Assembly: GCA_021794275.1 (NCBI GenBank) | Contig: JAJYRD010000076.1 | Span: 1-64,000, forward strand | Origin: Pseudomonadota bacterium | GTDB taxonomy: Bacteria; Pseudomonadota; Gammaproteobacteria; Acidiferrobacterales; Acidiferrobacteraceae | Direction: 5' to 3' | Length of the DNA stretch: 64,000 nucleotides | Shown: in pieces, positions 1 to 64,000 of the stretch | Position numbering within the stretch: position 1 is the stretch's first letter | Layout: the number at the start of each line of letters is the position of its first letter | Notes under the pieces: generated by a model | What the model was told of the DNA's origin: nothing | The model's database searches: none | The model's input: only the letters and a program-made list of their open reading frames with translations | Program-made: the position numbers and the translations under genes

Positions 1-239
1 CAGATAGCAACCCAAAGGAGGAGCGGGAACCAGGGCGGTCTGCGACCGCTGCGGCTACGACCGCAGGGAGTCCCTACAGGGATCCCTCCCTGGGATAAAT
101 CCCGGGGTTTCCCGCGCAAACTAATGAGCGCCTCCCTGCGGGCCGTGTCCCGCTGATCAGAGCCTAGAAGCGTTCCAGGCCCATGTCCAGGGGCGCCCGA
201 GGTGGAGTTGCCGTTGTCGAGACGGTATCCTAGGGGTCT
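1..239. other. no supported gene; possible end of a degraded insertion sequence
   Basis: No gene can be supported here. One short plus-strand frame, closed by TAA at 122-124, carries a single CxxC pair (VCDRCGYDRRE). It is followed by an inverted repeat around CCTGGGATAAATCCCGGGG, which resembles the zinc-ribbon tail and terminal hairpin of IS200/IS605-type TnpB elements. The match is short, so this is only a suggestion. Confidence 0.2.
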
Positions 240-327
240 GGAGAGGTGGCAGAGCGGTCGAATGCGGCGGTCTTGAAAACCGTTGAAGGGCAACCTTCCG
301 GGGGTTCGAATCCCTCCCTCTCCGCCA
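240..327 (+). tRNA. tRNA-Ser(UGA)
   Basis: Type II tRNA with a long variable arm. The acceptor stem GGAGAGG (240-246) pairs with CCTCTCC (317-323), the discriminator is G324, and CCA is encoded at 325-327. The anticodon loop CTTGAAA carries TGA at 274-276, which reads UCA and other UCN serine codons. The T-arm contains GGTTCGAATCC. Everything needed for a working serine tRNA is present. The minus-strand reading frame across it (GRDSNPRK...) is a well-known false ORF. Confidence 0.97.
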
Positions 328-439
328 ACCAATGAAAATAAAGGCTTGGATGGTGCGCCGGGACACATATCGGGGCACGGCCGATGCGATTGCCGCATTT
401 TCTGACGCCGCGCCTGCGGCTGTTCTCCGTTTCCGCCTA

Positions 440-900
440 CGCGTTGCGGCCAGCCATCACCACCTACCGGGACGGGTAGGCCAGTGTCTCCTTGCGCGCC
501 CGCGCACCGCCCTACGGACCACACAGATGCGGTCAGTTGACGTTCCATTCGCAAACCGGATGCACGCGCCCCGGGCAGGCGATGGCGGGAGTCTGCGCAG
601 GCGGTCCCGCAGCGCCTTGTCAGGCTTGGGACCGGTGATGCCGTTCCGTGGATAACGTGCCAGGGCCGTGACACCCAGATCCACCCCCCACCACACCTGG
701 ATCCCGGCTGTGCGCTTGAGTGGGTCCTCGGTGGCGGTCGACGGCGCAACGCGCTCTGTGACGGCTTGGGCTGGCCGCCGTCGGCCTTCCATGCCGCGTA
801 CTGGCGTTCCCACTCCGCGAATGCGCAGTTGTTGGCCAAGCGCCATGTCCGCCACGCGAGCGAAATGGCTCGCCTGCACGTTGATACGGAGCGGCCTGCT
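440..900 (-). pseudogene. degraded TnpB-type (IS200/IS605) protein relic
   Basis: Pieces of a TnpB/OrfB protein can be read on the minus strand, but only by changing frame. An N-terminal-like segment at about 840-780 (EWERQYAAWKADGGQPKPS) is followed in another frame, at about 687-590, by GVDLGVTALA and GPKPDKALRDRLRRL, which match the start of the TnpB RuvC-like nuclease region. In an intact protein these two blocks lie more than 100 residues apart, so the middle is deleted. The zinc-ribbon C-terminus is not recognisable. The relic abuts a broken HEPN/MNT pair, suggesting insertion there and later decay. Family assignment is by motif recall. Confidence 0.6.
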
Positions 901-904
901 GGTC

Positions 905-1018
905 AGAAAATAGGACTACGCGTAAAGCGGATCGCGGCAGGGTCTTGGCGGGCGTGCGATCACTCAAGACCACTTCGAGCCACTGGCGACTGCGTTCGCG
1001 GCGCGCCTCGTCGCTCAT
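905..1018 (-). pseudogene. HEPN-domain toxin relic (N-terminal fragment)
   Basis: A minus-strand start (MSDEARRERSRQWLEVVLSD) overlaps the end of the MNT relic upstream, as in two-gene HEPN/MNT modules. The following VLFSDQQAA resembles the FHxQQA helix of HEPN proteins. After about 40 residues the similarity stops where the TnpB relic begins, so the catalytic RX4-6H region is missing. The fragment is short and the call rests largely on its position after an MNT relic. Confidence 0.4.
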
Positions 1019-1402
1019 AAACGCGCTCTCCCTCAGCGAGCACGGCCGCGCCTAGGCCATTTCCGTTCATCTGCGCCCGCCGCCATTCCTGCACGGTCCA
1101 TACTATGACATCGCAGGAGAACGGCAGGTCCGCGCCTCGCAAGCGCGAGCGCTTCGGGCCTGTCTGTCGATCCACCGCTCCTCGGTCTCTTCACAGACAA
1201 GTAATAAATCCACGTCCGAGTCCTCGCTCGCCGTGCGGTGTGCAGTGTAACCGAACAGCCAGAGGGCCTGGAGAGAAAAGGCCGTTTTGAGGCGCGGCAG
1301 GAGGCGCGAACGAACCAAAGCGATCCGGGACTCGGATAGCAGGCGGCAGGCCGCCAGCCTGTCGGCTTTTTGGGTCTTGAGCCATTGTGCATCGACCCGC
1401 AT
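1016..1402 (-). pseudogene. MNT-type nucleotidyltransferase antitoxin relic (frameshifted)
   Basis: The N-terminal part, from an ATG at 1402, contains LWLFGYTAHRTASEDSDVDL, equivalent to the GSxxxG...SDxDL nucleotidyltransferase motif but with the GS serine replaced by Tyr. After about residue 75 this frame runs into unrelated sequence, while the expected C-terminus (VIVWTVQEWRRAQ...VLAEGERVYE) is read in another minus-strand frame at about 1110-1020. A frameshift near 1170 and the altered GS motif both argue that the gene is dead. It would have been the AMP-transferring antitoxin of the adjacent HEPN toxin. Confidence 0.55.
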
Positions 1403-1489
1403 AAGTCCCCGCGATGGGCGGAAGATCATCCGCTCGAGACGAGCTAGTTTATAGCAAATGGCAGGTCGCCGTGCCGGCGCACGCAAGCG

Positions 1490-1788
1490 CAGCCCCGCGT
1501 CTTTCAGGTATCCCGGCTATCCTTGCCCGCCCTGAAAAGGGAGGGGTTGGGCGTGCATTTTGATTCAGAGCGCGGGGGCGGGTAAACGTGAGGCGAGAGA
1601 CGCGTCGCGCTTGAGGTTCACCCGCCGAACTGCGGTTTGAGAGGGAACATCCCCCCGACCGATAGATGAGATGTCCCTCTTCGCGCCGTTCGCGGCCGGC
1701 GCCGCTTCCCCTTCTGGCTCATGGGTGTCTCTGCGCTATCATGGGCGAGACGCCGGTTTTTGGATAACGGCGCAGGAGGAGGCCCGGA
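1490..1788. other. intergenic region, no gene seen
   Basis: No reading frame here resembles a protein. The stretch at about 1530-1550 forms an imperfect hairpin (GCCCGCCCTGAAAAGGGAGGGG), reminiscent of the terminal hairpins of IS200/IS605 elements and possibly another trace of the decayed element nearby. Confidence 0.3.
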
Positions 1789-3531
1789 ATGCTTCGCGAT
1801 GTGATCACGGCGGACGCTCTTTTGAGCGAGGCGGGCGAGCAGGCCTATGCGCGTGGCAGTACCTCCTTCGAATCCGGCGCCGTAGTCGATCTTCGGGTGG
1901 GCGACGATGCGATCAGCGCGCGCGTCGTAGGCGACGAATACACGGTGCGGCTCTGGGTGGAGGAAGGGAATCTCTTCTGTTCTTGCCCCTGCCCCGTGGG
2001 CGATGACGGCGTCTTCTGCAAGCATGGTGTCGCCACCGGACTAGCCGCCCTCGCGCGCCTCGCGGGGGCATCTGCCGGGGGTGGCGAGGAGGACGAGTTT
2101 GCGAGGATCCGTCGGTGGCTTGGGAGGGCGCCCCGCGAACAGATCGAGGAGTGGCTTCTGGACCAGGCCCAGCGCGATCCCATGCTGCATAGTCTGCTCG
2201 ATGCCCGGGCAGCCCTCGGCGAGGCGGGCACCGCGAGCATGGCAACCCTCAAGGCCACCGTCGGGCAGGTCCTGAGCGTATCGGGCTACATCGACTGTCG
2301 TCATGTCCGCCAGTATGTCGAGCGGGCGTATGCGGCGGTGGACTTGATCGCGGGCCTGCTCAGGGATGGGCGCGCCGATATGGCGCGCGAGCTTGCGCAT
2401 TACGCCCTGAAACGCGGCATCGCGGCCTATGAACAGATGGATGACTCAGGGGATGAATTCGGGTCTTTGCTGCGGGAAGTCGCCGGGTTGCATCTCAAGG
2501 CCTGTCAGGCGGCCCCGCCTGAATCGGCGGCCTTCGGGAAAGAACTCTTCGCGCTTCTTATGCTCGATGGCTGGGGGCTGGTGGAGTTTTCCGACTACGC
2601 GCCCTGTCTCGGCGAGGCGGCACTGAAGGCCTTCCGGATGCTTGCCGAAAAGGAATGGGGGAAGGTCCCCGCGCAAGGTCCGGCGGACAAGGAGGCCGCG
2701 TCGCCGATCTCGTGCTATCGGATCACTTCCATCATGGAGGCGCTTGCCCGCGAGTCGGGCGATATCGATGCCCTTGTCGTCGTGAATAGCCGCCGCTTGC
2801 ACGCTTCGTATGATTACCTGAAGATTGCCGAGATCCTGATCGAGGCCGGCCGCCACGATGAGGCGCTCGAATGGGCGCAGGCCGGTCACGCCGCTTTTCC
2901 GAATCGTCGCGATTCGCGGCTCGTGGATTTTCTTGCCGACGAATATGCGCGCCTCGACCGGCACGAGGACGCCCTTCGGCTCGCCTGGGACCTGTTCCGC
3001 AGGGAGCCCTCCCTCATGGCCTACAAGCGCCTTGCCAAGAGTGCCGAACGGGCCATGGCCTGGGATGCGTGGCGCGCCAAAGCGCTCGGTTGGGTGCGCG
3101 AGGATCTCTTGAAGGCCGCGAGACGCGACCACGAGCGCCGATTCCGGGGGCACAGCGGTCATTCGCTGCTGGTGGAAATTTTCCTCTGGGAGGGCGACAG
3201 TGAGGCTGCGTTGGCGGAGGCCCGGGCCGGCGGGTGTGCGGAGGAGCTTTGGCTTTCGCTCACCGCCGCGCGGGAAGAGAGGGACCCAGGCGGTGCCGCC
3301 GAGATCTATCGCGAGCGCCTCGACCGCGTCGTCGATGGCAAGAAAAACTCGGCCTATGATCATGCCGCCTCGCTCGTGGCCAAGATCCAGGGCCTGATGC
3401 AGCGCGTGAGCCAGGAGGCGGAGTTTGTGGCGTGGCTCCAGTCGGTACGTGCCGCGCATAAGGCCAAACGAAACTTTCTAGAGCGGCTGGATAAGGTGGT
3501 GCCTCCCCGCGGCGAACGCCGGCCCGTGTGA
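1789..3531 (+). CDS. SWIM zinc-finger domain protein
   Basis: This 580-residue soluble protein has a SWIM-type zinc finger near its N-terminus (about residues 62-80, CSCPCPVGDDGVFCKHG: CxC...CxH), a motif that in other proteins mediates DNA or protein contacts. The rest is largely helical, with repeat-like segments (residues about 330-530 rich in A/E/R/L, e.g. EALEWAQAGHAAFPNRRDSR) that resemble TPR-like superhelices. The start is supported by GGAGGAGG a few bases upstream. Related SWIM proteins of this size occur in many bacteria without an assigned role. It is a single gene, followed by about 150 bp of non-coding DNA. The SWIM domain is clear; the function is unknown. Confidence 0.85.
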   Translation: MLRDVITADALLSEAGEQAYARGSTSFESGAVVDLRVGDDAISARVVGDEYTVRLWVEEGNLFCSCPCPVGDDGVFCKHGVATGLAALARLAGASAGGGEEDEFARIRRWLGRAPREQIEEWLLDQAQRDPMLHSLLDARAALGEAGTASMATLKATVGQVLSVSGYIDCRHVRQYVERAYAAVDLIAGLLRDGRADMARELAHYALKRGIAAYEQMDDSGDEFGSLLREVAGLHLKACQAAPPESAAFGKELFALLMLDGWGLVEFSDYAPCLGEAALKAFRMLAEKEWGKVPAQGPADKEAASPISCYRITSIMEALARESGDIDALVVVNSRRLHASYDYLKIAEILIEAGRHDEALEWAQAGHAAFPNRRDSRLVDFLADEYARLDRHEDALRLAWDLFRREPSLMAYKRLAKSAERAMAWDAWRAKALGWVREDLLKAARRDHERRFRGHSGHSLLVEIFLWEGDSEAALAEARAGGCAEELWLSLTAAREERDPGGAAEIYRERLDRVVDGKKNSAYDHAASLVAKIQGLMQRVSQEAEFVAWLQSVRAAHKAKRNFLERLDKVVPPRGERRPV

Positions 3532-3684
3532 ATCCATCGCGAGGTCCGCTAAGGCGGTCCTCCTCAGCCGCAACGGCAGGGCCGCGTGTGTTGTCTGTGC
3601 GACGGGTGAGGCGGGACCTATGCACATCGGATGCGCATTTTAATCTGGATTGCCTCAGAGGCGAGGCCTGATGGGAGTCGAACC

Positions 3685-4170
3685 ATGCTCAAGACACGCA
3701 TTCCCCCGCCCTTGTATATGCTCGCAGCGGGTTACGCCATGGATAAAACGGACCACTATCTCGTGCTGCCGATCGATCCCGCCATTGCGCAATGGGGGTG
3801 GCTGCCCGCGCTCCTGGGTGGCGTCCTTCTGGTGTGGGCGGGGGTGACGTTCTGGCGCGCGCACACGACGATCAATCCGCTCGTGCCCTCGAAGGCAAGC
3901 CACCTCGTGACGCATGGCCCCTTCCGCTGGACGCGAAATCCCATGTATCTCGCGCTCGCCTTGATGTTGGCCGGATGGGCGCTGTGGCTCGGTAACGCGG
4001 TGTCTTTCCTCGGCGTGCCTGTGTTTGTCCTGGTCGTGACGGTCCTGCAGATCGTTCCGGAGGAGCGCGTTTTACAGGAACACTTCGGCGAGGAGTATAT
4101 GCGCTATAGGGACCGCGTCAATCGCTGGTTCGGCCCTTTGAGGGGTAGGTGGTCGACCCGGGGATTCTGA
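3685..4170 (+). CDS. isoprenylcysteine carboxyl methyltransferase/phospholipid methyltransferase-family membrane protein
   Basis: A small integral membrane protein of about 161 residues with four or five hydrophobic segments and the family signature HLVTHGPFRWTRNPMYLAL (the G-x-F/Y-R-x-x-R-N-P-M/x-Y core), followed by EERVLQEHFGEEYMRYRDRV. In this superfamily the C-terminal half binds S-adenosylmethionine and methylates a membrane-embedded substrate; the bacterial substrate is generally not known. I chose the ATG at 3685, preceded by GGGAG, rather than the upstream ATG at 3631, because the extra 18 residues are not family-like. The gene stands alone and converges on the MFS gene downstream. 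Confidence 0.82.
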   Translation: MLKTRIPPPLYMLAAGYAMDKTDHYLVLPIDPAIAQWGWLPALLGGVLLVWAGVTFWRAHTTINPLVPSKASHLVTHGPFRWTRNPMYLALALMLAGWALWLGNAVSFLGVPVFVLVVTVLQIVPEERVLQEHFGEEYMRYRDRVNRWFGPLRGRWSTRGF

Positions 4171-4333
4171 CGTGGGTCACTCTGGTGTGAGGTCTCGGGG
4201 CCGCGACGCTCTGGAGGCTGTCGCCCCGCCCGAGGTCGGCAGGCCTGGGGCAATCCCAGGTCCGCCAACGATGGGGCGCAACGGGCATGAGGGCCGCAGA
4301 AGGGCGGCCGGCCTTTGGGAAACAAGTGGCAGC

Positions 4334-5614
4334 TTAGCGCTCGCCGTGGGCGGTCGTCTCGGATGGGGCGAGCGTATGGATGGGCACGAGGGTCCGCAGC
4401 CGCCAGGAGATGAGAAGTGCGAGGATTGCAAGTGCGCAAAGCAATCCTCCAGTGCCGGTCCACCCAAAGCGCGCATAGACGAGCCCGCCGCAGGTGCTGA
4501 TGATGGCCGATCCGAGATAATAGAAGAAGAGATAGAGGGATGCGGCCTGGGTCTTCGCGTGCGCGCGCCGCCCCACCCAGCTGCTCGCGATCGAGTGGCC
4601 GCCGAAGAAGGCAAAGGTGAGTACCGTGGTGCTGAGGAGTATGAGGGGGACTTGCTTACAGAAGCTCAAAAGGACGCCTGAAAGCAGTAAGGCAAGCGCC
4701 GTCCAGAAGACCTTGCGGCGGCCGATGCGTCCGGCCTTGTGCCCCATCCAGGATGAGCTGAAGATCCCGACGAGATAGACGCTGAAGAGGAGCCCGACCG
4801 TCGCCTCGTTGAAGCGGTAGGGGGCCGCCATCAAACGGTAGCCGAGATAGTCGTAGTAAGTCACGAAGATGCCCATGAGCAGGAAGCCTTCCGCGAACAG
4901 CCACCGCAATCCCACGTCCCGGAACGGTTCACGAAGGCCCGCAAACGCGGCGCGCGAGGGGGTGTGGCGTGGCGTGAAGTGTCGCGAGGACGGCAGGGAG
5001 CGCCAGAAGAGGGTGGTGGCGATCAGGGCGCCCATCCCGACTGCAGCAAGCGCCGCGCGCCATCCCCAAAGACTCGCCAATACCCCGGATAGCAGCCGCC
5101 CGGACATCCCACCCACGGCGCTGCCGCCGATATAGAGCCCCATGCCGAGGCCCACGGCATCCGTCTCCAGCTCCTCGTTGATGTAGGCCATGGCCACGGC
5201 CGGCACGCCGCTCAAGGTGATCCCGAGCAACGCGCGCATGAAGAGCAGTGCCGGCCAATCGGCGGCAAGCCCCGTCGCGAGCACGAGCAGCGCCGAGAGC
5301 AGAAGGGACGCAGTCATCACGGGCTTGCGGCCGAAGCGATCGGCGAGGGTGCCTGCGAAGAGCATGGCGACCGCGAGTACGCCGGTGGTGAGCGAGAGTG
5401 ATAGCGCGCTATCGGCAGGGCTTACGTCGTAGTGGCGGGAAAAGGCGGGCATGAGTGGCTGCACGCAATAGAGCGTGCTGAAAGTCGAGAGGCCGGCCCC
5501 GAAGAGTGCGATGTTCACGCGCCGGAAGGCCGGAGTCCCGAGCGCTATGGCCTTGCTGTCATGGGTCGATTGCACGCCGTTCAGGGTCTCCGCGGATCCT
5601 AGGCCTTGGTCCAT
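4334..5614 (-). CDS. MFS transporter (YnfM/AraJ-like drug or sugar efflux family)
   Basis: A 426-residue inner-membrane protein with twelve predicted membrane segments and the Major Facilitator loop motif GTLADRFGRKPV between TM2 and TM3, with a second copy GHKAGRIGRRKV between TM8 and TM9. The segment LSTFSTLYCVQPLMPAFSRHYDVSPADSALSLS resembles Escherichia coli YnfM and related proton-driven exporters. The substrate cannot be read from the sequence. The gene is monocistronic, with about 260 bp of upstream DNA in which I recognise no operator. It converges with the methyltransferase-like gene at its 3' end. Confidence 0.88.
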   Translation of the reverse strand: MDQGLGSAETLNGVQSTHDSKAIALGTPAFRRVNIALFGAGLSTFSTLYCVQPLMPAFSRHYDVSPADSALSLSLTTGVLAVAMLFAGTLADRFGRKPVMTASLLLSALLVLATGLAADWPALLFMRALLGITLSGVPAVAMAYINEELETDAVGLGMGLYIGGSAVGGMSGRLLSGVLASLWGWRAALAAVGMGALIATTLFWRSLPSSRHFTPRHTPSRAAFAGLREPFRDVGLRWLFAEGFLLMGIFVTYYDYLGYRLMAAPYRFNEATVGLLFSVYLVGIFSSSWMGHKAGRIGRRKVFWTALALLLSGVLLSFCKQVPLILLSTTVLTFAFFGGHSIASSWVGRRAHAKTQAASLYLFFYYLGSAIISTCGGLVYARFGWTGTGGLLCALAILALLISWRLRTLVPIHTLAPSETTAHGER

Positions 5615-5877
5615 ACGGGGCGTGCCGTCCTTAAGTGCTGCTGTTTTCGTGCGATGGCGCCTATTCTAGTCGGGATTCGAACCTGGGTGTGATAGGGCGG
5701 GATGGAGGCGTCCCGCGCCCAGACGACTGCGCGTATCGCATCCCGCGCCCCTGTCGGGCGCGAAGCCTCCAGGGTCCCGGCCAAGCGGGCCACGCGATGC
5801 GCTAGACTGTCATCGGGGCGCCCACGCACCGGGAGGATGATGATGACAAGGAACGGTAGCGAAGGAGCGATTGCCTT

Positions 5878-6348
5878 ATGCGGCGGGAGATAATGACCGG
5901 GATCGATATCGCAGCACCTCCCGAACGCGTCTGGGAGGTGCTCCTTGATTTTCCGGCCTACCGGGAATGGAATCCGTTTATCCAAAGACTCGAAGGTGCG
6001 GCGTGGGCGGGAGGCGTTTTGCGCGTCTCCATGCGACTTGGCGGGCGTCGGCCCATGACCTTCCGGCCGCGGATCCTGGTGGTGGAAGCCCCGCGGCTGT
6101 TGCGGTGGCGTGGGTCTCTCGGCATCCCGGGACTCTTCGATGGCGAGCATGACTTTGCGCTCGCGGCGCTGCCCTCGGGGGGTACGCGGTTTACGCACGG
6201 CGAGCGATTCTCGGGGCTTTTCGTGGGCTTCTTCGGGGCGCGGATGGTGGGGGCTACCAAGACCGCGTTTGCGGCAATGAATGAGGCTTTGCGACAGAGG
6301 GTCGAAGCGCGGGAAGCGCCGATGGACGCGGCCCATGACCATGTATGA
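5878..6348 (+). CDS. SRPBCC (START-like) domain protein
   Basis: This 156-residue soluble protein begins with the typical SRPBCC entry IDIAAPPERVWEVLLDFPAYREWNPFI, followed by alternating beta strands and a long C-terminal helix (ATKTAFAAMNEALRQRV) that lines the ligand cavity in this fold. Members bind lipids, polyketides or other hydrophobic molecules; the ligand here is not known. An in-frame ATG at 5893 (MTGIDI), preceded by GGGAG, is an equally good start and would remove five residues. The gene stands alone between an MFS exporter and a HEPN/MNT module. Confidence 0.82.
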   Translation: MRREIMTGIDIAAPPERVWEVLLDFPAYREWNPFIQRLEGAAWAGGVLRVSMRLGGRRPMTFRPRILVVEAPRLLRWRGSLGIPGLFDGEHDFALAALPSGGTRFTHGERFSGLFVGFFGARMVGATKTAFAAMNEALRQRVEAREAPMDAAHDHV

Positions 6349-6507
6349 CCCTGCGCGAAGTCTGGACGCAGGCTGGACTTCGGGGTCACCGGGAAAACCC
6401 GAGATCATGGGCAAGGTCCCGGATCGCGTGGGTACCCATTCTTGGGCTATCCGGTCCGATGGACCGCGGCTCTCGTTTTTCATATCCGCGTTCGCTAAGA
6501 TTGCGCT

Positions 6508-6807
6508 ATGGACACACGGCCCCTCACGCTTTTTGATGCGATCTGCACCGATCGGCTCGCCAGGCGGCGAGAGGTGGCGCAGGCGCGCGCACGCGAAGTG
6601 CTCGACTGGCTCGCGCAGCAGGGGGTCGCGGTCCGACTCATCGGTTCGCTGGCGGACGGGCGTTTCGGGCTCTACTCGGATGTCGATTTTTTGGTTACGC
6701 GCCTCGCTCATCCCCAGCAACGATACGCACTCGAGGCGGGCGTAGAAGATCGGATGGGTGGTTTGCCGTTCGATGTGATCTATGAAGATGAGGTGGATTG
6801 GGCGTGA
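6508..6807 (+). CDS. MNT-domain nucleotidyltransferase (antitoxin of a HEPN/MNT module)
   Basis: A 99-residue minimal nucleotidyltransferase with the active-site signature IGSLADGRFGLYSDVDFLV: GS at residues 46-47 and the metal-binding D58-x-D60 pair. In HEPN/MNT modules this protein neutralises the HEPN RNase by adding AMP to it. The stop codon overlaps the GTG start of the downstream HEPN gene (GTGA), the usual coupled arrangement. The frame is intact and all key residues are present, so it may still be made although its partner is frameshifted. The ribosome site upstream is weak. Confidence 0.75.
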   Translation: MDTRPLTLFDAICTDRLARRREVAQARAREVLDWLAQQGVAVRLIGSLADGRFGLYSDVDFLVTRLAHPQQRYALEAGVEDRMGGLPFDVIYEDEVDWA

Positions 6808-7299
6808 ATCCGCAGGCCTTGAGTGCGCTCATAACGCGTGACCAAGCGGGCATAGAGAAGGAGATGACGCTCCTCGAAAAGACGCTCGCGGTTTCCGCGC
6901 AGGATATGCTGAGTCTTTCCCCGATCCTGGATGAAGTGCGGTGGATTGCGATCGCCTCCATGATCGAAAAGGTCTATATGGGGTGGAGCGGATCATGAAA
7001 CGCATTGCGGTCGACGTCGACGGTTACTGCCCCAGGGCGATTCGTGGCGCCGGGATTTGGTGGAGCAAATGGGCATGCCGGTTGGAAGGCGCCCTGCGGT
7101 TTTCGTGTCCGCGACCGTGACGGAGATTCATGCGCTTCGTTCTTTCCGTCAGCGGGAACGCAATCTCTACGGTAGCGAGATCGAAAAGGGGCGGGCCCGG
7201 GATATTGTCATGCGGGCCCGTAAGGCCTGGGATCTTTGGAAGGCTGACGTCGAGCGTTTCCTGGAACTTTTGGGCGGCAGCACATCCACCGGGGTCTAG
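6804..7299 (+). pseudogene. HEPN-domain (HepT-like) toxin, frameshifted
   Basis: The GTG at 6804 opens a HEPN-like frame (ALSALITRDQAGIEKEMTLL...LDEVRWIAIASMIEKVY). Near 6980 the frame must shift by one base to continue as VERIMKRIAVDVDG, and near 7028 it must shift again to give LPQGDSWRRDLVEQMG...RSFRQRERNLYGSEIEKGRARDIV up to the TAG at 7297. Read this way the whole domain is present but split into three frames. The position expected for the RX4HXY active site reads R-QRER-N-L-Y, with Asn in place of His, so catalysis may have been lost as well. The antitoxin-like partner just upstream is intact. Confidence 0.65.
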
Positions 7300-7454
7300 G
7301 GCCCCGCATTGTCTCTCAGGCGTCTGCTCCGAAGTCCGCGGCTCCCGCCTGACACCGCTCGCTACGGGTGGTCTTCGGTGTCGGCGGGGCCTCTCAGGGA
7401 CGGGTATGCGTCACCTCGGCCGGCCGGATTCGTCGCTTGCGGGCCCATCGCGCC

Positions 7455-8321
7455 TTAGTCGATGGCCCCTGGTTCGGCTTGTGCGGCGAGCCTCGCCCGG
7501 CGCTGTTCTTCCTCGCGGCGCGCCGCGTCGATCTCGCGCAGGACCGCGGCGATATCGGGGGCGGTGGATTCTGGATGGTAGGTCCCGGTGAGGGGCGTGT
7601 CCGGCGCAAGGGTGCGTGCCTGATAGAGGGCCCACATCTCGCGCCCGTAGTCGCTCGCTGCAAGCTTTGGGGCAAAGCGCCCGAAGAAGATCGCAAGGTG
7701 ATCGATGTCGCGCACGAAGAAGGCCGCCGCGCTATTGTTCGCGACCGCGTTCAGGTGTTGCGGCAGGTCGATGATGACCGGGCCCGCGCGATCCAAAAGG
7801 ACGTTGTATTCGGAGAGGTCGCCGTGAACGATGTCGGCGCACAACATGCGTGCGACATCACGCATGAGGGTCGCATGGATGGCTGTGGCTTCGGCCTCCG
7901 TGAAGACCAGGTCCGAAAGCCGCGGCGCGGGATCTCCGGCTTCGTCGACTATGAGCTCCATGAGCAGCACGCCGTCCACGCAGAGATAGGGTTTGGGTAC
8001 ACGGACCCCCGCGTCGGCGAGCGCGAAGAGGGCGCCCACCTCGGCGCTCTGCCAGACCTCCTCACGCTCGTGACGCCCAAAGCGCGACTTGCTCGCCATG
8101 GCGCGGCCGCGTCGGCTGCTGCGTACCGCCCGACCCTCCTGATAGAGCACGGCCTGGCGGAAGCCGCGGCTGCGCGCCTCCTTGTAAACCTTGGCGCAGC
8201 GCACGCCCTGCGGGGTCGCGACGATGAAGAGATCGGCCTCCTTGCCGCTGCGCATGGGTTGAATGACATGGTCGATGAGCCCGTCTTCCAGTAGGGGCGC
8301 TAGGGCCTTAGGTGTGCGCAA
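7455..8321 (-). CDS. RIO-family atypical serine/threonine kinase
   Basis: A 288-residue protein with the RIO1 kinase core: the phosphate-binding segment GKEADLFIVATP with catalytic Lys in CAKVYKE, the hinge VLLMELI, the catalytic loop IVHGDLSEYNVLL with its HGDLSxYN motif, and the metal-binding IIDLPQ, where RIO kinases have IDxxQ. The C-terminus is a charged helix (IDAARREEEQRRARLAAQAE). Bacterial RIO proteins are small stand-alone kinases or ATPases; their substrates are mostly unknown and a link to ribosome assembly is suggested by analogy with archaeal and eukaryotic members. It starts at an ATG with no strong ribosome site. The neighbours suggest nothing further. Confidence 0.88.
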   Translation of the reverse strand: MRTPKALAPLLEDGLIDHVIQPMRSGKEADLFIVATPQGVRCAKVYKEARSRGFRQAVLYQEGRAVRSSRRGRAMASKSRFGRHEREEVWQSAEVGALFALADAGVRVPKPYLCVDGVLLMELIVDEAGDPAPRLSDLVFTEAEATAIHATLMRDVARMLCADIVHGDLSEYNVLLDRAGPVIIDLPQHLNAVANNSAAAFFVRDIDHLAIFFGRFAPKLAASDYGREMWALYQARTLAPDTPLTGTYHPESTAPDIAAVLREIDAARREEEQRRARLAAQAEPGAID

Positions 8322-8772
8322 GCGGGCTTACCGGACGATAGAGGGCGAAGGACGAAAAGGCTGGGGGGTCATGGTAGCGATCATGCGCCTATGCTACACG
8401 AGGAGATCAATCGGTGCGATAGATTCAAGCCACATAGGTAGCGGATCGATGACCCCGCTTCCGGTTACGACCGGCACGAAACGCGGGTACGCGCGGGCCC
8501 TCACGCGCAGAGATGTGGGGCGAGCGCGTCAGCGGAGCGGACGATACGTCCCCAAGGCCTTTGCATACGCCGATAAATTGGATAAATGGTCTCTCTTTCT
8601 GGCGCCTGTGATCCTCGTAAAAGCCGCCGCTTTGGTCGACCGGGCGTGTCATTGAAACGCCCCGGACTTATACTAAGGGCCGTCTGCGCGCGCGCTCTCG
8701 TTGTCCGCGAGCAGGCAGTGCCGCGGCGGCCCTCGCGCGCGGAGTCTTTTCGCAGCCAGGAGGTGCCAAACG
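8322..8772. other. intergenic region, no gene seen
   Basis: About 450 bp between the start of the RIO kinase gene and the next plus-strand gene. No convincing coding frame, tRNA or repeat. It must contain divergent promoters, but no clear -35/-10 pair stands out. A strong Shine-Dalgarno sequence (AGGAGGTG, about 8757-8764) marks the start of the downstream gene. Confidence 0.4.
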
Positions 8773-9936
8773 ATGCAGGTGGGGCCCAGAGAGATCACCA
8801 ATTCCTTTCGTCCGATCCCGCTCGACGTGCCGGACGGCATGAAGCCAAACGAATTTTTCAATAGTACGGAAAACCTAAAAGATCTCACCAACAACAACGG
8901 CCTGCTTGCTAACCCCGAAGGTCTGCTTCTCTACCGCAAGGCCCTTGGCCACAGCAACGAGTTCGACACCTCCATCATTTACAACACTTCGCAAAGCATA
9001 CTCGATCCTCTCGGCCGCCCCGCGCGGCGCACCCAGGTGCCCGACCATGTGAAGAACATCTGGAACCGCATGAACGAGGTCATCATCGCCTATATGCTCG
9101 AGCGCTACCCGGATCCCGATCGGGCCCTGGTGTTGTCGGGCGAGGCGAGTCTGGATGCCACCTGGCCGCTCACCTCTCCGGGCGTGCCCAGCATTCGCAT
9201 GCTGCACAATCATTTCATCGCGTTCGACAAGGCGCAGCTGCGGGAGGCGCCGTTGGCGGACCCCGAGAACCCGAATCTCACCGATGGGGGACAAAACTCG
9301 CTCTTTCAGGCCCACATGCGCAACGTTTATCTCGATTTCTTCGCGGGCCTGGACCTGGAGATCCTGAAGACTTGCGAGCACGGCTCCTGCAAGATCGCCC
9401 TCACTGGTTACCCGCAGGGCCTGCCGAGTTGGGAAGTCCAAGGGGGCGCGGAATCCCTGAAGAAGGTGCGGTTCTGGAAGGAGTACGACACCATCCTGAA
9501 GGGCTTCATAGACTTCTATCGGACCTTCTTCGGGCAGGTATCGACGCGCAACGCGCCCATACCGCGTGACATCTATTTCCCGGTGCTCGTGGAGGACAAG
9601 CTCCTTTTCAATAACGACTTCCTGAAGACCGCGAAGATGGTGCGCGACCATTGCATACGGGACGCGCGCTACGCGGCCGCCATCCGCTGGCAGCCGGCGT
9701 TCAAACAACTCATTTATCGCAATGACACGGGCAAGCTGATTGTCACCATAAGCCAGAATTCGATTGGCAACGCGATCACGGAACTCCTGGGCGTCGTGGT
9801 CAAGCGCGTACCGAACGCCGAAGGTTATGAGCGCACCGAGCCCGCCCTTCTCGAAAAGCTCTTTGAAGTACGCAGGCGACTCATGGATCTGGATCTGGGT
9901 CAGGGGATCGCCACGAAGCAGTGGGGGGCGGAATAG
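8773..9936 (+). CDS. uncharacterised 387-residue protein
   Basis: I do not recognise a family. The protein is soluble (no membrane segments or signal peptide) and looks genuinely coding: its composition is even and rich in aromatic and charged residues, and it has a strong ribosome site (AGGAGGTG) eight bases before the ATG at 8773. An upstream in-frame ATG at 8701 would add 24 low-complexity residues and is less likely. Notable segments are HNHFIAFDKAQ (about residue 139), CEHGSCKIALTGYPQGLPSW (about residues 201-220) and SQNSIGNAITELLGVVVKRV near the C-terminus. C201 and C206, with H203, could bind a metal; this is speculation. The gene is monocistronic and is followed by 550 bp without genes. 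Confidence 0.7.
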   Translation: MQVGPREITNSFRPIPLDVPDGMKPNEFFNSTENLKDLTNNNGLLANPEGLLLYRKALGHSNEFDTSIIYNTSQSILDPLGRPARRTQVPDHVKNIWNRMNEVIIAYMLERYPDPDRALVLSGEASLDATWPLTSPGVPSIRMLHNHFIAFDKAQLREAPLADPENPNLTDGGQNSLFQAHMRNVYLDFFAGLDLEILKTCEHGSCKIALTGYPQGLPSWEVQGGAESLKKVRFWKEYDTILKGFIDFYRTFFGQVSTRNAPIPRDIYFPVLVEDKLLFNNDFLKTAKMVRDHCIRDARYAAAIRWQPAFKQLIYRNDTGKLIVTISQNSIGNAITELLGVVVKRVPNAEGYERTEPALLEKLFEVRRRLMDLDLGQGIATKQWGAE

Positions 9937-10254
9937 GGGTGATCGAGGCGGGCCCGGGACTCATGAACGGAGGGGGCGGGTCTCGCCTGGTCGCGCGATC
10001 GCTCGATCCGGACGGGCCCGGGCGCGGCGACGGATGCGGGAGCAGGCCCGGGGGCGGGGCGTGGCGAGGGGGCGTCTCTCTCCAGGGTCGGCAACGGAGG
10101 CGCGACGGGAGGCCAGGGGCGAGTCTTGCCGGCCGCCGTACAGCGCTTTCGGGCGGTGGGGCGGCAGACCTGCGGCTGGTCCGGTTTCTTTTGCACAAAA
10201 CCCGCCAAGGCGTTGACAGTCTCGGAACGGGCTGCTACAAAGCCGCCATCGCGG
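9937..10254. other. GC-rich intergenic region, no gene seen
   Basis: First part of a 555-bp gap. It is very GC-rich, with open frames in several phases that share no protein features. The sequence TTGACA at 10213 followed about 17 bases later by TACAAA (10235) is a possible sigma70 promoter for the leader of the NRAMP-like transporter gene. Confidence 0.35.
10213..10240 (+). promoter_or_regulatory. possible sigma70 promoter for the NRAMP-like gene
   Basis: TTGACA (10213-10218) matches the -35 consensus exactly. TACAAA about 16-17 bases downstream is a fair -10 (TAtAAt). Transcription would begin near 10247, giving an mRNA leader of about 245 nt that would contain the whole candidate riboswitch. 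This is read by eye only. Confidence 0.5.
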
Positions 10255-10259
10255 CACGA

Positions 10260-10410
10260 CCGCTTATTTGGAGGGCCCGCTACCCAATGGGTAGTAGTAG
10301 CCACACAACCAAGGCCTGAAGGTAGACCCCGCTTCGCATGACGCCGGATCGCGGTCGCCTTGAGGCAAGACCGCGGGTCCGGGAGCTCACCGTAGTCCCG
10401 CCCCATCCAA
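10260..10410 (+). ncRNA. candidate Mn2+-sensing (yybP-ykoY) riboswitch in the leader of the NRAMP-like gene
   Basis: The leader contains three blocks resembling the conserved yybP-ykoY aptamer: GGGTAGTAGTAGCC (10289-10302, compare GGGGAGTAGC), GGCCTGAAGG (10313-10322) and GGCAAGACC (10364-10372, compare GGCAAGAC). GCGGTC (351-356 of the 10 kb block) pairs with GACCGC (369-374) around it. The family senses Mn2+ and often precedes divalent-metal transport genes, including NRAMP-like ones, which fits the gene downstream. The match was made from memory; a covariance-model search with the yybP-ykoY model would decide it. Confidence 0.45.
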
Positions 10411-10492
10411 ACCAAGGATCATAGAGAGACGAGGATGCGCTCGCCTACGGGCGTGTGCGACCCGGTTTCGACGACATTGTAGGGACGCGCTC

Positions 10493-11950
10493 ATGCAGGT
10501 GCATGTTCTTCAGGCGTTACGGGCGGCTCTTTTGCGGGCCAAGGCTGCGCAGGCGCGGCAGATCGAGCGGCGCGCCGTGGTAAGGCCTCCTGCCAGCGAG
10601 ATCGAGGAGATGGCGGTACCCGAGGCCCTGCTCGTGCGCGTGCAGGATCGGTTGCGTATTGCGCGATTGAGGAAGGGCCCCAAGACGCTTACTAACCGGA
10701 TCGCGCTCTGGCTCGCATTGCTCGGCCCCGGGCTTCTCGTGATGTTGGGTGACAACGACGCAGGCGGCGTCATCACCTATTCCCAGACCGGCGCGGTCTT
10801 CGGTCTTGGCGTGTTCTTGCCGATCATGATCCCGCTCGGTTTCATGGCCTATTTCGTCCAGGAGATGACCATACGACTGGGCGCGGTCACGCGACGCGGC
10901 CATGCCGAGCTCATCTGGAAGCGCTACGGCGCCTTTTGGGGCATCTTTTCGATCGTCGACCTCGTGATCGCCAACATCCTCACGCTCATGACCGAGTTCA
11001 TCGGTGTGCGTGTCGGTGGGGATGTCTTTGGTCTGTCCTACTGGATCACGGTGCCGGCCACGCTCGTCTTTGTCGCCTTCGTGCTCGTGTTCCTGCGCTA
11101 CTGGACCTGGGAGCGCATCGCGCTTTTCATCGCCGCACTCAATCTCGTGTTCGTGCCCCTGGCCCTATTCTCGCATCCCGACTGGTCGGCTGTGGGGCGC
11201 GCTTTCGTTGGCGGCAACTGGATGGTGCCCGGCGGCTTGCTGTCCGCCGGCTTTCTGGTCCTCCTGTCGGCCAATATCGGCACGACCATAGCGCCCTGGC
11301 AGCTCTTTTTTCAGCAGTCATGCATCGTGGACAAGGGCTTGCTCCCCCAGGACATCGAAGCAAGCCGCCGCGACCTTATGTTGGGGGTCACGGGCATGGT
11401 GATCGTGGCGATGGCGATCATCATCCTGACCGGCCAGCATCTGCACACGCTTCCCAATGCCCGGCACATGAATGTCAATGGTGTCCTCGCTGCGCTCAAG
11501 AACCATGTCGGTGGCTGGGCGATGGATCTCTTCGCGCTGGGCCTCATGGAAGCGGGGCTCATCTCATCCATCGTGATCACGGCGAGCACCGCTTGGGCGG
11601 TGGGTGAGGCGCTCAACCTCCCGCGATCCTTGAACGATGCGCCCCGCAAGGCCTGGGCCTTCTATGCGCCGGCCGTGGTGGGTTCGGCGATCGCCGCAGG
11701 CGTCGTCATGTTGCCCCATGTGCCGCTCGGCTTCCTGAATATCACGGTGCAGGTGGTCGCCACCATCTTCATGCCGGCGGCCATGCTGTTTCTTCTGATG
11801 CTTGTGAATGACGCTGAGCTCATGGGGGCCTTCGTCAATAGCCAGCGACGGAACATAGTGGCGGTGGGGATCATGGTCTTGCTGATCGCGTGCAACGCCC
11901 TTTACGGTATCACCGTAACCTTCCCTCATGTCTTTGGAGGTGCGCAGTGA
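10493..11950 (+). CDS. NRAMP-family divalent metal transporter (variant metal-binding motif)
   Basis: A 485-residue integral membrane protein with about eleven hydrophobic segments after a charged cytoplasmic tail of some 65 residues. The TM1 unwound region reads GDNDAGGV (D87-N-D89) instead of the canonical NRAMP DPGN, and TM6 reads ANIGTTIAPWQ instead of the A-x-x-MPH motif. The Met that favours Mn/Fe over Mg/Ca in classical MntH is therefore absent, and specificity may be altered, for example towards Mg2+ or export. A possible Mn2+ riboswitch lies in its leader. The stop overlaps the start of a small membrane protein (GTGA). An in-frame ATG at 10610 would shorten the tail. Confidence 0.85.
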   Translation: MQVHVLQALRAALLRAKAAQARQIERRAVVRPPASEIEEMAVPEALLVRVQDRLRIARLRKGPKTLTNRIALWLALLGPGLLVMLGDNDAGGVITYSQTGAVFGLGVFLPIMIPLGFMAYFVQEMTIRLGAVTRRGHAELIWKRYGAFWGIFSIVDLVIANILTLMTEFIGVRVGGDVFGLSYWITVPATLVFVAFVLVFLRYWTWERIALFIAALNLVFVPLALFSHPDWSAVGRAFVGGNWMVPGGLLSAGFLVLLSANIGTTIAPWQLFFQQSCIVDKGLLPQDIEASRRDLMLGVTGMVIVAMAIIILTGQHLHTLPNARHMNVNGVLAALKNHVGGWAMDLFALGLMEAGLISSIVITASTAWAVGEALNLPRSLNDAPRKAWAFYAPAVVGSAIAAGVVMLPHVPLGFLNITVQVVATIFMPAAMLFLLMLVNDAELMGAFVNSQRRNIVAVGIMVLLIACNALYGITVTFPHVFGGAQ

Positions 11951-12144
11951 AACGTGACCAAGAAGTCGATTCGGCGGAGTTGGCGCGCCTGTTGCGCGAA
12001 GAGGGCTGGGACAAGGCCCTGCCCGAGGTAGCCCCGCGTACCCTGAAGGCTTGGCAGCAATGGGTGTTCTGGGGACTGCGTCTCTATATCGTGGTCATGC
12101 TGATGGTCGTGATCTGGGCCTTTGCCCATGGGGCGAGGTCCTAA
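11947..12144 (+). CDS. small single-span membrane protein coupled to the NRAMP-like transporter
   Basis: A 65-residue protein starting at a GTG that overlaps the transporter's TGA (GTGA), with TTTGGAGGTG just upstream as ribosome site. The N-terminal half is charged (DSAELARLLREEGWDKALPEV) and the C-terminal half is one membrane span (WVFWGLRLYIVVMLMVVIW). Translational coupling and one-to-one spacing suggest an accessory subunit or regulator of the transporter. I recognise no family. Confidence 0.65.
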   Translation: MKRDQEVDSAELARLLREEGWDKALPEVAPRTLKAWQQWVFWGLRLYIVVMLMVVIWAFAHGARS

Positions 12145-12229
12145 GCGCGCAATGGCGCGCTCCGTCTCTTCGGCCCGACCCGCTCGTGGTGGGCCGTGGG
12201 CCGCAAGATCCCAGGGGCGACGCCCGCGT

Positions 12230-12760
12230 TTAGCCAGGAATGGACTGCGCGAGCCACCACGCCCCGCCGCCCCATGTACTGACCCACAAGGCCCCGCCGA
12301 TCGCGCTCCAGATGGCGAAGGGTCGGAAGCCCATCTCGGCGCTACCCGCGATGTAGCCCTGGAGCTGGCGTAGGGGCACGATGTAGCGGCCGACCACGAC
12401 GATCACTGCGCCATAGCGGCGGAAGAGATCATGGACCCGATCAACCATGGGCGGTTTCACGCCCACATACTTCCCGTATCGCAACAGCCCTTGATGTCCG
12501 TAGTGCGCCCCGAGCCAGTACGCAATGTAGCCTCCGGATACGCAGGCGATCAGGGCAAGCGGCAGTACCTCGCCGATCCCGAAGGCGCCCTTCGCGGCGA
12601 GAAAACCGGCGGTGACCACCACGGCCTCCCCCGGCGCGAATATGACGCCCAGATTCTCCACGAACAGGATCACGACCAGGCCCCAGAGCCCGTAGCGATG
12701 CATGACCGGAGTCGCCATGTGTATGAGATTCGCAAGCGTGGTCAGGAACCAGTGACCCAT
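12230..12760 (-). CDS. DedA-family (SNARE-associated/VTT domain) membrane protein
   Basis: About 176 residues with the DedA hallmark segments: FVENLGVIFAPGEAVVVTAGFLA (family E...P.PGE), a Gly-rich turn before YWLGAHYGHQGLLRYGKYVGV, and the re-entrant loop VVVGRYIVPLRQLQGYIAGSAEMGFRPFAIWSAIGGALW with its conserved R. DedA proteins are proton-coupled inner-membrane proteins of the VTT superfamily; several members move phospholipids or polyisoprenyl phosphates across the membrane. I use the ATG at 12760, preceded by AAAGGA; the upstream frame adds 20 residues that are not family-like. The gene is monocistronic. Confidence 0.87.
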   Translation of the reverse strand: MGHWFLTTLANLIHMATPVMHRYGLWGLVVILFVENLGVIFAPGEAVVVTAGFLAAKGAFGIGEVLPLALIACVSGGYIAYWLGAHYGHQGLLRYGKYVGVKPPMVDRVHDLFRRYGAVIVVVGRYIVPLRQLQGYIAGSAEMGFRPFAIWSAIGGALWVSTWGGGAWWLAQSIPG

Positions 12761-13092
12761 AGAGGCTCGATCCTTTAAGGCGATTTGAGGCAGCAATAGT
12801 CGGGTGGAATGGCCGAGCATGCCGCCACGCGGGGAACGGTCGATGCCGCGTTAGCGGATGCATTGGCCACTAGCGCTCCACTTAGGGATACCCGACTCAG
12901 TATAACCGAGATTCTCATCGGGGCACCCACAGGGGCGCATTGGCTCCGCGGCTCCACGACCTGCATGCGCCCTGTTGACACAGTCATATGGTACCCGAAA
13001 TGACCACTCCGTGCGCGGCAAGGTGCCGAGAGGGGTAATTTCGATTACCACGAGAAAGACTCAGGCCGACAAGAAGCAGGCGCATGCTTGTG
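12761..13092. other. intergenic region, no gene seen
   Basis: About 330 bp between the fic stop and the dedA start, both on the minus strand. I see no convincing ORF, RNA or repeat. It should hold the dedA promoter, which I cannot place. Confidence 0.4.
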
Positions 13093-14490
13093 TTATGTGG
13101 GCGACTTTGGAGCCCGGGACGGACCGGAGCCGTGCCTTGCTTGGCGCCGACTGATGGTTTTGATCTGTGCCATGAGGTCGGCCGGCGCCCTAAATACGAA
13201 TGCGCGGGATGCGCGTTCCTGAGTCAGGAGGCCAAGGTCAACAAGAGAAATCAGGTCCGTACGAGCGGTCTCGTAAGTTACATTATGCGACTGTCGGTGT
13301 CCCTGGATGCGATAAGTTGCATGGGGATGGCGTAGGGCATGTCCGAGCAGGGCGATCTGCCGATGATTGAGGCTGTCCTGGAGAAGCGGGGTATTTCGGA
13401 TCGTTTCTTCAATCTCTCGCACTTCACGCGCCTTTGCCACCAGGTATTTCACGAGATCATCAAGGGCCCGACACATGACATGCAACTGATGGACGATAAA
13501 ATACGTCACGTCGCAGTCGTCCGTCTCGGTGTAGAGGTAAGCGCGCGCATACTCCGATGGTGCGGACTTCAATATCCGCGATATGGATATATATTCGGCA
13601 AGCCAGTAGCCTTGATTGAGCAGAGACCAATAAAAGAGCGCGCGGGCGGTTCGACCATTGCCATCCATGAATGGATGGTCGTAAGCGAGCATGAAATGAA
13701 GGATAATCGCGCGGATGACTGGATGGATAAAGAATTCCGGCTGCTTGTCGTTAGCAAAGCTGCAGAGGGCCTCGAGTCGTTCTGCGAGCTGTGTCGCGTT
13801 CGGTGGTATATGCATGGTCGTGCCATCTCGCGCATCGACGACGCGAATGTCGTCCGTCTCGCGCCGAAGGATGCCTGCATGAGTGGGGTCATCGAGGGTG
13901 TGTTCGACAAGGATGCCGTGGAGTTCTTTGATGAGGCCGGGAGTGATTTTTTCTTGCGCATATTCCCGTATGAACTGCATGGCGCGGTAGTTGTTGAGAA
14001 TCATTTGCTCGCTGTGAGTGCGCGGCTTGCGCCCTTCCCGAAGCATTTCCTTGGCAACGCGCCGCGTGGTTGAGGCGCCCTCGAGCTGGCTCGACGTAAT
14101 CGCCTCTTCGATGAGTGAGCTTATTATGTAAGTGTCGCGTGTTTGGGAGTTGGCAATCTGTTCGGTTGCCTGGATCCTGCTGCTGGCATCACGGTCCACC
14201 CGGTGCAACAATTTCAGTACGAGATCCGGCAAGGCGTACTGAAAAGGGCGCATCGCCTTGTCCTTGAATGGCAGGGGTCGATAGAGAGCCAGACGAGCGA
14301 ATTTGGTGGCGGCCCACCATTCTTCGAGACGGTAGCCTTGGGGCGGGTTACGGTGGCGCAACTTGTCCCAATGAAAGTATTCACCATCCGGACTTGGGCC
14401 GATACGCTGCTGCATGATGTCGAGCAGCCGTTCGCCCCCGATTTCATTCAGGAGACTGCGGAGATTGGGGGGGCGGACGGGAGATTTCAT
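13093..14490 (-). CDS. Fic-domain AMP-transferase (self-inhibited class) with C-terminal winged helix
   Basis: A 465-residue Fic protein. The catalytic motif HPFMDGNGRTAR (HxFxDGNGRxxR) is intact at about residues 277-288. An inhibitory helix motif SSQLEGAS (S/T-x3-E-G/N) lies before the Fic core, at about residues 133-140, so the enzyme should be autoinhibited until the helix is displaced. The C-terminal 90 residues (HRQIALLGHALRHP...ARTDLISLVDLGLLTQ) look like a winged helix-turn-helix, as in Fic proteins that bind DNA and may control their own gene. Fic enzymes transfer AMP to Tyr, Ser or Thr of target proteins; the target is unknown. Base composition is less GC-rich than the neighbours, suggesting transfer. 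GAGGT precedes the ATG. Confidence 0.92.
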   Translation of the reverse strand: MKSPVRPPNLRSLLNEIGGERLLDIMQQRIGPSPDGEYFHWDKLRHRNPPQGYRLEEWWAATKFARLALYRPLPFKDKAMRPFQYALPDLVLKLLHRVDRDASSRIQATEQIANSQTRDTYIISSLIEEAITSSQLEGASTTRRVAKEMLREGRKPRTHSEQMILNNYRAMQFIREYAQEKITPGLIKELHGILVEHTLDDPTHAGILRRETDDIRVVDARDGTTMHIPPNATQLAERLEALCSFANDKQPEFFIHPVIRAIILHFMLAYDHPFMDGNGRTARALFYWSLLNQGYWLAEYISISRILKSAPSEYARAYLYTETDDCDVTYFIVHQLHVMCRALDDLVKYLVAKAREVREIEETIRNTPLLQDSLNHRQIALLGHALRHPHATYRIQGHRQSHNVTYETARTDLISLVDLGLLTQERASRAFVFRAPADLMAQIKTISRRQARHGSGPSRAPKSPT

Positions 14491-14540
14491 GACGACCTCG
14501 ATCGGTGCGGCCCAACGCGGCTCTTTAACGGCTCATTAAT

Positions 14541-14574
14541 TACTAATTTGGTAGCCATTAGGACTTAATTAGTA
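14541..14574. promoter_or_regulatory. inverted-repeat operator candidate upstream of fic
   Basis: TACTAATT (14541-14548) and AATTAGTA (14567-14574) form a perfect 8-bp inverted repeat with an 18-bp spacer, in an AT-rich island about 50-85 bp upstream of the fic start. An overlapping direct repeat TTAATTA[C/G]TA is also present (14536 and 14565). The Fic protein's winged helix is an obvious candidate binder. By eye only. Confidence 0.45.
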
Positions 14575-14580
14575 GTTTAG

Positions 14581-14868
14581 CGCAGAGGTGTTCAACTACC
14601 AATATCCGGCCTGGCGCGATGGGTAATAAAAAATACGGATCGACGCCGTTTTTCTCATCAAATGAACTCGAAGCCTGGTTCGGCTCTCCAATTGGAGCCC
14701 TGCAGTTCCTCGGGGGCTTTCCAGACGACCGGCCTTGCGGAGTCCCGTGTTGTGGAAAGGTGTCGGGGTTAAGAGGTGGGGTCAGGAAGACCGCAGGCAG
14801 TAGCTCAGGGGCGGCACGGTGCGCCCGCCTCCGGATAAGAGGAGGCTATGGCGCTTGGGGTGCACGAC
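14581..14868. other. intergenic region, no gene seen
   Basis: About 290 bp between the fic promoter region and the purU stop. It contains a palindrome CTCCAATTGGAG-like sequence near 14686-14697 but no coding frame or RNA that I can support. Confidence 0.35.
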
Positions 14869-15723
14869 TTAGCGGAATACGACCGTGCGGCGGCCATGGA
14901 TCAGGACCCGGTCATCCAGGTGATAGCCGAGCCCGCGCGCGAGCACGGTCCTCTCGATGTCGCGGCCGTAGCGCACGAGGTCGTTCGGGTCATCGGAGTG
15001 GTCCACGCGCACGACGTCCTGCTCGATGATGGGTCCGTCGTCCAGGTCCGAGGTCACGTAGTGGCAGGTGGCCCCCACGAGCTTCACACCACGCTCGTAG
15101 GCCTGGTGGTAAGGCTTGGCGCCCTTGAAGCTTGGTAGAAAGCCGTGATGGATGTTGATGATGCGACTCGGATATCGCCGGCAGAGGCTGTCGGGGAGTA
15201 CCTGCATGTAGCGTGCGAGGACCATGACATCGCCACGCGTCTCGTCGAAAAGTTCGCTTACGCGGGCAAAGGCCTCCGCCTTGTGGTCCGGAGGGGATGG
15301 CACGTGATGGAAGGGGATGCCGTGCCACTCGACGAAGCGGCGGTGTGTCTCGTGGTTCGAGATGACGCAGGGGATCTCGATATCCCACTCCCGGGCTTGC
15401 CAGCGGGCGAGAAGATCGTAGAGGCAGTGCCCGAGTTGTGAGACCAGGATCACCACCCGCTTCTTGCGCGCGCTGTCGACCAGCTGCCAGTCCATGGCGA
15501 ATTGCGCGGCGATCGGCGCGATGCGTTCGCGGAAGGCCTCGATACCGAAGGGCAGCGAATCGGCCAGGATCTCCTGGCGCATGAAAAAGCGGCCGGCTTC
15601 CGGGTCGGAATGATGATTGGCCTCCGTGATCCAGCCGCCGTGGCCCGCGATGAGGCCGCTCACGGCGGCTACGATGCCGACCCGATCGGGGCAGGAGAGC
15701 GTGAAGGTGTAGTGGTGGGCCAT
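14869..15723 (-). CDS. purU: formyltetrahydrofolate deformylase
   Basis: PurU hydrolyses 10-formyl-tetrahydrofolate to formate and tetrahydrofolate, supplying formate for PurT-type purine synthesis and balancing the one-carbon pool. The 284-residue protein has an N-terminal ACT domain (YTFTLSCPDRVGIVAAVSGLIAGHGGWI, residues 4-31), which in this family responds to Met/Gly, and a formyltransferase-like catalytic domain with SNHE, the HHGFLPSFKGAKPYHQAYERGVKL block, and GATCHYVTSDLDDGPII. I start at the ATG at 15723, where the ACT domain begins; a longer frame upstream is low-complexity. Length matches the family (about 280). The gene stands alone on the minus strand, 107 bp from the MFS gene. 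Confidence 0.95.
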   Translation of the reverse strand: MAHHYTFTLSCPDRVGIVAAVSGLIAGHGGWITEANHHSDPEAGRFFMRQEILADSLPFGIEAFRERIAPIAAQFAMDWQLVDSARKKRVVILVSQLGHCLYDLLARWQAREWDIEIPCVISNHETHRRFVEWHGIPFHHVPSPPDHKAEAFARVSELFDETRGDVMVLARYMQVLPDSLCRRYPSRIINIHHGFLPSFKGAKPYHQAYERGVKLVGATCHYVTSDLDDGPIIEQDVVRVDHSDDPNDLVRYGRDIERTVLARGLGYHLDDRVLIHGRRTVVFR

Positions 15724-15830
15724 GGGAACTCCGAACGATGGCAAGAAGGGCCCCATTGTAAACAAGCTGCGGCGGAAGTCGCAGGCCTGCGCTTGTGTTG
15801 CGTCCGGACACGGCCGGGCCGACGCAAGTT

Positions 15831-17039
15831 TCAGACCCGGGGCGGGCGGGGGCGCGAACCGCGAACGCCCACGGCAAGACGCGAGAGGCCGGCGAGGGCG
15901 AAGGCCCCGCCGGCTGCGCACACCGCGGGCCACCCCGCCTCCTTCCAGGCGAAGGTCCCGGCCAGCGAGCCCATGGCCCCGCCCGCGAAATAGGCCGTCA
16001 TGTAGATCGCCGTGAGACGGTTTCTCACGGAAGCCCTGAGGGCGTAGATGCGCGTCTGGTTCGAGATGTGGCTGCCCTGGACGCCGGCGTCAAGGAGGGC
16101 AGCACCCACGGCGACCCCGGCCAACGAATCGCCCTGAAGCCAGAGGATCAGGAAGGCGGTGCCCGCGAGCAAGAGGAAGGCGCCGTTTACGGCGAGCACA
16201 CCGTGGCGCTCGGACAGGCGGCCGGAGAGTGGCGCGGCAAGCGCCCCGGACACGCCTATGAAGCCCGTGATGCCGACCATGCGGCTCGCTTCTCCCGGAA
16301 AGATCTGGCTGTAATGAAAAACGAGCGGTGTCCAGAAATCGCTAAAGGCAGCGAAGCCCATTGCCCCCAGGAAGGCGTGGAAGCGCAGTGCGGGCTCCTC
16401 CCACCAGAGGCCTTTGAGGGATCGAAGCAGGCTGCCGTAGGCGACGGGTTCAGGTGGGGATTGGCGGGGCAGGAGCCCAGCGGCCGCCCCCGCGCAGAGC
16501 GCCATCACGCAGGCGGCAAGCCCGTAGATGACCCGCCATCCGAGGAAGGACCCAAAGCCGCTCAACGCGCGCGAGACGATGATACCAATCAGCAGGCCGC
16601 TCATGACAAGGCCGACTGCGCGACCCCGCCGGTCCGGGGGCGCGAGGGTCGCTGTATAAGGAACGAGCAATTGCGGGACGGTGGTCGAGAGGCCCATGAA
16701 CAGGCTTGCCGCAAGCAGGATTGCGAAGTCGGGACTTAGGGCTACGAGCGCGAGCGCCACTGCGATCAGGATGGTCGTGGTGACGATGAGGCCCTTGCGT
16801 TCGCGTCCGTCGCCGAGCGGCACGATCAGGATCAAGCCGGCCGCATAACCTATCTGGGTTGCGACCGCTATGAGTCCCGCACGGCCCGCGTCTACATGGA
16901 AGCTTCGCGCAATCTCGGCCAATAGCGGCTGGGCGTAGTACAGATTGGCCACAGTCGCCCCGGCCATGAACGCAAGAAAGCCAAGCAATCCAAAAGACAG
17001 GGGCGCGCGAGCGCCTTCGATGTGGTCGTCGCCGGACAT
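15831..17039 (-). CDS. MFS transporter
   Basis: A 402-residue inner-membrane protein with twelve predicted membrane segments. The TM2-TM3 loop reads IVPLGDGRERKGLIV, a variant of the MFS motif A (G-x-x-x-D-R-x-G-R-R), and LVPYTATLAPPDRRGRAVGLVMSGLLIGI matches the YgaY/YdhP-like exporter group. The substrate is unknown. The ATG at 17039 is preferred to one 21 codons upstream, because the hydrophobic N-terminus starts soon after it. It is divergent from ppx, whose start lies 168 bp away. Confidence 0.87.
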   Translation of the reverse strand: MSGDDHIEGARAPLSFGLLGFLAFMAGATVANLYYAQPLLAEIARSFHVDAGRAGLIAVATQIGYAAGLILIVPLGDGRERKGLIVTTTILIAVALALVALSPDFAILLAASLFMGLSTTVPQLLVPYTATLAPPDRRGRAVGLVMSGLLIGIIVSRALSGFGSFLGWRVIYGLAACVMALCAGAAAGLLPRQSPPEPVAYGSLLRSLKGLWWEEPALRFHAFLGAMGFAAFSDFWTPLVFHYSQIFPGEASRMVGITGFIGVSGALAAPLSGRLSERHGVLAVNGAFLLLAGTAFLILWLQGDSLAGVAVGAALLDAGVQGSHISNQTRIYALRASVRNRLTAIYMTAYFAGGAMGSLAGTFAWKEAGWPAVCAAGGAFALAGLSRLAVGVRGSRPRPPRV

Positions 17040-17206
17040 GGGGTACCGTCGGAATGGATGCGGGAAGTGTAATGATTTCGCGCTGGATCGCAACGGGATC
17101 ACGGACGCGGGTCGCGTTCTATGGCGTCTCTTTGCTCCGTCGCCTTGTCATGGCCCGCGCTATTCGCCAGACTCCGAGAATCCTGTTCATGGAAGGATGT
17201 AGCCCT

Positions 17207-18754
17207 ATGCCTAAAGCCCCCGCGAAGGCCCCCCCCAAGAAGATAGTCAAGCGCGCGGCACGCAATCGTGCTCCTGTGATCGCGGCGGTGGACCTCGGCT
17301 CGAACAGCTTCCACCTCGTCATCGCCAAGGTGGAGGGTGGCGAACCTGTGGTGGTCGACAAGTTGCGGGAGATGCTGCGTTTCGGGTCGGGGCTCGACCG
17401 TGAGCAGCATATCCGGCCGGCGGCGGCCAAGGTCGCGTTGACTTGTCTCAGGCGCTTCGGGCAGCGCCTGACGCTCTGGCGCCCGGAACTCGTGCGCGTC
17501 GTAGGGACCAATACGCTGCGCCAGGCCGTGGGTGCGGAGTCGTTTTTGCAGAAGGCCCAGGTGCGGCTGGGGGCACCTGTGGAGGTCGTCTCAGGCGTCG
17601 AGGAGGCGCGGCTCATCTATCGGGGCGTAAGTCCGGGGATTGCACCCGAGACTCGGGCGCTGGTCATCGATATCGGAGGTGGCAGCACCGAACTCATCAT
17701 AGGCGTGGGTGGTCGCCCGGAGATCCTGGAGAGTGTCACTATGGGCTGTGTCACATTGACCGACCGCTTCCTTGCCGGACATTTGCTTAGCGAGACGCGT
17801 TTCGAGCAGGCCGTGGCCTTTGCCCGGCAGAAACTTATCCCGCTTCGTGAGCGCTTTCTCGGGGCGCGCTGGGAGAGGGTGGTGGGATCTTCCGGAACGA
17901 TACGGGCGGTCGAGGCCGTGACACGGGAACTCGGGCTTACAACAGGGGTACTTACGGTACCGGCGCTGGAGGCATTGAAGGAGCGGGTTCTCGGTCAGCG
18001 CTACGCCGACCGTCTCGTGCTCCCGGGATTGGCCACCGAGCGCGCGCCGGTCTTCGCCGGGGGGCTTGCCATCTTGATCGCGTTGTTCGAAGTTCTGGAG
18101 ATCGCCGAGATGGGGGTCGCCAAGGGCGCCTTGCGCGAAGGTATTCTGCGCGACTTGATCGGGCGCCTGTCGGGAGCGGATGTACGCAGCGAGGCGGTGG
18201 CGCGGCTCGCTGCGCGCTGGCCGGACCCCTACGGTCCAGAGGGGGCCCTGCGCGCCGCCACGCTTTTTGGGGCGGTGGCGGCCCCCTGGCGCTTGTCCCC
18301 GGAGGATGGCCGCTTCGTCGAGTGGGCTGTGCGGTTGCACGCCTGCGGGACCGGCATCAATCGCTTGCACTACGAGCGCCACAGCGCCTATATCGTGGCA
18401 AACGCAGAGATGGCCGGCGTCGCGCCGCGGGAGCAGGCATTGCTTGCGGCGCTCGTCTCCCTGCATCGGGGTAAATGGACGCAGCCCGCGGTAAATGCAC
18501 TCAAGAAGTCCTTCGGGGATTCGGCGGTGCGTCTGGCGATGATCGTGCGCATCACTGTCGCCCTGCTGCGGATCGAGACATCCCTGCCTGTCGCCCGCCG
18601 ACGTGTCCCGTGGCGCCTGGGGGCGCGCGGGACTGTGCTCGAGATCCGCGCGAGCCTACGCACAGGACCCGTTCGGGATGCTCTTTGGCGTGAGCTTGCC
18701 CCGGAGCTTGCCGACATGCAAAAAGGGGGCGTCCGCTTTCTTTTGAACGCCTAG
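17207..18754 (+). CDS. ppx: exopolyphosphatase/pppGpp phosphohydrolase (Ppx/GppA family)
   Basis: Ppx removes terminal phosphates from polyphosphate; GppA relatives hydrolyse pppGpp. The 515-residue protein has the actin-like ATPase fold: phosphate-binding loop AAVDLGSNSFHLVIAKVEGG near residues 25-44, a second loop LVIDIGGGSTELIIG at about residues 152-166 and VGSSGT. The HD-like C-terminal domain (RLHACGTGINRLHYERHSAYIVANAEMAG) is present, as in long Ppx proteins. The ATG at 17207 is preceded by GGAAGGA. It converges on ppk1 with an 18-bp gap, so the polymerising and degrading enzymes are encoded tail to tail. Confidence 0.93.
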   Translation: MPKAPAKAPPKKIVKRAARNRAPVIAAVDLGSNSFHLVIAKVEGGEPVVVDKLREMLRFGSGLDREQHIRPAAAKVALTCLRRFGQRLTLWRPELVRVVGTNTLRQAVGAESFLQKAQVRLGAPVEVVSGVEEARLIYRGVSPGIAPETRALVIDIGGGSTELIIGVGGRPEILESVTMGCVTLTDRFLAGHLLSETRFEQAVAFARQKLIPLRERFLGARWERVVGSSGTIRAVEAVTRELGLTTGVLTVPALEALKERVLGQRYADRLVLPGLATERAPVFAGGLAILIALFEVLEIAEMGVAKGALREGILRDLIGRLSGADVRSEAVARLAARWPDPYGPEGALRAATLFGAVAAPWRLSPEDGRFVEWAVRLHACGTGINRLHYERHSAYIVANAEMAGVAPREQALLAALVSLHRGKWTQPAVNALKKSFGDSAVRLAMIVRITVALLRIETSLPVARRRVPWRLGARGTVLEIRASLRTGPVRDALWRELAPELADMQKGGVRFLLNA

Positions 18755-18772
18755 ACGCTCAATGGATGGTTC

Positions 18773-20842
18773 TCAGCTGCGGTCGGCGAGTTCCATCAGG
18801 AGTTCCGCCTGCGCGTCGCGCTTGCCGGATTTGCGGGGGCGCGGTCTTTGATATTGGCCGTCCGATTGCAGTATCCAGGCGCCGGCGTTGTCCTTCAGAT
18901 AGCGCTTCAAGTCGCGTACGACGCGGTCGCGCAGGCGCCGGGATTGGATCGGGAAGGCCACCTCGACGCGCCGGAAGAAATTACGTTCCATCCAGTCGGC
19001 GCTTGCGAGGTAGACCTCTGGCTTGGCGCCGTTAGCAAAATAGTAGACGCGGCTGTGTTCGAGGAACCGGCCGATCACGGAGCGGACCTGGATATGGTCG
19101 GAGACACCGGCGACGCCTGGGCGCAGGCAACAGATACCGCGCACGATGAGTTGGACGCGTACGCCGTCCATGGACGCGCGATAGAGGGCCTGAATGATCT
19201 CGGGCTCGGTCAGGGCGTTGACCTTGAGGATGATGCGCGCCGGCCGGCCGGCCGCCGCGTGCGCGCGCTCACGGTCGATGAAGGTCAGCATCTGGCTGTG
19301 TAAGGTAAATGGGCTCTGTATGAGGCGATCGAGGGGTGGGCCGCTTCCTAGGCTCGTGAGTTGCAGAAATACGCGGTTCACGTCCTCACCGATCTCGGGC
19401 CTGCATGTAAAGTATCCGTAATCGGTATAGGCCTTGGCGGTGCGCAGGTGGTAGTTGCCGGTACCGAGGTGGACATAGCGGCGCAGGGAGGCACCCTCGC
19501 GGCGCACGACGAGCGCCATCTTGGCGTGGGTCTTGAAGCCCACGATGCCATACAGGACGTGGGCCCCGGCCTCCTGGAGCTTGTTGGCAAGTGCGATATT
19601 GGCCGCCTCGTCGAAGCGCGCGCGTAACTCAATCACCACGGTCACCTCCTTGCCCGCTTGCGCCGCCTGCACGAGGGCGTCGGCGATGATGGAGTCTGGG
19701 CCGGATCGGTACATGGTTTGTTTGATGGCAAGCACCAGCGGGTCGACCGCGGCCTGCTGTATGAACTCGACGACCGGGAGGAAGGACTGGAAGGGGTGAT
19801 GCAAGAGGAGGTCGGTGTCACGTATGGCGGCAAAGAGGTCGACGCCGCTGGCCGTGGCGCGCGGCGCCCCAGGAACGAAGGCCGGATACTTCAGGTCCGG
19901 CCGGTCGATGCGATCATAGATCTCCCCCAGACGGTTCAGGTTTACGGGTCCGTTTACGGCGTAGAGGTCGTCGGCGCCAAGCTCGAACTGCCGTAGAAGA
20001 AAGGTGCTGGTGGTGTCCAGACATTCGCGCGAAACCTCGAGACGCACGGCGTCTCCATAACGCCGCGAGGCGATCTCGCCTTGCACGGCGCGCAGGATGT
20101 CGTCGATTTCGTCATCGTCGATGTAAAGGTCGCTATTGCGTGTCACGCGGAACTGGTAACAGCCGAGCACTTTCATACCCGGAAAGAGCTGGTCGACATA
20201 GGCGTGAATGACTGATGACAGCAGCACGAACTCATGGCTCTGGCGGCCGGTGTCGGGAAGCGCGATGACGCGCGGCAGGGCACGGGGCGCCTGCACTATG
20301 GCCATGCCGCCGTGGCGCCCGAAGGCGTCCTGACCCTCGAGGGATACGATGAAGTTCAGGCTCTTGTTCAGGATGCGCGGGAAAGGGTGGGCCGGATCAA
20401 GCCCGAGAGGGCTCATGATAGGCAAGAGTTCCTCTTCGAAGTAGCGGCGTAACCACGCGTCCTGGGCTTCCGTCCATGCGTCGCGCTTGATGATGTGGAT
20501 GCGGGCGTCGGCAAGCTCGGGGATCAGGATTTCATTGAGGACCCGGTATTGCTCCGCGACGAGGTCCAAGGCCTCTGTGCGTACAGCCTGCAGGGTCTCC
20601 GCCGCCGTCTTGTCGTCGGGTGCAAGCGTGGCCCCTACGACCTCTGCGCGCTGCTGGAGCCCGGCTACGCGGACCTCAAAGAATTCATCGAGATTGGTGC
20701 TCGATATGCCTAGGAAGCGCAGCCGTTCGAGCAGCGGCAGCCGATTGTCCTTCGCCTGTTCCAGAACTCGGCGGTTGAAGGCGAGCACGCTCAACTCCCT
20801 ATTGATATAAAGGGACGGGTGCTTGAGATCGATTTCGGTCAC
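18773..20842 (-). CDS. ppk1: polyphosphate kinase
   Basis: Ppk1 reversibly makes inorganic polyphosphate from ATP, a phosphate and energy store and, in acidophiles, a metal-resistance polymer. At 689 residues it has the family length, with the start LYINRELSVLAFNRRVLEQA, a middle domain, and the catalytic C-terminal half: RARFDEAANIALANKLQEAGAHV, then VRREGASLRRYVHLGTGNYH, where the autophosphorylated His resides, and DWMERNFFRRVEVAFPI. The gene is downstream of glnK-amtB on the same strand, but 188 bp away, so it probably has its own promoter. It is tail to tail with ppx. Confidence 0.97.
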   Translation of the reverse strand: MTEIDLKHPSLYINRELSVLAFNRRVLEQAKDNRLPLLERLRFLGISSTNLDEFFEVRVAGLQQRAEVVGATLAPDDKTAAETLQAVRTEALDLVAEQYRVLNEILIPELADARIHIIKRDAWTEAQDAWLRRYFEEELLPIMSPLGLDPAHPFPRILNKSLNFIVSLEGQDAFGRHGGMAIVQAPRALPRVIALPDTGRQSHEFVLLSSVIHAYVDQLFPGMKVLGCYQFRVTRNSDLYIDDDEIDDILRAVQGEIASRRYGDAVRLEVSRECLDTTSTFLLRQFELGADDLYAVNGPVNLNRLGEIYDRIDRPDLKYPAFVPGAPRATASGVDLFAAIRDTDLLLHHPFQSFLPVVEFIQQAAVDPLVLAIKQTMYRSGPDSIIADALVQAAQAGKEVTVVIELRARFDEAANIALANKLQEAGAHVLYGIVGFKTHAKMALVVRREGASLRRYVHLGTGNYHLRTAKAYTDYGYFTCRPEIGEDVNRVFLQLTSLGSGPPLDRLIQSPFTLHSQMLTFIDRERAHAAAGRPARIILKVNALTEPEIIQALYRASMDGVRVQLIVRGICCLRPGVAGVSDHIQVRSVIGRFLEHSRVYYFANGAKPEVYLASADWMERNFFRRVEVAFPIQSRRLRDRVVRDLKRYLKDNAGAWILQSDGQYQRPRPRKSGKRDAQAELLMELADRS

Positions 20843-21030
20843 GGCGCGTTTACGGCCCTGGTTCGGCTACGAGGGCGGGCCCCGTTTGCAGGTCTCCATC
20901 CTCGCAGTCCCGCGCGGGGACGTGCATGGTTTGATTCTGGAGCCATTCTAGCACGAATCGCGCCACGCGGGCGGCGGGCGGCCCCCGATCGGCCCCTTGC
21001 GACCACGCCCGCTGCTTTAGGCGCGGCCGT

Positions 21031-22419
21031 CTACTCGTTGTACGCGCGCTCGCCGTGCTGGGTTATGTCGAGACCTTCGCGCTCTTCCTCATGGCTCGGC
21101 CGCAGGCCTATGACGAGATCGATGAGCTTCAGGATCAGAAAGGTCGCGATCGCGTCATAAGCGGCCACTGCAGCTATGGCTATGGCCTGCTTGCCGATCT
21201 GGCCGAAATTGCCCTCCAGCGCACCCGGTGTCCCGCCGATGGCCTTGACTGCGAACACGCCGGTCAGGATCAGCCCCACGACGCCGCCGATACCATGGAC
21301 GCCGAACACGTCGAGTGAATCATCATAGCCCAGGGCGTTTTTCACATAGGTGACCGCCCAGAAGCAGGCCGCCCCGCCGGCGAGCCCGACGATGAGGGCG
21401 CCGCTTGGGTCCACGAAGCCCGATGCCGGGGTAATGGCAACGGCGCCTGCGACAGCGCCGGAGGCCATGCCGAGAATGCTCGGCTTGCCGCGCGCGCCCC
21501 ATTCCAGGAACATCCAGACCATGGCGGCGGCGGCCGTGGCGATCTGGGTGGTGGCCATCGCCATGCCGGCGAGCCCGCCGGCTGACACCGCGCTTCCGGC
21601 GTTGAAGCCAAACCAGCCGACCCAGAGCAGTGAGGCTCCGAGGGTGGTGAGGACCAGATTGTGCGGTGCCATCGCCTCGCGGCCATAGCCCACGCGCCGC
21701 CCCACCACGAGCGCGGTGACAAGACCCGCGACCCCCGAGTTCACCTCGACCACCGTGCCGCCCGCGAAATCCAGGACGCCGAGGTGGGCGAGCCAGCCGT
21801 GCGCCGACCAGATCCAGTGGACGACCGGGGAATAGACGAACAACAGCCAGAGGGCGCTGAACCAGAGCACTGCCGGGAACTTGATGCGCTCGGCAAACGA
21901 TCCGGAGATGAGCGCCGGGGTGATGATGGCGAACGTCATCTGGAAAGACATGAAGACTGACTCCGGGACCGCCATGGAGCGGTCCGAGACCGTATCTCGA
22001 CCCATGCCGTGCAGGAACAGGCGCCCGAACCCGCCGATGAAGGCATTGCCGTCAGTGAACGACAGGCTGTAGGCGACGATGTACCAGAGGAGAGTCACAA
22101 GGCAGGTGGTGGCAAAGCTGTGTGCAAGCGTGCTCAGGACGTTCTTTTCGCGGACCATGCCGCCGTAAAAGAGGGCGAGTCCCGGTATCGTCATCATGAG
22201 GACCAGGACCGTCGAGACCAGCATCCACGCCGTGTCGCCGTGGTTTATGGTGTCGTGGGGGATGTTGGGGGCAGGTGAAGCGGCGACCGCCGATGGCGCC
22301 CCGGCGGACAAGGGTCCGGTCCCCGTGTGCGTGGCGGCGAGGGCCCGCAGGGGCACGAGCAAAAGCATGACCAAGGTGCCCAGGGCCAGACCCCGGAAGA
22401 CCAACGACAGATTGCGCAC
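21031..22419 (-). CDS. amtB: ammonium transporter
   Basis: A 462-residue Amt/Rh-family ammonium channel. An N-terminal signal peptide (LSLVFRGLALGTLVMLLLV...ALA) and Ala/Pro-rich linker precede eleven membrane helices with Amt signatures: FYGGMVREKNVLS, SGSFAERIKF, DFAGGTVVEVNSG and the C-terminal GVHGIGGVVGLILTG, which contains one of the twin pore histidines. The last residues (GLRPSHEEEREGLDITQHGERAYNE) are the cytoplasmic tail that docks GlnK. It lies 13 bp after glnK, the standard order. Confidence 0.97.
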   Translation of the reverse strand: MRNLSLVFRGLALGTLVMLLLVPLRALAATHTGTGPLSAGAPSAVAASPAPNIPHDTINHGDTAWMLVSTVLVLMMTIPGLALFYGGMVREKNVLSTLAHSFATTCLVTLLWYIVAYSLSFTDGNAFIGGFGRLFLHGMGRDTVSDRSMAVPESVFMSFQMTFAIITPALISGSFAERIKFPAVLWFSALWLLFVYSPVVHWIWSAHGWLAHLGVLDFAGGTVVEVNSGVAGLVTALVVGRRVGYGREAMAPHNLVLTTLGASLLWVGWFGFNAGSAVSAGGLAGMAMATTQIATAAAAMVWMFLEWGARGKPSILGMASGAVAGAVAITPASGFVDPSGALIVGLAGGAACFWAVTYVKNALGYDDSLDVFGVHGIGGVVGLILTGVFAVKAIGGTPGALEGNFGQIGKQAIAIAAVAAYDAIATFLILKLIDLVIGLRPSHEEEREGLDITQHGERAYNE

Positions 22420-22432
22420 CGCGATTCCCCCC

Positions 22433-23087
<655 letters not shown>

Positions 23088-23666
23088 ATGTCAATATCTC
23101 ATAAGAAGAAACGGGCGGGCGCGGCGTGCGCGGCCCTGCTGATCCCGCTTTCTGCCGTCTGTGCCGACAAGGCCCCGGGACCGGTCGCGCTCTTCAAGGA
23201 GGTGCAGGCGCTCGAACACGGGGGCGCCCTGCTTCCGGGGAGCCACCTGTGGATGCATGGCGCACGCATGGCGGATTACTACACCATTGATCGTGCCAAT
23301 GCGATTGCCGTGAAGGCGGCGGCCCATGGGGTCGCGAAGGTCACGCGCTTCCCCGCCGGGAGCCTCTACATCAAGGAAAATTTTGACATCCACAAGGTCA
23401 TGAAGACGGTGACCGCAATGCTGAAGGTGCCGGGCTACGACGCGGCGGACCGCGATTGGGTGATGGCCGCCTACAAGCCGGATGGCCACCTCATCGCCTA
23501 CGGCCGCGTGCAAAGCTGCATCTCCTGCCACGCACTGGCCGCCGCGACCGATTTCACCTTCGCGCCGGGGACGAGGGTACCAATCGCCACCGTGCGGCAG
23601 TTTTTTCCCGGCCAGCCGATCTCGCCCGCATATCGCGCGGCGCTCGCCAAGCGCGGCCCTTCCTAA
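23088..23666 (+). CDS. periplasmic cytochrome P460-family c-type haem protein
   Basis: A 192-residue exported protein: signal peptide KKKRAGAACAALLIPLSAVCA (about residues 6-26), then a cytochrome P460-like domain with FPAGSLYIKENFD, WVMAAYKPDGHLIAYGR and the haem attachment site CISCH. Cytochromes P460 oxidise hydroxylamine in ammonia oxidisers, where a Lys is cross-linked to the haem; other members are electron-transfer or detoxifying proteins. KENFD supplies a Lys in the right region, but whether it cross-links cannot be told. The placement opposite glnK-amtB raises the possibility of a link to nitrogen compounds. Confidence 0.82.
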   Translation: MSISHKKKRAGAACAALLIPLSAVCADKAPGPVALFKEVQALEHGGALLPGSHLWMHGARMADYYTIDRANAIAVKAAAHGVAKVTRFPAGSLYIKENFDIHKVMKTVTAMLKVPGYDAADRDWVMAAYKPDGHLIAYGRVQSCISCHALAAATDFTFAPGTRVPIATVRQFFPGQPISPAYRAALAKRGPS

Positions 23667-23785
23667 GGCGGCGATGTAGGTCACGGTCGGCCGTCCGGGT
23701 CTGGAGCGGCCTAGGCAAGGCCTTGCCTCTGCTCTCGTTTTTCCGCAAGCGTTCCGGTATCCTGCCGACTTTTTGGAGGGCGGTC

Positions 23786-24884
23786 GTGGAAGATCAGGGC
23801 AGTATAGAGCAGACTCTACGCGAGCTTCGCGACCGGACGGCCACACTTCGGGGGTATCTTTGACATCGACGTCAAAGAGGAGCGACTAGTCGAGGTCGAG
23901 CGCGAGCTCCTCGATCAGCAGGTGTGGGCGGACAGGGCGCGTGCCCAGGAGCTGGGGCGGGAACGGGCGCGGCTAGCCGAGACGGTGGGCGCCATTCGGG
24001 TCATAGAGGCTGGACTGGCGGAGGCCGCGGAGCTCTTCGCCATGGCGCGTGCTGAGGCGGATCAGGCCCTGACCGAGTCGATCGCGCGCGATGTGGGCGG
24101 GCTCAAGAAGCGGCTGGAGGCCCTCGAATTCCAGCGGATGTTCCCAGGCGAGATGGACTCCGCCAACGCCTTCCTGGATATCCAATCGGGGTCGGGCGGA
24201 ACCGAGGCCCAGGATTGGGCGGAGATGCTGTTGCGGATGTATCTGCGCTATGGCGAGCGCCGGGGGTTTGTTGCCGAGATCGTCGAGGTGTCGGCTGGGG
24301 AGGTGGCGGGCATTAAGAGCGCCACAGTCAAGTACTCGGGTCCCTACGCCTTCGGTCATCTTCGCACCGAGACTGGGGTCCACAGGCTTGTGCGGAAGTC
24401 GCCCTTCGATTCCGGCAATCGGCGGCATACCTCGTTTGCCTCGGTGTTCGTGTATCCCGAGATCGACGATAATATCGAGATTGACGTAAACCCGGCCGAC
24501 CTCCGCGTGGACACCTATCGCGCAAGCGGCGCGGGTGGCCAGCACGTGAACCGGACAGATTCGGCGGTGCGCATCACCCACGTCCCGAGTGGCATCGTGG
24601 TGCAGTGCCAGACCGACCGTTCCCAGCACAAGAACCGGTCGCAGGCCATGAAGATGCTGAAGGCCAGGCTCTATGAGGCTGAGATGCAAAAGAAGCGCGA
24701 GGCGCAGGAGCGGCTCGAGGAGAGCAAGTCGGACATTGGTTGGGGGAGCCAGATCCGCTCCTATGTCCTGGATCAGTCGCGTATCAAGGATTTGCGCACC
24801 GGGATCGAAATCGCCAACACGCAGGCGGTGTTGGACGGTGATCTGGATCGATTTATCGAAGCGAGCTTGAAGAGTGGTTTGTGA
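23786..24884 (+). CDS. prfB: peptide chain release factor 2 (programmed +1 frameshift)
   Basis: RF2 releases proteins at UGA and UAA. The coding sequence is join(23786..23860, 23862..24884), 365 residues. A GTG start preceded by TTGGAGGG opens 25 codons ending in GGGGGTATCTTTGAC; the in-frame UGA at 23861-23863 is bypassed by a +1 slip on CUU, the classic autoregulatory site with its internal Shine-Dalgarno GGGGG. When RF2 is scarce the ribosome slips and makes more RF2. After the shift [17 protein letters not shown] continues the RF2 N-terminal domain. The tripeptide anticodon SPF (KSPFDSG) and the peptidyl-hydrolysis motif GGQ ([15 protein letters not shown]) are present. lysS follows after 10 bp. 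Confidence 0.98.
23858..23864 (+). promoter_or_regulatory. prfB +1 programmed frameshift site
   Basis: CTTTGAC with the upstream SD-like GGGGG at 23850-23854. Identical in organisation to the Escherichia coli prfB site, where low RF2 promotes slippage past UGA. Confidence 0.97.
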
Positions 24885-24894
24885 GGGGGCTTAG

Positions 24895-26400
24895 GTGGAA
24901 GAAGGGCAGGGCGGCATAGAGGCCACGGGGGACGAGGATCGCCACATCGCGCAGCGTCGTGAGAAGCTCGACGCGTGGCGCGCCGAGGGCCAGGCCTATC
25001 CGAATGACTTTCGCCCCGATCAACAGGCCGCACCGCTACTCGCGCGTTACCGGGAGGCGCCGGATGGGGAGCTGGACTCGGCCGGCGTGGTGCGGCTGGG
25101 CGGGCGGGTGATGGCCAAGCGGGTGATGGGGCGCGTAAGTTTTTGCCACATCCAGGATGGGACGGGACGTATGCAGGTATTCGTGGAGCGCGACGCCATG
25201 GGTCCTGCCTACGAGGCCTTTAAGCGCTGGGATTTGGGTGACATCGTCGGCGTCGCCGGGCGGCTGTTTCGCACGAAGACCGGGGAACTGAGTGTGCGCG
25301 CCTCCGAGCTTCGGCTGCTCGCGAAGAATCTGCGACCCTTGCCCGAGAAGTTCCACGGGCTTACTGATCAGGAGACCCGCTACCGTAAGCGTTATCTCGA
25401 TCTCATCGTGAACCCCGAGACCCGCGCGGTCTTCGAGCGGCGCGAGCGCATCGTGGCCTATCTGCGGACGTTCCTGAAGGACCGCGGGTTCAGTGAGGTC
25501 GAGACGCCGATGATGCAGCCGCTCGCAGGTGGCGCGACGGCTCGGCCATTCGTGACCCATCATAACGCGCTCGACATCCCACTCTATTTGCGCATCGCCC
25601 CCGAGCTCTATCTGAAGCGGCTCGTCGTAGGCGGTTTCGATCGCGTCTTCGAGATCAACCGGAATTTCCGCAATGAAGGCCTGAGCACGCGACACAACCC
25701 GGAATTCACGATGGTGGAGTTCTATCAGGCCTACGCCGACTATCGTGATCTTATGGACTTGACAGAGACCTTGTTGCGCGGGCTGTGCGCCGATGTGCTT
25801 GGGACCACCACGCTTTCCTATCAGGGCGAGCACTATGACTTCGGCGTCCCCTTCGCGCGGCTTTCGATCGAGGAGGCCATCCGCCGCTATCATCCGGACG
25901 CGCCCTCCAACTTGCGCGACATTCCGGCGCTGAAGGGCTTTCTGGTGGCCAAGGGGCTGCCAGTGGAACCCGGTCTCGAGGCCGGAGGGCTTCAGATGAC
26001 GATCTTCGAAAAGACCATCGAGGGGCGCCTGTCGCAACCGACCTTCGTCACAGCCTATCCCGCGGAAGTTTCGCCTCTCGCCCGGCGTAACGATGCCGAC
26101 CCCTTCGTGACTGATCGCTTCGAGTTTTTCGTGGGCGGCCGCGAGATCGCGAATGGCTTCTCGGAACTGAATGACCCCGAGGACCAGGCGCGGCGCTTTA
26201 AGCGTCAGGTCGAACGGCGCGGAGATGGGGATGAGGAGGCCATGCATTATGACGCGGACTACGTCGAGGCCCTTGAATACGGGATGCCGCCCACCGCCGG
26301 TGAGGGGATAGGCATCGACCGCCTGGTCATGCTTTTCACGGACGCACCGAGCATACGCGACGTGATACTGTTTCCGCACATGCGGCCTCAGGGTTCATGA
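24895..26400 (+). CDS. lysS: lysyl-tRNA synthetase, class II
   Basis: LysRS charges tRNA-Lys. At 501 residues it is of normal length: an N-terminal OB-fold anticodon-binding domain ([31 protein letters not shown]) is followed by the class II core with motif 1 ([22 protein letters not shown]), motif 2 ([33 protein letters not shown]) and motif 3 ([13 protein letters not shown]). The start is GTG at 24895, after GAGGGGG. It is 10 bp downstream of prfB, a very common pairing, and its TGA overlaps the miaA ATG. Confidence 0.97.
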
Positions 26401-27341
26401 CGGGGACCCCTGTCGTGTTCCTTATGGGGCCGACAGGGGCGGGGAAGACGGCCACCGTATTCGCGTTGAGCCGTCTCCTTGCGATCGATGTCGTGAGTGT
26501 GGATGCCGCCCAGATCTATCGGGGTCTCGATATAGGCACCGCTAAACCCTCGCTTGCCGAACTTCGCGCCGTGCCGCACCATCTGGTCGATATCCGCTCC
26601 GTGGCCCAGAGCTATTCGGCGGCGGCCTTTTGCGATGACGCCCGCCGATTAATACACGCCGCTTGGCGATGCGGCCGCGTGCCGGTCTTGGTCGGAGGCA
26701 GCAGTTTCTACTTTCGCGCCCTGGAGCATGGGCTTCCCGACATGCCGGGCGCCGATGAAGTCCTGCGGGCATCGCTTTCGGCCGAGCTTGCCGACAAGGG
26801 TTTGGCGGTCCTTTACGCCGAGCTTGTGTCGCGCGATCCGCGCCGGGCCTCGGCCATCGCGCCGACCGATCCCCAGCGTATCGTGCGGGCTCTGGAGGTC
26901 GTGCGCACGGTTGGGCGGGTGCCAGAGAGGGCGGCCCCCACCCCGTGGCCTTATCCCATCCTCAAGTTCGCAATCAATCCACCGGACCGCACGGAGTTGC
27001 ATAAGCGGATAGGGGCACGGTTTCGTCGCATGCTCGTGCGCGGCTTGATAGAGGAGGCAGCCTGGCTATTCGGGCAAGGCCTACCCGCTGGGGCCCCCAC
27101 GTTGCGTCTCGTGGGTTATCGCCAGGTCGGAGAATACCTGAGAGATAAAATCCCGTATAATGATTTAGTCGAGCAGGGAAGTGCCGCCACGCGACAGCTA
27201 GCCAAGCGTCAGCTGACATGGTTGCGAGCGGATGCGGCAGTGCAGTGGCTGGACGGAGGCGGGCCCCGGGGGTCGGAGATCTGCGCGACGGCGATCCGGG
27301 ATGCGGTGGACAAGATGCGCGGCGGCCCCTTGGGGGGCTGA
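26397..27341 (+). CDS. miaA: tRNA dimethylallyltransferase
   Basis: MiaA puts a dimethylallyl group on A37 of tRNAs that read UNN codons. The 314-residue protein has the P-loop MGPTGAGKT (residues 10-18), the substrate segment [16 protein letters not shown] (most homologues have DSALVYRGMDIGTAKP), [11 protein letters not shown], and a helical tRNA-binding insertion. ATG at 26397 overlaps the lysS stop by 4 bp. It precedes hfq and hflX, the gammaproteobacterial order. Confidence 0.96.
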
Positions 27342-27385
27342 CCAATGCCCCAGTAACGGTACTACAGAAGAACAGGAGAACTGTC

Positions 27386-27652
27386 ATGAGTCAGCATAGA
27401 GGGCAGGCTTTACAAGACCCTTATTTGAATGTTCTACGGAAGGAGCATGTGCCCGTTTCGATATTTTTGGTGAACGGTATCAAGCTGCAGGGGCAAATCG
27501 AATCTTTCGATCAGTTCGTGGTGTTATTGAAGAACACCGTGAGCCAGATGATTTACAAGCATGCAATCTCCACCGTGGTGCCTAGCCGGCCGGTCAAGTT
27601 CAGTTTTGACATGGATGAGGCGGTGGCGGACAAGGGGGCAGGCAACGAGTAA
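27386..27652 (+). CDS. hfq: RNA chaperone Hfq
   Basis: Hfq forms a hexameric ring that pairs small RNAs with mRNAs. The 88-residue protein has [29 protein letters not shown] (Sm1 motif) and [10 protein letters not shown] (Sm2), with the proximal and distal RNA-binding residues (Q8, F42-like, YKH) in place, and a short acidic C-terminus. ATG at 27386 is preceded by AGGAGA. It lies between miaA and hflX. Confidence 0.97.
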
Positions 27653-28976
27653 TTTCGACAGCCGAGGCGAGGCCAGAAGCCGCGAGCGCGCCGTTTTGGT
27701 GCATTTGCGGCTTGCGGACGCCGAGGAGCAGGAGGATCTCGAGGAGCTGAGGCTGCTCGCGGTCTCGGCGGGCGCGGAGATCGTAGGGATCGCGGAAGGT
27801 GCGCGCCAACAGCCGGACAGCGCGACCTATGTGGGCTCGGGCAAGGCCGAGGAGGTGCGTGTGCTGGTGGCCGCCACGGGGGCCGATTTGGTCTTGGTGA
27901 ATGCGGCGCTCTCGCCGGGCCAGGAACGCAATCTGGAGAAGGTGGTGGGCGTGCGCGTGCTCGACCGCACAGGGCTCATACTCGACATCTTCGCGCAGCG
28001 TGCCCATTCCCACGAGGGTAAGCTGCAGGTGCAGCTCGCTCAGCTTGAGCACCTTGCGACTCGGCTTGTGCGCGGCTGGACCCATCTCGAGCGCCAAAAG
28101 GGCGGTATTGGGCTGCGCGGCCCTGGCGAGACCCAGCTCGAAAGTGACCGGCGCATGATCGGTGAGCGCATCCGCGTGCTCCATAAGCGGCTCGAGAAGG
28201 TGCGTAAGCAGCGCCTCATGCGTCGTCGGGCCCGTCAGCGGTCGGTGGTCCCCACGGTCTCGTTTGTGGGCTACACCAACGCCGGAAAGTCATCCCTTTT
28301 TAATGTCTTGACGGGCGCCGACGTCTACGCGGCCGATCGTCTTTTCGCGACGCTGGATCCTACCATGCGGCGTGTGGAACTCCCGGCGGCGGGTGCCATG
28401 ATCCTGGCCGATACCGTGGGCTTCATTCGTCACCTCCCCCATGGTCTGGTCGCGGCCTTTCGCTCGACCCTGGAAGAGGTGCAGTTCGCCGATTTGTTAC
28501 TGCACGTGGTCGACGCGAGCCACCCCGAACATCGCGCCTACGTGGAGCAGGTCGATAGGGTGCTGGCCGAGATCGGCGCGGAGGATGTGCCGAGACTTAT
28601 CGTCATGAACAAGATCGATGCGCTGGGGGATGTGGCCCGCATCGAACGCGATGGATTTGGGCAGGCTGCGCGCGTGTTTGTCTCGGCGCGCACCGGGGCG
28701 GGGCTCGATGGGCTCCTGGAGGCGATACGCGAACGCCTGGGCCCGCGGCGCGTGCGCGCTCGGGTCCGTATTCCGCTTTCGGAGGGCCGTTTACGGTCGC
28801 GACTGTATGGCGCCGGGACTGTGTTGAGCGAGGTGGTCGAGGGCGACGCCCTGCTGATGACGCTCGAGATGTCGCGCGAAGCGGGACGCTGGATCGCAGC
28901 TGAGCAAGGCGCTGAAGTGACGTTCGTGCCTTCGGTCGAGGAGGAGGGAGAGCCCGCGCGCGCCGGACACGCGTGA
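27615..28976 (+). CDS. hflX: GTPase HflX, ribosome-splitting factor
   Basis: HflX is a translational GTPase that rescues ribosomes stalled by heat or antibiotics. The N-terminal domain has the glycine-rich loop [24 protein letters not shown], followed by the G domain: G1 [20 protein letters not shown] (G3) and NKID (G4). Homology to E. coli HflX begins at [18 protein letters not shown] (about 27657), directly after the hfq stop, yet no standard start codon lies there. The nearest in-frame ATG is at 27615, inside hfq, giving about 453 residues with an N-terminal extension; initiation may also be at a downstream GTG (27696) or a rare codon. The start is uncertain, the function is not. Confidence 0.93.
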
Positions 28977-29021
28977 GGTCGTAGGCCGCAACGCCACATC
29001 CGATGGTAAATCGGAAAAACC

Positions 29022-29044
29022 CCGCGGGATTGGCGAGCCCGCGG
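29022..29044 (+). terminator. hairpin after hflX
   Basis: CCGCGGG (29022-29028) and CCCGCGG (29038-29044) form a perfect 7-bp GC stem with a 9-nt loop, about 45 bp past the hflX stop. No U-tract follows, so it may slow transcription rather than terminate it alone. Confidence 0.35.
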
Positions 29045-29104
29045 CGCGGGCCTTGGGTGGCTGACTCCGCCGCTCCTATGGGTCGGCGCGCAGGTGGATG
29101 CCTG

Positions 29105-29368
29105 TCAGTCGCCGTGGCGGCCGTGTTTATTGACCGCCTGCGGGTGGCCCCATTCGCTGATCGATGGGACGCGCACCCCGACCCACCAGTAGTCTCCGAT
29201 GCTGTCTTGGCTATGCCCGCCGATCAACTCGTGATCAGCATCGAGGCGGACACGCGCGAGATAATCCTCGGCGTCCTGACGCCTACGAAAGAGCGACCAG
29301 TTCACGGCGTTTTCGAACGGGCTTCGGCTCGGTACCTCGTGGTCGTTCTCTAAAATTTCATTCGTCAT
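29105..29368 (-). CDS. small hypothetical protein
   Basis: An 87-residue frame starting at an ATG preceded by GAGAGG. The composition looks coding (WSLFRRRQDAEDYLARVRLDADHELI, YWWVGVRVP) and suggests a small soluble alpha/beta protein, but I know no family. It lies downstream of tetH on the same strand, with an 80-bp gap. Possibly real; no other evidence. Confidence 0.45.
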   Translation of the reverse strand: MTNEILENDHEVPSRSPFENAVNWSLFRRRQDAEDYLARVRLDADHELIGGHSQDSIGDYWWVGVRVPSISEWGHPQAVNKHGRHGD

Positions 29369-29444
29369 CAGCAGTCCTCTCTATGCGTTAGTCGCAAGCC
29401 ATGGAATGCTAGCCATTTGGTGGCGTTTGCGCGTCGCACCAAGG

Positions 29445-30947
29445 TTAGGGCGACACCTGCCGATGCGCTGGCTTATGGCCGACCACAGCCGCTACCGGGA
29501 GCGCCATGACCCAGTCCCAGGAGTTATCCAGGTAGATGGTGCCGCCGACGATGACGGGGTTTACGATACCGAAGCGGCCACCGAGATATTTCTGGCCGAT
29601 CACGCGGCCGGTGCGCGCGTTCAGGACGAATAGGCGCGGGCCTGTGCTGATGAAGAGCTTGTGGTCATAGTAGGTCGCGGGCGCGCGACCGGCTCCGGCA
29701 GCGCCGGCCTTTGGGATGTGCCACGTCCAAAGGAGTCGGCCCGTATGCAGATTGTAGGCCTCGTAGATGTTGTTGACCGGCGTGCCGATGTAGACGGTAT
29801 TTTTGTGAATCATTGGTACGCCGCCCTTGAAGGCCGGGGGCTTGGGCCCCGGGCCCATGGTATGGCTCCATAACACGCGCCCATCCTCGGCGTTGTAGGC
29901 GCGTACGATGGTCGTAAGCGTAGTGCGGCCGCCATGCGACGGGACGACCCCCACGGCATCCATGACCACCACGCCGTGTGCGACCGCCGGCGACACGTCG
30001 CCAAGGCCGGGTTTGGTTGCGTGGCGGATCGTGGCCTTCCAGACGATATGCCCGTTCTGGGCAGACAGACAATACAGGTAAGGTATGACCGACAAGGCGA
30101 CGTAGACATGGCCGTGATAGACGGCCGGATCGGACATGTTGGCAATACCCCCAGCGCGCCTGATCCATATCTGGCGCCCGGTTTTCGCGTTGATGGCATA
30201 GATGTCGCCAGAACCCGTCTCGATGAAGAGCCTGTTTGCGGCGATGGCGGGGGTAGGCATTGTCGCGCCCATGGTTCCAAAATGCCAAAGCAGCTTCCCG
30301 GTCGTTTTGTCGAGGGCGTAGACGCCGTTATAGCTCACCCCCGCGCCGCGCGCCGCAGTCTTCTGGGAGTAACGTTGCACGTTCGAGAAATTGAAACCGA
30401 CGTTGCCGACGGTCAGGTATACGATATGGCCGGATACCAGCGGATTTCCCATGAAGGTGTTACCGACCGGACTTGTGCGCCATATCAACCGACCGGTGCG
30501 GGCGTTCAGCGCGTAGGCGAACTGGTCGTCGCTTTCGGCATAGATGATGCCGTCGACTGCCGAAACGCCGAGAGCGTTCCCGTAGAACTGCGTCATGGTG
30601 GCCAGGGCGAGCCGCTCGCCGTAAACCTTCGCGCCGTACGGTTCGTGTCGGGACAACGGCCAGGCTCGGGCTTCCGGGTAGCGCCAGGTGACACCGTTTT
30701 TGAGCCAAGCGGGCGCGGCGGCGGGGACGGGGTAGGCAGAATCGTGGCGGGGGTTGCCGTAGGCGTGGGTCCAGGTTTGAGGGAAGCCAACCCGGTCAGG
30801 CGGGGGAGGCAGGTTATTGGGGTAAAAGACGCGGGCATAAGGGCCGTGCCCGGAGGAGCCTGGGACGAGCGCGCCAGTTACGCTCGCCGGGCCCAGGAGT
30901 AGCGCAAGGGCGGCAAGGCCCACCATGAATCGAGTCGAATCTGGCAT
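29445..30947 (-). CDS. tetH: tetrathionate hydrolase (PQQ-like beta-propeller protein)
   Basis: A 500-residue exported protein: signal peptide FMVGLAALALLLGPASVTGA (about residues 7-26), then an eight-bladed PQQ-like beta-propeller with repeated blade motifs (YALNARTGRLIW, YALDKTTGKLLW, YAINAKTGRQIW, YCLSAQNGHIVW, YNLHTGRLLW). The N-terminal VGFPQTWTHAYGN and ARAWPL segments and the length match, as I recall them, the tetrathionate hydrolases of acidophilic Acidithiobacillus, which hydrolyse tetrathionate to thiosulfate, sulfur and sulfate outside the cytoplasm. GGAGG precedes the ATG. If not TetH, it is another PQQ-type periplasmic dehydrogenase; the small size and lack of a haem domain favour TetH. 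Its place next to cbbR links sulfur oxidation to carbon fixation. Confidence 0.8.
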   Translation of the reverse strand: MPDSTRFMVGLAALALLLGPASVTGALVPGSSGHGPYARVFYPNNLPPPPDRVGFPQTWTHAYGNPRHDSAYPVPAAAPAWLKNGVTWRYPEARAWPLSRHEPYGAKVYGERLALATMTQFYGNALGVSAVDGIIYAESDDQFAYALNARTGRLIWRTSPVGNTFMGNPLVSGHIVYLTVGNVGFNFSNVQRYSQKTAARGAGVSYNGVYALDKTTGKLLWHFGTMGATMPTPAIAANRLFIETGSGDIYAINAKTGRQIWIRRAGGIANMSDPAVYHGHVYVALSVIPYLYCLSAQNGHIVWKATIRHATKPGLGDVSPAVAHGVVVMDAVGVVPSHGGRTTLTTIVRAYNAEDGRVLWSHTMGPGPKPPAFKGGVPMIHKNTVYIGTPVNNIYEAYNLHTGRLLWTWHIPKAGAAGAGRAPATYYDHKLFISTGPRLFVLNARTGRVIGQKYLGGRFGIVNPVIVGGTIYLDNSWDWVMALPVAAVVGHKPAHRQVSP

Positions 30948-31345
30948 AGTTGTCCTCCATGACTTGTCATACGGTAGCGCATGGCAGTCGATTGTGGGCG
31001 AGACAAAAGCCGGGGCGGCAGGGGCTGGATCGCAACTGTGTCACGGGGTGCCGCATGTGCCGGCCTCCAGCCAGAGGTCTTGTCGGGTGATCTCAAAGGG
31101 GTCTCGGTCTGCGCTTCGAAGGACGCCTGTTTGGAGCGGATGGGCGCTGATGCTCGAGAGGTGGACGTCTCCGCACGTATTCCTCGAGCCCCGGGTCCGG
31201 GCGGGCGCTATGGCTTTCTTTCTCTGCGGGGTCTGTTGGGTTCTTCGGGCGGCCTCGTCGAGATCCGACTCAATCCGTCGCGCCCCGCGATCGCACTCGG
31301 GGCCACCGCAACGTTTCACGTTCCACCCAAAAAAGGCTCCGCCGC
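30948..31345. other. intergenic region upstream of tetH, no gene seen
   Basis: 398 bp between the cbbR stop and the tetH start, both minus strand. Several frames are open but none resembles a protein. It must carry the tetH promoter; a possible -10 (TATGAC) lies about 30 bp before the start on the minus strand, without a clear -35. Confidence 0.4.
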
Positions 31346-32266
31346 TCAGTCACCGGTCCCTGGACTGCGCGAGGCCCCTTCCTTGGTGATGTAGTCCAGA
31401 AAGGCGCTCGCGACGGGTGAGATCTGTTTGGCGGCCGGATAGATGACATACCATTGACGTCGCAGGGGAAAGCCGCGCACATCGAGAACCGCAAAGGCGC
31501 CGGAGGCGGCATCAAGGGTCAGCGTATGTCCGGACAAGACCGACAGCCCGAGTCCTCCGGCCACCGCCTGTTTGACTGCCTCGTTGCTGCCGAGCGTCAT
31601 GCGGATCTTGAGGCGCATGTTGTGCTTATCGAAAAATCGCTCGGCCGCGAGCCGCGTGCCCGACCCCGGCTCACGCATGATAAAGGGCTCCTTGGCCAGC
31701 TGCTCGGGCTCTATGTCCCGCTGTGAGGCGAGCGGATGATCGGCCGGCGCAAGGAGTACGAGCGGGTTTTCCATGAAGGGGCGCGCGACGACGCTCAAAT
31801 GTTCGGGGGCTTGGCCCATGATGTAGAGGTCGTCCAGGTTTTGTTTCAGGCGTTCTATCAACTGGTCGCGGTTTGCCACCTCCAGGGTGGCCTCGATCCC
31901 TGAATGCATCTTGCAGAATGCGCCGAGGAAGTGCGGGGCGAAGTACTGTGCGGTGGTGATGATGGATAGTCTCAGGCTGCCACGTTCAAGGGCGCGATCG
32001 GCGGCGACTTCGGTCGCCAGACGCTCCAGGCGGTCGTAGACGTCGAGCGCCGCCGCGTAGACGAGTCGTCCCGTCTCGGTCAGAAAGAGCCGCTTGCCGA
32101 TCTGTTCGTGCAGCGGTGCCCCGACGCTGCCCGAGAGTTGTTTGATCTGGATGGACAGGGCGGCAGGTGTCATATGCAGTTCTTCCGCGGCCCGCGTCAT
32201 GTTCAAATGGCGTGCGAGCGACAGGAAAATCTTCAACTGGTGTAGTGTGACCCGGCGTAGCAGCAT
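31346..32266 (-). CDS. cbbR: LysR-type regulator of carbon fixation genes (CbbR)
   Basis: A 306-residue LysR regulator. The N-terminal winged helix-turn-helix is LHQLKIFLSLARHLNMTRAAEELHMTPAALSIQIKQL (residues 7-43), followed by a linker helix and the two-lobed effector domain (LRLSIITTAQYFAPHFLGAF; FIMREPGSGTR; VAGGLGLSVLS). CbbR proteins activate cbb and carboxysome operons and sense metabolites such as RuBP, 2-phosphoglycolate or NADPH. The ATG at 32266 begins at the HTH; a much longer frame upstream is not LysR-like. It is divergent from cbbL, the typical CbbR arrangement. Confidence 0.93.
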   Translation of the reverse strand: MLLRRVTLHQLKIFLSLARHLNMTRAAEELHMTPAALSIQIKQLSGSVGAPLHEQIGKRLFLTETGRLVYAAALDVYDRLERLATEVAADRALERGSLRLSIITTAQYFAPHFLGAFCKMHSGIEATLEVANRDQLIERLKQNLDDLYIMGQAPEHLSVVARPFMENPLVLLAPADHPLASQRDIEPEQLAKEPFIMREPGSGTRLAAERFFDKHNMRLKIRMTLGSNEAVKQAVAGGLGLSVLSGHTLTLDAASGAFAVLDVRGFPLRRQWYVIYPAAKQISPVASAFLDYITKEGASRSPGTGD

Positions 32267-32299
32267 GCCTTTATAAAGTTTTAACGTAGCTGGGCGAGC

Positions 32300-32316
32300 A
32301 TTTAATATAACTAAAT
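32300..32316. promoter_or_regulatory. candidate CbbR binding site near cbbR
   Basis: ATTTA-N7-TAAAT is a perfect inverted repeat containing the CbbR consensus TNA-N7-TNA. It lies 34-50 bp upstream of the cbbR start, where it could serve negative autoregulation. Confidence 0.55.
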
Positions 32317-32627
32317 GTAGCCGGTGCTGTAAAGATGGTCTTGGGAGCGGCTCGCGGTTGCGCAGGGCTATCCGAGGCTGGGCTTGCGCGCCGTGGCGAT
32401 GCTGGGTCGTCGCTTGTGGCCGATAGACTTCCCTGGAGCAGTCCCGCGCGCACTCGCGTGAGACATGTTGCGTCCCCAGTGATGAGCCGGCTGCCTCTTC
32501 TTCTGGGGGTGCCCGATGACCATCGAGGGGCTGGGCGACCGGGGTTCGCGTATCAGACCCATACCTGTAGAGCTCGTAACCGCGCACGGCGGGGGAAATC
32601 GAGACTCTCGCCACCATGCCTATGGTG

Positions 32628-32640
32628 TAATAAAAGGTAA
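32628..32640 (+). promoter_or_regulatory. candidate CbbR activator site upstream of cbbL
   Basis: TAA-N7-TAA (a T-N11-A LysR core) centred about 60 bp before the predicted transcription start of cbbL and just upstream of its -35 element, the usual place for a LysR recognition site. Confidence 0.5.
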
Positions 32641-32657
32641 CATTAAGTTTTTTTTAC

Positions 32658-32686
32658 TTGGCCTTATGGCTCGACCTTTGTACATT
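32658..32686 (+). promoter_or_regulatory. predicted sigma70 promoter of the carboxysome operon
   Basis: TTGGCC (32658-32663, 4/6 matches to TTGACA), a 17-bp spacer and TACATT (32681-32686, 4/6 matches to TATAAT) place the start near 32693, about 47 nt before the cbbL ATG. Weak elements are typical of an activator-dependent promoter. Confidence 0.45.
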
Positions 32687-32697
32687 GGGCGCCCAAT
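32684..32697. repeat. perfect 14-bp palindrome at the predicted cbbL transcription start
   Basis: ATTGGGCGCCCAAT is fully self-complementary and overlaps the predicted -10 and start site of the cbbL promoter. It could be an operator for a second regulator or a 5'-end RNA structure; its function is not known. Confidence 0.6.
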
Positions 32698-32739
32698 ACC
32701 GCTTTGCAGGTCGGGTTGATCGTTACTTGAGGAGGGATT

Positions 32740-34158
32740 ATGGCTGGAAAGTATGAAGCCGGCGTCAAGGAGTACCGCCAGACGTACTGGGCTCCGGACT
32801 ACGTGCCGTTGGACTCGGATATTTTAGCGTGTTTCAAGATCGTGCCGCAGCCCGGTGTTGACCGGGAAGAGGCGGCGGCGGCGGTGGCGGCTGAGTCTTC
32901 CACGGGGACGTGGACGACGGTATGGACGGACCTGCTGACCGATCTCGATTACTACAAGGGTCGCGCGTACCGGATCGAAGACGTTCCGGGCGACGATACC
33001 GCCTTCTACGCCTTCATCGCCTACCCGATCGATTTGTTCGAAGAAGGTTCGGTGGTGAACGTCTTCACCTCCCTCGTCGGTAACGTGTTCGGTTTCAAGG
33101 CGGTGCGTTCGCTCCGTCTGGAAGATGTGCGTTTCCCTCTCCACTATGTCATGACCTGCAACGGTCCGCCGCACGGTATCCAGGTCGAACGTGACAAGAT
33201 GGACAAGTACGGGCGCCCGATGCTCGGCTGCACGATCAAACCCAAGCTTGGCCTGTCGGCAAAGAACTACGGGCGCGCGGTCTATGAGGCCTTGCGCGGC
33301 GGTCTTGATTTCACCAAGGATGACGAGAACGTCAATTCGCAGCCGTTCATGCGCTGGCGCGATCGTTTCCTGTTCGTCGCTGACGCCATCCATAACGCCG
33401 AGGCCCAATCGGGCGAACGTAAGGGGCATTACCTGAACGTTACCGCCCCCTCGCCGGAGGAGATGTACGAGCGTGCCGAGTTCGCGAAGGAACTGAACAT
33501 GCCGATTATCATGCATGACTTCCTTACGGGCGGCTTCTGCGCGAACACCGGGCTCGCGCGCTGGTGCCGCAAGAACGGCGTGCTTCTGCACATCCACCGC
33601 GCCATGCATGCGGTGATCGATCGTAACCCGCACCACGGTATCCATTTCCGCGTGCTCACCAAGGCGCTGCGGCTGTCGGGGGGCGATCACCTCCATACCG
33701 GCACCGTGGTCGGCAAGCTCGAAGGCGACCGCGCCTCGACCCTCGGATGGATCGACCTTCTGCGTGAATCCTATGTTCCGGAAGATCGTAGCCGCGGCAT
33801 TTTCTTTGATCAGGATTGGGGCTCCATGCCGGGCGCCTTCGCGGTTGCTTCGGGTGGTATCCACGTCTGGCACATGCCGGCGCTGGTCAAGATCTTCGGC
33901 GATGACTCGGTTCTGCAGTTCGGTGGCGGCACCCTGGGGCACCCGTGGGGCAATGCGGCGGGCGCGGCGGCCAATCGCGTGGCTCTCGAGGCCTGCGTCG
34001 AGGCCCGTAACCGCGGCGTGGATATCGAGAAAGAAGGGAAGACCATATTGACGAACGCGGCGCGCCATTCGCCCGAGCTCAAGATCGCCTTGGAAACCTG
34101 GAAGGAGATCAAGTTCGAGTTCGACACGGTCGACAAGCTCGACGTCCAGAACCGCTAA
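32740..34158 (+). CDS. cbbL: ribulose-1,5-bisphosphate carboxylase/oxygenase large subunit, form IA
   Basis: The catalytic subunit of Rubisco, which adds CO2 to RuBP inside the carboxysome. At 472 residues it is full length. The start [33 protein letters not shown] is typical of carboxysomal form IA. The active-site block [24 protein letters not shown] carries the carbamylated Lys and the metal ligands (KDDE). [29 protein letters not shown] (loop 6 region with the catalytic Lys) and GGIHVWHMP follow. The ribosome site GAGGAGG is strong. cbbS follows after 39 bp. Confidence 0.99.
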
Positions 34159-34197
34159 TTTTCGGGATCAGACACGTCATTCAGTAAGGAGGTCGCC

Positions 34198-34530
34198 ATG
34201 GCCGATGTGCAAGATTATAAGCAGGCTCGCCGATACGAAACGTTCTCGTATCTTCCCCCGTTCTCTGCGGAGCAGACCCGTGCGCAGATTCAGTACATGA
34301 TCGCGCAGGGCTGGAACCCGGCGGTTGAGCATATAGAGCCCAACCGTCCTTTCACGTACTACTGGTACATGTGGAAGCTGCCGATGTTCGGTGAACGCAA
34401 TGCGGACGCGGTGCTCGCGGAGGTAGAGGCCTGTCGCCGGGAGTATCCGAATCATTCGATCCGTCTGATCGGGTACGACAACTACACCCAGAGCCAAGGG
34501 TTGTCGTTTGTGGTGCACAGGGGTTCCTGA
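34198..34530 (+). CDS. cbbS: Rubisco small subunit, form IA
   Basis: A 110-residue small subunit that caps the L8 core to give L8S8. [54 protein letters not shown] and [23 protein letters not shown] are characteristic of the form IA type packaged in alpha-carboxysomes, where CsoS2 binds at the L-S interface. AAGGAGG precedes the start. Confidence 0.99.
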
Positions 34531-34596
34531 GACGCGATGAGATCAAAGGGCCGGGTCCGCGTATTGGGCGGACCCTGGACCGCATAGGGGGACACT

Positions 34597-37131
34597 ATGT
34601 CTGATTTATCCTCATCCGGGCAACTGCATGGCCGGGCGTTGGCGCAGGAGATGCGGCGGCGTCAGGCCCAGCAGAAGGCGCGCGGACCGGGAAAGGCGGC
34701 TGTCCGGACGCAGCAGGCGAAGCCGGACGCGACCCGGAGGGCCGCATCCGCGCCCGTCGGGCAACAGGTTTTGCCCGAGGCCCAGGCGGCACAGCCCCGT
34801 GGGCGCGAGGCGGCGCGGGCGCGCCGCGCAGCACGTTGTGCTGGGGCCCAGTGCTGGTCGGATCCCAAGGAGCGGGGTGTGAGCACGGTTCCGGATGCGG
34901 CGCCTGCGGCCAAGGATACGGCGTCCGAGAGGCCAATGGAGACCGAAGTCGCGGTTCCGGATCAGGAAGAGGCACTCATGGATTCGGTCTGCGAGGTCGC
35001 AGAGGCCAGCCCCGGAACCTTAGGGTGGCGCGAGACGAGCGTGCGCGCGTTGTGCAAGGCGCGGCGGCGGTCGGTCGCGCAGCGTGGCAAAGTGGCGATC
35101 CCGGTGCGGAACGGCCTTATCTCAGCGGCGGCGCGGCAGCACTATCTCGAGACGGGGAACGCGCGTGAGTTTGCGCGGGCGCACCGTCGCGAACTTGCTG
35201 TACACGGTCGTGGGTCGGCGCAGCCCGCGCGGCCGAGCGGTAAGCGGCGCAAGCACGAAGCACCGCCCAAGGTTGAGCTTGGAACCACCTTGTCTGGGAG
35301 CCCGGTGACGGGGACCCAGGTGGATCGCACGCGTGCGATTACAGGCATCGAGCCGGGGTCCTGTCGGACGATCACGGGCACCGAGTATCTGGGGTCGGAG
35401 CACTACGCAGGGTTCTGTGAGACGCGGCCCGCGCCGCGGCCCGCTAAGGTGCGGGTCGGACGTACAGGGCGTGACCTGGATGTGACCGGGACGCATATGG
35501 GACGCGTGGGTTCGGTCACGGGCGACGAGGCCGGCGCCTGTCGCCCCGTGACTGGGACTGAGTACGTTGGGAGCGATGACTTTCAGGCGACGTGCCAGAC
35601 GGAAGGGCCGGTGCGGGCGCCCAAGGTTGCAGTCGGGCGCACCACGCGTCGCGAGCTTCCGGTGAGTGGGAGCGACGAGGCGCGGGCAAATCGGGTGACG
35701 GGGTCGGAACCCGGTGCTACCGCAAAAGTCACGGGGTCGCAGTACGCGGACGGCGGGGCGGGTCGCATGACGATCAACGGCGCCCCGAAGAAGGTGGCCT
35801 TGACGCATACGATCGGCGGGCGGCCTGTTTCGGGGACTGCGGTGGATCAAACCACCAAGATCACAGGGCTCGATGCAGGCACGTGTCGCACGCTTACGGG
35901 CACCGAGTATCTGAGCCACGAGAGCTTCACGTCGGTCTGCGGGACTCGGCCGCAGCCGACCGAACCGCCGAAGGTCGAGGAAAGTTACACGGAGAAGCGG
36001 CAACGCATCACGGGAAACCTCGTTGACCGATCGGAAAAGGTGACGGGGAACGAGCCGGGTTCGTGCCAGCGATTGACCGGTACCGGTTACAACGGTCCGC
36101 AACTCTGTGGTGGCGGTACCGAGAAGGTGCAGCGCATGACGGGCCTGGGCGGCACGGCGGTGACTGGCACGGGGATGGACCGACTCCCAAAAACGACAGG
36201 TGACGAGCACGGAGGGTGCTGGCCCGTCACCGGAACGGTATATCACGGGCGTGAGCACTACGCCCAATGCGCAAGCACCCCGCAGGCGGGAGCGCGTAAG
36301 GTCGGCCTGACGCGGACCGAAGGGGGCCACCTGGTAAGCGGCCCACTGTTGGGCGCCGATGAGGCTGTGACTGGCAACGAAGCGGGGGTGCATCTGTCCG
36401 TGACAGGCACGCCCTATGCTGGACGCGAGGAATCGGCAGCGAACGGATATGAGGCGGCCATGACAGGAAAAGCCGAAAACGGGACCCGGTCTGCCGGCTG
36501 TAGCGGGAGCTGCGGTTGCAAAGGGCGGTTCGAAGAGCTTGAGAAGCGCGTGCGCGAACTGCAGGCCGAGCTCGGGTCCACCGCGGGCGGCGCTGTGATG
36601 GCGAGCAGCCGGTTCGTGGCGGCGCCTATGCCCGAGGCGCAAGCCGCGCAGGATGCACCGGCGGCCGGTGGTTTTAGCGTGGCGGCCCCGGCGCAAGAAG
36701 GTCGTTCGAGGATCACGGGTAACGCAGCAGAACAGAGCGCACGCATCACGGGACCCATCAACTTGGCGCGCGGCCTTGTCACTGGGACCCCGGAGTTCCG
36801 GGCCCGTGATGGGATTACGCCGAGCGTGCAGGCGATGCCAAAAGTCGCGGCAAGCGAAGCGGGTGGCGAAGCGGCGGCACCGACCCCTGGGGCTTGGCGG
36901 ATCACGGGTGACGATTGGAGTCGCGGCGGTCGCGTGACGGGTACCGAGGGTCATTGGGCGCAAGGACGCAACCCAACGCAGCGGGGTGTGGCGCGCACCT
37001 GCGTCATGTCGGCGGCGGGAAACCGTGAGCGGCCCCTGGCTGTGCCGGTGCCGGAAGGAAGAGTGACAGGTAGCAGTGGCAATACGGGTAAGGGTTCCGT
37101 CGTGACCTACTCGGGCGGAGCGCGGGGATGA
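34597..37131 (+). CDS. csoS2: carboxysome scaffold protein CsoS2 (long form CsoS2B, with -1 frameshift short form)
   Basis: CsoS2 is the disordered scaffold that condenses Rubisco and links it to the shell. The 844 residues show the three regions of the family. The N-terminal region (1-230) is basic with four Rubisco-binding helices (GRALAQEMRRRQAQQKARG; SVRALCKARRRSVAQRGK; AREFARAHRRELAVHGRG). The middle region (about 237-620) has seven repeats of VTGT-x..-VTGxExGxC-x-x-VTGTEYxG, several with the Cys. The C-terminal region has further ITG/VTG motifs for shell attachment and a final conserved WRITGDDWSRGGRVTGTEG. A slippery heptamer and stem-loop at 36186-36231, within the sixth repeat, would give a 535-residue CsoS2A by -1 frameshifting. 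Most Cys in the repeats follow the pattern known to respond to redox. Confidence 0.97.
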   Translation: MSDLSSSGQLHGRALAQEMRRRQAQQKARGPGKAAVRTQQAKPDATRRAASAPVGQQVLPEAQAAQPRGREAARARRAARCAGAQCWSDPKERGVSTVPDAAPAAKDTASERPMETEVAVPDQEEALMDSVCEVAEASPGTLGWRETSVRALCKARRRSVAQRGKVAIPVRNGLISAAARQHYLETGNAREFARAHRRELAVHGRGSAQPARPSGKRRKHEAPPKVELGTTLSGSPVTGTQVDRTRAITGIEPGSCRTITGTEYLGSEHYAGFCETRPAPRPAKVRVGRTGRDLDVTGTHMGRVGSVTGDEAGACRPVTGTEYVGSDDFQATCQTEGPVRAPKVAVGRTTRRELPVSGSDEARANRVTGSEPGATAKVTGSQYADGGAGRMTINGAPKKVALTHTIGGRPVSGTAVDQTTKITGLDAGTCRTLTGTEYLSHESFTSVCGTRPQPTEPPKVEESYTEKRQRITGNLVDRSEKVTGNEPGSCQRLTGTGYNGPQLCGGGTEKVQRMTGLGGTAVTGTGMDRLPKTTGDEHGGCWPVTGTVYHGREHYAQCASTPQAGARKVGLTRTEGGHLVSGPLLGADEAVTGNEAGVHLSVTGTPYAGREESAANGYEAAMTGKAENGTRSAGCSGSCGCKGRFEELEKRVRELQAELGSTAGGAVMASSRFVAAPMPEAQAAQDAPAAGGFSVAAPAQEGRSRITGNAAEQSARITGPINLARGLVTGTPEFRARDGITPSVQAMPKVAASEAGGEAAAPTPGAWRITGDDWSRGGRVTGTEGHWAQGRNPTQRGVARTCVMSAAGNRERPLAVPVPEGRVTGSSGNTGKGSVVTYSGGARG
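36186..36231 (+). promoter_or_regulatory. predicted -1 programmed ribosomal frameshift signal in csoS2
   Basis: The heptamer C CCA AAA (36186-36192) lies in the zero frame as X XXY YYZ. After a 6-nt spacer, GGTGACG (36199-36205) pairs perfectly with CGTCACC (36225-36231), enclosing a second perfect stem AGCAC (36206-36210)/GTGCT (36216-36220). In the -1 frame translation ends at TGA 36201-36203 after Asn-Asp-Arg, giving a 535-residue CsoS2A. Frameshifting that makes CsoS2A and CsoS2B is known in Halothiobacillus neapolitanus; the site here is read from the sequence. Confidence 0.85.
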
Positions 37132-37185
37132 TCTCGCGGGATCCGGCAGCGGTGGTCGCGCGTCGCGGCCACGGGGGCTAGACCT

Positions 37186-38760
37186 ATGGATACGCGCAAA
37201 TCAGCGACACTGCGCCGCGCGCGGCATGGCGGGGACGGCGCGGGGGCGCCCATGGGAAGTATGGCGCGGGCCCGGTCACGGATGGCGTGGCCCCGCTCGG
37301 GCGCGATGCGCGCGGAAGCCTTAGGGTTGGCGCATCCGGCGTGCGACACCTTGCCGGACCGGTCGTGTCGACATGCGCTTGTGGATCGGACGGAGAACGC
37401 CCGGCTGTTCGAATGCGAGCAGGAAACCAAGGCGCGGTTCGATGGAATCGTACCGACGCTCCAGGAGATCGCGGCCCTTGGGCGAGGGAGGGATTTCACG
37501 GAGCGCGCGCAGGCGACGGCCCGCGAGCGCCTCGGGTTCGAGTTGCCGATGTCAGTGCTGGATCGGGCTTGGGTGCGCGGTGCCGACATGGGCGCCTTAT
37601 ATGCGCACGGGGTGTTCCAGGCACTGTCTTTGGCGGTGGCGCGGTTTTCGGGTCGGGTTCGCGAGGAACTCGCAGCCGGTCAGAGCTGGGATGGTTTGTT
37701 GGTGGATTGCGGATTTCACGCCATGAACGTCTCAGCCTGCGCGGACGGGCGCTTAAAGGGCCTTTTCCCGTACATTTTGCGCATGCCGGCATCGGCCCTG
37801 GTGCGTCGCAGCGCCTTTGCTGGCACGTTGTTTGATGTGGAAGAGGATGTGCGGCATTGGGAGCATAGCGAGCTTCGGCGGTTCCGGGAGGGTTTCCCGA
37901 CCACGGCCGGCGCGCAGACCCGCTATCTTAAGGTGGCCGTGTATCACGGCAGTTCGGTCGATCCGACGCATCAAGGCTGCGCGGCCCATGGGAGCAACGA
38001 GCGGGCGGCGACCGAGGCGGCCTTGGAGCGCCTGAATGAGTTCCGCGGTGCCATAGAGAATGAATTTTGTTGCGGGGCCGGGACCGACATACTGCTCATC
38101 GGGGTCGACACGGACACGGACGCGATCCGTATCCATGTCCCTGACGCGAATGGGGATGTGAGCGCATATCGCTATATCGATAACGCGGACTTGTACCGTC
38201 GCACGCTTGGCTTGGAGGCGGATCGGGCACGGCTTGCGGTGTATGAGGCGATCCAGGGCGCGAGCACCACGGATGGCTGGGGTAAGGGTGAGGGCATGCC
38301 GCATGATGGCATGCGCAGGCTTATCGCGACCTTGCTCATAAACAACATGAGCCAGATCGAGTATGTGGCCGAGTATCACGGCGGTTGGTATGGAGACAAC
38401 GGTCACGGTGAACGTTTTGTGAGCGTGGGAGACGGGTTCCCGGAAGTGCAGGTCCGAAATATCGCTTACTACGCGCGCCTCGATACAGTCGAGGAGGGAG
38501 CGGCGGATCTCGATGTTGGGGTGAAGATATTCCGGCACCTGAATGTAGAGCGTGGTTTGCCGATCCCGGTGGCGCTGCACTACCATTTCGACGCGAGGGT
38601 GCCTGGGAGCCGCGGGCGCGTGGAAGGAAAAATTCGGCGCGTGGCCGAGGCGATACGCGCGCGTTATGCGCGCTTGGCGGAGGATGGGCTTTTGTATCTG
38701 CACGGAAGCATTCAGGATCTGCCGCCGGGAAGTGCTTTGGAGGAGGTTTTGCTCAAATGA
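37186..38760 (+). CDS. csoSCA: carboxysomal carbonic anhydrase CsoSCA (CsoS3)
   Basis: CsoSCA, a diverged beta-class carbonic anhydrase, converts bicarbonate to CO2 inside the carboxysome. The 524 residues comprise a basic disordered N-terminus (about 45 residues; RRARHGG, ARARSRMAW) that in H. neapolitanus anchors the enzyme to Rubisco, a helical domain, the catalytic domain with the CADGR motif (Cys185 zinc ligand, Asp187-Arg189 dyad) and later the zinc-site histidine and cysteine (HQGCAAHGSN, FCCGAG), and a C-terminal domain that has lost its own active site. The stop overlaps the csoS4A ATG by 4 bp. The ribosome site is weak (GGGGGC), and it lies 54 bp after csoS2. Confidence 0.97.
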   Translation: MDTRKSATLRRARHGGDGAGAPMGSMARARSRMAWPRSGAMRAEALGLAHPACDTLPDRSCRHALVDRTENARLFECEQETKARFDGIVPTLQEIAALGRGRDFTERAQATARERLGFELPMSVLDRAWVRGADMGALYAHGVFQALSLAVARFSGRVREELAAGQSWDGLLVDCGFHAMNVSACADGRLKGLFPYILRMPASALVRRSAFAGTLFDVEEDVRHWEHSELRRFREGFPTTAGAQTRYLKVAVYHGSSVDPTHQGCAAHGSNERAATEAALERLNEFRGAIENEFCCGAGTDILLIGVDTDTDAIRIHVPDANGDVSAYRYIDNADLYRRTLGLEADRARLAVYEAIQGASTTDGWGKGEGMPHDGMRRLIATLLINNMSQIEYVAEYHGGWYGDNGHGERFVSVGDGFPEVQVRNIAYYARLDTVEEGAADLDVGVKIFRHLNVERGLPIPVALHYHFDARVPGSRGRVEGKIRRVAEAIRARYARLAEDGLLYLHGSIQDLPPGSALEEVLLK

Positions 38761-39008
38761 AGATCATGCGGGTGGAGAAGACGCTGGTGTCCACCAACCG
38801 CATCGGGGAGATGGGACATAGGCCATTGCTGGTCGTGCAGGAAAAGGAGGGCGGTCCGCGGTCGGTGGCGGTGGACGCGGTGGGGTGCATCCCAGGGGAT
38901 TGGGTGATATGCGTGGGGTCGTCGGCGGCGCGCGAGGCGGCTGGCAGCAAGGAGTACCCCTCCGATCTCACCATCGTCGGGATCATCGACAACTGGAGCC
39001 CCGAGTGA
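38757..39008 (+). CDS. csoS4A: carboxysome vertex protein CsoS4A
   Basis: An 83-residue bacterial microcompartment vertex (BMV) protein. MRVEKTLVSTNRIGEMGHRPLLVVQE and AVDAVGCIPGDWVICVGSSAARE are the family hallmarks. Five copies form a pentamer that closes the twelve corners of the icosahedral shell. It overlaps csoSCA and is one base from csoS4B. Confidence 0.97.
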   Translation: MKIMRVEKTLVSTNRIGEMGHRPLLVVQEKEGGPRSVAVDAVGCIPGDWVICVGSSAAREAAGSKEYPSDLTIVGIIDNWSPE

Positions 39009-39009
39009 G

Positions 39010-39255
39010 ATGGAGATTATGCGCGTGGTCTCGGATTTGGTGGTGACCCGGCGCGGGCCCGGCCTGAAGCAGAGTTCTTTGCGGGTGCTCGAGGACAGCT
39101 TGGGGAAGTTGAACGTGGCCACCGATCCCGTGGGGGCGCCCCCGGGTAAATGGGTCTTTACGGTATCGGGGTCGGCGGCGCGGTACGCGCAAGGGGATTT
39201 CGAGGTCCATACCGACCTCACTATCGGGGGGATCATCGATTTTTGGGAGCCGTAA
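39010..39255 (+). CDS. csoS4B: carboxysome vertex protein CsoS4B
   Basis: An 81-residue paralogue of CsoS4A (MEIMRVVSDLVVTRRGPGLKQSSLRVLED; PPGKWVFTVSGSAARYAQG; DLTIGGIIDFWEP). Both vertex proteins are usually kept as a pair, with different roles in sealing the shell. It starts one base after the csoS4A stop. Confidence 0.97.
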   Translation: MEIMRVVSDLVVTRRGPGLKQSSLRVLEDSLGKLNVATDPVGAPPGKWVFTVSGSAARYAQGDFEVHTDLTIGGIIDFWEP

Positions 39256-39293
39256 GGCGGGTGTTTGGCTAGGGTTTGTATGGAGGGATGGAA

Positions 39294-39590
39294 ATGGCAG
39301 ATGTGACGGGTATTGCATTGGGCATGATCGAGACGCGCGGCTTGGTGCCGGCCATCGAGGCGGCGGACGCCATGAGCAAGGCGGCGGAAGTGCGTCTCAT
39401 CGGCCGCCAGTTCGTGGGCGGCGGCTACGTGACGGTGTTGGTGCGGGGCGAGACAGGTGCCGTGAACGCCGCGGTGCGTGCCGGCGCTGACGCCTGCGAG
39501 CGGGTGGGAGATGGCCTCGTGGCGGCCCACATCATCGCGCGCGTCCACTCCGAGGTGGAGCATATCCTGCCCAAGGCCCCGAGCGCCTAA
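39294..39590 (+). CDS. csoS1: major carboxysome shell hexamer CsoS1 (copy 1)
   Basis: A 98-residue BMC-domain protein that forms the hexameric tiles of the shell. MADVTGIALGMIETRG, ASIE-like AAEVRLIGRQFVGGGYVTVLVRGETGAVNAAVRAG and HIIARVHSEVEHILP are typical. The FVGGG segment lines the central pore through which bicarbonate enters. The start at 39294 follows GGAGGG. It differs from copy 2 by only a few residues (Val/Ser at position 5, Ser/Thr in AMSKA/AMTKA). Which of the three is CsoS1A, B or C cannot be decided from sequence alone. Confidence 0.97.
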   Translation: MADVTGIALGMIETRGLVPAIEAADAMSKAAEVRLIGRQFVGGGYVTVLVRGETGAVNAAVRAGADACERVGDGLVAAHIIARVHSEVEHILPKAPSA

Positions 39591-39642
39591 GGGCGTCGCG
39601 GTCCGGGCTTTTAATGGCGTTTAGTTGAAGGAGATTCGGAAA

Positions 39643-39939
39643 ATGGCAGATGTATCGGGTATAGCATTGGGCATGATCGAGACGCGCGGCCTAGTGCCGG
39701 CGATCGAGGCGGCGGACGCCATGACCAAGGCGGCGGAAGTGCGTCTCATCGGCCGCCAGTTCGTGGGCGGCGGCTACGTGACGGTGTTGGTGCGGGGCGA
39801 GACAGGTGCCGTGAACGCCGCGGTGCGTGCCGGCGCTGACGCCTGCGAGCGGGTGGGAGATGGCCTCGTGGCGGCCCACATCATCGCGCGCGTCCACTCC
39901 GAGGTGGAGCATATCCTGCCGAAGGCCCCGAGCGCCTAA
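39643..39939 (+). CDS. csoS1: major carboxysome shell hexamer CsoS1 (copy 2)
   Basis: A 98-residue BMC protein, almost identical to copy 1 over the whole length and to copy 3 up to residue 91. The start is fixed by AAGGAG eight bases upstream. A 52-bp spacer separates it from copy 1 and carries its own ribosome site, which allows high expression of each gene. Confidence 0.97.
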   Translation: MADVSGIALGMIETRGLVPAIEAADAMTKAAEVRLIGRQFVGGGYVTVLVRGETGAVNAAVRAGADACERVGDGLVAAHIIARVHSEVEHILPKAPSA

Positions 39940-40046
39940 AGGGGCTCGAGGTGGCTTGGCAGGTGGCGTCGCGCACCTCCAGGCCGCGGTGACGGGATAT
40001 CGAGACAGTTAATGCGGATGGTTCGAGACCTTCGAGGAGAAAAGGA

Positions 40047-40382
40047 ATGGCGCTGACGGGTATAGCATTGGGCATGATCGAGACGCGCGGCCTAGTGCCG
40101 GCGATCGAGGCGGCGGACGCCATGACCAAGGCGGCGGAAGTGCGTCTCATCGGCCGCCAGTTCGTGGGCGGCGGCTACGTGACGGTGTTGGTGCGGGGCG
40201 AGACAGGTGCCGTGAACGCCGCGGTGCGTGCCGGCGCTGACGCCTGCGAGCGGGTGGGAGATGGCCTCGTGGCGGCCCACATCATCGCGCGCGTCCACTC
40301 CGAGGTGGAAAACATCCTGCCAAAGCGCCCCGACGGCAACGGTGGCGGACGTGACGGCGACGTTACCGGGAACTTGAGCTGA
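40047..40382 (+). CDS. csoS1: major carboxysome shell hexamer CsoS1 (copy 3, extended C-terminus)
   Basis: A 111-residue BMC protein. Residues 1-91 are nearly identical to copy 2, then the sequence diverges into PKRPDGNGGGRDGDVTGNLS, a 13-residue longer, Gly-rich tail. H. neapolitanus CsoS1B also carries a longer C-terminus, so this is the likely CsoS1B counterpart. The tail contains VTGN, echoing the ITGN/VTGT motifs of CsoS2; this resemblance may be chance. GAGGAGAAAAGG precedes the start. Confidence 0.95.
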   Translation: MALTGIALGMIETRGLVPAIEAADAMTKAAEVRLIGRQFVGGGYVTVLVRGETGAVNAAVRAGADACERVGDGLVAAHIIARVHSEVENILPKRPDGNGGGRDGDVTGNLS

Positions 40383-40395
40383 GCGCGGAGGCGCC

Positions 40396-40833
40396 ATGCG
40401 AACCCATCCGCGCGTCATAGGGTTTCTGAATCAGGCGCTGAACCACGAGTATGGCGCGGTCCAGCAATACCTGACGCAGGCGAGCCTCTGCACCTTGTGG
40501 GGCTTAGGCGACTGGGCGGAGAGTTTCCGGCACGAGGCGCGCGAAGAACTCGGGCATGCGGATCTTCTCAATCAGCGCCTGTTGCTTTCCGGGATTGCCC
40601 CCGGCGCGGGGCAACTGCGGCCGCCGCGGCCGGGGCGCGATTTGGCCGAGATGCTGAGCCAGGACGCCTATATCGAGGAGGCCGCGGTAGATCTGTACGC
40701 GGAGGCGGCGGCGTTCGCAGCGCGTCTGCGCGATCATGAGGCGGCTGCACTCTTTGAGCGCCTCCGTGCCGACGAAGAAGGACATTTGCGCCACCTGCAG
40801 CAGCTTTACGCGTCGCTGCCGGCGCGCCGGTGA
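40396..40833 (+). CDS. ferritin-like (bacterioferritin-type) protein of the carboxysome operon
   Basis: A 145-residue four-helix protein. Di-iron ligands are visible: Glu in NHEYGAVQQYL, the E-x-x-H of REELGHADLL, Glu in EEAAVDLYAE and the E-x-x-H of DEEGHLRHLQ. A bacterioferritin-type gene sits at this place in many alpha-carboxysome operons; it may store iron or remove peroxide, but no carboxysomal role is firmly established. GCGGAGG precedes the start. acRAF follows after 12 bp. Confidence 0.88.
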   Translation: MRTHPRVIGFLNQALNHEYGAVQQYLTQASLCTLWGLGDWAESFRHEAREELGHADLLNQRLLLSGIAPGAGQLRPPRPGRDLAEMLSQDAYIEEAAVDLYAEAAAFAARLRDHEAAALFERLRADEEGHLRHLQQLYASLPARR

Positions 40834-40845
40834 GGAGGGGGACGC

Positions 40846-41121
40846 ATGGACGTGGCTGACGGTTCGGTGCCAGAGGGTTGGACGGAGCAAAAGCGGCCGT
40901 TGGCATGGAATAAGCGCTTTGATTTCGCCGATTACGCGCAAACGAGGGTCTTTCTCGATTGTCTGGCGACCGTGTCCGAGGGCCGTGGCTACTATCCGAA
41001 CCTCAATTTTGCCCGCACACACGTGGTCGTGACCATCCAGTTTGAAGGCGAAGAAGGGGACGTCCGCTTGCGGGACTTTGCACGCGATGCCGACCTTTGC
41101 GCTCAAAGGCTGCGTAACTGA
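40846..41121 (+). CDS. alpha-carboxysome Rubisco assembly factor acRAF (pterin-4a-carbinolamine dehydratase-like)
   Basis: A 91-residue protein of the PCD/DCoH fold: WNKRFDFADYAQTRVFLDCLATVSEGRGYYPNLNFARTHVVVTI. Carboxysome members lack the catalytic triad of true dehydratases and act as chaperones for Rubisco assembly (acRAF). Here the position of the dehydratase histidines reads PNLNFARTHV, with the HH pair absent, in line with the chaperone role. It lies between the ferritin-like gene and mcdA. Confidence 0.9.
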   Translation: MDVADGSVPEGWTEQKRPLAWNKRFDFADYAQTRVFLDCLATVSEGRGYYPNLNFARTHVVVTIQFEGEEGDVRLRDFARDADLCAQRLRN

Positions 41122-41129
41122 GTCCCGTC

Positions 41130-41753
41130 ATGACGCCGCTGCGGATCGCTTTTTATAATGGCAAGGGCGGTTGCGGCAAGACGACGCTTGCATGGAACGT
41201 GGCCATGGGGCTCGCGCGACGCGAACCCACCTTGCTCGTCGATGCGGATCCTCAGGGCAGTCTCGGCGACTGGGCGAATTGGGCCGACAACGAGGGTCAT
41301 TTCGCGATCGCATTTAATGACTGGGCGGCATTTCGCGCGGGGGTCCAGGGCGACCATCGCTATCGTGTCTATGATTGTCCGCCGCGGCTTGGGGAAGAAG
41401 AGATCGAGGCGATCCTGGGGCAGGCGGATGTGGTCTTGCTGCCGGTGTTGCCGTCTCCTCTAGATCTCTGGGCGAGTCGCCGTAGCGCGGAACTACTGCA
41501 AGAGTTGCGGGAGCGGCGCCCCGAATTACGGGCGTTTTTCGTACTGAACCAGGTAGAGGCGCACAGCGCCCTGTCGCGGGCTTCGCAGTCGGCTATCGCC
41601 GCTATGGGCCTGCCGGTGTTGGTGGTGCGGATCGCGCGGCGTGCGGTATACCGTAGCGCGGCGCTGGAAGGCTTGAGCGTCTACCACATGGGGAAGCGCG
41701 CGGCTGCGGCGATGGACGAGATCGAACGACTGATCGAGGAGATCCTGAAATGA
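41130..41753 (+). CDS. mcdA: carboxysome positioning ATPase McdA (ParA family)
   Basis: A 207-residue ParA/MinD-type ATPase with the deviant Walker A KGGCGKTT (residues 12-19), Walker A-prime VDADPQGSL and YDCPPRLGEEE at Walker B. McdA binds the nucleoid non-specifically and, with McdB, spaces carboxysomes and passes them to daughter cells. The lack of a separate DNA-binding domain and its overlap with a small disordered protein gene (mcdB, ATGA) support this role. Coupled to acRAF with an 8-bp gap. Confidence 0.92.
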   Translation: MTPLRIAFYNGKGGCGKTTLAWNVAMGLARREPTLLVDADPQGSLGDWANWADNEGHFAIAFNDWAAFRAGVQGDHRYRVYDCPPRLGEEEIEAILGQADVVLLPVLPSPLDLWASRRSAELLQELRERRPELRAFFVLNQVEAHSALSRASQSAIAAMGLPVLVVRIARRAVYRSAALEGLSVYHMGKRAAAAMDEIERLIEEILK

Positions 41754-41950
41754 GCAACTTGGAAGACAAGTTAAGCGCAAGTATCCAGACCCAGCGGCGG
41801 CGGCCAGGCACAGGCAAACCAGGTGAAGCGGATAAGGGGGACGCAAAGCCCGTCGCCCCGAGGCCTCAGGAGCCGGTCGGGGCCCAAGAGGGGGACTTGA
41901 ACGAAGGCGGGGGTCGCAGCCCCAATCCACCGCGCATCTGGCCTGACTGA
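41750..41950 (+). CDS. mcdB: carboxysome positioning adaptor McdB (alpha-type)
   Basis: A 66-residue disordered protein, rich in Pro, Gly and charged residues (TQRRRPGTGKPGEADKGDAKPVAP), without a fold signature. It ends in RIWPD: a tryptophan near the C-terminus is the one conserved feature of alpha-McdB proteins. It links McdA to the carboxysome and forms condensates. Its ATG overlaps the mcdA stop. At 66 residues it is short for the family, so the call rests on position and the terminal Trp. Confidence 0.85.
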   Translation: MSNLEDKLSASIQTQRRRPGTGKPGEADKGDAKPVAPRPQEPVGAQEGDLNEGGGRSPNPPRIWPD

Positions 41951-42029
41951 GCGGTAGGGCGCGCGGTCTGCGGATGGCGCAGCCAAGCGCCATGGAGGTT
42001 TGTCACCGAAGACACGGGATTCCAGAGCC

Positions 42030-44384
42030 ATGGCTGTTCAGTTGGTAGACTACCCGGAGCTGCTAGAGGACCTCGGCGAACATGCGAAGGAGGTCTTGGA
42101 GGCGAATTGGCACGAGGCTGCGCGCGTCTTCACTTCGCGCGGTCTTGAGGCGTATCTCCAGGGGGCGAGTAGCCTGAAGGCCCTGGGCCGCGGGAGCGAT
42201 CTCGTGGTGGCGTTTGTGGAATCCGCGCCGCAGGTAGCGCGCGAGATTGGCGAGCAGGCGGTTTTCGAGATGCTGTCGACCGCCATCCGCATGTACTCCA
42301 AGACAAGCGCCCAGGTCTTGTCACTGTTTTTCTCGAGCGCCCCCGTGGTCGCCCGCAGGCTCGGTGAGATCGAGCTTTTCCGCGGCTATCTGGTCCTCAT
42401 CGATCAACTGCTCGCGCAGGCCCCGCAAGGGGTACGGCCCATGCTCGGCAAAATCGACGTCCTCCTTGAGCAAATGACGCTGGGCGGCCTGCGTCGCTGG
42501 GCGATGTGGGGTGTCTCGGCTTACCGGAACGATTTTGCGGCGCAGGTCGACTTTTTCGGGCTGGTGAGCGCGCAGGCGCAGGCTGTGATGCAAAAGGAAC
42601 GGCGCGGGGTCTTGTTCATCGATATCCAGCGCCGGCTCGTGATGTATCTCCGCGCGTTATGGGGGCGGGATTTCTTCCTGAGACCCACGTCCGGCGACTT
42701 TGAGACCCGCGAAGGCTACAGGCCATATATCGAGGACTACTTCATTTATGTCCCTGATGCCTACGACGATTGGGAAAATGCTAGGGGCGAGCGGACTGCC
42801 GCGCTGGAGTTGTTCCGGGCGGCGGCAGCGCATGCGAGCGCGCACGTCGTGCTTTCGCGTTTCGATCCGCGCTTTGAGTTCGCGCCTGTGGCTCAGCGCC
42901 CATGGATCGGGGTTCTCGAAGATGCATGGGTCGAGCGCCGCGCCATCGCCGCATTCCCCGGACTTTATGCGCTGTGGCGGCAGCTTGCGACGGTGCCGGC
43001 TTCGGTCGATCAGATCGCGAAGCCCGAGCTTCCCGAGATTCTCGCCCGCGCGGCACGCGCTTTACTGGACGCTGATTATGAGGACCGGCATCCGCTGGTA
43101 GCGCGGGTGCGCGAGCTCTTTGCGCGCCTTCCGAAGGATGATGGCGACCGCTACACGCTCATCGGGGAGGCGGCGGTGGAGCTTGCCGCGCTCGCGGAAG
43201 CAGAGGGCCTGCGGTTCACGCAGGCTGCGGAGACGAGCTTGATTCCGTACCGCGACGATAACCGCTACCTCTGGACTCCACCGGCTTCCGCGACCCTTGG
43301 GGACCCTCTTGCGGGGAGTCAGCCGCAGGTGCGCAAATACGTTAGCATCATGGAGATGATCAACGCGGTCGATGTGGAAAACGCGGGTGATGACGCCCAG
43401 GAGGTCTGGGTGTTGTCGACCGAGTTCTACGACGACGATGGCACGACCCTGAATGAGCGCGAAGGAAAGACGCCGATCTCGCAGCCGATGACCTACTCGG
43501 AATGGGATTATCAGACGCAGCTCGAACGCCCCTTGTGGGTAACGCTTTATGAAAAGCGCCCGAAGATGGGTGACCCTGAGGTCGTGAACGGCTTCCTCGG
43601 GCAGCAAAAGCCGCTCGTACAGCGTTTGAAAAAACTAATCGAGGCAGTACAGCCTCAGGGCGTGGTCCGCGAGCGTAAGGTCGAGGATGGGGACGAGATC
43701 GACATCAATGCGGCGGTGCTTGCGCTCTCCGACATCCGCATGGGTCAACAGCCGGATCCGCGCATCGGCATCCGTACCCGGCTCCACATCCGTGACCTGT
43801 CGGTGATGCTGTTGATCGATCTGTCGGAATCCACGAACGACACATTGCGCTCGCGCGGGGAGGGCGATGTCACGGTCTTGCAGCTGGCACGCGAGGCGGC
43901 GGCCTTGCTAGCCCAGGCCTTGGAGCGCATCGGCGACCCGTTCATGCTCTGCGGCTTCGACTCGAATGGGCGCCATGACGTGGAATTCTATCGCTTCAAG
44001 GAGTTCGATGCCCCGTACGACGACAAGGTGAAGGGGCGCCTCGCCGGCATGACAGGGCAGCTCTCGACGCGCATGGGCGCGGCCCTGCGGCACGCGGGCA
44101 CGCTCATGGACCGGCGCGCAAGTCAGAAGAAGCTCGTCATACTTCTGACCGACGGGGAGCCAGCTGACAACGATGTACGGGACCCGCAATATCTGCGCTT
44201 TGACACCAAGAAGGCAGTTGAGGAATTGGCACGCAAGGGCATTCGCACCTTCTGCTTATCCTTGGACCCTTATGCGGATGAATACGTTTCACGGATCTTT
44301 GGGCCACGCAATTACCTTGTTTTGGATCACGTGGACCGGCTGCCGGAGAAGCTCCCGCAGCTTTACATAGCCATGACGAAATAG
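42030..44384 (+). CDS. cbbO: Rubisco activase subunit CbbO (VWA domain)
   Basis: About 784 residues. CbbO is the adaptor of the AAA+ CbbQ hexamer; the pair removes inhibitory sugar phosphates from Rubisco. The N-terminal two thirds are helical, and the C-terminus is a von Willebrand A domain with the MIDAS motif DLSES at residues 597-601 (LLIDLSESTND) and later TDGEPAD. The MIDAS metal is needed to bind Rubisco. The frame is also open from a TTG at 42000; the ATG at 42030 (MAVQLVDYPELL) is used because the extra residues are not family-like, although its ribosome site is weak. cbbQ is not adjacent: the dab genes and cpII lie between. Confidence 0.93.
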   Translation: MAVQLVDYPELLEDLGEHAKEVLEANWHEAARVFTSRGLEAYLQGASSLKALGRGSDLVVAFVESAPQVAREIGEQAVFEMLSTAIRMYSKTSAQVLSLFFSSAPVVARRLGEIELFRGYLVLIDQLLAQAPQGVRPMLGKIDVLLEQMTLGGLRRWAMWGVSAYRNDFAAQVDFFGLVSAQAQAVMQKERRGVLFIDIQRRLVMYLRALWGRDFFLRPTSGDFETREGYRPYIEDYFIYVPDAYDDWENARGERTAALELFRAAAAHASAHVVLSRFDPRFEFAPVAQRPWIGVLEDAWVERRAIAAFPGLYALWRQLATVPASVDQIAKPELPEILARAARALLDADYEDRHPLVARVRELFARLPKDDGDRYTLIGEAAVELAALAEAEGLRFTQAAETSLIPYRDDNRYLWTPPASATLGDPLAGSQPQVRKYVSIMEMINAVDVENAGDDAQEVWVLSTEFYDDDGTTLNEREGKTPISQPMTYSEWDYQTQLERPLWVTLYEKRPKMGDPEVVNGFLGQQKPLVQRLKKLIEAVQPQGVVRERKVEDGDEIDINAAVLALSDIRMGQQPDPRIGIRTRLHIRDLSVMLLIDLSESTNDTLRSRGEGDVTVLQLAREAAALLAQALERIGDPFMLCGFDSNGRHDVEFYRFKEFDAPYDDKVKGRLAGMTGQLSTRMGAALRHAGTLMDRRASQKKLVILLTDGEPADNDVRDPQYLRFDTKKAVEELARKGIRTFCLSLDPYADEYVSRIFGPRNYLVLDHVDRLPEKLPQLYIAMTK

Positions 44385-44398
44385 GATTAGGGAAGGAT

Positions 44399-46093
44399 AT
44401 GATTGCCACAGGAATGCTTGCGGTTCTGGTGCCGGTCTTGCCGATGATGTCGGCGGCGGTGCTCTTGGCGTTCTTGCGTACGAGCCGGCGCCCCGCGGCG
44501 CGTTTGAGCGTGGGTGCGATGAGCGTCACCCTGACGCTCGCGCTTACGTTGCTTGCCCATCACATTCTGACAGGCGACGCCCCGGTGGTCGTTTCGGTGG
44601 GATCGGTTGGCAGTCTCTGGATCGATCCTTTGAGTCTGGTTCTCTGGACCTTCGTGTCGGGGATCAGCCTCATAGTGCATATCTATTCCGTGCGTTACAT
44701 GATCGAAGAACCAGGGTACGCGCGTTTTTTCGCGCTGCTCGATCTCATGACTGCTGTGATCCTGGTCATGGTGTCGGCGGCTGATCTGCTCACTCTCCTC
44801 GTTGCGTGGTTTCTGGTCGGCGTCCTTTTGTATTTTCTTCTGGGTCATGACCATAGGCGACCGGCCGCGGGACGCTACGCGTTCTGGACCCAAATCACTT
44901 ACCGCTTTGGCGACCTGCCGTTATGGTTCGCGGCCTTGATTCTCGTGCACGCCTACCATAGCGTCTCGCTGCCTGTGATCTTCTCACGCATCCAGTCTGC
45001 GCCCCATGTGCAGCTCTGGGGGGTGCCGGTACCGGAACTTGTGGGATTTCTGCTTGCGACGGCGGCCTTCGCGCGCTCGGCGCAATTTCCGCTCCATATC
45101 TGGCTTCCCTATACCATGGATGGGCCTACCCCGGTTTCGGCCTTGATGCATGCGGGTATCGTCAATGCGGGCGGCTTCCTCTTCAACCGCTTCGCGCCTC
45201 TATTTGAGCATGCGGCGTGGGCCCTCCATTGGGCATTCGGGATGGGTCTCGCGACCGCACTCATAGGGTCCGGCCTGATGCTCATGCAAAACGACATAAA
45301 GCGGTCCCTTGGCTATTCCACCATGGGCCAGATGGGATTTATGGTGATGGAGTGCGGGCTCGGGGCCTTTCCGCTAGCGGTGTTCCATCTGATAGCTCAC
45401 GGCTTCTTCAAGGCGTCACTCTTTCTCGGGGCAGGCGACATCATAGGGGATGCCCGCGCGCACGACGGCGTCCCGCCCGATCCCATCTACACCTCGGTGG
45501 TCGAACGGCGCCCGGCGAAGCCATCGCGCCTCCCCTGGCTCGTGGCGGCAAGCCTGACCGTGCTCGTACCGGTCGTGGTCTTGAGTCTTTCGCACTTCTT
45601 CGTCGCTGAGCATTTCTTTTTCGAGCAAGGGGTCGTGGTGCTGCTGTTCTTCGGCTGGGTGACGGGCGCGCAAGCCCTTTTTGCGGCGCACAAGATGTCC
45701 CAGCAGGATCCTTGGCGGCTCATGATCGGCATCCTGGCCTCATTCGTTGTTATCGTGGTTGGCTACACGCTGATCAGTCACTATTTCGGCAAGCTTCTTT
45801 ATCCCGATGAGCAGGTGACTCTGGCGCTCTACGGTGCGGCCAGTATTCATCAGGTGTCCTTCGATGCCCTCGTGCTCTTTTTGGCAGTGATTTTCGTGGG
45901 CGGCTGGGCCCTCACCTTTTTTGCTGACTCATTTGAATTGGGACGCAATATCGGCGGTCGCGGGCGGGGCGTCTATTTGGGAGTCTATGCCCTCTTGTCG
46001 CGCGAACTCTATGTGGCCGACATCTATGAACGGTTGAGCCAGATCGTCCTGCAGTGGTCTCGGCGACTGAACGTCTGGCTCAGGTGGTGCTGA
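44399..46093 (+). CDS. dabB: inorganic carbon pump membrane subunit DabB
   Basis: A 564-residue integral membrane protein of the NuoL/Mrp antiporter superfamily (proton-conducting transporter), with about 14-16 membrane spans. ARSAQFPLHIWLPYTMDGPTPVSALMHAGIVNAGGFLFNRF and MQNDIKRSLGYSTMGQMGFM hold the proton-path Lys/Glu/His residues of the superfamily. With DabA it uses the proton gradient to drive one-way hydration of CO2 to bicarbonate in the cytoplasm, feeding the carboxysome. GGAAGG precedes the start. One base separates it from the next gene. Confidence 0.94.
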   Translation: MIATGMLAVLVPVLPMMSAAVLLAFLRTSRRPAARLSVGAMSVTLTLALTLLAHHILTGDAPVVVSVGSVGSLWIDPLSLVLWTFVSGISLIVHIYSVRYMIEEPGYARFFALLDLMTAVILVMVSAADLLTLLVAWFLVGVLLYFLLGHDHRRPAAGRYAFWTQITYRFGDLPLWFAALILVHAYHSVSLPVIFSRIQSAPHVQLWGVPVPELVGFLLATAAFARSAQFPLHIWLPYTMDGPTPVSALMHAGIVNAGGFLFNRFAPLFEHAAWALHWAFGMGLATALIGSGLMLMQNDIKRSLGYSTMGQMGFMVMECGLGAFPLAVFHLIAHGFFKASLFLGAGDIIGDARAHDGVPPDPIYTSVVERRPAKPSRLPWLVAASLTVLVPVVVLSLSHFFVAEHFFFEQGVVVLLFFGWVTGAQALFAAHKMSQQDPWRLMIGILASFVVIVVGYTLISHYFGKLLYPDEQVTLALYGAASIHQVSFDALVLFLAVIFVGGWALTFFADSFELGRNIGGRGRGVYLGVYALLSRELYVADIYERLSQIVLQWSRRLNVWLRWC

Positions 46094-46094
46094 T

Positions 46095-46862
46095 ATGGAT
46101 ATCGTGCTGACGCTTCTCGCCACCTTGCTTGTGCCGCTCTTCCCGGGGAGTTGGGCCTTCAACCGGCTCATTGCAAGCCTGCCTACGGGGCTTGCGCAGG
46201 GGCTCGCCGTTCTCGTCTTGCCGCAGTTGGGCCTTGAGGTCTTGCGTTTTGCGCCACCGGCCTCCCTGGAACCGGCCGGCTGGCGACCGTGGGGCATGGT
46301 GTGGGCTGCGGCCTCGGCGCTGCTCTACGCCGTGCGCGCCCTGAGCGCCCGCGACGTCGGCATCTGGTCGCGACTCATGCTGAGCTCGGGGCTTGGGCTT
46401 ATTTGGTTCGTTTGGTGGACCGGCGCCTCGATGCAGGCGTTGCGGATTTTTGCGTTGAGCTGGGGCGTGCCCGCAGCGGTGGCGCTCTTTCTTGCCGGCG
46501 CACTTGTCGATCGCTTGGGAGGCGCCCGCCTGGGCTTGCAGGGCGGTCTGCTAGAGGTCATGCCGCGCGCGACCACGGCCCTTGTCCTCGCGGGCTTGGC
46601 GCTTACAGCCACGCCCGTGTTTCCTGCCTTTTTCTCGCTTTGGAGGGGGCTTGTGTCGGTGACGCCCGCGTGGGCCGTGATTTGGCTGCCGCTTATTTTT
46701 CTTTGGGGTTGGGCCGCTGGGCGACTCTTTCAGGATCTGCTTTTCGGGGACTACCGCGGCGAGAAGGTCGCTGACATCGGTGTCGCGACTATCGCGGCCA
46801 TCGGTCTTTTACTTGCGGTGTCGGTGGTCTTGAGCCTCGGGGCAAGCGGGGGATTGTCATGA
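46095..46862 (+). CDS. uncharacterised membrane protein between DabB and DabA
   Basis: A 255-residue protein with about seven hydrophobic segments (LTLLATLLVPLFPGSWAF; MVWAAASALLYAV; GLGLIWFVWWTGASM; VPAAVALFLAGALV; TTALVLAGLALTA; WAVIWLPLIFLWGWAAG; IGVATIAAIGLLLAVSVV). Segments such as TPVFPAFFSLWRGL resemble the terminal helices of NuoL/Mrp-type subunits, so it may be a degenerate or accessory proton-path subunit of the Dab complex. Its stop overlaps the dabA ATG (ATGA). It could be a third, membrane subunit of this DAB pump; I know no firm function. Confidence 0.75.
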   Translation: MDIVLTLLATLLVPLFPGSWAFNRLIASLPTGLAQGLAVLVLPQLGLEVLRFAPPASLEPAGWRPWGMVWAAASALLYAVRALSARDVGIWSRLMLSSGLGLIWFVWWTGASMQALRIFALSWGVPAAVALFLAGALVDRLGGARLGLQGGLLEVMPRATTALVLAGLALTATPVFPAFFSLWRGLVSVTPAWAVIWLPLIFLWGWAAGRLFQDLLFGDYRGEKVADIGVATIAAIGLLLAVSVVLSLGASGGLS

Positions 46863-49800
46863 CCCTAACGCTCGGTGACCGCCTCAAAGTGCGCGCCATG
46901 GTCTATGTCGCGAGCGAGCCCATACCACGGTTTTGGCCCATGCGCACCTTCATCCACCATAACCCCCTCTACGGTCTGGAGGACAAGCCGTTTGCTGAGG
47001 CTGTGGCGGAGGGGGGGCGCTTATTTCATGCCCGCGGCTACCTGGAACGCTCGCAATATCAACGCTATCGGCGCGAAGGCAAGATCGATGACCGGCATTT
47101 GCGCCGGCGCATCGCGGATTTTCTCGGCCAACGCGTGGACCTGCCGCCGGGACTCGATCTCGGGGCATGGCTTTGGCATATGGCGACGGCCTGTGAGAAG
47201 TCGAGGGCCGTGGAAAGGGGGGATTGGGTCAACGGCGCGGCCCTCGCCGCCGCCCTGAGCGAGGAAACGATCGCGTTGCCCGATGCGGATCTCGACTGCT
47301 TTTTGCGAACCATCCTCGCGGGCTACTACTCATCGGAGTCACCCGTCTACAGGCACGTGGACTCGCTTTTTGGTACGGCCATAGGGGCAACCCTGGACGA
47401 CCTGCTAACGAAGAGCTGCCTCGATTTCTTCGACGAGGGACAGTCGGCCTGGCAGGCGCCGGGCCGCGAGGCAGGGTTCTTTCAGGCATGGAAGGAGCTG
47501 GCGCGTCGTAACGCGCGTTTCCTCCTTCGTGGTTTGCACCTGCGCCAGGTGCTTGTCGAGGAGGAGACGGCGGAGGGAATGATCGCCTACATCCTGCGCC
47601 GCCTGGAAGTCCCCGAGGGGTCCTGGCAGGGCTACATCACGCACGAGCTCACGCGCATGCATGGATGGGCTGGGTTCATACGCTATCGCATGAGCGCCAA
47701 GCATTATTATTGGGCGCAGCGCTATCCGGCCGACCTGGTCGACTTCCTTGCTGTGCGCATGGTGCTCGGCTTCGCGCTCCTACAGGAGGGAAGCCGGCAC
47801 CATGGCACGCCGGCCTCCGCCTCCGAGGTCACCTCACTCCTCGACGGGGAGCCCAGACAGGCGTACTTGCGCCACGAGCTTTACGCGGGCACGGTCCTTC
47901 CTGCCTGGGCGCACGAGGTCGACGATGCCCTGGCGCGCGGGCGTCCGGCGCAGATCGCAAAGATGGCTGTCGACTACGCCGAAGCCCGGGCCCGATGGGA
48001 GAATCAACGCACCGCGAAGTCGCTGCGCAGCCTTGCGCAGGGCGTTGGCGGTTCGGCGGAGGCGGTGCTACGGTCGCTTGAGCCTGCGCAGCTCGATAGC
48101 CTGCTCGGGGTCTTGCGGGATTGGGAGGATACCGAAGGCTTCATGTGGCTGCAGGCCATGGAATCACACTACATCAACGAACTCGTCGCTAAGATCCATA
48201 GGCCCGTGACCGAGCAGCGCAGCGAGCATCGCCCGTTCGCACAGGCGCTATTTTGCATCGACGTGCGCTCGGAACCCATGCGTCGCCACTTGGAGGCCTT
48301 GGGGGATTACCAGACATTTGGCATCGCTGGGTTCTTCGGAATACCACTTGGCTACCTGGAGTTTGGCAAGGGCACCGAGACCCATCTCTGTCCTGCGGTT
48401 CAGACCCCGAAGAATCTGGTTCTGGAGATACCGGCGGGATTGGATTTGGAGGAAGAGCCCCTCTACGATGCCCTTCAGCATGTCTTGCACGAGCTTAAGG
48501 CCTCGGTGCTTTCGCCATTCGTGGCGGTGGAGGCTGTGGGTCTGCTCTTCAGTCTGGGATTGGTGGGCCGCACGCTTGCGCCTTTGGGCTACCAGCGCTG
48601 GCGCGCGCGCCTGCACGCCGACAAACCCATCACACGGCTATTGCTCGACAAACTAAGCCCGGAACAGGCGGATTCCATCATCCGTGCGGTGCAGCGGGCC
48701 ATGATCGTGCGGGCATTGGCGCGTGAGCTGCGCATCCCACGCGACAAAGTCACCGACGACGATGTGCGAAATCTGCGTGAGGTGGCCCTGGGCCACGAAA
48801 GGGGACCGAGCCGTCTTGCGCGCCGTCTTGGCATGACGGACGCCGCCGAGCATGATTTTCTGGAAAAGCTGCGGGGGGTCTACCGGATCGATCGCGCCGT
48901 CACGAGTCTGCAGATGGGGCGCTTAGGGCGCATCGGCTTTAGTATAGAAGAACAGATGCGCTACGTGACCCAGGCCTTGCTCTCGATAGGTCTGGACCGT
49001 AATTTCTCGCGCTTCGTGCTCTTGATCGGCCATATGAGTCACAGCGAGAACAATCCCTATGAGTCGGCGCTGGATTGCGGTGCCTGTGGCGGCGGCAAGG
49101 GGTTACCCAATGCTCGGGCTTTGGCGACTATGGCGAATAAACCGGAGGTCCGTCGCCGCCTGCGTGAGCGCGGCATCGTGATACCGGAGGACACGTGGTT
49201 CTTGCCGGCCATCCATAACACGACCACTGATGTGATCGAGCTTCACGATCTCGACCTCCTGCCGGCGCGCCACCTGCTCTACCTGGAGCGGCTTCGCAGC
49301 GGCTTGAACGCCGCAAGTCGCCGCTGCGCTGCGGAGCGCATGCCGCAACTCGGGACCGGGTCGCGGTTGGAGGCAGATCCCTTGGCAGCTGCGGCGCTTG
49401 CGCAACGCCAAGCCCACGACTGGTCCCAGGTGCGGCCGGAATGGGGGCTTTCGCGCAATGCATATGCCATCGTCGGCCGACGCAGTCTCACCGAGGGGGT
49501 CAATCTGGAAGGCCGCTCCTTCCTGCAATCCTATGATTACCGCCTCGACCCCAAAGGGCGCCTTCTGGAGAACATCCTCACGGGCCCCCTGGTCGTCGGA
49601 GAGTGGATCAATCTGGAGCACTATTTTTCGGTGGTGGACACCGAAAGCTATGGGAGCGGCAGCAAGGTCTACCATAATGTGGCCGGCCGTTTCGCGGTGA
49701 TGACTGGCAACCAGAGCGATCTGCGCACAGGCCTGCCGACCCAGACCGTACTCAAAGACGGGCAACCGTATCACGAGCCGGTACGGCTCATTGCGTTGGT

Positions 49801-50014
49801 GGAGGCGCCCTTGGAGTTCGCGCAACGCACGGTCGGACGCATCGCCAAGGTGCAGGCCCTCATCGCAGGCGGCTGGGTACGGCTTTTGGTCCTCGATCCC
49901 GAGGACGACTATCGGGTGCACGTCCTGGAAGACGGCGCATTTACCGTCCACCCGCGTTCGGCGCGTAGCGTGCAGGCGCCGTCCACGAACCCCGCCCTGG
50001 AGGCTTCGCCATGA
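46859..50014 (+). CDS. dabA: inorganic carbon pump catalytic subunit DabA
   Basis: A 1051-residue cytoplasmic protein (DUF2309 family), distantly related to beta-carbonic anhydrases. The zinc ligands are visible: Cys466 and Asp468 in FCIDVRSEP, His725 in HMSHSENNPYESALDCGACGG and Cys740 15 residues later, the same spacing as in H. neapolitanus DabA2 (C351/D353, H524/C539). DabA and DabB form a proton-gradient-driven vectorial carbonic anhydrase. It is longer than the usual 800-900 residues, with extra sequence before the first zinc ligands. The start overlaps the upstream stop by 4 bp; cpII overlaps the stop. Confidence 0.95.
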   Translation: MTLTLGDRLKVRAMVYVASEPIPRFWPMRTFIHHNPLYGLEDKPFAEAVAEGGRLFHARGYLERSQYQRYRREGKIDDRHLRRRIADFLGQRVDLPPGLDLGAWLWHMATACEKSRAVERGDWVNGAALAAALSEETIALPDADLDCFLRTILAGYYSSESPVYRHVDSLFGTAIGATLDDLLTKSCLDFFDEGQSAWQAPGREAGFFQAWKELARRNARFLLRGLHLRQVLVEEETAEGMIAYILRRLEVPEGSWQGYITHELTRMHGWAGFIRYRMSAKHYYWAQRYPADLVDFLAVRMVLGFALLQEGSRHHGTPASASEVTSLLDGEPRQAYLRHELYAGTVLPAWAHEVDDALARGRPAQIAKMAVDYAEARARWENQRTAKSLRSLAQGVGGSAEAVLRSLEPAQLDSLLGVLRDWEDTEGFMWLQAMESHYINELVAKIHRPVTEQRSEHRPFAQALFCIDVRSEPMRRHLEALGDYQTFGIAGFFGIPLGYLEFGKGTETHLCPAVQTPKNLVLEIPAGLDLEEEPLYDALQHVLHELKASVLSPFVAVEAVGLLFSLGLVGRTLAPLGYQRWRARLHADKPITRLLLDKLSPEQADSIIRAVQRAMIVRALARELRIPRDKVTDDDVRNLREVALGHERGPSRLARRLGMTDAAEHDFLEKLRGVYRIDRAVTSLQMGRLGRIGFSIEEQMRYVTQALLSIGLDRNFSRFVLLIGHMSHSENNPYESALDCGACGGGKGLPNARALATMANKPEVRRRLRERGIVIPEDTWFLPAIHNTTTDVIELHDLDLLPARHLLYLERLRSGLNAASRRCAAERMPQLGTGSRLEADPLAAAALAQRQAHDWSQVRPEWGLSRNAYAIVGRRSLTEGVNLEGRSFLQSYDYRLDPKGRLLENILTGPLVVGEWINLEHYFSVVDTESYGSGSKVYHNVAGRFAVMTGNQSDLRTGLPTQTVLKDGQPYHEPVRLIALVEAPLEFAQRTVGRIAKVQALIAGGWVRLLVLDPEDDYRVHVLEDGAFTVHPRSARSVQAPSTNPALEASP

Positions 50015-50337
50015 AATCCCTGAATCTGAGTCCCCTGAAGAAACTCGAGATCATTCTCGAGGGGATTCACAAAGAGTTTGCGACCGATCTTTTGGACCGC
50101 GCCGGCCTGAAGGGCTACACCATCGTCGGCAATCTCTCGGGCAAGGGCAGTCACGGCATGTACGAAGGTCATGTCATGTTCAACGAAGACGATGCGCTCA
50201 TCATGATCATAGCGGCGGTGGGCGAAGAGCTAGTGGCACCCATCCTTGAAGGGTTTGCGCCCTTCTTTGAGCAGCATACGGGGGTGGTGTTCGTCTCCGA
50301 TATTCAGGTCAGTCGTCTCGTGAAGTTCAAGAACTGA
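50011..50337 (+). CDS. carboxysome-associated PII-like protein CPII
   Basis: A 108-residue PII-like protein. [43 protein letters not shown] has the PII beta-alpha-beta start, but the T-loop is shorter and lacks the GlnD-modified Tyr region of GlnK. CPII proteins are found with Dab and bicarbonate transporters in carboxysome clusters; the Thiomonas CPII binds ADP/AMP and bicarbonate. It is therefore a likely sensor coupling energy or bicarbonate to the DAB pump. ATG overlaps the dabA stop by 4 bp. Confidence 0.88.
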
Positions 50338-50374
50338 CGGTCGCCTGTCTCAGATTCAACTTAAGGGGTCTCCC

Positions 50375-51178
50375 ATGTCCGATCTGGAAAAGCAATACCG
50401 CATAGAGAAAGAGCCGTATTACAAGGAGGTCAGCGACGAGATCGCGCTCTTCGAGGCCGCGTATGACGCGCGCCTACCCATGATGGTGAAGGGACCGACG
50501 GGCTGCGGCAAGTCACGCTTTATCGAATACATGGCTTGGCGGCTCAAGCGGCCGCTCGTGACCGTTGCGTGTAACGAGGACATGACAGCCTCGGATCTCG
50601 TGGGGCGCTTCCTGCTCGACAAGGATGGCACTAAGTGGCAGGACGGACCGCTCACCGCGGCTGCGCGCATGGGTGCCATCTGTTATTTGGATGAAGTCGT
50701 CGAGGCGCGCCAGGATACGACGGTGGTCATCCACCCGCTCACGGACCATAGGCGCAGCCTGCCCTTGGACAAGAAGGGCGAATTGATCCATGCGCATCCT
50801 GATTTCCAGCTGGTCATTTCCTATAACCCGGGCTACCAGGCGGCGATGAAGGATTTGAAGCAATCGACCAAGCAGCGTTTCGGGGCCCTGGATTTCAATT
50901 ATCCCGATCGCGAGATCGAGATCGAGATCGTAGCCCACGAAACCGGCGTGTCGACCGATGTGGCGGGCAAGCTCGTATCGGTCGCGGAGCGTTCGCGCAA
51001 CCTAAAGGGTCATGGACTCGACGAAGGACTTTCCACGCGTATGTTGATCTATGCGGGATCCTTGATGAAGAAGGGCGTGGATCCGCTTGCCGCCTGCAGT
51101 ATGGCTTTGGTGCGACCGATGACCGACGATCCGGACATGCGTGACGCCCTTGACGCCGCGGTGGGGACCTTCTTCTGA
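50375..51178 (+). CDS. cbbQ: Rubisco activase AAA+ subunit CbbQ
   Basis: A 267-residue MoxR-group AAA+ ATPase: Walker A GPTGCGKS (residues 40-47), Walker [11 protein letters not shown], sensor region VISYNPGY and a C-terminal helical CbbQ domain. The hexamer, with one CbbO, pulls on Rubisco to eject tight-binding inhibitors such as XuBP and CA1P-like compounds. It carries no membrane or export signal. It is separated from cbbO by dabB, the unknown membrane gene, dabA and cpII. Confidence 0.95.
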
Positions 51179-51306
51179 GGCGACCGGCCTTGCGGACACG
51201 GCTCGCCGATGTCCGCTTCATGCGCCTGCCGATCCTGGCTCAGGGGGTTCGCGGTGGTCCACCGGGCCCGCATCTGTTAGAGTCGTATGATTTTTTTGTG
51301 TGACCT
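51179..51306. other. intergenic spacer between cbbQ and csoS1D
   Basis: 128 bp, the largest gap within the carboxysome gene run. It could hold a second promoter (TTAGAGTCGTATGAT near 51275) for csoS1D and the Nudix gene. No gene is supported. Confidence 0.35.
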
Positions 51307-51921
51307 ATGATTCAGCTTCGGACCTACGTCTACATCGATTCGCTCCAGCCGCAGCTTGCGGCGTATATCGGCAGCGTTTCGCAGGGCTTCCTGCCGGTGC
51401 CGGGGGATGCGGCGTTGTGGGTGGAGGTGTCGCCGGGCATGGCGGTGCATAGGCTGACCGATATTGCCCTGAAGGCGACCAGGGTGCATCTCTCGCAGCT
51501 TGTGATCGAGCGCGAGTTCGGGGCCATGGTCATCCATCACCGCGACCAGAGCGATGTGCGCGAGGCAGGGCATGCCGTGTTGGCCCGCCTGGGCGCCGGG
51601 CAAGAAGATCGCAAGGCCTGTCGTATCACTTGGCGGGAGGTCATACGGGGCATGATGCCGGACCACACCGTACTCATCAATCGCCAGAACCGCCGCGGCT
51701 CCATGATCCTTCCGGAACAGAGCATGTTCATCCTGGAGACGGAGCCCGCGGGGTATATCATCTATGCCGCCAATCAAGCGGAGAAGGCGGCGAACATCAC
51801 TTTGATCGATGTGCGTGCAGTGGGCGCCTACGGTCGCATGATCATATCCGGGCGCGAGGCGGACATCGACGAGGCAGCCGCTGCTGCGGTGCACGCAGTG
51901 CAGAATCCCTCCTGGACCTGA
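51307..51921 (+). CDS. csoS1D: carboxysome shell pseudohexamer CsoS1D (tandem BMC)
   Basis: A 204-residue protein with two fused BMC domains that forms trimers with hexagonal outline. [38 protein letters not shown] begins domain 1 and [37 protein letters not shown] forms domain 2. Two trimers stack, and the large central pore can open or close, so it is thought to gate larger metabolites such as RuBP and 3-phosphoglycerate. Confidence 0.93.
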
Positions 51922-51924
51922 GGC

Positions 51925-52485
51925 ATGGATCGCCGCGAACTGCAAGACACGCTTTGTCGCTACCGTAGCCGCTTTCCCGAGGAGGGCGCCTACGCGAGGC
52001 GCGCATGCCGGCTGCTTGAGGAGTCGCCACGCTGCTTCGATCGCGAGACCGAGGGCCTGCATGTGACCGCCTCCGCGTGGGTGCTGAACCCGCGGCGCGA
52101 CGCCGCTCTGCTCGTGCTCCATCGCAAGCTCGATCAATGGTTCCAGCCTGGTGGTCACGCTGATAGCGACGAGGACGTGCGGCGCGTGGCGCTTAAGGAG
52201 TGTTGTGAGGAGACGGGAATCCCGATCAACCACATACATCTCCTGAGCCCTGACGTCTTCGACATCGATATCCATAGGATACCGGCCACGCGCCACGAGC
52301 CCGAGCACGAGCACCTGGATATTCGCTTCGTCGTGGAAATAGACGATACGTTGCCACTTACCGGCAACGAGGAATCGTACGAGCTTCGCTGGGTGCCGTT
52401 GCGCGAGGTGGTGCTCTATAACCGTGAACGCTCCCTCCATCGGCTGATCGTAAAGAGCGCGCTTTGGCGTCGGCGCCTCTTTTGA
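51925..52485 (+). CDS. Nudix hydrolase at the end of the carboxysome cluster
   Basis: A 186-residue Nudix protein. The Nudix box reads GHADSDEDVRRVALKECCEETGI, with Lys where the consensus has Arg (R/K-E-x-x-E-E); Glu and the Gly residues are kept, so metal binding is plausible. It starts three bases after the csoS1D stop. Nudix enzymes clean up nucleoside diphosphate-linked compounds. The adjacency suggests use in the carboxysome or in removing Rubisco or NTP by-products, but no such role is known to me. Confidence 0.86.
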   Translation: MDRRELQDTLCRYRSRFPEEGAYARRACRLLEESPRCFDRETEGLHVTASAWVLNPRRDAALLVLHRKLDQWFQPGGHADSDEDVRRVALKECCEETGIPINHIHLLSPDVFDIDIHRIPATRHEPEHEHLDIRFVVEIDDTLPLTGNEESYELRWVPLREVVLYNRERSLHRLIVKSALWRRRLF

Positions 52486-52718
52486 GGGGTCGGGAAGTGC
52501 ACGGTGTCTCCGGGTTCCAAGCCTGAGCCCGGTCTTGCGCATGGCATAAGGCCGCATCCGGCTCGAAACCCGATGCCCATGCGCCCCTATACACAGCTCA
52601 TGTAAGTCGCGAGAGTGTCGTCATGCGACGTCCGCGCGCGTATGCTGAGGACATGGATTACATGCAGGCGGGGGCTGCCTCGCGCACCCGGGGTCGTGCA
52701 GAAACGGAGGACTTGGGT

Positions 52719-53588
52719 ATGGACGAAGAAGGCAAGACGATTGAGGTGCAACGTTCGCGGGGGATTGAGCGCTCTTATACGGGGGAGGCGACCAGTGATG
52801 GCGCTGGTGTCCGCTTGACGCGGCTCTTGTCGCAAGGACTCCAGAGACGCCTCGACCCCTTCTTGATGCTGGATTTCTTCGGTAGCGATCAGGCCGCTGA
52901 CTATATCGCAGGATTCCCCGATCACCCGCATCGGGGTTTTGAGACCATCACCTATATGCTCGAAGGTCGCATGCGCCACCGCGATAACGCAGGTCATGAG
53001 GGTCTGCTTCAGACCGGGGGCATGCAGTGGATGGTTGCAGGTTCGGGGGTCGTGCACTCGGAGATGCCAGAGCAAGAGGCCGGGCGCATGACGGGCTTCC
53101 AGTTGTGGCTGAACCTGCCAGCCAGGGACAAGATGACCAAACCCTGGTATCGGGACTTCGGGGCTGCCGATCTGCCGCGGGTTCATGCCCCGAGCGGCGC
53201 TACGGCAATCGTGCTCGCCGGCGAATCGCATGGGGTGGCAGGAGCCGTGCAGCGCCCGGTGACCGAACCTCTTGTCCTGGATGTGCGCATTCCGGCCGGT
53301 CAACGCTGGCAGCAACCGCTGAAACCCGGACATCATGCCTTTGCCGTGCTGTACGAGGGGCGCGCATCGATAGGGGGCGGGGAGCTCGCACCGAAAAGTC
53401 TTGCGGTACTTACTGATGACGCGTCGGCCGACGGCGTGATTGTGGCGGCCCGAGAGGAGGCGCGGATACTGCTCGTGGCAGGCCTACCTCTCAACGAGCC
53501 TATTGTGCAGTATGGCCCTTTCGTCATGAATACGCGCGAAGAGATCGTGGCGGCCGTGCAGGATATACGTGAGGGACGTTTCGGATAG
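52719..53588 (+). CDS. pirin-family protein
   Basis: A 289-residue cupin-fold protein. The pirin signature is DPFLMLDFFGSDQAADYIAGFPDHPHRGFETITYMLEGRMRHRDNAGHEG (HPHRGFET with two His, later HxxE), binding a metal, with LAGESHGV and the RIPAGQRWQQPL cupin second half. Bacterial pirins act as metal-dependent quercetinases or redox-sensitive regulators. The ATG at 52719 is preceded by GGAGG; a longer frame upstream is low-complexity. It stands alone. Confidence 0.9.
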   Translation: MDEEGKTIEVQRSRGIERSYTGEATSDGAGVRLTRLLSQGLQRRLDPFLMLDFFGSDQAADYIAGFPDHPHRGFETITYMLEGRMRHRDNAGHEGLLQTGGMQWMVAGSGVVHSEMPEQEAGRMTGFQLWLNLPARDKMTKPWYRDFGAADLPRVHAPSGATAIVLAGESHGVAGAVQRPVTEPLVLDVRIPAGQRWQQPLKPGHHAFAVLYEGRASIGGGELAPKSLAVLTDDASADGVIVAAREEARILLVAGLPLNEPIVQYGPFVMNTREEIVAAVQDIREGRFG

Positions 53589-53894
53589 GGGTGTGGGATC
53601 GAGAGGCAATACGCGCGAGTGAAGCTTGTTTGCCCTCGCCTGATTGCGGGTAATCGCTCGTCCAGGTTTGGGCTGAGATTGTCGGCAGGCGTCCGATGCC
53701 ACGAGCGGCATATTTCCTTTTGGCGCCCTGTCGGATATACGTAAACGCAAGGGCTTGAAGCGCCGATCTTCGCCGCCCGCTGCGTGCACCTGCCCCAAGT
53801 GGGCGACAAGCCCATGCAGGGCGTGCCCGAAGGGTCGTGTCCCCTTCCGCTCGGGCCGTCCGTCATCCGTGGTATTCGTAGCTTGCGGCTCTTA
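53589..53894. other. intergenic region before the IS element, no gene seen
   Basis: About 306 bp without a convincing gene. GGGCCGT at 53853-53859 is complementary to GCGGCCC just before the CCA of the tRNA-like sequence beyond the IS element, but a tRNA with the intervening length would be too long. Confidence 0.3.
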
Positions 53895-53898
53895 GAAC

Positions 53899-55065
53899 TT
53901 ATCGGTAAATAATGTTTATCTTGAGATGCACTTTTCGGAACGCAATGATGCCAGCCGCGAGATGGTTGAGCGCCATGAAGCTGCGATCCAGTTTCTCATA
54001 GCGCACCAGCAGCTTGCGAAAACGGTTGAACCAACTATGGCAGATCTCGACCACCGAGCGCTGGGCCTTCTTGCCGGGATGCCGCCGCTTTGCCTGCTGC
54101 CCCTGCGTGCGGCTGACCACATGAGGAATGTCGCCATGACGCTCCATGATCTCCAGCGCGGGCTGTCCGCGATAGCCGGCATCCAGACACAAATGCTTGG
54201 AGCGACGCTCGGCCGGCACCGCGCGCGAGATCAGGATAGCCGACAGGACGGCGTCGAGTTGCGTCACGTCATGCCGGTTCGCACCGGTCACGATGAGTGA
54301 CCAGGGGACGCCACGGCCGTCGACCAGCAGATGACGCTTGCCCCCCCTCGCTGCGCGCCATGGAGAGCGAAGCGGAGGCGCGTAGTCCGCGGGAGGCATA
54401 GGTCCGGGCGGGTGGCCGCAGGCCACCTGCAAGGACATCGACATGCCGTCCAGTTATTGTGGGCGAGCCTCTTGTGCGCCAGAAAAGCGCACGGCTCGAC
54501 CGCAGGACGGCCGCGGCATCTCGGAGCGGAGCGGAGAGATCATGAGTTGCGCTGAGACCGAAGGCGCGAGGGCGACTGGGATGTCCCGTCGCGCATACTG
54601 AGGGCCAGCGCACCCTTGTTTTTTCTGATCCGTCGGGTGGGCTCCGATCTGCACTCGTGCCAGTGGCGCCTTGAAGAGGGCCCCATCCAGACTTTGCCAT
54701 CGCCAGGTGTGATACCTTCCGTCTATCTGGTCATATTCCGCCAACCCCGTAGCCCAGATCGCCTCGAACGCGTCGGCACACTCCCATTCCAGGAACCGCC
54801 TGTGGATCGCGCTGGCGCCGCAGAAACGCTCCTTCGGCAAAGCCTTCCACCGGCAACCGGTTCGTAACACATACACCACGGCCTCGAACGCCAGTCGCGC
54901 CGGTTTCGGCGTGTGTCCATCACTCGCCTTCTGTGCGTATTCCTGGTCTGCTGGTCGCTCGTGGACGGACGCCAAGGGTTCCATTCGCGTCCAGAAGTCG
55001 TCGGTGACCACCCATGAAGCCACACCCTTCTTTGCCAGCCTTCTCGTCGCCAGCGCCACCTCCAA
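53899..55065 (-). pseudogene. IS5-family transposase, disrupted
   Basis: The N-terminal part (from 55065) has the DUF4096-type domain (VTDDFWTRMEPLASVHER, AVVYVLRTGCRWKALPKE) and ends near 54616 with LDGALFKAPLARVQIGAHPTDQKKQG. The C-terminal part, 54345 to 53899, resumes with KRHLLVDGRGVPWSLIVTGANRHDVTQLDAVLS and the DDE-region segment HLCLDAGYRGQPALEIMERHGDIPHVV. In intact homologues these join directly (PTDRGKSGTKR-LLVDGRG). About 270 bp inserted there disrupt the frame. The DDE residues look present on either side but cannot be assembled in one protein, so this copy is inactive. Confidence 0.8.
54346..54614. other. 270-bp insertion inside the IS5 transposase, origin unknown
   Basis: This stretch interrupts the transposase between PTDQKKQG and GKRHLLVDG. 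It is GC-rich and contains short hairpins (for example ATCTC...GAGAT around 54515-54540 on either strand), but no clear ORF. Possibly a small non-autonomous element or recombined DNA. Confidence 0.4.
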
Positions 55066-55122
55066 GGCCGCGCCCGAGGCAGCCCGAAAGGGGATCGTAT
55101 ATCATTTACGGATAAGTTCTTA

Positions 55123-55183
55123 GTAGTTTAATATCAGACTCTAAATCGGGGGGTCCTGGGCTTGAGCCCTGGGCGGCCCACCA
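55123..55183 (+). tRNA. tRNA 3'-half-like sequence with CUA anticodon loop (relic or attachment-site remnant)
   Basis: A TCAGA-CTCTAAA-TCGGG arm with anticodon CTA (55141-55143), a short variable region, a T-arm-like CTGGG-CTTGAGC-CCTGG and a 3' end GCGGCCCACCA (CCA at 55181-55183) look like the 3' half of a tRNA. The 5' half (acceptor strand and D-arm) is not recognisable upstream, where the IS5 element ends, and the anticodon stem has a mismatch. It is probably a broken tRNA gene or an attachment-site remnant. Confidence 0.4.
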
Positions 55184-55456
55184 TAAAAACAGCAAGTCAG
55201 TTGTTAGCATCCTCTCACAAAAAAGCGGAACGGGCTTGCGGACGGCTAGCCTTCAACGCAACGCCATAGTAACCCACGAAATCTCTTGTATACCGTAGTA
55301 GGTCGTAGATTGTATGCACCGTCTTGGATCATATTTTTCTACGATTGCCACCACTGCGTCTATCGATCTCAAACCCCGCCACCTCGACGGCAGCCGCATT
55401 CCACGTATGATCTTGTTTGTGTTATAAAGAACATCACAAAATAATCAGGATAAGCC
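55184..55456. other. AT-richer intergenic region, no gene seen
   Basis: 273 bp of lower GC than the surroundings, upstream of the next gene. TTATAA at 55420 may be its -10. It contains no supported gene; the change in composition suggests acquired DNA. Confidence 0.35.
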
Positions 55457-56527
55457 ATGCTTTCTGCTCTTCTGCGTTTTAGCACGCAGATCGAGACCCT
55501 TCGCACGGTCGCCCAGACGCGACCCCGGATATTCTTGTGGGTAATAGGCGCAATGATCTTAGCGATGGTCCCGATAGGGTATGTTGGGTATGCGGCCTAC
55601 AGGCCCCCGCCGACCGCAGTTTCTTTATCAGTCAGCGTTCTGTTGATAGCGCAATCGGTGATGGTCTGCATCACGACGCTCTTGGTCGGAGGTATGGCAT
55701 CGTGGGCCCTGCGCCGACAAGCCCAGGAAAAAGACGGGGGCATCCCGTTACCTATGGAGGCCCCCATGGTCCTCTTTCGTCCCGGCGTGTGGGCGGGGCT
55801 TGCTGTGAGCCTGAGTTGGCAGGTGCTCATCCTGAGCGTCGGCACCGTGATATGGATGGCCTCCCACGCCCACATGGAGATGCTGTTGGTCAAGATCTCG
55901 TGGATCATAGGGACGATGTTGGGGTTCCGAGCAATTAACGCTTTTTATGGTGTCCCGCATAACCGTTACCGGAGGACCGTTTTACGGTCACCTGTCGTGG
56001 TGGTGGCCATCGTGGGTGTTGTCGCTGCGGAGGTCCTGGGCCAACTCCACCGATATCATCAAGAGGGCCAAGACTCCAGTGGCCAGCTGCCTCCACAGAT
56101 CGCAAAAATCATAATCCCAGTGCCACCGCTACCAGAGCCTATGATCCCGCTAAGGCCCGCAGTCGCGGGGCTTTTGGCAAAAAGCGGACAGGAGGCCCAT
56201 TGCTTGGGAAATAGGCCTCTGACGATACCCCGTAGCCCTATAAGCGAGTGGGTCGGCACGGTCCTTTTCGTTATGTCCCGACCGGAAGCCCGCACCACGG
56301 TCACGGAAACAGAGAACACAGCGCATGGGTGGTTAGAACCCCGTTACGTCCAGGATAAAATAGTCGTCTTGAATCCGCCGAGGTCGGCGCCTTGGGAGAC
56401 CATAATAGCGATGGTGCCCGCTGGTATGGCGGTCCGGCGCGGCCAGAAGGTAACAGTGGTTGTCGGCCGCCCATCGCATCGCTGGGCCTGTCAGTATGTT
56501 CTGAATCGGGTGCTAAAACGGTCCTAG
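55457..56527 (+). CDS. uncharacterised membrane protein
   Basis: A 356-residue protein with about five membrane segments (PRIFLWVIGAMILAMVPIGYVGYAAY; SVSVLLIAQSVMVCITTLLVGGMASWAL; GVWAGLAVSLSWQVLILSVGTVIWMA; LLVKISWIIGTMLGFRAINAF; SPVVVVAIVGVVAAEVLGQL) and a periplasmic or cytoplasmic C-terminal half with WACQYVLNRVLKRS at the end. AGGA precedes the ATG. I recognise no family. It is isolated, next to an IS element, and its surroundings are less GC-rich, suggesting horizontal transfer. Confidence 0.65.
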   Translation: MLSALLRFSTQIETLRTVAQTRPRIFLWVIGAMILAMVPIGYVGYAAYRPPPTAVSLSVSVLLIAQSVMVCITTLLVGGMASWALRRQAQEKDGGIPLPMEAPMVLFRPGVWAGLAVSLSWQVLILSVGTVIWMASHAHMEMLLVKISWIIGTMLGFRAINAFYGVPHNRYRRTVLRSPVVVVAIVGVVAAEVLGQLHRYHQEGQDSSGQLPPQIAKIIIPVPPLPEPMIPLRPAVAGLLAKSGQEAHCLGNRPLTIPRSPISEWVGTVLFVMSRPEARTTVTETENTAHGWLEPRYVQDKIVVLNPPRSAPWETIIAMVPAGMAVRRGQKVTVVVGRPSHRWACQYVLNRVLKRS

Positions 56528-56739
56528 CGGCCCTGTCAGCGTGGTTCGGGGTGGTGTGGTATAGGGGGAAAAGGTGGTTCGACGGGCTAGTCCGTTGGCC
56601 GGCAAGCGTTAGGCCCCCTTGGTTATTTCGATGCGTCGCCGGAGGGTGTGGTGGCGCGTCTCTCGGGTGGGGGCGTCAGAGGATTGCTGATATATTGCCG
56701 GCCACGCGGGAGTGAGAGGCGAAGATGATCACCGCGGTT
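56528..56739. other. intergenic region, no gene seen
   Basis: About 210 bp between the hypothetical membrane protein and the TnpB relic, without recognisable features. Confidence 0.35.
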
Positions 56740-57120
56740 TTTTAGGTATGGGCGCAAGCGGGACCCGTGGTCTTGCCGCTGCCGTGTTGGCTGTGCTCGA
56801 GGAAAGGGGCCCGTTCTTTGACATCTTCGCCTGCCTGAAGGCGTAGACTCCTACGGTCTTCGGGCGCGGCGTGGAGCCGCCCGCCGGCCGCGTCGGGGCA
56901 TTCCTGCTGCTGGCGACATTGCTGCACCGCTCACTTCATACGTGCAACGGGCGTGTCCCGCCCTGAAAATATCGATCGCGGCGACCAGATCGGCGTTTTC
57001 CACGAAGCCGCAATCCACACAGCAGAACCCCGCTTGGGTCCGTCGGTCCTCCGCGGACACATGCCCGTAGACCGGACACGTCCGGCTGGTGTTTCGTGGC
57101 GGCACGGCGATGAGCCATCT
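56740..57120 (-). pseudogene. TnpB (IS200/IS605) C-terminal fragment with element end
   Basis: On the minus strand PPRNTSRTCPVYGHVSAEDRRTQAGFCCVDCGFVENADLVAAIDIFRAGHAR is the zinc-ribbon C-terminus of TnpB; the first CxxC is altered to CPVYG, so one Cys is lost. Only about 80 residues remain. Beyond the frame, a CGCCTTCAGGCAGGCG hairpin at about 56830 followed by GATGTCAAA (56824-56816) matches the right ends of such elements. The upstream part was deleted where the GMC gene now ends. Confidence 0.75.
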
Positions 57121-57126
57121 GGGCGC

Positions 57127-58776
57127 TTACAGTTCTCCTCGAATAGCCAAGGCCTTGATGCGGTCGGCTGTGCGTAGGGCGATTGCCTGGATAGTAAGTG
57201 CAGGGTTCACGCCGCCCGTGGTCGGGAATACCGAGCCGTCGCAGATCCAGAGATTAGGTATGTCCCAACTGCGGCAGTCGGCGTCGACGACGCTTGTCTC
57301 GGGTGTAAAGCCCATGCGCGCGGTCCCGGCTAAGTGGTTGGTGTCATCTTCTTGCCGGAATAGCTTGGTCGCGCCTACGCTGTCCAGGCTCATCATCATC
57401 TGATCCAGGGCGTGCTTTATGAGGCGTTTGTCGTTGTCGCCCCAGCGATAAGTGATACGCGGGATAGGGAGCCCGTATTGGTCGGTATCCGAGTCGAGGG
57501 TTACGCGGTTGGCCTCGTCGGGGAGCATCTCGCCCACCATTTTGACCCCGATCTGGTGGTTGTAATCCATCATCTCGGTGCGCAGGCGCTCGCCCCAAAG
57601 ACCGCGCGCGCCCGTTTGGACCGAGACCCACTCGATCGGCATCGGCCCCTGGCCCATCCAACAGTAGCCGCCAAAGAAATCCTTGCCGCGATCCTCATAA
57701 TTCCAGTGCTCGGTGATGGTGAGCGAGGGTGGGCCCTTATACCACCGAACCTGGTCTTCCATCCGGCCCCAGGCCGCTTGGTTGGACTGGGTCATGAGAT
57801 TGCGGCCGACAAGCCCTGAGGAGTTGGCGAGACCCTGCGGGAAACGATCAGTCGCCGAGTTTAGCAGCAGCCGCGGCGTTTCTATGGCGTAGGCTGAGAT
57901 CACGACGTGCCGTGCGCGCTGGAAGCGCCACTTGCCCTCACGGACGTAGTGGACGCCCCGGGCGAGGCCTTGGTCGTCCACTTCGATGCGTCCTACCATG
58001 GCGAGATCCCGGATTTCGGCCCCTGCCTTCAGGGCCCGCGGGATCCAGACCGTAAGCGCGCTTTGCTTGGCATTGGTTGAGCAGCCGAATCGACAGAAGC
58101 CGCGATAGACGCAGGGCGGTGACTTGCCGCGCGGCGCCGAGACGGTGGCAAGCGGAGTCTCTGCCCAGCGATAGCCGAGCGCCTCGCACCCTTGAGCGAG
58201 CAGGCGTCCCGCGGCGTTGATCTCGTGCGCGCGATAAGGGTAGCGCGGGCGCTTGGGGCCCCAGGGGTAATGGACGGGGCCGGCTATGGCGAGGGCCCTT
58301 TCGGCCACCGTGTAATAGTGCCACATCTCCCGCCAGTCCAGGGGCCAATCCGCGCCGTAGCCAAGGGCGCTGCGGCTTTTGAACCATTCCGGCCGGAACC
58401 GTAGCGAGACCATGGCGAAGTGGACTGTGCTGCCGCCCACCGCCTTGCCGCTGTTGTTACCCCCCATCTTGATCGGGTTTTCTCCGTCGCAGACCCGCTT
58501 ATCGGTCCAGTAGAGTGAGTTCTGGGCGGTCTCATCGGAGGCGAAGTCCAGCAGTGGGCGGAAGAAGGGACCGGCATCGAAGGCCACGACGGAAAAGCCT
58601 AGCTCGGCGAGTCGCGCCGCGAGGGTCCCACCACCTGCGCCTGTGCCCACTATGACGAAATCGACCGCCTCGTCTTCGTCGTAGGACCGCATCGGCACGA
58701 AGCCGCCCTTCGGATCAAATACGTCGGGGGCGCGTCCGGCAACGGCGCGGGGGCGTGAGTCGAAATCAACGGGCAT
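57127..58776 (-). CDS. GMC-family oxidoreductase (gluconate/alcohol dehydrogenase large subunit type)
   Basis: A 549-residue flavoprotein. The FAD-binding dinucleotide fold FVIVGTGAGGGTLAARLAELGFSVVAFDAG is at about residues 40-70; GGNNSGKAVGGSTVHFAMVSLR is the second GMC motif; and NHLAGTARMG with VNPALTIQAIALRTAD provides the catalytic His and the C-terminal signature. There is no signal peptide or membrane segment. The start overlaps the subunit-3-like gene by 11 bp, so the two are translated together. The pairing with a gluconate 2-dehydrogenase subunit 3-like protein indicates a membrane-bound dehydrogenase that passes electrons from a sugar acid or alcohol to quinone or cytochrome. Confidence 0.9.
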   Translation of the reverse strand: MPVDFDSRPRAVAGRAPDVFDPKGGFVPMRSYDEDEAVDFVIVGTGAGGGTLAARLAELGFSVVAFDAGPFFRPLLDFASDETAQNSLYWTDKRVCDGENPIKMGGNNSGKAVGGSTVHFAMVSLRFRPEWFKSRSALGYGADWPLDWREMWHYYTVAERALAIAGPVHYPWGPKRPRYPYRAHEINAAGRLLAQGCEALGYRWAETPLATVSAPRGKSPPCVYRGFCRFGCSTNAKQSALTVWIPRALKAGAEIRDLAMVGRIEVDDQGLARGVHYVREGKWRFQRARHVVISAYAIETPRLLLNSATDRFPQGLANSSGLVGRNLMTQSNQAAWGRMEDQVRWYKGPPSLTITEHWNYEDRGKDFFGGYCWMGQGPMPIEWVSVQTGARGLWGERLRTEMMDYNHQIGVKMVGEMLPDEANRVTLDSDTDQYGLPIPRITYRWGDNDKRLIKHALDQMMMSLDSVGATKLFRQEDDTNHLAGTARMGFTPETSVVDADCRSWDIPNLWICDGSVFPTTGGVNPALTIQAIALRTADRIKALAIRGEL

Positions 58777-59407
58777 ACGGGTCCTCCTGGATTCGCGGCG
58801 CGGACGTCTCGATTGCCTCCCATGGGTCGCGGCGATTCAGTTCCATGCGCACGTAGCCGCGCGGGCTGGCGGGCCCTCCGAAACCGATTTCGCTCCATGA
58901 CGTTGGATGGGAATAGTACATGGCTGGGATGTCGACCAGGATGCGCTTTTCGAAGAAGAGCTGGGCGGTCATGGGTTGCCAGGCCGGATGATGGAGATCG
59001 CCGCCTTGAGCGCGACTCAAGAGCCCGTCTTGCGTGCTGGGGGGCAGGACGTGAAAGGCCGCTCCATAGATTGCCTGAGCTTCGATATCGAGGGCCTTTA
59101 GACCCAATCGCCAAGCATCTTGATCATAAGGGAGGGGGTCTGTGCGAAAGCCTTGCGTGTCGTCGATGAGGAGCGTGGCGTCAAGCAGTGCGGCGATGGG
59201 GATCGGCGGGCGGTCGTCAGCCTGTGGCAGAATGCGCCGGCAGACGGCGTCTAGTGTTTGCCATTGTCTCTCGGAAAAGAAGCGCGGCACGCGCGGGATC
59301 GAGAGCCGCTTCGCAATCGCCCGGCGCGTCGCGTCATTCCACGACAAACTGTCGCGTTTTTCGAGCACGTCGTAGTTGGTGTAAGGGCTTATAAGGGCGC
59401 GGTGCAT
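58766..59407 (-). CDS. gluconate 2-dehydrogenase subunit 3-like protein
   Basis: A 213-residue protein. FFSERQWQTLDAVCRRILPQADDRPPIPIAALLDATLL is the family entry (small subunit of GMC-type membrane dehydrogenases). Unlike many members, it has no visible Tat or Sec signal peptide, suggesting the complex is on the cytoplasmic side or exported by another route. The stop lies within the start of the GMC gene (11-bp overlap). It is 52 bp downstream of the membrane-protein gene. Confidence 0.88.
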   Translation of the reverse strand: MHRALISPYTNYDVLEKRDSLSWNDATRRAIAKRLSIPRVPRFFSERQWQTLDAVCRRILPQADDRPPIPIAALLDATLLIDDTQGFRTDPLPYDQDAWRLGLKALDIEAQAIYGAAFHVLPPSTQDGLLSRAQGGDLHHPAWQPMTAQLFFEKRILVDIPAMYYSHPTSWSEIGFGGPASPRGYVRMELNRRDPWEAIETSAPRIQEDPYAR

Positions 59408-59459
59408 GGCGGTCCTCCTTAAAGACAGGCGGGCAACGGGACTTGTCGCGAATCATGGT

Positions 59460-60446
59460 CTATGCGCGGGGCACGGCTCCAGTGGCGCCGGTCTTAGTGG
59501 CGCCCAACCGCTCCGGGCCATTCGGCGCCTTCGCGCCAAGGAGTCGCAAGGCAGCGATGCCCGCGAAGGCAAGTGCGCTGAAGCTCGGAGGGGCTGGTAT
59601 GGGCGGCCCGTCCACCATGTTTTGTTGCCAGTTGCGCCAACCACCCATCGCGCGCGAGACGCCATAAACATGGAAGGCCGTGCCAGCCAGGCCCATTAGC
59701 GAGGTCGCGGTAAGCAAGCGGCGCGTGAAGGGATAGGCTGTGCGGGGCGTTGTGATCCCTGCATAAGCGAGAAATCCCGCTGCTATTGGGGGCATGGCGA
59801 CCGGCAGAAACATAAAAGGATTATGGAAGGCGCCTCGAAAATGCAGAAGGCCTGCCTCGGCGGTTGTACCGACCATGGCGACGGCGCTTGTGATGGCCGC
59901 AAGGCGCGCCGCGTCCTGCCCGAAAACCTGGGTCTGGCCCCTTCGCACGCGCTCGGCGAAAAAGCCGGTGAGACCCGCAACAGTAAGGGCCGAGGGGGCA
60001 CCAAGTGGGGCTGAATAAAAGAGATTCTGCCATGAAAAACCGCCGGGTTTTCGGATAATGTCGTAGACATGGAAGAGAGTGCCGGCGACGCCAGTGACGA
60101 TCGCAAGCGCAAACACCGCAAGACGTGTCTTATGGCCAAGAGGCCGCCGGCCGGTCACGCCGTGGACGCTCGCAGCAAGCGATAGAGTGGATACTGAAAG
60201 CGGCGTATACATTGCCTTGTTGTGGAAGTTCCCGCGGTAGTGCTCCACGCTGCTATCCAGAAGCACAGAAAGTGCCAGCAGCCCCGAACACCGGTTCAGA
60301 TCCCGTGCGGCATAGAGCGGTGCGCGCGCGGCGGGAGCTAGTTCTGCCGACATAGGCGCGTCCGGCACGCTGCTCCCGGCTCCGCCTTCGGGAGCGGCAT
60401 GGTCGCGGGTGTGCGACCCGTTGTCTTGGCACGATCCTTCCTGCAT
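59460..60446 (-). CDS. membrane protein with two internal repeats, first gene of the GMC operon
   Basis: A 328-residue protein with about eight hydrophobic segments, preceded by a hydrophilic N-terminus of some 50 residues. It contains two copies of a repeat offset by exactly 133 residues: H-Y-R-G-N-F-H-N (69-76) and H-F-R-G-A-F-H-N (202-209), each followed 53 residues later by G-T-x-F-H-V-Y (122-128 and 255-261). The regular His placement in hydrophobic surroundings would suit haem or quinone binding, so it may be the membrane electron acceptor of the GMC/subunit-3 dehydrogenase. I know no family. GGAGG precedes the ATG. Confidence 0.75.
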   Translation of the reverse strand: MQEGSCQDNGSHTRDHAAPEGGAGSSVPDAPMSAELAPAARAPLYAARDLNRCSGLLALSVLLDSSVEHYRGNFHNKAMYTPLSVSTLSLAASVHGVTGRRPLGHKTRLAVFALAIVTGVAGTLFHVYDIIRKPGGFSWQNLFYSAPLGAPSALTVAGLTGFFAERVRRGQTQVFGQDAARLAAITSAVAMVGTTAEAGLLHFRGAFHNPFMFLPVAMPPIAAGFLAYAGITTPRTAYPFTRRLLTATSLMGLAGTAFHVYGVSRAMGGWRNWQQNMVDGPPIPAPPSFSALAFAGIAALRLLGAKAPNGPERLGATKTGATGAVPRA

Positions 60447-62194
60447 GGCGTAGGCCTCCGTGGAAGTGAGCGTAAAAAAATCGCGCCACGCTTTCTAGCG
60501 CGCGCATCCCAGACTTTGTGGGGCTCGCCTGCGACTTCGAGGGCCCGCTTGCCGTGACGCGGCCTTCTTTGCGCATATGTGTTGCGAATGGTAGGAAGGC
60601 TAACAAAAGGAATTTTCTTGCGATATAGAAACTTGGTCCGACGAGATAGACGCGGCGGAGGGGCGGTGTCTTGGTTGCGGGCCGGACTATTAAGGAGCTC
60701 AGGGCCACGCGGGGCGCGGGGGTTGGTGTGCGCGGCAGGAGGGGCGGCATTCGTAGGTTGGCGTGGAGCGTCAGGGACGGACGTCTAAGAACCGGAGGTA
60801 ACTAGCAACAGCGCGCATAGGCTCTTGCGAGGGTCGAGCCCGGGTGGGGGGCTTTCGGGAAAGATCCCGGGAAAGATCCTTTGTTCGGCAAGGGCCGGGA
60901 GCGGGGGTGCGCTCAATGGCGCGGCCCCGGGAGGCGAGGGACGGCGCAGGAGATCCCTTGCGGACTCAGGAGGGAGATCGCGATCGGCCGCGCGATCATC
61001 CAGGGATCGCGCGCCGGGGTACGTCACGGCCAAACTTGTAACTAAAGGGATGGAGTCCACGCCCGAGCTTGTCTTCCGCGAGGACCGCCGACCTTTCTGC
61101 GTCATGTCTTCTTCGGGCAAGGCCGCGCGCCCGGCGCAGAGATTACGAATGAAAGGCGGTATGAGGAGCGTCCCAAGAAAGCTGGGATCCGACCGCTTTT
61201 TCGGGCGAGGGGAATGCGAAGACCGGTGCTGCTTGCGCCGTGCAACGCGACGGATCTGCCGCGAGCGCGCGATTCCAAAAATGGGTTGCTGAAGGGCTCA
61301 ATAGCCCTGGACCGATGAAGGTCGGCGATGATCGCTAGGTTCTGCCAGGCTCGCTCGTGCGAGTCGTGGCTGCGACCTTGCGCGCGGTTCCCGACGGGAT
61401 GGGGTGAGCGGGTCCGTGACGGCCGGGGCCTTGGAGTCGGCACGACAGTGCCACATAGGGCTCCGTTATATCGGCATCAGCGGCTGACCCATCCTGTCTA
61501 CTGACTCGTCGTCCGGCTATGGTCGGGGGCGACAGGTCCGCCGTGGGGCGAGACTTCGCGCTTGGTCATGTGCGCACGAACGGGAAAGGATTGCCGGAAA
61601 CCCGATGGGAGGATGGCAGTACAGACGGGGTCGGTGTAGGGTTGATGAAGCGGATGGCGGGAAGGTCAATGACGGGCTTACGGGGCGTGCTCCGGCACGG
61701 AATTTGCTGCGATGTGAGCTTGTGGGTGCAGAAGCTTCAATGCGCGAGCGCGCGGGGTCGCCCGGAGTATGGAACCAATCGCGACGACACCGTATCCAAG
61801 TCGCTGACGCGACAGACGGGCCGGGGTTTGTGAAAAAAACGGGGGGCAAATTAATGGCAAGGAGAACGAGCAGCGCGCTGACCGTTCATCGAAAAACGTC
61901 CACACGCTACGCGATTCTAGGGAAAGTGGGTCTAAGCTTGTAAGGTTTCTGGGCGAGAGAAGGAGTGGGGCCGTGCGAGCGATCGCATGTGGCGGTGGCG
62001 ACCTCCGGCGAAGTTGCGAATCGAGCGCCCACGAGGGTGAGATGACGCAAAGGGGGGCTTTAGCTTGAAAGAGAGGTCGGTGGAGGGGCTGCGGTGGCGT
62101 TGAGGGCCGCGCGCTAGGCGCGGGCACAGTGGGCGTCGCCTGTGCGCAAGGGGACGGCGTAGATTTCGGACGAGAGACGGCGAGGGATGGATTA
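60447..62194. other. 1.7-kb region without recognisable genes
   Basis: All frames longer than 60 codons here overlap in several phases and show no protein features. I see no tRNA, CRISPR, terminal repeats or clear promoter, apart from the prkA leader at the right end. The region may hold degenerate genes, a small RNA or long regulatory DNA upstream of prkA, none of which I can support. Confidence 0.4.
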
Positions 62195-64000
62195 TGGCGC
62201 TATTTGACCGATATCAAGAGCGATTCCAGCAGCAGCGGGAAGTGACCATGACGCTTGATGAATATCTCAAGCTCTGCGCGAAGGAACCGCTCGCCTATGC
62301 CTCGGCCGCCGAGCGCATGCTGGCGGCGATCGGCGAGCCGCATGTGGTGGATACTCAGTCCGATCCGCGGCTCGCGCGGATCTTCATGAACCGCAAGATC
62401 CTGACTTATCCCGCGTTCGAGGATTTTTATGGCATCGAGGATGTCGTGGAGAACCTCGTCTCGTATTTCCGGCATGCGGCGCAGGGTCTTGAGGAGCGTA
62501 AGCAGATACTCTATCTGCTGGGCCCGGTGGGGGCTGCCAAGTCGTCGCTTGCCGAGCGCCTGAAGACCTTGATGGAGAGATTTCCGATCTATTGCCTCAC
62601 GGCCAATGGTCGCGTGTCGCCCCTTTATGAATCACCGCTCGGGCTTTTCGACCAGGAAGAGGACGGACCGGTCCTTGAGGACCGCTACGGCATCCCTCGC
62701 CGTGCCCTGCAAGGCGTGATGTCGCCATGGGCTGCGAAGCGCTTGCGGGAGTTCGAGGGCGATCTCCGGCGGTTTTCGGTTGTGCGCCTAAATCCGTCGC
62801 AGTTGCACCAGATTGGGATCACAAAGGTTGAGCCGGGTGACGAAAACAATCAGGACATCGCGAGCTTGGTCGGTAAGGTTGACATCCGCAAGCTCGAGGA
62901 TTTCTCTCAGGATGACCCGGATGCCTACTCATATGCGGGCGGCCTCAACGTGACGACGCAAGGCGTACTTGAGTTCGTCGAGATGTTCAAGGCCCCCATC
63001 AAGATGTTACACCCGCTGTTGACCGCGACCCAGGAGGGGACATACAACGGGACTGAGGGGTTTGGGGCCATGCCCTACCACGGCATCATCTTGGCACATA
63101 GCAACGAGTCGGAGTGGGCGGCCTTTCGGAACAACAAGCGCAACGAGGCGTTTCTTGATCGGGTCTTTATCGTCAAGGTCCCGTATTGTCTGCGGGTGAC
63201 CGAGGAGACGCGTATCTATCGCAAACTCCTCGAGAACAGTGCGCTGAATGACGCTCCGTGCGCGACTGACACCCTGGAGATGCTGGCCCGGTTCTCGGTG
63301 TTAAGCCGTCTCAAGGACCCAGGCAATAGCAGCCTCTGGTCAAAGATGGAGATCTACGACGGCAAGACCTTGAAGGACCGGGATCAGCAGGCGAAAAGCC
63401 TTCAGGAATATCGTGATGTCGCGGGCGTGGACGAGGGTATGGACGGCATATCGACGCGCTTCGCATACAAGATACTGTCGCGAGCCTTCAACTACGACAG
63501 TGAAGAGGTGGCGGCAAACCCCGTTCACCTCCTGCACGTCCTGGAGACCCAGATTCGCGCGGAGCAGTTCCCGCCGGATCTGGAGGCCCGCTACCTTGGA
63601 TTCCTGAAGGATGAACTTGCCTCGCGCTATGCCGAATTCCTGGGACTCGAGATACAGAAGGCCTATCTGGAGAGTTACGGGGATTACGGACAAAACCTGT
63701 TCGACCGTTATATCCAGTACGCTGATTTCTGGCTGCAGGATACCGAGTTTCGCGACCCGGACACCGGTCAGATCATGAACCGGACCTTGTTGAACGAGGA
63801 TCTGGAGAAGATCGAGAAGCCGGCGGGGATCGCCAACCCCAAGGATTTCCGCAATGAAGTCGTGAATTTCGTGTTGCGGGCCAAGGCCAACAATGGCGGC
63901 AAGAGTCCGGCATGGACGAGCTATGAGAAGCTGCGGGTTGTGATCGAGAAGAAGATGTTCGCCAACACCGAAGATCTGCTGCCGGTGATTTCGTTCGGCA
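62195..64000 (+). CDS. prkA: PrkA/YeaG-family serine protein kinase (partial, right edge)
   Basis: The first 602 residues of about 640 are in the window, and the frame stays open to the last base. ATG at 62195 follows GAGGG. The start ALFDRYQERFQQQREVTMTLDEYL is typical. A PrkA AAA+ ATPase domain has the P-loop LLGPVGAAKSSLAERL (residues about 107-122; the Lys is kept), EEDGPVLEDRYGIPRR, and AYSYAGGLNVTTQGVLEFVEMFKAPIKMLHPLLTATQEG with Walker B, and the C-terminal kinase-like domain begins near the window end. In Escherichia coli yeaG-yeaH-ycgB is a stress and nitrogen-starvation regulon; the yeaH and ycgB homologues may follow outside the window. Confidence 0.94.

Follow-up and report, generated by a model that had tools for sequence, protein, structure and literature searches.

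A predicted -1 ribosomal frameshift element conserved in the alpha-carboxysome gene csoS2

Introduction

Does the csoS2 gene found in a 64,000-nucleotide stretch of bacterial DNA (the window) specify one protein or two? A -1 frameshift element in csoS2 of Halothiobacillus neapolitanus was reportedly described by Chaijarasphong et al. (2016, J Mol Biol 428:153). According to the accessible part of PMC5009743, CsoS2A of this species is 570 aa long and takes its last three residues from the -1 frame, the frameshift has an efficiency of 50%, and 79 of 162 species were predicted to shift. Excerpts of PMC11365436 and PMC11481516 place the frameshift in the sixth M-repeat. An initial annotation of the window, made from the DNA letters alone, proposed that its csoS2 carries a complete -1 frameshift signal, possibly of a distinct version.

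The csoS2 gene of the window and its putative slip signal

The csoS2 product matched Pfam CsoS2_M (PF12288) with E=6.4e-146, and Pfam matches placed a gene for the Rubisco large subunit upstream and the CsoSCA gene downstream. The putative slip site lies in the sixth M-repeat of this alpha-carboxysome gene, with the M-repeat number counted by eye. The heptamer at the homologous Pro-Lys codons is in phase (CTC CCA AAA); the first base of CCCAAAA is a third codon base, as X_XXY_YYZ demands. After a slip, the -1 frame would read CCC AAA AAC GAC AGG TGA, that is, P531 and K532 followed by Asn-Asp-Arg and a stop. Direct reading confirmed to the base the heptamer, phase, 6-nt gap, 7-bp stem and three-codon stop given in the initial annotation (Table 1). 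Its 535-residue CsoS2A, ending in the sixth M-repeat and lacking the C-terminal domain, is supported as a prediction by reading and homology. An Rfam search of window positions 34000 to 38000 matched no family at E up to 1. Behind csoSCA, positions 38757 to 40382 hold two small genes followed by three tandem, almost identical genes for csoS1-like shell proteins, all named by eye.

Table 1. Coordinates of csoS2 and of the known and candidate parts of its predicted slip signal in the window
Feature	Position	Strand	Basis
csoS2; full-length product CsoS2B, 844 aa, zero frame	34597..37131	+	Pfam CsoS2_M; homology to CsoS2B chains 8b12 and 9ly8
Predicted CsoS2A, 535 aa; zero frame through K532, then -1 frame N-D-R and TGA	34597..36203	+	Read from sequence; script listing of -1 stops
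Slippery heptamer C CCA AAA, in phase	36186..36192	+	Sequence; homologous CCCAAAR present in 45 csoS2 genes
Spacer ACGACA, 6 nt; same length in 44 site-bearing genes with the stem	36193..36198	+	Sequence comparison
Outer stem, 5' arm GGTGACG; holds the -1 stop	36199..36205	+	Sequence, pairing counts, covariation
-1-frame TGA stop, within the 5' arm of the outer stem	36201..36203	+	Script listing of -1 stops
Outer stem, 3' arm CGTCACC	36225..36231	+	Sequence, pairing counts, covariation
Nested 5-bp hairpin AGCAC/GTGCT; best single-sequence fold, little covariation support	36206..36220	+	Minimum-energy fold; covariation test
Conserved inner helix G36207-C36223 and C36208-G36222, behind an A.C mismatch; holds most compensatory changes	36207..36223	+	Covariation
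Possible second hairpin GGGCGT/ACGCCC, 7-nt loop; candidate	36247..36265	+	Seen in the genus and nearest kin only

Relation to the Halothiobacillus neapolitanus site

The window peptide LPKTTGDEHGGCWPVTG aligned with APKMSGDERGGCMPVTG of CsoS2B, at the same protein position. Around its site, the 869-aa CsoS2B chain (PDB 9ly8; 8b12) has a 20-residue peptide that was also present in two genes of our comparison set, L154 and L156, and the residue before it agreed with L156 (VSG), not with L154 (ISG). L156, which is from H. neapolitanus, reads CCCAAAG ATGTCC GGTGACG...CGTCACC, with a stop after three -1 codons. A slip after K567 of the 869-aa protein would yield 570 residues, the CsoS2A length reported in the accessible part of PMC5009743. 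The shared position, the shared DNA parts and this agreement in length together indicate that the window site is orthologous to that of H. neapolitanus, and the claim of a complete -1 frameshift signal is thus supported by homology to a proven one.

The two sites have in common the gene, the sixth M-repeat, the Pro-Lys codons and a -1 stop inside the stem. The heptamer ends in A (CCCAAAA) in the window and in G (CCCAAAG) in H. neapolitanus, the outer stem is 7 bp in the former whereas 9 bp are possible in the latter, and the -1 tripeptide is NDR versus DVR; a few of the window's relatives end in NHR instead. The second-hairpin candidate, unlike the rest, is confined to the neighborhood of the window's genus. 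Identical 7-nt stem arms, the same 6-nt spacer and the same three-codon stop in H. neapolitanus speak against the suggestion of a distinct version.

The A_AAA_AAG slip of Escherichia coli dnaX is in part general background to a further comparison. dnaX is an unrelated gene with an unrelated stem; it resembles csoS2 in its -1 slip, A-site tRNA-Lys, 3' stem-loop and shorter product (PMC5009743, accessible part). In contrast to dnaX, csoS2 apparently has no 5' Shine-Dalgarno stimulator, as stated in the same part of PMC5009743. A GGGG 11 nt upstream of the window site was considered as such a stimulator and rejected, as by eye it is not kept in H. neapolitanus.

Conservation of the element across csoS2 genes

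How often such a combination arises by chance was estimated on the window gene by shuffling synonymous codons. In 54 of 5,000 shuffles (~1%), the full combination appeared: an in-phase heptamer whose second triplet consists of A or T, a perfect stem of 7 bp separated from it by 5-9 nt, and a -1 stop no more than 10 codons away. The 48-nt fold of the window element had a z-score of -1.59, and 14 of 200 shuffles were equally stable. Taken by itself, the window gene is moderate evidence above chance; the cross-species comparison is decisive.

For that comparison, csoS2 was found in 20 of 57 genomes of the window's order, in 72 of 369 sampled genomes of its class (with further stretches added) and in 2 of 398 sampled genomes of its phylum, the window counted in. 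It was also found in 17 of 27 genomes of a family reached through L079, a Halothiobacillus record, and in six of seven genomes that named loci came from; a scan with CbbL contributed its best 80 named loci. The resulting 207 loci, a non-random sample, gave 129 non-redundant csoS2 reading frames, some of them incomplete. A site had to show CCCAAAR in phase, closely followed by a [TS]G[DE] motif, and to reach a -1 stop within four codons; 46 genes qualified. One of these, L124, was removed for having its heptamer elsewhere (residue 236) and no stem. The element was therefore scored as present in 45 genes, among them L035 despite its missing stem, and 84 genes were without a site.

The heptamer and the -1 stop are partly conditioned by this selection; the stem and the other codons are not. 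The 6-nt spacer and a -1 stop after three codons were kept in 44 of the 45 genes; in L035 the stop comes after four codons, the most that the selection permitted. The comparison of heptamer and stem across related genes bore the signal out, with the outer stem pairing at 7/7 positions in 44 of 45 site-bearing genes, compensatory changes included (L179 has one U-G pair).

One alternative is that the stem is a by-product of coding for the repeat (T-G-D-E ... P-V-T-G), that the heptamer is there by chance and that no frameshift occurs. Similar motifs are indeed found throughout the M-repeats, and where a csoS2 gene has no site, its repeats still pair 7/7 in 22 of 626 cases; the ~1% of synonymous shuffles with the full combination also fits this explanation. 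It is largely refuted by the other repeats of the site-bearing genes, where the same arms pair 7/7 in 2 of 410 cases versus 44 of 45 at the site; within the window csoS2, the next best repeats reach 5/7 pairs.

Codon choice points in the same direction. Among 34 distinct elements, GGT is used at the site in 33/34 (26% elsewhere in the same genes), GTC in 33/33 (32% elsewhere), GGG in 27/31 (16% elsewhere) and CCC in 24/26 (22% elsewhere). The CCA and AAR columns of this test are conditioned by the selection, relatedness inflates its P values, and shared descent inflates codon counts and covariation counts alike. Across 20 hand-chosen diverse genes, the 15-codon window starting at CCA had the lowest synonymous difference of all (0.20 vs 0.56 overall; rank 1 of 425). 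Among 13 genes of the window's genus, the value was 0.12 at the site versus 0.44 for the whole gene (rank 6 of 722), and the five better-ranked windows overlap the site window, starting 3 to 10 codons further on. Codons are thus fixed where the protein leaves them free to vary. Together with the repeat counts above, this leads us to reject a stem that follows from repeat coding, an explanation that we consider very unlikely.

Structure of the downstream RNA

The RNA structure 3' of the heptamer is correctly spaced, conserved and covarying. The initial annotation had placed a second, perfect 5-bp hairpin within the outer stem. This hairpin is indeed present in the minimum-energy fold, where AGCAC (36206-36210) pairs with GTGCT (36216-36220), but compensatory changes hardly support it. 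With the nested hairpin, 87.5% of cells are paired over the whole fold, a value reached by 119 of 500 shuffles, and 71.8% over its inner helix (34 distinct elements); its covariation score was reached by 72 of 500 shuffles and its three pairs changed on both sides by 23 of 500. It was set aside as the conserved inner structure on the strength of its inner pairing and of the shuffles that match the whole percentage.

The outer stem combined with the A.C mismatch and the GC/GC helix has 97.1% of cells paired among the same 34 elements, and the best slid control reached 55.2%. None of 500 shuffles equaled this fold in percentage paired or covariation score. Changes on both sides affect three pairs (reached by 1 of 500 shuffles) and eight cells (0 of 500). 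In the window, the two folds are nearly equal in energy, at -18.4 kcal/mol for the nested hairpin with a 4-nt bulge and -18.0 kcal/mol for the best fold listed that contains the conserved GC/GC pairs, a gap of 0.4; the consensus fold with all 13 pairs is weaker (-15.2 kcal/mol). The pattern of substitutions makes the GC/GC pairs the more likely conserved inner helix, with the 5-bp hairpin as a local alternative.

The second hairpin was rejected as part of the general csoS2 element. Near sequences (17 rows, 14 distinct, L004 included) have 76 of 84 cells paired; 26 distinct far sequences have 73 of 156, below the slid control of 93 of 156. Its loop holds AGCAC, complementary to GTGCT of the first hairpin. 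By eye, the letters for such a pairing with the first hairpin are not kept in H. neapolitanus. In L032, L174 and L175, the outer stem can be extended to ~10 bp (GGTGACGAGG/CCTCGTCACC), and one inner pair is changed from C-G to G-C.

Loss of the site in one relative

Loss in close relatives, which the initial annotation had named as evidence against the signal, was seen in L004 only. This gene belongs to the window's genus and comes from an assembly (G011) that is 85% complete. It reads CTC CCG CAA ACC at the site, the heptamer being lost; its reading frame stays open. In the stem, G.G stands at the outermost position, and the second hairpin has lost one of its pairs. The site is kept in the other 13 genes of the genus, the window included, and in L014 of a sister genus. 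L004 could be taken as a hint that the element of the window is a relic, inherited and no longer used in the source organism, given the loss of heptamer and pairs within the same genus. Against this stand the heptamer, stem and stop retained in the 13 other genes and their low synonymous difference (see above), and we regard a relic as highly improbable. As one case among 14 genes of the genus, L004 is better understood as a lineage that has abandoned the short form, and it should be a natural case of a bacterium making only the long form, CsoS2B. The signal is thus dispensable in at least one lineage.

Predicted production of two CsoS2 forms

We conclude that the predicted signal is real and well conserved, and that it is an ordinary member of the known csoS2 frameshift family, not a new type. 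The comparative evidence makes the window site, in all likelihood, a conserved -1 programmed ribosomal frameshift element of alpha-carboxysome csoS2, and the bacterium very probably makes both a long and a short form of CsoS2. For the source organism, we infer that slippage occurs, how efficient it is and what the short form does. The ribosome would reach the outer stem while decoding Pro-CCA and Lys-AAA, and both tRNAs could re-pair one base back, on CCC and AAA. A fraction of ribosomes would then add Asn-Asp-Arg and stop at the UGA in the unwound stem, releasing CsoS2A, and the remaining ribosomes would continue to the end of CsoS2B. The short form would retain most M-repeats and the N-terminus that binds Rubisco, and would lack the C-terminus that anchors the protein to the shell.

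A short form arising from polymerase slippage on the A-run is scarcely credible: the window has five consecutive A (36189-36193), but polymerase slippage is expected to need longer runs, the H. neapolitanus homolog has only AAAG, and the conserved stem would be left unexplained.

The proven csoS2 frameshift is hereby extended, by prediction, to the source bacterium and its genus. Evolution appears to hold fixed the heptamer, the spacer, the outer stem, the inner GC/GC helix and some of the GGG and CCC codons. These fixed parts bear on how H. neapolitanus reaches the equal amounts of CsoS2A and CsoS2B that are reported in the available excerpt of PMC11365436.

Lysine tRNAs and the last base of the heptamer

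The last heptamer base is A in 28 and G in 17 of the 45 sites. We searched the corresponding genomes for tRNA-Lys by anticodon-arm patterns and called a genome assayable if any Lys tRNA was found. Strict patterns gave no tRNA-Lys(UUU) for 13 of the 46 genomes; the absence of tRNA-Lys(CUU) was therefore scored only where some Lys tRNA was detected. The counts consequently leave out two CCCAAAA and nine CCCAAAG genomes, H. neapolitanus among the nine. A tRNA-Lys(CUU) was detected in 23 of the 26 CCCAAAA genomes that were assayable (a set that includes the genome of the stemless L035) and in none of the eight assayable CCCAAAG genomes, five of which belong to one family. The three CCCAAAA genomes without tRNA-Lys(CUU) are G008 and G009, both incomplete, and G334, which is 99% complete. 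A relaxed pattern gave no extra Lys tRNA among the matches listed (18 genomes were listed separately). Some tRNA-Lys is essential in every cell, and two single-contig genomes, G440 (H. neapolitanus; 38 of 38 tRNA matches read) and G429 (39 of 40 read), had no Lys tRNA among the matches read, presumably masked or missed; claims of tRNA absence therefore need care.

Codon bias runs in the opposite direction: in genes with CCCAAAA, lysine is otherwise encoded by AAG in 84% of cases. We give an even chance to the reading that the final base of the slip site is adapted to the lysine tRNAs of the host: where tRNA-Lys(CUU) is present, the heptamer would have to be CCCAAAA, against the AAG bias, and CCCAAAG would occur only where tRNA-Lys(UUU) is the sole reader. 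tRNA-Lys(CUU) reads AAG and would re-pair poorly on AAA.

On a tree of 42 CsoS2 proteins, from which L014, L035, L155 and L124 were left out, the last heptamer base needs five changes. A test of independent pairs used 33 of the 42 rows, among which the heptamer base changes four times and the tRNA state seven times. On supported branches, 3 of 3 independent pairs agree, too few for significance, which would take six or more.

The direction of the trend agrees with the known idea that slippage on AAG is weakened when a second lysine tRNA is present (PMC5009743, accessible part); by the same account, E. coli has a single tRNA-Lys. Insertion sequences depart from a strict rule of this kind: according to the part of PMC4066793 available, A_AA.G motifs are still in use in 46 of 83 species that have both lysine tRNAs. 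A single, limited literature search on carboxysomes, ribosomal frameshifting and tRNA-Lys found no paper, and the link between lysine tRNAs and the last heptamer base may be new. If true, csoS2 would offer a natural comparison by which the tandem-slip mechanism could be tested, and a stricter one than insertion sequences provide. This link and the natural loss in L004 could help to find out under which conditions both isoforms are required.

Variant sites in other csoS2 genes

The Ferrovum myxofaciens gene (L035) has an in-phase CCCAAAA at the homologous place; its stem is gone, and this site may be decaying. In four genes without CCCAAAR at the usual site (L121, L123, L124 and L131), the heptamer A AAT TTT occurs in phase between residues 526 and 556 of the open frame. 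A -1 stop comes three codons later, and a strong 3' stem is absent. This heptamer may be another slip site or a chance occurrence.
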